From: a virus
Virus record (IMG/VR): IMGVR_UViG_3300005617_000215
Coordinates: 1 to 25,378 of that record
Reading direction: 5' to 3' (one strand)
DNA: 25,378 nt
This document shows, piece by piece, positions 1-25,378 of this stretch (its first letter is position 1; each line of letters starts with the position of its first letter). The notes beneath the pieces are model-generated. The model saw nothing but the letters and a program-made list of their open reading frames with translations. It was not told the origin of the DNA and did no database searches. The position numbers and the translations under genes were made by a program.

Positions 1-171
1 AAAAACTGGCATCAGGCACATGGTAGGACCGATCGCCTAAACACTCCGTTTTCGGTCTTGTATTACTACGCGCTGGTGTCGGAGAGCTTGATTGACCGCG
101 CAGTGGCAAAAAGTCTACGGGCGAAGCAGAATTTTAACGAATCGCTCTTTATCCGGTCAATTAAGGATTAG
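1..171 (+). CDS. SNF2-type DNA helicase, C-terminal end (partial, runs off the left edge)
   Basis: An open frame runs from base 1 in frame 1 to a TAG at 169-171, giving the last 56 residues of a longer protein. The visible residues begin [15 protein letters not shown] and continue through [15 protein letters not shown] to a Lys-rich end. This matches the last part of superfamily 2 SNF2/DEAD-type helicases: motif VI (Q-x2-GR-x2-R, the arginine fingers for ATP hydrolysis), then a beta strand of the 'vyyLv...tiDe' type and a final helix with conserved lysines. In phages such helicases sit with replication and nuclease genes, as here. The start and the ATP-binding half lie outside the window, so activity cannot be judged. 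What is seen is motif VI and the following strand; the family name is an inference from short sequence. Confidence 0.7.
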
Positions 172-267
172 TCGGGCCAGGGTGGATGCAATATAATCAA
201 GTATAACAAAACGGGCACGATTTCGGCGAGATTCTGCCAAAAAGCCAAATCCTAGAGCAAAAACTTT

Positions 268-297
268 TTGTACGCGAGCAACTTAATATAGTATAGT
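268..297 (+). promoter_or_regulatory. Candidate sigma70-type promoter upstream of the NUMOD/HNH-like gene
   Basis: TTGTAC (268-273) is followed after 18 bases by TATAGT (292-297), close to the -35 and -10 consensus of housekeeping sigma factors. Transcription would begin near base 304, only a few bases before the ATG at 309. The message would therefore be nearly leaderless, which fits the absence of a ribosome-binding site before that ATG. A second TATAGT (287-292) overlaps but is too close to the -35. This is a sequence match only. Confidence 0.5.
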
Positions 298-310
298 AAA
301 CACACTATAT
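286..310. repeat. Inverted repeat across the -10 region and start codon (possible operator)
   Basis: ATATAGT (286-292) is mirrored by ACTATAT (304-310), with 11 bases between, so the two arms flank the proposed -10 box and the ATG at 309. If transcription starts near 304 the left arm is not transcribed, so a protein-bound operator is more likely than an RNA hairpin. The adjacent gene encodes a probable DNA-binding protein, so self-regulation is conceivable, but this is inference. Confidence 0.35.
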
Positions 311-899
311 GGAAAACGCGTTTTTAAAAAAGTTTTTCTCGAAAATTTTTGGTTTTTGGCAAGATGTGGATGAAAGGGAACAAAGCCATAAAATGGACAC
401 GAGAAGGAAAACGATCCCAGGATTCGATCATTACACGATCGATACCTTTGGCGCGGTTCGCAATGCTGAGGGTCGCGTCCTTACCATTCAAATGAATCAA
501 CAGGGAACGGTATACGTTTCGCTCTATCGAGGAAATGGCAAGTATTCGACAAGAGCCATCTCCAAATTGGTTGCCGAAGCATTTATTCGGAAACCACATC
601 CATCTTTCGACACCCCTATCAACCTGAACGGCGATCGAACCGATAACCAAGTACTTAACTTGGCTTGGCGTCCTCGATGGTTTGCGTTTCGCTATCATCG
701 ACAATTCGAGAACCCAATAAACCAGCCTCCAGTGATGGATGTAAGGACGAACATTGTCTTTCCAAGTCCGCACGAAGCTGCTATGCAATTCGGGCTCATT
801 GCAGCCGAGATCTATACTCAAGCGTGGAACTATTCGTCTCGTGCAGAAACTCGAGAAACAGTTTGGCCTACTCGCCAACAGTTCTGCGTTTTGACCTAG
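309..899 (+). CDS. NUMOD4/HNH-like protein with degenerate active site
   Basis: The 196-residue product begins with a basic stretch, then from about residue 36 shows a NUMOD4-like segment (IPGFDHYTIDTFGAVRN), an AP2/HNH-like core (KLVAEAFI, then NLNGDRTDNQVLNLAW at about 105-120), and a C-terminal FPSPHEAAMQFGL helix resembling NUMOD1. In active homing-type HNH enzymes the core reads hRLVaeaFi...NHiDGdktNNrveNLeW. Here the catalytic His of NHIDGD is Asn and the first His is also missing, so cleavage is unlikely and DNA binding is the likelier role. ATG 309 has no ribosome site but fits a near-leaderless message from the promoter at 268-297. ATG 393 (residue 29), with GAAAGGGA upstream at long spacing, is an alternative that drops the odd hydrophobic/basic N-terminus. 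The gene stands alone between a promoter and a terminator-like hairpin. Confidence 0.65.
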   Translation: MENAFLKKFFSKIFGFWQDVDEREQSHKMDTRRKTIPGFDHYTIDTFGAVRNAEGRVLTIQMNQQGTVYVSLYRGNGKYSTRAISKLVAEAFIRKPHPSFDTPINLNGDRTDNQVLNLAWRPRWFAFRYHRQFENPINQPPVMDVRTNIVFPSPHEAAMQFGLIAAEIYTQAWNYSSRAETRETVWPTRQQFCVLT

Positions 900-930
900 A
901 TCATATTAAGTAGTCGATTCTACCAGGCTT

Positions 931-977
931 ATGATAGAAGGGGTAGAGTAAGCCTCCTATCATTTGTCTCTTTTTTG
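931..977 (+). terminator. Probable intrinsic terminator
   Basis: ATGATAGAAGG (931-941) pairs with CCTCCTATCAT (953-963) with one mismatch around an 11-base loop. A T-rich tract follows (964-976, ending in six T). The hairpin-plus-T layout after the stop at 899 fits rho-independent termination of the NUMOD/HNH-like gene. A competing GGCTTA/TAAGCC pairing (926-931 with 949-954) overlaps it. Confidence 0.55.
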
Positions 978-989
978 TTTGGAGGCACG

Positions 990-1352
990 ATGACAGAAAC
1001 AGCGTTAGAAAGAGCTTACAAAACCCACCTTCGCCAAGAAATCGAGAAACGCTTCCCGGGGTCGTTGGTGATTATTAACAATCCGAATCTTCGTCAGGGG
1101 ATTCCGGATCTTCTCGTTCTTATCGGTTGGTTCTGGTTTGCTTTAGAAGTCAAGCGAAGTGAAACTGCGCCGTATCGACCGAATCAACTCTACTACATCG
1201 ATAAGATGAACGAGATGTCTTTCGCCGCTGCAATCTATCCCGAGAACGAAGAGGAAATTCTCGATGCAATTCAATACACGCTCGAATCTCGTGGGCACGC
1301 ATGCGTTCCTCAGCCCCAGCTCTCCCGCCTGGGTAAATTACGAGGAAGATAA
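990..1352 (+). CDS. VRR-NUC-type PD-(D/E)XK nuclease
   Basis: A 120-residue protein. GIPDLLVL, then a hydrophobic strand and LEVKRS, forms the PD-(D/E)XK nuclease signature: Asp40, Glu53 and Lys55 (counting from ATG 990) would bind metal and activate water, and Glu7 in the first helix may complete the site. The small size and the following basic/polar helix fit stand-alone phage VRR-NUC domains, which act on branched or replicating DNA. I chose ATG 990 because GGAGG (981-985) lies just upstream; an in-frame TTG at 975 would put this ribosome site inside the gene. It follows a terminator-like hairpin and overlaps the next nuclease gene by 89 bases, so it is probably the first gene of a new transcription unit. 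The specific substrate is unknown. Confidence 0.8.
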   Translation: MTETALERAYKTHLRQEIEKRFPGSLVIINNPNLRQGIPDLLVLIGWFWFALEVKRSETAPYRPNQLYYIDKMNEMSFAAAIYPENEEEILDAIQYTLESRGHACVPQPQLSRLGKLRGR

Positions 1353-1824
1353 GCTTGACCGAGTGTTCTTCGCCGCTCAAGCCGCTCGTCGTGGAATCGA
1401 ATTCCATGCCTTCGCACACGACGCCATTCGACTGAGAATCAAACTTCCAGATCTTCGATCGACGATCAACATGTACGTTAACGACGCCATTGGCTATGGC
1501 ATGACACCCGAGCAGATTCTTTATTACTCGGACAACTGCTATGGCCATGCGGACTGTGTTGGTTTTCGTAACAACACCCTTCGGATTCACGATCTTAAGA
1601 CCGGCGTAAATGAAGTCTCGATGGCTCAGCTTAGAGTCTACGCTGCACTCTTCTGCTTGGAATACCGCTTCAAGCCGAACGAGATAGCAATCGAACTTCG
1701 CATCTACCAAAACAACAACGTGAAACTCGAGATACCAGAACCAGGAGATATCTTTCTGGTCATGGATCGAATTCGGATCTTCGATAAACGAATCAACGAG
1801 CTGAAGGCGGAGGTGACGTCTTGA
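1264..1824 (+). CDS. RecB/Cas4-like PD-(D/E)XK exonuclease
   Basis: 186 residues. GHADCVGF (Asp97), RIHDLKTG (Asp110, Lys112) and the following MAQLRVYAALF (Gln122, Tyr126) are the RecB-family motifs II, III and QxxxY that place this in the Cas4/RecB group of PD-(D/E)XK exonucleases. An upstream helix with His48/His51 may carry motif I. There are no obvious cysteine clusters, so an iron-sulphur centre as in true Cas4 is not supported. ATG 1264 has GAGGA at 1251-1255, eight bases away, although this makes an 89-base overlap with the previous gene. GTG 1291, just before the conserved GTHAFLS segment, is an alternative without a visible ribosome site. The stop overlaps the TTG start of the next gene. 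A likely role is end processing in phage recombination or replication. Confidence 0.8.
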   Translation: MQFNTRSNLVGTHAFLSPSSPAWVNYEEDKLDRVFFAAQAARRGIEFHAFAHDAIRLRIKLPDLRSTINMYVNDAIGYGMTPEQILYYSDNCYGHADCVGFRNNTLRIHDLKTGVNEVSMAQLRVYAALFCLEYRFKPNEIAIELRIYQNNNVKLEIPEPGDIFLVMDRIRIFDKRINELKAEVTS

Positions 1825-4430
1825 TCCTGGATGAAGAAGCTTATCTGGCACACTACGGGATTCTTCGGCGTTCCGGCCGTTATCCCTGGGGTTCGGGTGG
1901 AAACGTCAGTACTCGAAATCGATCGTTCCTAAGCATGGTCGATGACCTACGAAGCAAAGGGATGAGCGAAACTGAAATCGCCGGTGGCTTCGGTATGACG
2001 ACGACAGAACTTCGCGCTCTTCGTTCGATCGCTAAAAACCAACAGAAGCAAGAGCAGATCAATCAGGCTCAACGCTTGAAAGATAAAGGTTACTCAAACA
2101 TAGCCATTGGTCAAAGGATGGCGCTGAATGAGTCATCAGTTCGAGCTCTATTGCTTCCTGGTCAGAAAGATCGAGCCAACATCCTCGCCGCGACAACGTC
2201 CATGCTCAAGGATCAAGTTGCTAAGAAATCTTTTGTGGACGTCGGTGCTGGAAGCGAGCACCACATTCCTTTGGGCATCAGCGAAACTAAGCTTAAGACT
2301 GCTTTGGCTGCTCTGAGAGAAGAGGGCTACGGCGTTCATTACGTCAAAGTCGAGCAGCTGGGCACAGGCAAACAGACTACGATGAAAGTTCTCGCTGCAC
2401 CAGGCGTGACTTATTCGGAGGTCTTCCGGAATCGCGACAATATCAAGAGTATCGCTGATTTCAGTGAAGACGGGGGTCGATCATTCGATTCTATAAGGGC
2501 TCCTCGATCTGTTAGCTCTAAGAGGATCGCTGTTCGGTACGCTAATCAAGGCGGCTCAGAAGCTGACGGTGTGATCTACATTCGTCCAGGCGTCAATGAT
2601 CTTTCCATGGGGAAGTCTCGTTATGCTCAGGTTCGCATTGCCGTAGATGGCACGCATTACCTTAAAGGCATGGCGATGTACAAAGACGACCTTCCTCCTG
2701 GCACCGACATCGTCTTCAACACAAACAAACACGACACTGGCCATAAGCTAGACGCAATGAAACCGTTGAGCAGTGATCCAGACAGCCCATTCGGTGCCAC
2801 TATTAGTCGTCAGCATGGTGCCATGAACATAGTCAATGAAGAAGGTCGATGGGAAACGTGGTCCCGTAGTCTCTCTTCTCAGATGCTGTCGAAGCAAAGT
2901 CCGGCTCTTGCTAAGTCGCAGCTCGACATGACATTTGATCAAAAACAGAGGCAGTTCAATGAGATCATGTCATTGACCAATCCTGCAGTTAAGAAGCGTC
3001 TGCTGGATGCTTTTGCAGACGATGCTGATTCTTCGGCAGTTCATCTAGCGGCGGCCCATCTTCCTCGTCAAGCCAACCACGTTATTCTCCCAATCAACTC
3101 GATGCGGGAGAATGAAGTCTACGCGCCCAACTATAAGAATGGCGAACGTGTCGTTCTTATCCGCCATCCACACGGCGGAGTATTCGAGATTCCTGAACTT
3201 ACCGTGAACAACCGTCAGCCCGAAGCAAAGAAGCTTCTAGGTAACGCACCAGACGCTATTGGTATTAACCATAACGTGGCGAAGAAACTATCTGGTGCTG
3301 ACTTCGATGGCGACACGGTCATAGTAATACCTAACAATCAAGGTCGAGTTAAGCATGCGCCTGCTCTCACCGGCTTGAAAGATTTCGATCCTCAAGCGTC
3401 TTACCCTCACTACCCTGGAATGCCAAGGATGACGCCTAGACAAAAGGCGTTTGAAATGGGTAACGTTTCCAACCTAATCACAGACATGACCATCCGAGGC
3501 GCTAGTACCGCCGAGCTAGCTCGAGCAGTTCGGCATTCAATGGTGGTCATCGATGCGGAGAAACACAACCTCGACTGGAAAGCCTCTGCCAAGGACAATG
3601 GAATTGCTCAACTCAAGGCCAAGTACCAAGGCAAAGGTAATGCTGGTGCAGCAACACTGATCTCTAGGGCATCGGCGAGGAAGGACGTTCTTGAAAGGAA
3701 GCAATCGTTCCGGATTGATCCTAAAACCGGAAAGAAAGTTTTCAATGAAACGGGAACGACCTTCATAAACAAACAAGGTCGAGTAGTACTAAAGACCGAG
3801 CGCTCTACCAAGCTTGCTGAGGAAGACAACGCACACAAGCTATCCTCAGGCACACCAATAGAGAAGGTCTATGCAGACCACTCGAATAGGTTGAAGGCTT
3901 TGGCTAGAGAAGCTAGGCTAGCATCGCTTCACACTAAGACTGCTGATTGGTCTCCTTCTGCTAAAGCCGCCTATCACAAGGAAGTGGCAGACCTGGATGC
4001 GAAGCTAAGAATTGCTCTTAGAAACGCGCCATTAGAAAGACAAGCCCAGGTCATAGCGAATGCCGCTGTCCACCAGAAACGGCAAGCCCACCCGGACATG
4101 GAAGCAGACGAGGTCAAGAAACTCAAATCAAGAGAGCTACAGAGAGCTCGTAATAGAACCGGCGCCCAGAAGCATCGAATTGAGATCACCGATGCAGAAT
4201 GGGCCGCTATACAGGCAGGCGCCATCAGTCATACTAAGCTTGATAAGATTCTATCTAATGCTGATCTGGATAGAGTCAAAAAGCTAGCCACTCCTAAGGT
4301 GGACTTGTTGATGACTTCTGCTAAGGAAGCTAGAGCACGAGCAATGTTGGCTTCTGGGTACACCCAAGCCGAAGTAGCAGATGCTCTTGGTGTCTCACTG
4401 ACCACTCTTAAGAGAGGACTTGGAGGGTAG
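1821..4430 (+). CDS. Candidate single-chain RNA polymerase-like protein (DFDGD double-psi barrel) with terminal HTH segments
   Basis: 869 residues from TTG 1821, which overlaps the previous stop and has a perfect GGAGGTGA at 1809-1816. Residues 494-498 read DFDGD, within KKLSGADFDGDTVIVIP. This matches the metal-binding NADFDGD loop of RNA polymerase beta-prime, where three Asp hold the catalytic magnesium. The preceding VVLIRHPHGGVFEIP parallels beta-prime VLLNRAPTLHR. An earlier Lys-bearing segment (KGMAMYKDD from Lys282; FNTNK to Lys303) could be the beta-type barrel that supplies catalytic lysines. Helix-turn-helix-like stretches lie at about 39-75 and 82-112, and one ends the protein (839-869, GYTQAEVADALGVSLTTLKR). 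Residues 8-26 (YLAHYG...GRYPWGSG) resemble the motif seen twice in the 7597-8463 product. A long Lys/Arg-rich region follows residue 560. The motif is seen; polymerase activity is inferred by analogy with YonO and QDE-1. Confidence 0.7.
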   Translation: MILDEEAYLAHYGILRRSGRYPWGSGGNVSTRNRSFLSMVDDLRSKGMSETEIAGGFGMTTTELRALRSIAKNQQKQEQINQAQRLKDKGYSNIAIGQRMALNESSVRALLLPGQKDRANILAATTSMLKDQVAKKSFVDVGAGSEHHIPLGISETKLKTALAALREEGYGVHYVKVEQLGTGKQTTMKVLAAPGVTYSEVFRNRDNIKSIADFSEDGGRSFDSIRAPRSVSSKRIAVRYANQGGSEADGVIYIRPGVNDLSMGKSRYAQVRIAVDGTHYLKGMAMYKDDLPPGTDIVFNTNKHDTGHKLDAMKPLSSDPDSPFGATISRQHGAMNIVNEEGRWETWSRSLSSQMLSKQSPALAKSQLDMTFDQKQRQFNEIMSLTNPAVKKRLLDAFADDADSSAVHLAAAHLPRQANHVILPINSMRENEVYAPNYKNGERVVLIRHPHGGVFEIPELTVNNRQPEAKKLLGNAPDAIGINHNVAKKLSGADFDGDTVIVIPNNQGRVKHAPALTGLKDFDPQASYPHYPGMPRMTPRQKAFEMGNVSNLITDMTIRGASTAELARAVRHSMVVIDAEKHNLDWKASAKDNGIAQLKAKYQGKGNAGAATLISRASARKDVLERKQSFRIDPKTGKKVFNETGTTFINKQGRVVLKTERSTKLAEEDNAHKLSSGTPIEKVYADHSNRLKALAREARLASLHTKTADWSPSAKAAYHKEVADLDAKLRIALRNAPLERQAQVIANAAVHQKRQAHPDMEADEVKKLKSRELQRARNRTGAQKHRIEITDAEWAAIQAGAISHTKLDKILSNADLDRVKKLATPKVDLLMTSAKEARARAMLASGYTQAEVADALGVSLTTLKRGLGG

Positions 4431-4434
4431 AACG

Positions 4435-4677
4435 ATGACGACGCAAAGCATGCTCACTACTGTCGACAATCCATTCAATCCCTTCACACAGTGGGACGAA
4501 TGGTTTGCTTTTGATGAGACCATGGGCTACAAAACAACGGCCTTCCTCGCTAGAGTGGTCAACACTTCAGATCAGCTCTCCGATGCTGATCAGGAAGCAG
4601 CGATTCAAGATGCGATCGACGAGATCGCACGCGAGAACGTTCTTGGTCTCTATCGAAAAGTGATTCAAGAAACATAA
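4435..4677 (+). CDS. Small conserved phage protein of unknown function
   Basis: An 80-residue acidic protein rich in aromatic residues (NPFNPFTQWDEWFAFDE near the N-terminus), with a helical second half (SDADQEAAIQDAIDEI). ATG 4435 has GGAGGG at 4422-4427, seven bases upstream and overlapping the end of the previous gene, so the two are translated together; an in-frame TTG at 4420 would destroy this spacing. Proteins of this look are, from memory, common just before the packaging genes in Gram-positive phages, but no function is known to me. It is the last gene before the non-coding block. Confidence 0.7.
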   Translation: MTTQSMLTTVDNPFNPFTQWDEWFAFDETMGYKTTAFLARVVNTSDQLSDADQEAAIQDAIDEIARENVLGLYRKVIQET

Positions 4678-4820
4678 AGACATAGGGGGGGAGGGGGGTC
4701 CGCAAATTGTACCCCCCTTTCTCATCGCCGCGCTCAAAAAAATAGCTCCGGAGGGTTTTTTGGGCAAAATTTTTCACCTGGAAACCCTTCGGAAGTACAC
4801 CGGAAGGAGTTGAAAGACCG
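4678..4820. other. Non-coding block before the packaging genes; candidate cos/packaging site
   Basis: This 143-base gap separates the nucleic-acid genes from the small terminase and HNH genes. It holds a run of seven G, an A and six G (4685-4698), a complementary ACCCCCC (4711-4717), the palindrome CTCCGGAG (4746-4753), two short T-runs, and several GGAA/TTCC-like elements just before the ATG at 4821. In cos phages of Gram-positive hosts the packaging site commonly lies beside the small terminase and HNH genes, so this is the best place for it here. The exact cut cannot be read from sequence. Confidence 0.4.
4691..4723 (+). terminator. G/C-run hairpin, possible terminator
   Basis: AGGGGGGT (4692-4699) pairs perfectly with ACCCCCCT (4711-4718) around an 11-base loop, extendable by G-U pairs and followed by TTTCTC. 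The stem is strong but the U tract is weak, so it may be an inefficient terminator or part of the packaging site. Confidence 0.45.
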
Positions 4821-5183
4821 ATGAATACTCGGAGTAGTGACGGTAAGAGTTCGAGAAGTCGAGGAAAGCCGGCCACAACTCCTGAGGGAAGAGAGAACCA
4901 GCTGATTTCTCTGGCTACAGACCTCGCTCAGAAGCGTCTTGAGGAAGGTACTGCTACTGCAGCAGAGGTTGTTCACTTCCTTAAGCTTGGTTCGTCTCGA
5001 GAGAAGCTCGAGCAAGCTCGACTTCAGCAAGAGAATCGATTGATGGAAGCCAAGATCGGCAATCTTAACTCGCAACAGAAGAGTGAGGAGCTGTTCCAGG
5101 AAGCCATCAACGCGATGCGTTCGTACACGGGACAAGGGCCTCTACATGAGGAGGCTGGTTATGAGGATCCGGACTTATACTGA
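4821..5183 (+). CDS. Probable terminase small subunit
   Basis: 120 residues. The N-terminus is basic and disordered (SRGKPATTPEGRENQ), followed by helices ISLATDLAQKRLEEGTAT and EVVHFLKLGSSREKLEQ and a coiled-coil-like stretch up to about residue 105. This pattern, helical DNA-binding part plus oligomerisation helix, and the position next to an HNH gene at the head of the packaging module, fit the small terminase, which recognises the packaging site and regulates the large subunit. AAGGAG (4804-4809) precedes ATG 4821 at a rather long spacing. The end overlaps the HNH gene by 23 bases. The large subunit lies 3.6 kb downstream rather than next door. The family match is from memory of similar phage proteins, so the subunit name stays tentative. 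Confidence 0.6.
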   Translation: MNTRSSDGKSSRSRGKPATTPEGRENQLISLATDLAQKRLEEGTATAAEVVHFLKLGSSREKLEQARLQQENRLMEAKIGNLNSQQKSEELFQEAINAMRSYTGQGPLHEEAGYEDPDLY

Positions 5184-5571
5184 GCTTAGGCGACTCGATA
5201 CCCTTCTCGAGCGCTTCAGGTACTTGGAACTTCGGGGTCATGTTGGTGATTCAACGTTCGGGTTCGATCGATGGATCAATCAACAGTTCTACACGTCTCC
5301 TCAGTGGCGCCATATTCGTAGTTACGTCATTGCTCGAGACAACGGGTGTGATCTCGGGATCGAAGGTTACGACATTCACAGTCGTCTGTACATCCATCAT
5401 CTCAATCCGATGACTCGACGCGACATCATCGACGGAGACGAGAGCATCCTCGACCCAGAGTTTCTAATCACCACCACGCATGTAACACACAATGCCATTC
5501 ACTACGGCGACGAGCGACAACTCCCTCGCTTGCTTGTTGCTCGAAGAGCTGGCGACACCAAACTGTGGTAG
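5161..5571 (+). CDS. HNH endonuclease associated with packaging
   Basis: 136 residues from ATG 5161, with GAGGAGG at 5148-5154. The core is ARDNGCDLGIEGYDI, then LYIHHLNPM (the metal-site histidines), then THVTHNAIHYGDE, whose Asn/His complete an HNH (beta-beta-alpha-metal) site, so unlike the protein at 309-899 this one looks active. HNH proteins next to terminase genes are known to be needed for cos cleavage in several phages (HK97 gp74 is the studied case), and the position directly after the small-terminase gene fits this. A more upstream in-frame ATG (5146) would lie within the ribosome site. It ends just before the endolysin ribosome site, with no terminator seen. Confidence 0.8.
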   Translation: MRIRTYTELRRLDTLLERFRYLELRGHVGDSTFGFDRWINQQFYTSPQWRHIRSYVIARDNGCDLGIEGYDIHSRLYIHHLNPMTRRDIIDGDESILDPEFLITTTHVTHNAIHYGDERQLPRLLVARRAGDTKLW

Positions 5572-5584
5572 AAAGGAGAACAAC

Positions 5585-6346
5585 ATGCGCGCACCAGGCA
5601 TGCAGGTACTTACCGATCAGATCAAAGCCAAGAGGCCCGGCGTGGTCATCTACGGCATTGGCGATGACACTCACAAACTCCGGGTATCCGGTCACAACGA
5701 GGACGACACCGTCGGTGTTCGGGCCGAGGATCAGGACGACGATACGATCCCGGAGCACCGAGCGATCGACGTCATGCTCGGCAGTGCGTTCACTCGAATC
5801 GATGGGCACTCTCTCGTCTCAGACCTTGTCTCTCACGAAGAGAACCGTCGTCGAATGCTCTACATCAACTACGAGAACACCCAATGGTCTCGATCGACCG
5901 GCTGGACTCCTCACGACAACAGCGACGACCCGCATCCGGGTCATGTTCATATCTCCGGCGAAGCCGACGCGGACGCGAACACGACTCCTTGGATTCTCAG
6001 CGAGTGGGACTCGGCTCCGGCGAGCGGTTCGGACTTGCTTCTGATCGACGGGATGCTCGGTCCGAAGACGATCAGCCGCTGGCAGCAGGTCATGGGAACC
6101 AAGATCGACGGCGTCATCTCCGTGCCATATTCTCAGTTGGTCGCGGCCGTACAGACCAAACTCAAGGCCACCGTTGATTCCACACTCAACGTCGACGGCT
6201 ACGGCATTCTCCAAAACAACAAGCGGTACAAGACCGCCGGCGCCTTGCAGCGCTACCTGAAGGTTCCGGTTGACGAGGTTATCTCGGCTCCAGTCAGCCA
6301 GACCATCAAGGCCCTGCAGCGGCGACTGAACGAAGGCAGGTTCTAG
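5585..6346 (+). CDS. Endolysin: peptidase-like N-domain plus wall-binding repeats
   Basis: 253 residues from ATG 5585, behind GAAAGGAG. The N-terminal half contains EHRAIDVML (His58, Asp62) and HPGHVHIS (His120, His122), the arrangement of zinc ligands in D,D-/L,D-carboxypeptidase-like (M15/VanY, LAS) peptidases that cut peptidoglycan cross-bridges. From about residue 150 there are two related peptidoglycan-binding-like units: LLIDGMLGPKTISRWQQ with MGTKIDGVIS, and a second with LNVDGYGI, ALQRYLKVPVDEVIS and a final QRRLNEGRF. This two-part layout is familiar from actinophage lysins. No signal peptide or membrane segment is visible, so release would need a holin, and I see none in the window. 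Its place between the HNH and large terminase genes, away from the tail end, is unusual. Confidence 0.8.
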   Translation: MRAPGMQVLTDQIKAKRPGVVIYGIGDDTHKLRVSGHNEDDTVGVRAEDQDDDTIPEHRAIDVMLGSAFTRIDGHSLVSDLVSHEENRRRMLYINYENTQWSRSTGWTPHDNSDDPHPGHVHISGEADADANTTPWILSEWDSAPASGSDLLLIDGMLGPKTISRWQQVMGTKIDGVISVPYSQLVAAVQTKLKATVDSTLNVDGYGILQNNKRYKTAGALQRYLKVPVDEVISAPVSQTIKALQRRLNEGRF

Positions 6347-6369
6347 ATCACCTAGAAGGGAGGTCCCAC

Positions 6370-6774
6370 GTGATCGAGAGTATCCTGACCAGCGTCAAGA
6401 AGAATCTGGGTCTGGATGAGGATTACACGGTCTTTGACTCGGACATAACGCTGTACATCAACGGCGTTTTCTCGACGCTGCACCAATTGGGTATTGGCCC
6501 AGAAGATGGGTTCATGATCGAGGACAAAACGGCCACGTGGGACGACTTCACGGGCGGCGACGTCCGATACAACATGGTCAGAACCTACATGTACCTCCGG
6601 GTTCGACTTCTTTTCGATGCTCCGAACACTCAGTATCTCGTCGAGGCGTTGAACAACCAAATTCGCGAGCATGAGTGGCGAATGAACATCGTCCGTGAGA
6701 ACGACTCGTGGGTTCCGCCGGTTATTCCGAGCATTCCGGATGAAGATCTTGTCTTGGACGGAGGGGGAGCCTGA
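6370..6774 (+). CDS. Head-tail connector, gp6-like
   Basis: 134 residues from GTG 6370, with AAGGGAGGT (6356-6364) at good spacing. The helical pattern (ILTSVKKNLGLDEDY, DITLYINGVFSTLHQLGIGPEDGF, then RTYMYLRVRLLFDAPN and a final EHEWRMN helix) resembles the gp6/gp15-like adaptor proteins that bind the portal ring and receive the tail. The Pro/Asp-rich tail after residue 110 looks flexible. The gene overlaps nothing, but it sits between lysin and receptor-binding genes and upstream of the large terminase, not after the capsid gene where adaptors are usual. The family call rests on remembered resemblance, so a different virion role is possible. Confidence 0.6.
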   Translation: MIESILTSVKKNLGLDEDYTVFDSDITLYINGVFSTLHQLGIGPEDGFMIEDKTATWDDFTGGDVRYNMVRTYMYLRVRLLFDAPNTQYLVEALNNQIREHEWRMNIVRENDSWVPPVIPSIPDEDLVLDGGGA

Positions 6775-6775
6775 C

Positions 6776-7582
6776 ATGAAGGCTACCTTTAAACTTCGAC
6801 GGGACACCTCGGCAAACTGGTCCGATAAGAACCCAGTTTTGGCCGCCGGCGAACCTGCGGTTGAGACTGACACCGACAAGGTGAAGGTGGGAGACGGTTT
6901 TACTCCGTGGAACACGCTTCCTTTCCTCACCGGCGTTAATGGCGCCTCTGCCTATGAGGTGGCGGTGGCCAACGGCTTCGTCGGTGACGAGGCAGCATGG
7001 CTTGCTTCTTTGGTAGGTGCTGATGGTGCTCCAGGTCCAGCTGGTCCTGCCGGGGAGACTTATCCGCTCTCAGCCTATGGTCTTTTTTCGGCCAGTTTTC
7101 CGATAGAAGCAGCCAGCGGAGATTCGAATCACGGCCCGAGTTGGTGCACTCGACTCTACGTTCCGAAGAACAAGGCGATAACGGCCATCGGAGCGTTTGT
7201 CACAATCCCCGGCTCGGCCGGGACTGGTTATAACGGTTTTGGCGTCTACGACGATGCTGGAAACTTCGTAGACTCCACGCCAGATGACGACACTCTCTGG
7301 CAGGCTGATCACAACTGGTCCTTCAAGGCTCTCGCCTCTCCGATAGCAGCGCAAGGTGCCGACCGATTTGTCCGTATCGTCAGTGTGTGCTCAGGCACCG
7401 ATCCGTGGGTTGCTTATTGGACACACGGAGGTATGGACAAGATCATACAAGGTGGATACGGCATCTCAAATCATCGGAGAGGCATTGCCGAGATCACAAA
7501 CTTTTCCTCCAGCTTCCCATCGACAATCAACCTGTCCGACGGGAACGTTTTCAACTACCTCCCCCTCATCGTTCTTGCCTGA
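6776..7582 (+). CDS. Tail/receptor-binding protein with tropism-type N-domain and collagen-like linker
   Basis: 268 residues from ATG 6776, one base after the previous stop, with GGAGGGGGAG as ribosome site. The first 50 residues (KLRRDTSANW, LAAGEPAVETDTDKVKVGDG, TPWNTLPF) match the N-terminal module of phage tropism and fibre proteins that attaches them to the tail. Next is AYEVAVANGFVGDEAAWLASL, common in phage appendage proteins, then a short collagen-like GADGAPGPAGPAG (about 82-94), which forms a triple helix and implies a trimer. The C-terminal 170 residues are beta-rich and Ser/Gly/aromatic-rich, likely the receptor- or carbohydrate-binding head. I do not recognise that domain. It lies next to the lysin, not with the other tail genes. 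Confidence 0.7.
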   Translation: MKATFKLRRDTSANWSDKNPVLAAGEPAVETDTDKVKVGDGFTPWNTLPFLTGVNGASAYEVAVANGFVGDEAAWLASLVGADGAPGPAGPAGETYPLSAYGLFSASFPIEAASGDSNHGPSWCTRLYVPKNKAITAIGAFVTIPGSAGTGYNGFGVYDDAGNFVDSTPDDDTLWQADHNWSFKALASPIAAQGADRFVRIVSVCSGTDPWVAYWTHGGMDKIIQGGYGISNHRRGIAEITNFSSSFPSTINLSDGNVFNYLPLIVLA

Positions 7583-7596
7583 AAGGAGGGTAAGCC

Positions 7597-8463
7597 TTGA
7601 GTAAGACCACTTTGGAAGAAACGCTCGCCCACTTCGGGATCAGAGGCATGAGATGGGGTGTCCGAAAGCAGACGGCCGCGGGCGCGCGCGCGAAGGCAGA
7701 TCGCAAATGGACCAGGCAAGCAAAGAGCCTTGGCGTCCAGAACATGGTCTACAAAGCGTCTCTTCGTCAGTTGAACGCGGTTGAACTGACCAAGCTCAAC
7801 AACAATCCGAAGTACAAGGGCAAGACAATCAAGCGAGACTCGGATCTCGGCCGGCAATACATGAATGACGCCGAGAAGACGTTCAATCGTGTTCTCAATC
7901 AACAATCGGCGAAGCTCATCGGTCCGAGTCCTTCTGGCAAGCTGAAGGTTAAGTTTAGCCAGAACATGAACGACACTTTTCCGACGGCCACCATCGTTCC
8001 GGCCCAAGTCCAGCACGCGGACAACGGAGGAATCGAACTCAAACTTACCTGGGACGACCAGGGGCACATCATCAACTGTGAGCTCGCCCAACCTTTGATG
8101 CAATCTGGCATCGATGGTCTTGACGAGATGCTTTCTCACTTCGGAGTCAAGGGCATGAAGTGGGGAGTTCGTCGAGCCGAGAGGCGTCGAGCTGCGAGTT
8201 CGCCAGATGCTCGAGCTGCGCAGGATGCTCATGCGAAAGCTCGCAAGGCTGGTGGGACACACGCTCTTACCAACCAAGAACTTCAACAACTCGTCACCCG
8301 AATGAATCTGGAGAAACAATTCAATCAACTCAAACCGCCGACTAAGACGTCTCGTGCGGTCAAGTTCGTTGGAGGTGTTCTCGCTTCTACCGGGAAACAG
8401 GCGGCTTCTAAAGTGGCCGGCGACCTTACGGCTAAGCAGATCGCAAAGGTGCTCAAGCCGTAA
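7597..8463 (+). CDS. Protein with two HFGxxGMxWGVR motifs, structural region, function unknown
   Basis: 288 residues from TTG 7597, behind AAAGGAGGG. It has two near-identical motifs: HFGIRGMRWGVRK at residues 12-24 and HFGVKGMKWGVRR at 181-193, each preceded by a short acidic helix (LEETLA; LDEMLS). Each is followed by a basic, Ala/Arg-rich helical region, so the protein looks like two units: the first with a beta-rich stretch (IVPAQVQHADNGGIELKLTW) before the second motif, the second ending in a helical KFVGGVLASTGKQAASKV tail. The GMKWGVR motif recurs in phage head-region proteins of Gram-positive phages, in my memory with no settled function. The same kind of motif opens the polymerase-like protein at 1821-4430. 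It may be a virion-incorporation or binding tag, but that is inference. Confidence 0.75.
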   Translation: MSKTTLEETLAHFGIRGMRWGVRKQTAAGARAKADRKWTRQAKSLGVQNMVYKASLRQLNAVELTKLNNNPKYKGKTIKRDSDLGRQYMNDAEKTFNRVLNQQSAKLIGPSPSGKLKVKFSQNMNDTFPTATIVPAQVQHADNGGIELKLTWDDQGHIINCELAQPLMQSGIDGLDEMLSHFGVKGMKWGVRRAERRRAASSPDARAAQDAHAKARKAGGTHALTNQELQQLVTRMNLEKQFNQLKPPTKTSRAVKFVGGVLASTGKQAASKVAGDLTAKQIAKVLKP

Positions 8464-8488
8464 CAACCAAGAAGAAACGAGGATTGAA

Positions 8489-8773
8489 ATGGACGACCAG
8501 CAACTCAGGACTCTCCAGGATTACATGAACAAGCGCCTTCCCGACGGAGACTGGGCCGACAAGCCGGCCGTTCCGGCGTCGACCGTTACGGCTACGAACA
8601 CCTCCGAACATCCGATGTTCGTCGAGGTCGCCGGTGGCACGGTCACCGTGGTCAAGGTCGACGGTGTCACGATCGGAGCTCGGACGAGCGGGATGTTCTA
8701 TGTTCGACCGGGAAGCACCATCGCGATCACCTACAGCGTCGCCCCGACTTGGCAGTGGTTCTACGCCTACTGA
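8489..8773 (+). CDS. Small beta-rich protein, possible virion decoration or fibre tip
   Basis: 94 residues from ATG 8489, behind CGAGGA. A short helical start (MDDQQLRTLQDYMNKRLPDG) is followed by a beta-rich part (VTATNTSEHPMFVEV, VTVVKVDGV, SGMFYVRPGSTIAITYSVAPTW) ending in aromatic residues. Similar C-terminal ends, with PGSTIxITYSVAPTW, occur in some phage fibre or accessory structural proteins as I recall. I do not recognise a named family. It lies just before the large terminase, in the same run of genes as the GMKWGVR protein. Confidence 0.6.
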   Translation: MDDQQLRTLQDYMNKRLPDGDWADKPAVPASTVTATNTSEHPMFVEVAGGTVTVVKVDGVTIGARTSGMFYVRPGSTIAITYSVAPTWQWFYAY

Positions 8774-8774
8774 C

Positions 8775-8789
8775 CAATAAGCTTTATTG
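8775..8789. repeat. Short palindrome before the large terminase gene
   Basis: CAATAA (8775-8780) and TTATTG (8784-8789) are perfect inverted arms around GCT, in the 34-base gap before the terminase ribosome site. It is too AT-rich for a good terminator and has no T-run. It could be a protein site or a processing hairpin, or mean nothing. Confidence 0.25.
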
Positions 8790-8807
8790 TGGAAGGGAGG
8801 GTTGGCA

Positions 8808-10550
8808 ATGAGCCTGTCGAACACAGCGGTACCGGTTTACTACGGGCAGTTTCGCGACGCTGTGATCCGCGGCGAGATCCCGGTGAACCGCGAGATAGCC
8901 ATGGAGATGAACCGGATCGATGCGCTCATTGCCAATCCCAACATCTACTACGACGATCAAGCAGTTGAAGGATTCATCCTTTACTGTGAGAACGAACTGA
9001 CGCTGACTGACGGAAGTGACCTCCATCTACTTCCGACATTCAAACTCTGGGCTGAGCAGATCTTCGGCTGGTACTACTTCATCGAACGAAAAGTTTATGT
9101 CCCTCTTCCAAAGGGGCGTGGTGGCAAGTATGTAAACAAGGTAATCAAGAAACGCTTGACCACCAAGCAGTACATCATCCTCGCTCGAGGCGGAGCCAAG
9201 TCAATGTACGCCTCTTGCATCCAGAGCTTCTTCCTAAACGTCGACACCACGACCACGGCCCAGATTACGACTGCGCCGACCATGAAACAAGCCGACGAGG
9301 TCATGTCGCCCATACGGACATCCATCACCCGCAGTCGAGGCCCACTGTTCCGGTTCCTAACATCCGGTTCTATGCAGAACACGACGGGCTCAAAGGCCAA
9401 TCGTCAGAAGCTTGCCTCTACGAAGAAGGGTGTGGAGAACTTCCTTACCGGATCCATCCTCGAGATCCGTCCAATGGCCATCAACAAGCTGCAGGGCCTT
9501 CGTCCTAAGGTTTCAACTGTTGATGAATGGTTGTCTGGTGACTTAAGAGAGGATGTTGTCGGAGCAATTGAGCAAGGAGCTTCGAAGCTTGAAGACTGGT
9601 TGATTGTTGCCATTAGTTCAGAAGGAACGGTTCGGAATGGTTCCGGCGATACAATCAAAATGGAATTAGCCAACATTCTTAAGGGCGAGTATCAAGCGCC
9701 TCACGTCTCCATTTGGCATTACAAGCTAGATGAGTTGGACGAAGTTGGCAAACCTGAGATGTGGCCGAAAGCTCAGCCGAACATCGGCCTGACGGTTACG
9801 TACGAAACATACCAGTTGGACGTTGAGAGAGCTGAGAAAGCACCAGCTTCTCGCAACGACATCCTAGCTAAGCGTTTCGGCATTCCAATGGAAGGCTACA
9901 CTTACTTCTTCACCTACGAAGAGACTCTACCGCATCGTCCAAGGGAGTTCTGGCAACTGCCGTGTGCTCTTGGAGCGGACCTCTCGCAGGGTGATGACTT
10001 CTGTGCATTCACTTTTCTTTTTCCTCTTCGAATCGGTTATGGAGTCAAAACTCGAAGTTACATCACTTCGCTGACTCTTATGAAACTTCCTGGTGCGATG
10101 AGACAGAAGTACGACGAATTCATCTCTGAAGGAAGCCTTCAAGTCCTCGAAGGAACAATCTTGGACATGATGGAGGTCTACGATGACTTGGATCACTTCA
10201 TCGAAGAGAAGAAGTATGACGTTCGTGCTTTGGGTTTCGACCCATACAACGCTAAAGAATTCGTCACTCGGTGGGAGCAGGAAAACGGACCTTATGGAAT
10301 CGAGAAAGTCATTCAGGGGGCTCGAACTGAATCGGTTCCACTAGGAGAGTTGAAAATTCTGAGTGGTGAACGAAGTTTGTTCTTCGACGAAAGCCTTATG
10401 TCCTTTGCGATGGGTAATGCCATCACGATTGAGGACACCAACGGTAATCGAAAACTTTTGAAGCGTCGGCAGGACGAAAAAATCGACAACGTGGCGGCCT
10501 TGATGGACGCTTACGTCGCCTACAAAGCCCATAAGGAGGCTTTCGAATGA
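8808..10550 (+). CDS. terL: Terminase large subunit (ATPase and nuclease)
   Basis: 580 residues from ATG 8808, with GGAAGGGAGG (8791-8800) upstream. The ATPase half has the viral Walker A ARGGAKSM (126-133, Lys131) and a Walker B-like VSTVDEW (235-241; Asp239, Glu240). The nuclease half has the RNase H-type acidic residues: GADLSQGDD (Asp391), LGFDPYNAKEF (Asp478) and KIDNVAALMDAYVAY (Asp560). Together these show a complete motor that pumps DNA into the prohead and cuts it. The length is usual for HK97-like siphovirus terminases. The stop overlaps the start of an 18-codon ORF (ATGA), and the portal follows 99 bases after the stop. Alternative start GTG 8787, 21 bases upstream, lies before the ribosome site and is less likely. 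Confidence 0.95.
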   Translation: MSLSNTAVPVYYGQFRDAVIRGEIPVNREIAMEMNRIDALIANPNIYYDDQAVEGFILYCENELTLTDGSDLHLLPTFKLWAEQIFGWYYFIERKVYVPLPKGRGGKYVNKVIKKRLTTKQYIILARGGAKSMYASCIQSFFLNVDTTTTAQITTAPTMKQADEVMSPIRTSITRSRGPLFRFLTSGSMQNTTGSKANRQKLASTKKGVENFLTGSILEIRPMAINKLQGLRPKVSTVDEWLSGDLREDVVGAIEQGASKLEDWLIVAISSEGTVRNGSGDTIKMELANILKGEYQAPHVSIWHYKLDELDEVGKPEMWPKAQPNIGLTVTYETYQLDVERAEKAPASRNDILAKRFGIPMEGYTYFFTYEETLPHRPREFWQLPCALGADLSQGDDFCAFTFLFPLRIGYGVKTRSYITSLTLMKLPGAMRQKYDEFISEGSLQVLEGTILDMMEVYDDLDHFIEEKKYDVRALGFDPYNAKEFVTRWEQENGPYGIEKVIQGARTESVPLGELKILSGERSLFFDESLMSFAMGNAITIEDTNGNRKLLKRRQDEKIDNVAALMDAYVAYKAHKEAFE

Positions 10551-10603
10551 GCAACGCAGTGAGGAATCAGGCTGCCATGCAGTTCGCCACTTTCGAGGCG
10601 TAA
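10547..10603 (+). CDS. 18-codon micro-ORF overlapping the large terminase gene
   Basis: An ATG at 10547 overlaps the terminase stop (ATGA) and has a perfect AAGGAGG (10533-10539) seven bases upstream, inside the terminase gene. It reads MSNAVRNQAAMQFATFEA and stops with TAA at 10601. The strong signals and coupled overlap suggest it is really translated, but so short a peptide could be a coupling device or a leader for portal translation. No family is recognised. Confidence 0.45.
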   Translation: MSNAVRNQAAMQFATFEA

Positions 10604-10648
10604 GTCCCTCCGCGCAACCTAACGACATATTCAGGAGGGAGGTGAGTC

Positions 10649-11914
10649 ATGCCAAGACTCAGAGATAGGCTCAAGCAAGCGGTCAAACACGCTTGGAACG
10701 CTTTCACAAACCAAGAATCGGATCGGCTTTCCGCTCCGTTCTCGGGCAATGGAAGTTTCGGATCCAGGCCGCCAGACCGAGTTCGTCTCCGTTATTCCAA
10801 CGAGAGGTCGATTATCGCTGGAGTCTACACGCGTCTCAGTATCGACGTTTCTTCGATGGACATCCGACACGTTCGAGTCGACAGTGCCGGAAAGTATCTC
10901 GAAGACGTCGAGAGCGGGTTGAGCAACTGCCTTAAGGTCGAAGCGAACGTCGATCAAGGAGCTCAGCACTTCAAGCAGAACATTGCCATGCAGCTTTTCG
11001 ACCGAGGCGTTGCGGCAATTGTTCCCGTCGACACCACAATCAATCCATCTACTTCCGGCGGTTTCGACATAAAGACGCTTCGAGTTGGAGAAGTAGTCCA
11101 GTGGTATCCGAAACACGTTCGGGTCAATCTCTATAACGAAGCAACCGGACTTCATGAAGAGGTAACTCTCGAAAAGAAGTTCGTCGCGATCGTCGAGAAT
11201 CCGCTTCTTGCGGTGATGAACGAGCCTAACTCGACACTTCAGAGGCTAATCAAGAAACTAAACCTCCTGGATGCGGTGGATGAAGCGTCAAGTTCGGGCA
11301 AGCTCGACATCATAATTCAACTTCCGTATGTTGTGAAGAGTGAAGCTCGACGAGAACAAGCGCAACAACGTCGTGCGGATCTCGAAGCGCAATTGACGGG
11401 AAGTAAGTATGGCGTTGCCTATGCTGATGGTACCGAAAAGGTGATCCAGCTCAACCGGCCGGCGGAAAACAACCTCCTCAAGCAGATCGAGTACCTAACG
11501 AAGATGCTTTATGGCCAACTTGGTCTAACCGAGGAGATCATGAATGGCACCGCCAGCGAATCGGCCATGCTTAACTACCAGGCCCGAACCATTGACCCTT
11601 TGACCGTGGCCATCATGGAGGCTATGCGCCGTACGTTCCTTACGAAGACGGCCCGCTCCCAAGGACAGTGGATCATGGCATTCCGTGATCCATTCAAGCT
11701 GGTTCCTATGGAGCACTTTGCGGAGATCGCCGACAAGCTGACTCGGAATGAAGTGGCAACACCGAATGATATGAGACAGTCTATCGGCTGGAAGCCTTCT
11801 CCAGATCCAAAGGCCGACGAACTTCGAAACAGAAACATGCCAGAGCCGACTCCGTCGGAGTCGAACCAAAACCAAACACCAGGAATGGAAGGAGACAGTC
11901 AAAATGGAACCTGA
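10649..11914 (+). CDS. Portal protein
   Basis: 421 residues from ATG 10649, with GGAGGGAGGTGA upstream. The gene directly follows the large terminase, the usual portal position. The N-terminal helix is amphipathic and basic (LRDRLKQAVKHAWNAF). The central part contains the YSNERSIIAGVYTRLSIDVSS pattern, then mixed alpha/beta, and the C-terminal half has LGLTEEIMNGTASESAMLNY and RTIDPLTVAIMEAMRRTFLTK, followed by RDPFKLVPMEHFAEIADK and DMRQSIGWKP. These match the clip/stem/crown portions of HK97-like portals, which form the twelve-part ring through which DNA enters the head. The end (Gln/Asn-rich, about 395-421) is disordered and overlaps the next gene by 11 bases. Confidence 0.85.
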   Translation: MPRLRDRLKQAVKHAWNAFTNQESDRLSAPFSGNGSFGSRPPDRVRLRYSNERSIIAGVYTRLSIDVSSMDIRHVRVDSAGKYLEDVESGLSNCLKVEANVDQGAQHFKQNIAMQLFDRGVAAIVPVDTTINPSTSGGFDIKTLRVGEVVQWYPKHVRVNLYNEATGLHEEVTLEKKFVAIVENPLLAVMNEPNSTLQRLIKKLNLLDAVDEASSSGKLDIIIQLPYVVKSEARREQAQQRRADLEAQLTGSKYGVAYADGTEKVIQLNRPAENNLLKQIEYLTKMLYGQLGLTEEIMNGTASESAMLNYQARTIDPLTVAIMEAMRRTFLTKTARSQGQWIMAFRDPFKLVPMEHFAEIADKLTRNEVATPNDMRQSIGWKPSPDPKADELRNRNMPEPTPSESNQNQTPGMEGDSQNGT

Positions 11915-13916
11915 TTTCTCAGGTTACGCCACCAAGGCTGGTCTCAAGTGCTCCGACGGACGAACCATCATGCCCGACGCGTTCAAGCACATGGACGGCA
12001 AGAAGGTTCCGCTCGTCTGGCAGCATGGCCACGACACTCCCGAGAACGTTCTCGGTCACGCCATTCTCGAGGCTCGCGCAGACGGTGTTTACGCTCGAGG
12101 TTTCTTCAATGACACCCCGGCCGGCGTGAATACCAAGAAACTCGTTCAGCACGGCGACATCACCGCGCTGTCGATCTACGCGAACCAGCTTGTCGAGAAG
12201 TCGAAGCAGGTCTTCCACGGCATGATTCGAGAGCTCAGCCTCGTTCTTTCGGGTGCAAATCCGGGAGCGTTCATCGACAACGTCCAGATCGCCCATGGCG
12301 ATGGCGACTTCACTACTCTGTCGGATGAAGCGATCATCTCTGCTGGAGAATCTCTCGAGCACGGCGTTCTCAAGGACGAGAAGGACGAGAAGGTCGAAGG
12401 AGACACGAAGGACGAGAAGGTCGAGCATGCCGACGCTGGACCCACGGTTCAAGATGTTTACGACAGTCTGACCGACGATCAGAAAGACGTCGTTCACTTC
12501 ATGATCTCGGAGGCGCTTCAGGCCGCCTCTCAAACCACCGGCGACGCCGAGCACAAGGACGGCGCTCAAGAGGGAGACCTCACTCACAAGGAAGGAACCG
12601 AAACCGTCATGAACGTTTTCGACAAGAACAAGAAGGACGGCCAGGCGGCGAACGGTACCGGCCATGTCCTGTCGCACGACGCCGTCAAGGGCATCGTCGC
12701 GGACGCCGTGAAGTCTGGCTCGCTCAAGAGCGCGGTCGAGGCCTATGCGATCCAACACGGCATCAACGACATCGACCTTCTGTTTCCGGACGCGAAGCTC
12801 CTCAACGACCGGCCCGAGTTCAACCAGCGCCGGATGGAATGGGTGAATGGTGTGCTCAACGGCGCCGCTCACAGCCCGTTCTCTCGCGTGAAGACCGTCA
12901 CGGCCGACATCACCCAGCTCGAGGCTCGCGCCAAGGGCTACATCAAGGGTGAGTACAAGAAGGAAGAATGGTTCGGTCTCACCAAGCGGACCACCGGCCC
13001 GACCACGATCTACAAGAAGCAGAAGCTGGACCGGGACGACGTTCTGGACATCACCGATCTCGACGTGGTGGCCTGGATGAAGGCCGAGATGCAGGTCATG
13101 CTCAAGGAGGAGCTCGCTCGCGCGATCCTCATCGGCGACGGACGCGCTGTGGACGACGAGGACAAGGTCAAGGACCCGATCGGTGCCACCGAAGGTACCG
13201 GCATCCGTTCGATCCTGTACGATCACGAACTCTTCGTGACCACTGTGAACGCCAACGTTTCGGACGCCAGCTCCTCGATGACCGAGGTCGTCGACGCGAT
13301 CTTGGAGTCGCGCCGCTTCTACAAGGGCAGCGGGAACCCGACGTTCTACACCACCGAGGTGTGGTTGTCGAAATTCATGGTTACCCGCGATGCCGACGGC
13401 CACCGCATGTGGAAGACGCCGTCCGAGTTGGCCGCTGAGCTCATGGTCAACGAGATCGTGACGGTCGAACCGATGGAGGACGAGGAAGACCTCATCGGCA
13501 TCATCGTCAACCTCCGGGACTACAACATCGGTGCGGACAAGGGCGGCGAGACGACGTTCTTCGACGACTTCGACATCGACTACAACCAGCTCAAGTACCT
13601 GATCGAGACCCGACTTTCCGGCGCCCTCACCAAGATCAAGTCGGCGCTGGTCATCAAGTCGGTTGCGGCGGGTGCGGCTCTGGTGAACCCGATCACCGAA
13701 CCGACCTTCGTCGAGTTGACCGGCGTGGTCACCATCCCGACCCAGACCGGCGTTACCTACAAGAACGCCGACACCAGCGCGACGCTCTCCGCGGGCGCTC
13801 AGGCCGCTCTCGACCCGGGTGACACGCTCAATGTTATCGCGGTTCCGGCATCGGCCAGCTACTACTTCCTCACCAACGCCGAAGACGAGTGGTCGTTCAC
13901 GCGTCCGGCTGCCTAA
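11904..13916 (+). CDS. Fused prohead protease - major capsid protein
   Basis: 670 residues in one frame from ATG 11904 (GGAAGGAG upstream), overlapping the portal gene by 11 bases. Residues about 1-130 form an HK97-type prohead protease (S78-like): WQHGHD (His41), ITALSIYAN (Ser90) and RELSLVLSGANPGAF supply the likely catalytic His, Ser and acidic residue. Residues about 140-270 are a charged linker with KDEKDEKVE-like repeats, like the scaffold (delta) region. From about 300 the HK97 capsid fold follows (AKGYIKGEYKKEEWFGLTK, TTGPTTIYKKQKLDRDDVL, MLKEELARAILIGDGR). Residues 595-670 are a separate Ig-like beta domain also found at the end of the major tail protein. An internal ATG at 12609 (Met236), after AAGGAAGGAA, might allow a shorter capsid-only product. 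The gene uses more GC-ending codons than its neighbours, as expected for high expression. Confidence 0.88.
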   Translation: MEPDFSGYATKAGLKCSDGRTIMPDAFKHMDGKKVPLVWQHGHDTPENVLGHAILEARADGVYARGFFNDTPAGVNTKKLVQHGDITALSIYANQLVEKSKQVFHGMIRELSLVLSGANPGAFIDNVQIAHGDGDFTTLSDEAIISAGESLEHGVLKDEKDEKVEGDTKDEKVEHADAGPTVQDVYDSLTDDQKDVVHFMISEALQAASQTTGDAEHKDGAQEGDLTHKEGTETVMNVFDKNKKDGQAANGTGHVLSHDAVKGIVADAVKSGSLKSAVEAYAIQHGINDIDLLFPDAKLLNDRPEFNQRRMEWVNGVLNGAAHSPFSRVKTVTADITQLEARAKGYIKGEYKKEEWFGLTKRTTGPTTIYKKQKLDRDDVLDITDLDVVAWMKAEMQVMLKEELARAILIGDGRAVDDEDKVKDPIGATEGTGIRSILYDHELFVTTVNANVSDASSSMTEVVDAILESRRFYKGSGNPTFYTTEVWLSKFMVTRDADGHRMWKTPSELAAELMVNEIVTVEPMEDEEDLIGIIVNLRDYNIGADKGGETTFFDDFDIDYNQLKYLIETRLSGALTKIKSALVIKSVAAGAALVNPITEPTFVELTGVVTIPTQTGVTYKNADTSATLSAGAQAALDPGDTLNVIAVPASASYYFLTNAEDEWSFTRPAA

Positions 13917-13931
13917 TAGGCGGTAATCACC

Positions 13932-14264
13932 ATGGCAAGGTTCTACGGCGCAATCGGATACGGCGAGTCGGTGGAAGTCCGGCCGGGTGTTTTCGTTGAT
14001 TCGATAACCGAGATTTCATATTACGGAGACGTTCAACGAAACACTAGGCGTTGGGACGAGGCGGAGAAAGTTAACAACGATATTTCCGTCAAAAACGCCA
14101 TCAGCATCGTCGCGGATGCCTACGCCAACGAACATTTCTTTGCCATTCGCTATGTCGTGTGGCAGGGAGCCAAATGGACGGTTGACAGTGTCGAAGTCCA
14201 GGCTCCCCGCCTCCTCTTGAGGTTGGGAGGTGTCTACAATGGACCGACAGCCCCAGCTCCATGA
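13932..14264 (+). CDS. Head closure/connector protein
   Basis: 110 residues from ATG 13932, with a weak AGGCGG-like site. FYGAIGYGESVEV, the YYGDVQRN strand, ISIVADAYAN and WTVDSVEVQAPRLLLRLGGVYNG make a small beta-barrel pattern as in head-tail joining or stopper proteins of siphoviruses. It follows the capsid gene and precedes the tail terminator, which is the standard place for head closure proteins that seal the filled head. The call rests on order and remembered resemblance. It overlaps the next gene by 26 bases. Confidence 0.65.
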   Translation: MARFYGAIGYGESVEVRPGVFVDSITEISYYGDVQRNTRRWDEAEKVNNDISVKNAISIVADAYANEHFFAIRYVVWQGAKWTVDSVEVQAPRLLLRLGGVYNGPTAPAP

Positions 14265-14547
14265 TATTCTCGTGGAGTTGATAGGCGAGGATGGTCACGT
14301 ATATTTCCAACCTCCGGCTAGTCTGGCAATGGAATACCCGTGTATTCGATACGAAAGATCGACTGCACGATCCGCGTTCGCTGGCAATAAGCCTTATCGC
14401 TACACCGAGAAGTACACGTTGACTGTAATCGCCCAGGATCCGAATAGCGATATTCGACTCAAGGTTGCGGCGTTGGAGATGTGTATCCACAACCGGTGGT
14501 TTGCGGTGGCACAACTGAATCACGACGTCTTCGAACTTTACTTCTGA
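14239..14547 (+). CDS. Tail terminator/completion protein
   Basis: 102 residues from ATG 14239, with GGGAGGTG at 14225-14232; an in-frame GTG at 14230 would overlap that site. LHDILVELIGEDGHVYFQPP, MEYPCIRYERS, EKYTLTVIAQDPNSDI and a final LNHDVFELYF match small alpha/beta proteins that cap the tail tube and bind the head connector. Its position between the head closure and major tail genes is the classical one. It starts inside the previous gene, so translation is coupled. Confidence 0.7.
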   Translation: MDRQPQLHDILVELIGEDGHVYFQPPASLAMEYPCIRYERSTARSAFAGNKPYRYTEKYTLTVIAQDPNSDIRLKVAALEMCIHNRWFAVAQLNHDVFELYF

Positions 14548-14558
14548 GGAGAACTGAA

Positions 14559-15425
14559 GTGACTGCTTTGACCTGGGACCAGGCCGGCACTCGTCTCTTT
14601 GAGACGGGCGTCGATCACGGGGTCCTCTACATTCCGAACAGCTCCGGCGTGTATGACAACGGCGTCGCGTGGATGGGTCTTACGACCGTCACCGAGTCGC
14701 CTTCTGGCGGAGAAGCCAACCCGCAGTACGCCGACAACATCAAGTACCTCAACCTCTACTCGCTCGAAGAGCTTGAGGGCACCATCGAAGCCTTCACCTA
14801 CCCCGACGAGTTCGGTGAGTGCGACGGCACCTCGTCTCCGGAACCTGGCGTGAGCATCGGTCAGCAGGTGAGGAAGACCTTCGGTCTGTCCTATCGGACT
14901 CGAGTCGGCAACGATCTCGATCCCGAGGCCGGCTTCAAACTGCATCTGATCTATGGAGCGACCGCATCTCCTTCGGAGAAGGCCTACGCCACCGTCAACG
15001 ACTCGCCCGAGGCGATCAATTTCAGCTGGGACTTTTACACGGTTCCCGCTGTCATCGATGGATACAAGCCGACTTCGAGCATCGTGATCGATTCGACGAA
15101 GGTCGATGCCGACGCGCTGTCGGATCTGATGGACGCCCTCTACGGCACTGTCAGCGACGACCCTCGCCTGCCCACGCCTGACGAGGTTCTCGCGTTCTTC
15201 GCCGGCACAGTGGTCGAGGTCACGCCCACGGCACCCACCTACAACTCGACCACCGATCTGGTCACGATTCCGGGCGACACCGGTGTCATCTACCTGCTCA
15301 ACGGCGTGGTCCGTGCGGCAGGCACCTGGCCGATCACCGCCAACTCCGTGGCCAAGGCCGTTCCGGCCGCCGGCTACAAGTTCCCGGCGACGGCACAAGA
15401 CCAGTGGTGGTTCACCTTCGCTTAA
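14559..15425 (+). CDS. Major tail (tube) protein with C-terminal Ig-like domain
   Basis: 288 residues from GTG 14559, with GAGGAG at 14546-14551. It begins TALTWDQAGTRLFETGVDHG and its tube domain runs to about residue 217, ending LYGTVSDDPRLPTPDEVL. Residues 218-288 form an added beta domain with VTIPGDTGVIY, AVPAAGYKF and DQWWFTFA, very like the end of the capsid protein (VTIPTQTGVTY, AVPASASYYF, DEWSFT). Such domains usually stand on the virion surface. The tube domain recurs in the products of 16012-16650 and 16670-17392. Like the capsid gene it prefers GC-ending codons, which fits high expression. The gene lies in the normal place, after the terminator and before the assembly chaperone. 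Confidence 0.8.
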   Translation: MTALTWDQAGTRLFETGVDHGVLYIPNSSGVYDNGVAWMGLTTVTESPSGGEANPQYADNIKYLNLYSLEELEGTIEAFTYPDEFGECDGTSSPEPGVSIGQQVRKTFGLSYRTRVGNDLDPEAGFKLHLIYGATASPSEKAYATVNDSPEAINFSWDFYTVPAVIDGYKPTSSIVIDSTKVDADALSDLMDALYGTVSDDPRLPTPDEVLAFFAGTVVEVTPTAPTYNSTTDLVTIPGDTGVIYLLNGVVRAAGTWPITANSVAKAVPAAGYKFPATAQDQWWFTFA

Positions 15426-15457
15426 CAAACCGGTCAACAGAGAAAGGAGGCCAGAGA

Positions 15458-16000
15458 ATGCTTACTATAAAGGTTTCTTTGACGGAACTATTCGACGAAG
15501 AAAAGCAAGAGTTTGTCGAAGGAGTAACTTTCGACTTGAAACTGGAGCATTCTCTGGTCTCACTGTCAAAATGGGAGTCAAATTTCGAGAAGCCGTTCTT
15601 GAAGACAAACAAGACTTCAGATCAAACGCTTTGGTATGTCCAAGCGATGACTCTCAATGACGAAGTTCCTCCGGAAGTTTTCTCCAAATTCTCGAAAGAG
15701 AACTATGACGCAGTCAATGCTTACATTAACGCGCAAATGACTGCCACTATCATCACTCAACCCCAAGGTCAACGTCCTCCGAGTCGAGAAGTAATTACGG
15801 CGGAGATCATTTATCATTGGATGATCACGTTAAACATTCCGTTTGAGTGTCAGTATTGGCATCTCAACCGTCTTCTCACTCTGATACAAGTCTGCAACAT
15901 CAAGAGTTCAACTCCAAAGAAGATGGGCAAACGCGACGCCATGGCTCAGCAAAGAGCTCTCAATGCCCAACGCAAAGCTTCAATGGGGACTAGGGGATAG
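15458..16000 (+). CDS. Tail assembly chaperone
   Basis: 180 residues from ATG 15458, with AAAGGAGG upstream. It contains LEHSLVSLSKWESNFEKPFL, then an acidic helical region, EVITAEIIYHWMITLNIPFE, WHLNRLLTLIQVCN and a basic end (KKMGKRDAMAQQRALNAQRKA). This pattern belongs to the tail assembly chaperones that wrap the tape measure protein while the tube polymerises. In many siphoviruses a programmed frameshift makes a longer form; I see no second chaperone frame and no clear slippery run near the end, so this one seems single. It is less GC-rich than the preceding major tail gene. Confidence 0.7.
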   Translation: MLTIKVSLTELFDEEKQEFVEGVTFDLKLEHSLVSLSKWESNFEKPFLKTNKTSDQTLWYVQAMTLNDEVPPEVFSKFSKENYDAVNAYINAQMTATIITQPQGQRPPSREVITAEIIYHWMITLNIPFECQYWHLNRLLTLIQVCNIKSSTPKKMGKRDAMAQQRALNAQRKASMGTRG

Positions 16001-16011
16001 GAGGTGACAGA

Positions 16012-16650
16012 ATGAGCAAACTCACTTGGGACGATCAAGGAGAACGATTCTTTGAGATGGGAGTAGACAGAGGAGTTCTTTATGTCGACTCCGATCCAGG
16101 TGTTGCGTGGATGGGTCTCATCTCTGTTACTGAAAACGTCACTGGAGGAGAGCCTCGTCCGTATTATCTAGATGGGGAGAAGTATCTCAATCTCCTTACC
16201 GCTGAAGAGTTCGAAGCGACGATCGAAACTCTCTCTGTTCCAGAAGAATTCGGAGTATGCGATGGAGCAGTCAGCATACACAACGGGCTTTACGCCACTC
16301 AGCAACCAAGAAAGTCTTTCGGGTTGTGTTATCGAACTCGAGTCGGAAACGACGTTGCTGGGTCGGATTACGCCTATAAACTCCACCTTGTTTACAACGC
16401 ACTTGCGTCGCCGACGCAGAGAAGCTACGCGTCGATTGGTGGTTCTCCGGAGCCTACGAAGCTCAGTTGGGCTTTAAGCACCAAACCGCCAGGAATTACG
16501 GGTTTTCGACCTACAGCGCATTTGGTGATCGACTCTAGGAGTTCAGATCCCGGCGTTCTTTCTGATGTCGAAGATCTTCTGTATGGGACGGTGTCGACCG
16601 ACCCCTCTCTTCCAACTCCAGACGAACTTATTGCGATATTTGCTCCCTGA
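16012..16650 (+). CDS. Second major-tail-protein paralogue
   Basis: 212 residues from ATG 16012, behind a perfect GGAGGTGA. It is clearly related to the major tail protein: SKLTWDDQGERFFEMGVDRG, VAWMGLISVTENVTGGE, KSFGLCYRTRVGNDVAG and the end LLYGTVSTDPSLPTPDEL line up over the whole length. It lacks the C-terminal Ig-like domain and its codons are more AT-ending. It may form part of a mixed tube, a special ring at one end of the tail, or be a minor tail protein. It lies between the tail chaperone and a third paralogue. Confidence 0.75.
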   Translation: MSKLTWDDQGERFFEMGVDRGVLYVDSDPGVAWMGLISVTENVTGGEPRPYYLDGEKYLNLLTAEEFEATIETLSVPEEFGVCDGAVSIHNGLYATQQPRKSFGLCYRTRVGNDVAGSDYAYKLHLVYNALASPTQRSYASIGGSPEPTKLSWALSTKPPGITGFRPTAHLVIDSRSSDPGVLSDVEDLLYGTVSTDPSLPTPDELIAIFAP

Positions 16651-16669
16651 GAAAAAGGAGGTGACTGAA

Positions 16670-17392
16670 ATGACTAAGTTAACGTGGGATGGCGATCGAG
16701 AATACCATCAAGGGGTAGATCGTGGCGTTTTATATCCCACAACCGGCCCTGGCGAGGCGTGGAATGGGCTGACCTCTGTCACTGAGTCACCATTGGAGTC
16801 TCAGGTAAAGTCTCGTTATATTGATGGGGTGAAGGTTTCAGCAAGTCAGCCTAAAGGCGAGTTTTCTGGGACGATAGAAGCTTTTACATATCCCAGTTCT
16901 TTCTACGCTGATGTCTTGCTTCAGAAAAGAGCGCCTCGATTCGGTTTTAGTTATCGCGTAATGATTGAGGACTCTTATGAAATCCACATCGTCTACAACG
17001 CGACAACATCTCCATCGAGACGTCAGTACCAACAGAGAGAAACCAGCGCGTTTAGTTGGAACTTCACTACAATTCCGATCGACGTTCCTGGAGCTAAGAA
17101 AGCAGCGCATTTGATTGTTTCCGCTTCGATCGCATATTCTTGGACCGTACAGGCAATCGAAGACATTCTTTACGGGACAGAAACAACTGACCCAAGACTT
17201 CCCACTCCTCAAGAGATTTGGGATGTTGTAGAGGAGAACTCCATCCTATTGGTCATAGATCATGGAGATGGAACCTTTACTATAACCGGTCCGGATGATG
17301 TAATTACGGATCTCGGTTCGAATACTTTCGAAGTGACTTGGCCTTCGGTCATTAATATCGACGCCGACACGTATCAGATCAGCTCTCTCTAG
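16670..17392 (+). CDS. Third major-tail-protein paralogue with a different C-terminal extension
   Basis: 240 residues from ATG 16670, with AAGGAGGTGA upstream. It keeps the family start (TKLTWDGDREYHQGVDRGVL), SGTIEAFTYPSSFYADVL, the FGFSYRV strand and LYGTETTDPRLPTPQEI, but is the most diverged of the three and has a shorter central region. After the tube domain it carries about 50 residues (ILLVIDHGDGTFTITGPDDV and following) forming a small beta domain different from the capsid/tail Ig-like one. Its role is not settled by sequence; a tail-tip ring or an accessory tube subunit are possibilities. Confidence 0.7.
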   Translation: MTKLTWDGDREYHQGVDRGVLYPTTGPGEAWNGLTSVTESPLESQVKSRYIDGVKVSASQPKGEFSGTIEAFTYPSSFYADVLLQKRAPRFGFSYRVMIEDSYEIHIVYNATTSPSRRQYQQRETSAFSWNFTTIPIDVPGAKKAAHLIVSASIAYSWTVQAIEDILYGTETTDPRLPTPQEIWDVVEENSILLVIDHGDGTFTITGPDDVITDLGSNTFEVTWPSVINIDADTYQISSL

Positions 17393-17404
17393 AAAGGAGG
17401 AGCC

Positions 17405-18412
17405 ATGGCAACTGTACAAAGTATGAACCTAATTCGGTTGACGGCGTTAGAAGACGCTACGGTCATCGACGGGTACATCAATGGATCCGGAGATCTGATC
17501 TTGGTGCAGCACGATAGCACTGAGATCAATGCTGGATCGGCTCTTCCTCTCATGCCAGACGCGAGCGAGACAGTGAAAGGTAAGGTAGAGCTCGCGACGA
17601 GCGCTGAAACTATCACCGGAACCGATGCTGTTCGAGCCGTTACGCCGGCCGGACTCCAAGCAAAAGTAGCAAGCGATACAGCGAAAGGAATTGTAGAGCT
17701 CGCCACCAGTGCTGAAACTATCACCGGAACCGACACCGCTCGAGCCGTCACACCTGCTGGCCTCCAGGCAAAAGTGGCAAGCGATACAGCGCAAGGAATC
17801 GTAGAGCTCGCCACCAGTGCTGAAACTATTACCGGAACTGATACTGCTCGAGCTGTTACGCCTGCTGGTCTCCAAGCAAAAGTAGCAAGCGACACAGCGC
17901 AAGGAATCGTAGAGCTCGCGACGAGCGCTGAAACTATTACCGGAACTGATACTGCTCGAGCTGTTACGCCTGCTGGTCTTTCTGCGGTTTTGTCGGGAAT
18001 TCAAGAGAATAAATTGACTGCTACTGGTAGTACCGGTAGCACTACTTACACCGCCACACTTACAAGCTCGACAACACCACAACTTGCTTTCGTTGCTCCA
18101 GCTTCCGGAAAAGTTCTCATTCACTGGGGTTCATATATTGTGAATAGTGCTTCTTCTGGAATAGCTTACATGAGTTGGGAAATTCGAGCCGGATCCACTT
18201 TAGGGTCCGGAAGCGTTATTGTTGCTGCCTCTGACGATCGCGCTGTGGCGCAACGTGGCGATAGTGCTGGTTTAGACGATCAGTGTTCCGGATGGTCTTC
18301 TCTAGTTACCGGTTTGACTCCGGGTAGCTCATACAACATTCAAGGGATGTTTAGAGTCACGGCAAACACGGGCTATTACGGTCCTCGAAACCTTATCGTC
18401 GACCCTCGATAA
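17405..18412 (+). CDS. Tail fibre protein with four 36-residue fibre repeats
   Basis: 335 residues from ATG 17405, behind AAAGGAGGAG. After an N-terminal anchor of about 57 residues there are four tandem units of the type GIVELATSAETITGTDTARA followed by VTPAGLQAKVASDTA, the phage tail fibre repeat (Pfam Phage_fiber_2 type), which builds a trimeric shaft. The final 140 residues (from TATGSTGSTTYTATLTS onward) are a beta-rich tip, likely for receptor binding; I do not recognise the domain. Some copies are almost identical in DNA. The gene is in an unusual place for a fibre, before the tape measure gene. Confidence 0.8.
   Translation: MATVQSMNLIRLTALEDATVIDGYINGSGDLILVQHDSTEINAGSALPLMPDASETVKGKVELATSAETITGTDAVRAVTPAGLQAKVASDTAKGIVELATSAETITGTDTARAVTPAGLQAKVASDTAQGIVELATSAETITGTDTARAVTPAGLQAKVASDTAQGIVELATSAETITGTDTARAVTPAGLSAVLSGIQENKLTATGSTGSTTYTATLTSSTTPQLAFVAPASGKVLIHWGSYIVNSASSGIAYMSWEIRAGSTLGSGSVIVAASDDRAVAQRGDSAGLDDQCSGWSSLVTGLTPGSSYNIQGMFRVTANTGYYGPRNLIVDPR
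17576..17980 (+). repeat. Four tandem 108-bp repeats inside the fibre gene
   Basis: Copies begin at 17576, 17684, 17792 and 17900; the last is cut to about 81 bases. Copies 3 and 4 share an identical stretch of over 50 bases (GCTGAAACTATTACCGGAAC and onward, from about 17819 and 17927), while copy 1 and copy 4 share GCGACGAGCGCTGAAACTAT, so the array looks like a mosaic made by slippage or conversion. Confidence 0.85.
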
Positions 18413-18428
18413 TAAGATAGGAGCTGTA

Positions 18429-18806
18429 GTGATATCCTTTTCGTCGCGCGGCTCCTTCAAGAAAACGGAGTCGTTTTTAAGGAACGCTCAGAGGGTCGAT
18501 ATTCTCTCGATCCTCAACGAAGCAGGTCGTGAGGGCGTTACCGCTCTTGCTTTGGCAACTCCGGTTGATAGCGGCTTAACGGCTCGCTCCTGGAGATACG
18601 AAGCAAGTGCTAAAAACGGCAAGTATACCGTCACCTGGCTAAACTCTGACGTAGAGAGCGGTTTCCCAGTGGCCATCATGCTCCAGTACGGCTATGGGAC
18701 TGGCACGGGCGGATACGTCCAAGGCCGGGACTACATCAATCCAGCGCTGAAACCCATATTCGACAGAATCTCCAACAAGGTGTGGAAGGCGGTGACCTCA
18801 GGATGA
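18429..18806 (+). CDS. HK97-gp10-like neck/tail completion protein
   Basis: 125 residues from GTG 18429, with AGGAGC five bases before. ILNEAGREGVTALALATPVD, then SGLTARSWRYEA, YTVTWLNSDVESGFPVAIML, QYGYGTGTGGYVQGRDYINP and a terminal FDRISNKVWKAV helix match the HK97 gp10-like family of proteins that join head and tail. In most siphoviruses this gene lies with the other connectors between capsid and major tail genes; here it follows the fibre gene and overlaps the tape measure start (ATGA). Function at the neck is inferred from family. Confidence 0.7.
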   Translation: MISFSSRGSFKKTESFLRNAQRVDILSILNEAGREGVTALALATPVDSGLTARSWRYEASAKNGKYTVTWLNSDVESGFPVAIMLQYGYGTGTGGYVQGRDYINPALKPIFDRISNKVWKAVTSG

Positions 18807-21800
18807 GCAAGGAAGTTGATGAGCGCGTTGTTGATATGCAGTTCAACAACAAGCAATTCGAAGAAGGAATCAGATCCACACTAGCTGCGCTCGATAAACT
18901 AAACCAAAGCTTGAAGCTTGAAGGAGCTTCCCGAGGTTTCGAGCAGGTAAGCGCCGCCGCCAATCACGTCCAACTCGGAAACATAGAGCAGGGCGTAAAC
19001 AGCATCTCAGACCGTTTCCACGCGATGTCTGTCGTGGCTATCACGGCGCTGGCTAACATCGCGAATCGTGCCGCAGAAACCGGTTTCATGTTGGTGAAAT
19101 CGCTAACTGTCGATCCGATCAATCAAGGTCTTCAAGAGTACCAAACCAACATCAACTCGATCCAGACGATCCTGTCGAACACGCGTTGGCAAAACACTGG
19201 TCTGAACGACGTAATTAAGGCGCTCAACGAGCTTAACCTATATTCGGATCAGACCATCTACAACTTCTCCCAAATGGCGCACAACATTGGTACGTTCACC
19301 GCGGCCGGCGTTAAGCTGGAAGTGGCTACGAACGCCATCAAGGGTATCGCCAACTTGGCTGCTGTTTCGGGTTCGTCTGCAGAACAAGCTTCAAATGCGA
19401 TGTATCAGCTATCCCAGGCGATCGCTACTGGGACCTTGAAGCTCATCGACTGGAACTCGGTCGTGAACGCGGGTCTGGGTGGTAAAGTTTTCCAGGATGC
19501 CTTGGTTCAGACAGCACGAGTGCATGGCGTCGCTGTCGATAAGATGATCAAGGATGCTGGCAGCTTCCGCGGTAGTTTGGAGAAGGGCTGGGCTACCGCT
19601 AGCATCCTCACTGAGACGTTGTCGCACTTTACCGCTGACTTGAACGAAGAGCAACTCATATCTATGGGTTACTCCAAGCAACAAGCCCTCGACATCATTG
19701 CGATGGGCAAGGACGCCACGGACGCTGCCACGAAGGTCAAGACCCTTACTCAGCTTCTTGGTACGATGCGTGAGAGCGCCGGTTCAGGATGGGCCCAGAC
19801 GTGGCAAATCATATTTGGCGACTTCGATGAAGCTCGGAACCTCTTCACGTCGGTCAACGATACGCTTGGTGGTTTCATCAAGAATTCGGCTGACAACCGA
19901 AACGAGCTTCTTCAGACTTGGAAAGATCTTGGCGGACGAGATGTTCTGATCGATTCTATCGGGAACTCATTCGAAGCTCTCCTGGCGGTTCTGAAGCCAA
20001 TCCGGGAAGGTTTCCGCGAGATATTCCCGAAAGCAACAGCAGTTGGTCTCTACAACATCACGTACGCCATTCGTTCTTTCACCGAGACACTGAAGATCGG
20101 CGGGGAAAACGCAGATAAGCTCCGGAGGACATTTGCCGGATTGTTTGCGATCTTTGGAATCGGATGGGATGCTGTAAAGGCAGCAGCAACAGTTCTTGCA
20201 CGTCTCCTGGGTATCGCCAATAAGGGAACCGGGGATTTCCTTACGATAACCGCAAGTATCGGCGATTTCCTAGTCGAACTGCGTAAAGCTATTCAAGAAG
20301 GTAAAGGCTTCGAGAAGATATTTGGAGCTGTAGGAAATGTTCTTGCGGTTCCGATCAACCTTCTCCGTGTTCTCGTCGGATACGCAGCCAAGCTCTTCGA
20401 CAACTTTGATGCCGCTCGAGCTGCTCGAGGCTTGACTGGTCTTGTCGCGAAGTTCGAACCTCTTACCAGACTCGGTGAAGTTATTGTCGATGTCTGGGAG
20501 AGAGTACTTCATGTCTTGGACAACGTAGCTAATGATGCTTCTCAGCTCGGCACCAAGATTTTAGACGCCTTCGGTCCATTCTCGGATTATATCCGAAAAG
20601 CGGTCGGAGAGTTCAACTTCGACGATCTGTTCAAGGGGCTGAACACGGGCCTCTTCGGCACCTTCATTCTCACGATTCGAAACGCGTTCGGTCGTGGCGG
20701 CGTCACGGGTCTGCTGCACAATGCTACACAAGCACTTGGTCAATTGACTGACACGATGCAAACCATGCAAAACACGCTTCGTGCGGCTACTTTGCTTGAG
20801 ATTGCTCTAGCCATCGGAATTCTAACCATCTCGGTTAAAGAACTGTCTAGGATTCCGGCGGACGATCTCACGAAGTCGTTGACTGCCATTACGGTGATGT
20901 TTGGTCAACTGCTTGGGGCTCTGACTCTGTTCAGTCACGCAACAGGCGTGAAGGGAATCGTCAAGATTCCTCTGATCACAGCAGGTCTGATCCTGTTGGC
21001 GGTAGCGGTCGATATCTTGGCTGTCGCAGTTAAGAAGCTTGCTGACTTGAGTTGGGAACAACTCACCAAGGGCTTGACCGGCGTAACTGTTCTGATCGGA
21101 GCTTTGACTGCCGCGGTCAGGCTGATGCCTCCAGCGCCAGGGATGATTGCCAGCAGCATCGCGCTAAACCTTCTTGCTGTGGCGGTTAAGATACTTGCAA
21201 GCGCCGTGAGCGATATTTCCGGAATGAGCTGGGAAGAAATAGCTAAGGGTTTGACCGGGGTAAGCGCGGTCCTCGTGGCTCTGGCTCTCTTCACCAAGTT
21301 CGCTGCGGTCGAAAAGGGTGGCGTTCTAGCCGGCGCAGGAATTGTTCTCCTCGCAACGGGCATAAAGATCCTTGCTCTGGCGATGCTCGACTTCGCTAAG
21401 CTGTCTTGGGAGGATATTGGTAAGGGTCTCACCGCGATGGCTGGCGGACTCTTGCTGATGGGAATCGCTTTGTCGGCGATCCCTCCCACCGCTCCTCTTA
21501 TTGCCGTCGGAATCATAGGGGTTTCCTTTGCCCTTGGACTGATGGCTGACGCCCTAAAGAAGATGGGCGGAATGTCTTGGAGCGATATCGGTGCTGGACT
21601 TACCGCGATGGCTGGCGGTTTGTTGCTTATTGGCTTGGCATTAACTCTTATTCCTCCATACGCGCCTCTGACGGCCGCGGGTATTCTGATCGTTGCCGCG
21701 TCTCTAGGGATGATGGCCGACGCTTTGAAGCAAATGGGGAGTATGGGTTGGGGCGAGATTGCGAAGGGTCTCGTTACTCTAGCCGGAGCGTTGCTCATCA

Positions 21801-23215
21801 TCGCTGTGGCCGTGAATGTCATGTCGGGAGCTTTGGGTGGTGCGGCCGCGATACTCATCGTTGCCGGCGCACTTGCCATCTTGGCTCCGATTCTTCTCAC
21901 CTTCGGACAAATGTCTTGGGGAGAGATAGTAAAGGGACTTGCTACCCTGGCCGGCGTCTTCATCGTCCTTGGAATAGCAGGAGCCCTTCTTACGCCCGTT
22001 ATCCCGACGTTGCTCGGTCTCGGCGTGGCGGTCGCTCTAATCGGCGTTGGTCTACTGGCGGCCGGCGTTGGTCTACTGGCATTCTCTCTCGCCATTACAG
22101 CGCTAAGCATATCCGGAGCGGCACTTACGACGACCATCGTAGCCATCGTGAGCGCCCTGATCGGTCTTATACCAACCATTATCAAGGGGTTGGGCGTAGC
22201 TCTTGTAACGCTTGCTAGTGTCCTTGGGAATGCTGTTCCTGCAATGACGCAGGCTCTGACAGCGATCCTCATTGCGTTGCTTGACGCTATTATCGCCATC
22301 ACGCCGAAACTGGCCGAGGCGTTGCTCAAGCTCATTCTATATTTGATCGACATTCTAGAGAAGGCCACTCCCAGGATGGCTGAGGCGGGCTACAACATAT
22401 TGCTCGCCATCCTCAAGTCGATCCGTTCGCATATTCGTGAGATGACGGACGTCGCTCTGGAGATTGTGGCTGAGTTTATCGAAGGCATGGGAGATGGTCT
22501 TCCCAAAGTCCTGAAGGCCGGCGCAGACTTCATCATCAAGTTCATCAACGGACTTGCTGACACGATCCGTAATCAATCGGAAGAACTAGGTAAAGCTGGC
22601 GGAAACCTTGCTACCGCCATCATCGAGGGCATGGCTAAGGGTCTACTAGGCGGATCCAGCGTCATCTCCAAGGCAGCGAAAGACGTCGCAAAGAATGCCT
22701 TGAATGCTGCGAAGGAATTCCTGGGAATCAACTCCCCAGCGAGGGCTTTCGTTGAGGTTGGCGAATTCTCGGCTCAAGGTATGGCCGTGGGTATCTACAA
22801 CCTTGCTGATGTGGTGGCTGGTGCTGCCGAGGACATGGGAGACGGTGCGCTCGAATCGCTCCGTCGCTCTCTTTCTGGCATCCCGGCACTCATGAAGAAC
22901 GACATCAACATGGCTCCGACAATCACGCCGGTGCTGGATCTTAGCGGTGTTCGAAAGACTGCGGGCCAGATTGGTTCGATTCTTTCTACTACGCCGATGT
23001 CAGTTCAGGTGTCTTCTAGGAAAGCTACGGACGTTTCTGCTGGCTTCCAAGAGAGCCAGGACGCTGCGGACGATGACGAATCGCGCCGTGGTGGAGATAC
23101 ATTCAACTACAACCAGTACAACAACTCGCCGAAGGCTCTGTCTGAGGCTGAGATCTACAGGCAAACCAAGAACCAGCTAGCAGTGGCGAAGGGAGTAGTG
23201 TCCGCAAATGCTTAA
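18803..23215 (+). CDS. Tape measure protein
   Basis: 1470 residues from ATG 18803, overlapping the previous stop (ATGA); an in-frame GTG at 18782 lies inside the previous gene. The N-terminus (DMQFNNKQFEEGIRSTLAAL) and following helical part are typical of tape measure proteins, which set tail length and travel with DNA into the cell. From about residue 700 to 1100 there are tandem hydrophobic units of 56-59 residues, each opening with SWEEIAKGLT-like sequence (Ser750, 809, 868, 925, Gly982, Ser1038) and followed by two strongly hydrophobic helices, likely membrane-inserting during DNA entry. Further hydrophobic helices continue to about 1160. NSPARAF and GEFSAQGMAVGI near 1310 recur in many tape measures. 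The C-terminal part is polar. At roughly 1.5 angstrom per residue the length suggests a tail of some 220 nm; this is a rough rule. Confidence 0.9.
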   Translation: MSKEVDERVVDMQFNNKQFEEGIRSTLAALDKLNQSLKLEGASRGFEQVSAAANHVQLGNIEQGVNSISDRFHAMSVVAITALANIANRAAETGFMLVKSLTVDPINQGLQEYQTNINSIQTILSNTRWQNTGLNDVIKALNELNLYSDQTIYNFSQMAHNIGTFTAAGVKLEVATNAIKGIANLAAVSGSSAEQASNAMYQLSQAIATGTLKLIDWNSVVNAGLGGKVFQDALVQTARVHGVAVDKMIKDAGSFRGSLEKGWATASILTETLSHFTADLNEEQLISMGYSKQQALDIIAMGKDATDAATKVKTLTQLLGTMRESAGSGWAQTWQIIFGDFDEARNLFTSVNDTLGGFIKNSADNRNELLQTWKDLGGRDVLIDSIGNSFEALLAVLKPIREGFREIFPKATAVGLYNITYAIRSFTETLKIGGENADKLRRTFAGLFAIFGIGWDAVKAAATVLARLLGIANKGTGDFLTITASIGDFLVELRKAIQEGKGFEKIFGAVGNVLAVPINLLRVLVGYAAKLFDNFDAARAARGLTGLVAKFEPLTRLGEVIVDVWERVLHVLDNVANDASQLGTKILDAFGPFSDYIRKAVGEFNFDDLFKGLNTGLFGTFILTIRNAFGRGGVTGLLHNATQALGQLTDTMQTMQNTLRAATLLEIALAIGILTISVKELSRIPADDLTKSLTAITVMFGQLLGALTLFSHATGVKGIVKIPLITAGLILLAVAVDILAVAVKKLADLSWEQLTKGLTGVTVLIGALTAAVRLMPPAPGMIASSIALNLLAVAVKILASAVSDISGMSWEEIAKGLTGVSAVLVALALFTKFAAVEKGGVLAGAGIVLLATGIKILALAMLDFAKLSWEDIGKGLTAMAGGLLLMGIALSAIPPTAPLIAVGIIGVSFALGLMADALKKMGGMSWSDIGAGLTAMAGGLLLIGLALTLIPPYAPLTAAGILIVAASLGMMADALKQMGSMGWGEIAKGLVTLAGALLIIAVAVNVMSGALGGAAAILIVAGALAILAPILLTFGQMSWGEIVKGLATLAGVFIVLGIAGALLTPVIPTLLGLGVAVALIGVGLLAAGVGLLAFSLAITALSISGAALTTTIVAIVSALIGLIPTIIKGLGVALVTLASVLGNAVPAMTQALTAILIALLDAIIAITPKLAEALLKLILYLIDILEKATPRMAEAGYNILLAILKSIRSHIREMTDVALEIVAEFIEGMGDGLPKVLKAGADFIIKFINGLADTIRNQSEELGKAGGNLATAIIEGMAKGLLGGSSVISKAAKDVAKNALNAAKEFLGINSPARAFVEVGEFSAQGMAVGIYNLADVVAGAAEDMGDGALESLRRSLSGIPALMKNDINMAPTITPVLDLSGVRKTAGQIGSILSTTPMSVQVSSRKATDVSAGFQESQDAADDDESRRGGDTFNYNQYNNSPKALSEAEIYRQTKNQLAVAKGVVSANA

Positions 23216-24029
23216 TCAGTTGGAAGTGCGAACTGCCGCGGGCGATCTCCTGACGTTCGTGTTCGACGATGTGACGGATGGGTACGCCCTCGAAGAGATT
23301 CGGGGGCTCGACCCCGTAAAGGCAACCATTGTTTCCTCAAGCTGGGCCGGCAAGGATGGAAAGCAATACCAGAGTTCTCGCCGAGAGGAACGAAACATCG
23401 TCATATCCTTGGGTCTCGAACCGGACTTCGTCACGACGACGGTTCGTACTTTGAGGAACGCTCTCTACAAGTGGTTCATGACTAAATCGCTCGTGAACCT
23501 TAAATTCTTCGATACCGAGGGCCCTGAAGTTACCATCCAAGGCCGGGTTGAGTCTTGCGAATCTCCACCTTTCTCGAAGCAGCCTCAGATGGATATTTCG
23601 ATCCTTTGCATGGATCCCGATTTCCTCGATATCGATGACGTCTCGATCGACGGCGACACTGTCTCGGACACTACCGAAACTCTCGTCACATACGATGGAA
23701 CGGTGGACACGGGTTTAGTGTTTGTTCTGAATGTAGATCGGACTCTCTCGGATTTCGTGTTCTACCACAGAGCACCAGATAACACCGTGAAGGCTTTGGA
23801 GTTCACCGCTTCGTTGTTGGCCGATGATATCGTGACCATCAACACCAACTTCGGCTCTAAGTCAATCACGCTCAATCGTGGGGGCATCGTCACGTCTCTG
23901 CTCTATGCGATGTCCGCTCAATCTGACTGGATCTCGCTCCAGAACGGAGATAACTATATTCGCGTTTACGCGACTGGAGCAGCCATCCCCTATAACATCA
24001 CTTATACTCCTCGATACGGAGGTTTGTGA
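23208..24029 (+). CDS. Distal tail protein (Dit-like)
   Basis: 273 residues from ATG 23208, overlapping the tape measure stop by eight bases, with GGGAG upstream at a long distance. The first half (VRTAAGDLLTFVFDD, GYALEEIRGLDPVKATIVSS, RREERNIVISLGLEPDF, NALYKWFMTKSLVNLKFFDT) fits the N-terminal belt domain of Dit proteins, which ring the tail tip. CESPPFSKQPQMDISILCMD closes that domain, and the second half is a beta sandwich. Position right after the tape measure is standard. It would recruit the hub protein encoded next. Confidence 0.75.
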   Translation: MLNQLEVRTAAGDLLTFVFDDVTDGYALEEIRGLDPVKATIVSSSWAGKDGKQYQSSRREERNIVISLGLEPDFVTTTVRTLRNALYKWFMTKSLVNLKFFDTEGPEVTIQGRVESCESPPFSKQPQMDISILCMDPDFLDIDDVSIDGDTVSDTTETLVTYDGTVDTGLVFVLNVDRTLSDFVFYHRAPDNTVKALEFTASLLADDIVTINTNFGSKSITLNRGGIVTSLLYAMSAQSDWISLQNGDNYIRVYATGAAIPYNITYTPRYGGL

Positions 24030-25204
24030 TGGAGCTCTACATCCTTGACGATCAGTTTCGCCGCGTCGAGGTGTTCGAGAAGTATGAATCGCTTATCTGG
24101 GCAGAGCGGTTCAATTCGCTTGGCGACTTTCGTTTAACGGTACAAGCTACGGACGAGAATCGGAAGATTCTATTGGAGGGCGTCCGTTTAGCTCTGCGAG
24201 GTTCTTGGCGGGTCATGGAAATCGAAACCGTTCAGGATTCTACGGATTCTGAAGGGAAAGCGATCCTTACGGCCACTGGACCTTCACTCGAGTATCTCTT
24301 GACCCAGAGAGTTGTTCGATACAGTCTGTCAGACACGCTCGATACCAAATGGGTTATATCTGACACTGCTCCGGCTACCATCGCTCGAACCATTTTTGAG
24401 AATATATGCGTTCTCGGTCTTTTGAGTTCGAACGATGTTATTCCATACATCGATCAAGACAGCACGTTCTTCCCAACCGACACGATCGATGAACCAACGG
24501 ATCTCATCGATTATGAAATGGAACCCATGACTTTGTACGACGCAGAGAAGAGACTCTGTGACGTCTACGATATGGGTTTCCGTCTTATTCGAAATTATGA
24601 CGAAAGCGAACTCTGGTTCGATATTTACATGGGAAGCGATCGTACTTCTCAGCAGACCGATTACCCGGCGGTCATTTTCAGCCAGGGCCTCGATAACCTG
24701 CAAAACACTTCTCAGTTGACCACGAAGACCCAATACAAGAACGTAGCGATCGTTATATCCCCAGTAGGGGTTCGAACAGTCTACGCTCCCGACGTGAGTT
24801 CCAGCGTGTCCGGCTTTGACCGAAGAGTAATGGTTGTCACTGCGAGCGATATTACAGACGCATCTTCATCTGTGGCCAATGCTCGTATGGATCAACGAGG
24901 TGCCGAAGCTCTCGGGCAGTCAAGAAAGTTCTCCGGGTTTGATGGAGAGATCAACCAAAATGCGCAGTATGTGTATCAGGTTGACTATTTCCTAGGAGAT
25001 CTGGTTGAGCTCAGGAATACTCTTGGCACGAAAACCGTAGTGAAAGTAACTGAACAAATCTTCGTCTCTGACAAAGAAGGCGATCGTTCTTACCCGACTC
25101 TAGAGATCCGTCGATTTGTTACGCCGGGTTCGTGGGACGATGCGACAGCTGACTTGGTTTGGGACTCAGCACCAAGTAGCAATACGTGGGACGACGGCCT
25201 ATAA
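24029..25204 (+). CDS. Baseplate hub protein, ReqiPepy6 Gp37-like
   Basis: 391 residues from ATG 24029, one base overlapping the previous stop (TGATG), with GGAGG six bases upstream; GTG 24026 is too close to that site. MELYILDDQFRRVEVFEKYE, SLIWAERFNSLGDFRLTVQA, ILTATGPSLEYLLTQRVV and the C-terminal YQVDYFLGDLVELRN match the Siphovirus ReqiPepy6 Gp37-like family. These proteins sit at the tail tip as the hub beneath the Dit ring and help open the cell envelope. No lytic domain is evident after the hub; the protein ends with a short flexible stretch (SAPSSNTWDDGL). Confidence 0.8.
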   Translation: MELYILDDQFRRVEVFEKYESLIWAERFNSLGDFRLTVQATDENRKILLEGVRLALRGSWRVMEIETVQDSTDSEGKAILTATGPSLEYLLTQRVVRYSLSDTLDTKWVISDTAPATIARTIFENICVLGLLSSNDVIPYIDQDSTFFPTDTIDEPTDLIDYEMEPMTLYDAEKRLCDVYDMGFRLIRNYDESELWFDIYMGSDRTSQQTDYPAVIFSQGLDNLQNTSQLTTKTQYKNVAIVISPVGVRTVYAPDVSSSVSGFDRRVMVVTASDITDASSSVANARMDQRGAEALGQSRKFSGFDGEINQNAQYVYQVDYFLGDLVELRNTLGTKTVVKVTEQIFVSDKEGDRSYPTLEIRRFVTPGSWDDATADLVWDSAPSSNTWDDGL

Positions 25205-25214
25205 GGAGGTCAAA

Positions 25215-25378
25215 ATGCCAATTGGAGACGACGCGGTAGCCGCCGGCTTTGCGATCGTAGACGGTTCTACTGACCTCATTATTGACGGAGATCAGGAGAT
25301 TAATCGTACTCGCGATTACGTAGCCCAAATTAAGGGACTCATTCCTGTGGGTAAAGCCGGCTATCGTACAGCAGCCGG
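25215..25378 (+). CDS. Tail fibre-like protein, N-terminal part (cut by window edge)
   Basis: An ATG at 25215 behind ATAAGGAGGT (25201-25210) opens a frame that runs to the window end (54 full codons): MPIGDDAVAAGFAIVDGSTD, then EINRTRDYVAQIKG and GKAGYRTAA. Short GDDA...AGxxIV starts with EINxTRDYIA are found, as I recall, in fibre or minor tail proteins of actinophages that attach at the baseplate. Its place after the hub fits this. The receptor-binding part is outside the window. Confidence 0.6.
   Translation, partial: MPIGDDAVAAGFAIVDGSTDLIIDGDQEINRTRDYVAQIKGLIPVGKAGYRTAA

Follow-up and report, generated by a model that had tools for sequence, protein, structure and literature searches.

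YonO of Bacillus phage SPbeta (PMC5467207) is a single-chain RNA polymerase of about 100 kDa with a DxDGD triad and motifs colinear with those of the protein described here, from which it differs in belonging to a separate family (phrog_8308) and in that no comparable N-terminal tag was noticed in its alignment. The non-virion RNA polymerase of the phages P23-45 and P74 (gp64 and gp62, respectively; PMC10770324) has 616 amino acids with no tag or terminal helix-turn-helix (HTH) segment noticed, and no close relatives of it outside Thermus phages were found in the phage collection. QDE-1 is a eukaryotic RNA-silencing enzyme of the RdRP family (PF05183). P23-45 gp96 and gp66 of crAss-like phages are single-chain two-barrel virion RNA polymerases, the functional class which we propose for the present protein; in gp96 the polymerase is part of a fusion with the tape measure protein (PMC10770324), and our protein bears a short tag instead. 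The family to which it belongs as a full-length member is PHROG 4291 (1301 bits across residues 4-867), an entry that consists of a label and in which no function, promoter or tag was found described. Since PHROGs and RefSeq had labelled this family as a polymerase earlier, the identification by itself is not new; the label "RNA-dependent RNA polymerase" is mentioned in one Streptomyces phage paper (PMC11536984), and our literature search found no experimental study of the PHROG 4291 polymerases. New here are a promoter-like element in the relatives and a conserved tag related to DUF7211.

In this work we analysed a stretch of 25,378 nucleotides of an IMG/VR virus record (IMGVR_UViG_3300005617_000215), referred to as the window. 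A preliminary description had proposed a phage-encoded single-chain RNA polymerase with a DFDGD catalytic loop at 1821-4430; the reading frame was confirmed at these coordinates, with 869 amino acids and DFDGD as residues 494-498 within KKLSGADFDGDTVIVIP (Table 1). Homologues were detected by tblastn in 250 phage records, with matches that cover 80% of the length or more in 249 of them, mostly from phages of Arthrobacter, Gordonia, Streptomyces and Lactococcus (Actinobacteria and Firmicutes), as well as in 478 IMG/VR stretches and in 135 stretches of bacterial and archaeal assemblies, largely from gut Firmicutes; many prophages carry the gene too. Depositors have named these homologues "RNA-dependent RNA polymerase", "helix-turn-helix protein" or hypothetical protein.

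Table 1. Features of the window and of the promoter-like element in related phages.
Feature	Position	Strand	Remarks
Promoter-like element, copy of the window	911..939	+	weak, 5.2 bits; syntenic relatives score 10-29 bits
VRR-Nuc endonuclease	975..1352	+	phrog_93, 1e-12; first gene of the polymerase operon; order kept in relatives
RecB/Cas4-like exonuclease	1264..1824	+	phrog_3953, 4e-70; stop overlaps polymerase start
Predicted single-chain two-barrel RNA polymerase	1821..4430	+	869 aa; TTG start; phrog_4291
N-terminal tag, residues 9-26, LAHYGILRRSGRYPWGSG	1845..1898	+	conserved LxHYG..SGRYPWGSG; proposed virion-loading signal
N-terminal helical/HTH region, residues 36-110	1926..2150	+	HTH_38 sub-threshold at 78-100; helices in model
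DPBB-B region, residues ~235-340	2523..2840	+	limits approximate, inferred from model strands
Codons of Lys282 and Lys303	2664-2666, 2727-2729	+	within DPBB-B region
DPBB-A region, residues ~418-504	3072..3332	+	
R448-x-P-H451	3162-3173	+	in DPBB-A region
Catalytic loop D494-F-D-G-D498	3300-3314	+	in DPBB-A region
Helix pair, residues 539-558 and 563-582	3435..3566	+	MGNVSNLITDM (546-556), VVIDAEKH (575-582); likely bridge-helix region
C-terminal HTH, residues 837-865	4329..4415	+	PF02796 HTH_7, 24.8 bits against a cut-off of 23.8
Small conserved ORF	4420..4677	+	follows the polymerase gene in every annotated relative that was inspected
cos site	4726..4734	.	9-nt overhang, CGCCGCGCT, between the right (4725) and the left (4735) genome end
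Protein with two DUF7211 tags, LAHFGIRGMRWGVRK and LSHFGVKGMKWGVRR	7597..8463	+	PF23847, 2.7e-23; between cos and the terminase large subunit gene
Element copy TCGCAAGGTCTACAAGGCCTATAATGAGACCCC	RosaAsantewaa 22573		
Element form, Streptomyces phages			TCGCAAGATTTACAAGGCCTATAATGAGA (composite)
Element form, phage 1706			TCGCATGTTTTACATATACTATAGTAGAA
Element form, Arthrobacter			TCGCGAAAATTACACGCCCTATAATAGAA
Element form, Gordonia			TCGCATATATTACACGTCCTATAATGAGA
Element form, Faecalibacterium			ACGCGAAAAATACAGGCTCCTTTATGGAA

For the full-length protein, an AlphaFold2 model built on an 80-sequence alignment (pLDDT 84.9, pTM 0.75) had seven Foldseek matches in the PDB at E ≤ 0.001, all of them QDE-1 or the Thermus-phage gp64/gp62; as whole-chain TM-scores were low (about 0.3; 0.34 to QDE-1), the core (residues 225-625) was modelled separately (pLDDT 85.3). 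All 23 PDB matches of the core model at E ≤ 0.001 were single-chain two-barrel RNA polymerases, with QDE-1 as the best (E = 7.8e-12, TMq up to 0.58), P74 gp62/P23-45 gp64 second (E = 2e-10), and plant RDR2 and, more weakly, P23-45 gp96 (E = 2.6e-6) also among them; multisubunit RNA polymerases came next below these 23, and the similarity to crAss-like gp66 was weak (E = 0.013). The fold comparison, proposed in the preliminary description as a check for two double-psi barrels, thus returned single-chain two-barrel enzymes as the only strong matches. The models argue strongly for a single chain that holds two double-psi barrels, and membership of the multisubunit RNA polymerases was rejected because both barrels are assigned to that one chain. 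On this predicted structure the gene product would be a single-chain two-barrel RNA polymerase, and the first reading of the gene was essentially right.

Sequence comparison gave fainter links. PDB searches with the protein or with a 32-sequence profile returned only HTH, helical and chance matches. The YonO-family profile phrog_8308 matched residues 423-506 only (E = 4e-5), pairwise and profile comparisons were weak, no end-to-end homology to YonO was found, and the score of the profile against YonO alone was not significant, being reached by 5 of 100 shuffles, though the correct motifs were aligned. The nearest detectable sequence relative is P23-45 gp64, around GADYDGD, with a BLASTP E of 7e-5; in profile comparison it scores 45, where 100 column shuffles reach at most 32. 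For PF05183 the window protein remained below the gathering cut-off (15.6 versus 23.8 bits, at residues 485-579); 26 of 32 relatives matched at E ≤ 1, the best at 1.1e-4. The landmarks K282-G283, NTNK303, R448-x-P-H, GAD-F-D-G-D, MGxVSNLIT and VIDxxKH are colinear with KG, TKSQFK, RSPH, DNDGD, IGxxSN and IDxAKT in YonO, and with KG, GADYDGD, LGRVEVN and VAVDRQK in gp64. The helix pair at residues 539-582, likely the bridge-helix region, is in the same way colinear with IGEYSNNITK...FTIDFAKT of YonO and LGRVEVN...VAVDRQK of gp64.

The segment L490-D498 (LSGADFDGD), which includes the triad Asp494, Asp496 and Asp498, is invariant in a set of 157 homologues whose identity goes down to about 44%; DFDGD is therefore not a chance motif. 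Arg448, Pro450 and His451 are invariant in the same set; they belong to RHPHGG (residues 448-453), and the profile alignments to YonO (RSPH) and P23-45 gp64 (NRRPD) are in line with its proposed parallel to the beta-prime NRAPTLHR region. Three lysines had been named as candidates for the second barrel, which the model places where it had been suggested: Lys282 (HYLKGMA) and Lys303 (FNTNK) are invariant, and Lys288 varies. We infer catalysis in which the barrel at residues ~235-340 would supply Lys282 and Lys303 and the barrel at ~418-504 the Mg-binding triad, with the HTH segments at both ends probably assisting DNA binding.

The promoter-like element was recognized in relatives of the window, where it precedes early genes and the polymerase operon; "early" here denotes the non-structural region adjoining the tail and lysis genes. 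One 10-mer, ATGAGACCCC, is repeated in 6 of 18 intergenic regions of the Streptomyces phage RosaAsantewaa (shuffle maximum 2) and another, CTATAGTAGA, in 6 of 25 of Lactococcus phage 1706 (shuffle maximum 3), and both fall within one ungapped layout of 29 bp, TCGCA-n4-TTACA-n5-TATAATGAGA. With matrices trained without the clade under test and a threshold set for about 0.5 expected matches per strand, seven polymerase-carrying genomes gave 47 matches on the plus (coding) strand and one on the minus strand, against 0-2 per strand (best 13 bits) in six control phages without a PHROG 4291 polymerase. An independent test at ≥12 bits on 80 prophage and assembly loci (1.43 Mb) unused in matrix building yielded 151 plus-strand and seven minus-strand matches, while 78 YonO-phage loci (0.42 Mb) gave 10 and four; a k-mer approach had shown nothing clear in single prophage loci, where the matrix succeeded. 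The element lies upstream of the polymerase operon on the plus strand in 75 of 79 test loci and on the minus strand in none, 880-1247 bp (median 931) from the polymerase start. The test loci are mutually related, so these counts are not independent events, whereas sites before unrelated genes within one genome are. The strong sites of RosaAsantewaa, Mudcat and Chikenjars, 22 in number, all fall between genes, although intergenic DNA makes up 5.5-8% of the stretches, and many lie 19-31 nt ahead of a gene start. Two sites, in 1706 and in locus L133, have a tRNA match to Rfam directly behind them (38.5 and 30.2 bits), which makes a translation signal unlikely; ARAGORN called no tRNA downstream of the elements, although the Rfam tRNA models did match. 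In the window itself, including its structural module, the matrix scan found no strong element and only the weak operon copy, and scanning the first 12 kb for sigma-70 promoters showed no excess.

Residues 1-34 of the polymerase are predicted to be disordered (pLDDT < 50). Within them the tag averages 3.79 bits and ranks 20th of 852 alignment windows, in a ranking whose sequences were partly chosen by the tag motif; counted without such a filter, a form of the tag is found in 164 of 170 loci (156 canonical, eight with an insertion); most of the remaining loci seem to be truncated or to have a disturbed frame. An HMM built from 123 DUF7211-type tags of the same phages placed its best match on the tag for 77 of the 78 polymerases, at a median of 2.2 bits versus -4.3 for shuffled sequences; PF23847 (DUF7211) itself gave no match on the polymerase at E ≤ 1, and the relation is at motif level only. 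Each locus has between one and five further proteins with DUF7211-type tags, most of them encoded between cos and the capsid genes; tagged proteins include one with a papain-fold glutamine-deamidase domain, a DUF5662 protein and a portal protein.

Our best reading, with a probability of roughly 0.6, is a DNA-dependent two-barrel RNA polymerase that is probably carried in the virion and reads early phage promoters. The disordered tag would load the enzyme into the virion, from where it would enter the cell with the DNA and transcribe the early region, starting at the 29-bp element that precedes its own nuclease/exonuclease/polymerase operon as well as early genes and phage tRNA-like genes; recognition of the element by the polymerase and packaging are steps which we infer. 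Late transcripts would probably be made by host RNA polymerase, because strong elements are absent from the structural module of the window. The earlier suggestion that the phage could dispense with host polymerase in transcribing its own genes would thus probably hold for the early genes only. It is a tentative extension, somewhat short of an even chance, that the tag (HxG...SGRYPWGSG in the polymerase, HHGxxGMKWGVRR in the others) is a general virion-loading signal of a large group of Actinobacteria and Firmicutes siphophages, carrying the polymerase and putative effectors such as the papain-fold deamidase into the host, where the polymerase would start infection from its own promoter, of a layout kept across host phyla. 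If borne out, the main reading would show how a large and often isolated group of phages, with some 250 sequenced members from Arthrobacter, Gordonia, Streptomyces, Lactococcus and other hosts and with prophages in many gut Firmicutes, begins gene expression; the tag supplies an idea, open to testing, of what the widespread DUF7211 motif does.

Virion delivery taken by itself appears plausible, with the odds about evenly balanced. The polymerase homologue of phage 1706 (EU081845), orf75, was annotated by the depositors as "structural protein" even though it lies outside the head-tail module, and orf7 of the same phage, with two DUF7211-type tags, was annotated likewise; the record reportedly goes back to Garneau 2008 (Virology 373:298), and an experimental basis for the annotation of orf75 is likely. 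Both annotations, and the related tags on other proteins of the same phages, speak against a non-virion polymerase made after infection in the manner of P23-45 gp64, with the tag in a role other than packaging. This alternative, which we consider unlikely but serious, would fit the place of the gene in a replication/nuclease module and not among structural genes, as well as the element on the polymerase operon, which suggests self-driven synthesis.

T4 MotA exemplifies a phage activator that switches on promoters of the host polymerase. An arrangement of this kind, in which a phage factor activates the element for host RNA polymerase and the two-barrel enzyme has another job, could use the TATAAT present in the element of many phages and would suit the several HTH or regulator-like proteins that the same phages encode. 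We regard it as rather improbable: TTACA lies 5-6 nt from the TATAAT-like box and not at -35, a spacing foreign to sigma-70 promoters; the box reads CTTTTATG, a poor -10, in Faecalibacterium and in most of the Firmicutes relatives, which otherwise keep the element; and the 29-bp layout follows the PHROG 4291 polymerase through every tested clade and two host phyla. These three features make the polymerase the likely reader, and DNA-dependent transcription from the element is, on the sequences compared, the reading that we favour with some confidence. The two-barrel superfamily would gain a small branch whose promoter is explicitly predicted, so that promoter recognition by a minimal two-barrel enzyme becomes directly testable; the promoter of YonO was left undetermined in the 2017 paper (PMC5467207).

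Most complete genomes keep the order of a VRR-Nuc gene, an overlapping RecB/Cas4-like exonuclease gene and the polymerase gene. This company, together with a nearby helicase gene and the adjoining cos site, could suggest a replication or recombination enzyme, for instance one making RNA primers or acting at genome ends, instead of a transcriptase; such a role is improbable, as the same phages have a separate primase/polymerase gene and the promoter-like elements ahead of unrelated genes point to transcription. The literal RNA-dependent label of PHROGs and RefSeq, for which QDE-1 as the closest solved fold and the sub-threshold PF05183 match might be cited, was rejected as very improbable indeed, because QDE-1 copies DNA too (PMC2950127), YonO, the studied single-chain relative, is strictly DNA-dependent (PMC5467207), and the phages concerned have dsDNA genomes in which a DNA element is conserved.

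In complete genomes such as those of RosaAsantewaa, where the homologue is gp54, and of Qui, Mudcat and 1706, only the small conserved gene lies between the polymerase gene and the right end. A near-identical contig of 43,457 bp (99.8-100%) ends at position 4725 of the window and starts at 4735, and the nine bases between indicate that the window runs across a cos site in its joined form. Ends with 9-base 3' overhangs have been reported for two Arthrobacter phages of cluster AM (PMC5513430), and one of them, Mudcat, carries the polymerase gene.

The gene next after the polymerase encodes a small conserved protein with the sequence pattern DNPFNPFTQWDEW...GY.T.., a possible partner of the polymerase. 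The window assembly runs through a joined cos site, so that one genome copy meets the next there, right end to left end. Among the head and tail genes, the prohead protease is fused to the major capsid protein, an arrangement also described in Arthrobacter phages of cluster AM (PMC5513430), and the repeat unit of the tail-region protein is VELATSAETITGTDxARAVTPAGLQAKVASDTA.

Unrelated proteins in polymerase-bearing phages and prophages also carry DUF7211-type tags. Immediately downstream of two promoter-like elements lie tRNA-like genes which are detected by Rfam and missed by ARAGORN. For gp64, the crystallised non-virion RNA polymerase of Thermus phage P23-45, both PHROGs (phrog_25317) and RefSeq records retain the label 'head protein'.

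Coordinates of the features discussed (L-numbers, compared phage or prophage loci)
Feature	Location	Remark
Small conserved protein	window 4420-4677	orf76 in Lactococcus phage 1706
Joined cos site	window 4726-4734	
Protease-capsid fusion	window 11904-13916	single ORF
Tail-protein paralogues	window 14481-15425, 16012-16650, 16565-17392	
Tail-region protein	window 17405-18412	~36-aa repeats
DUF7211-type-tagged proteins	L124:17756-18757, L103:1210-2151, L171:18181-19833, L087:17275-17973	kinds, as listed: papain-fold deamidase, DUF5662 protein, portal protein, uncharacterised protein
Promoter-like elements with tRNA-like genes	L269:31050-31163; L133:8916-9009	
P23-45 gp64	L186:15291-17141
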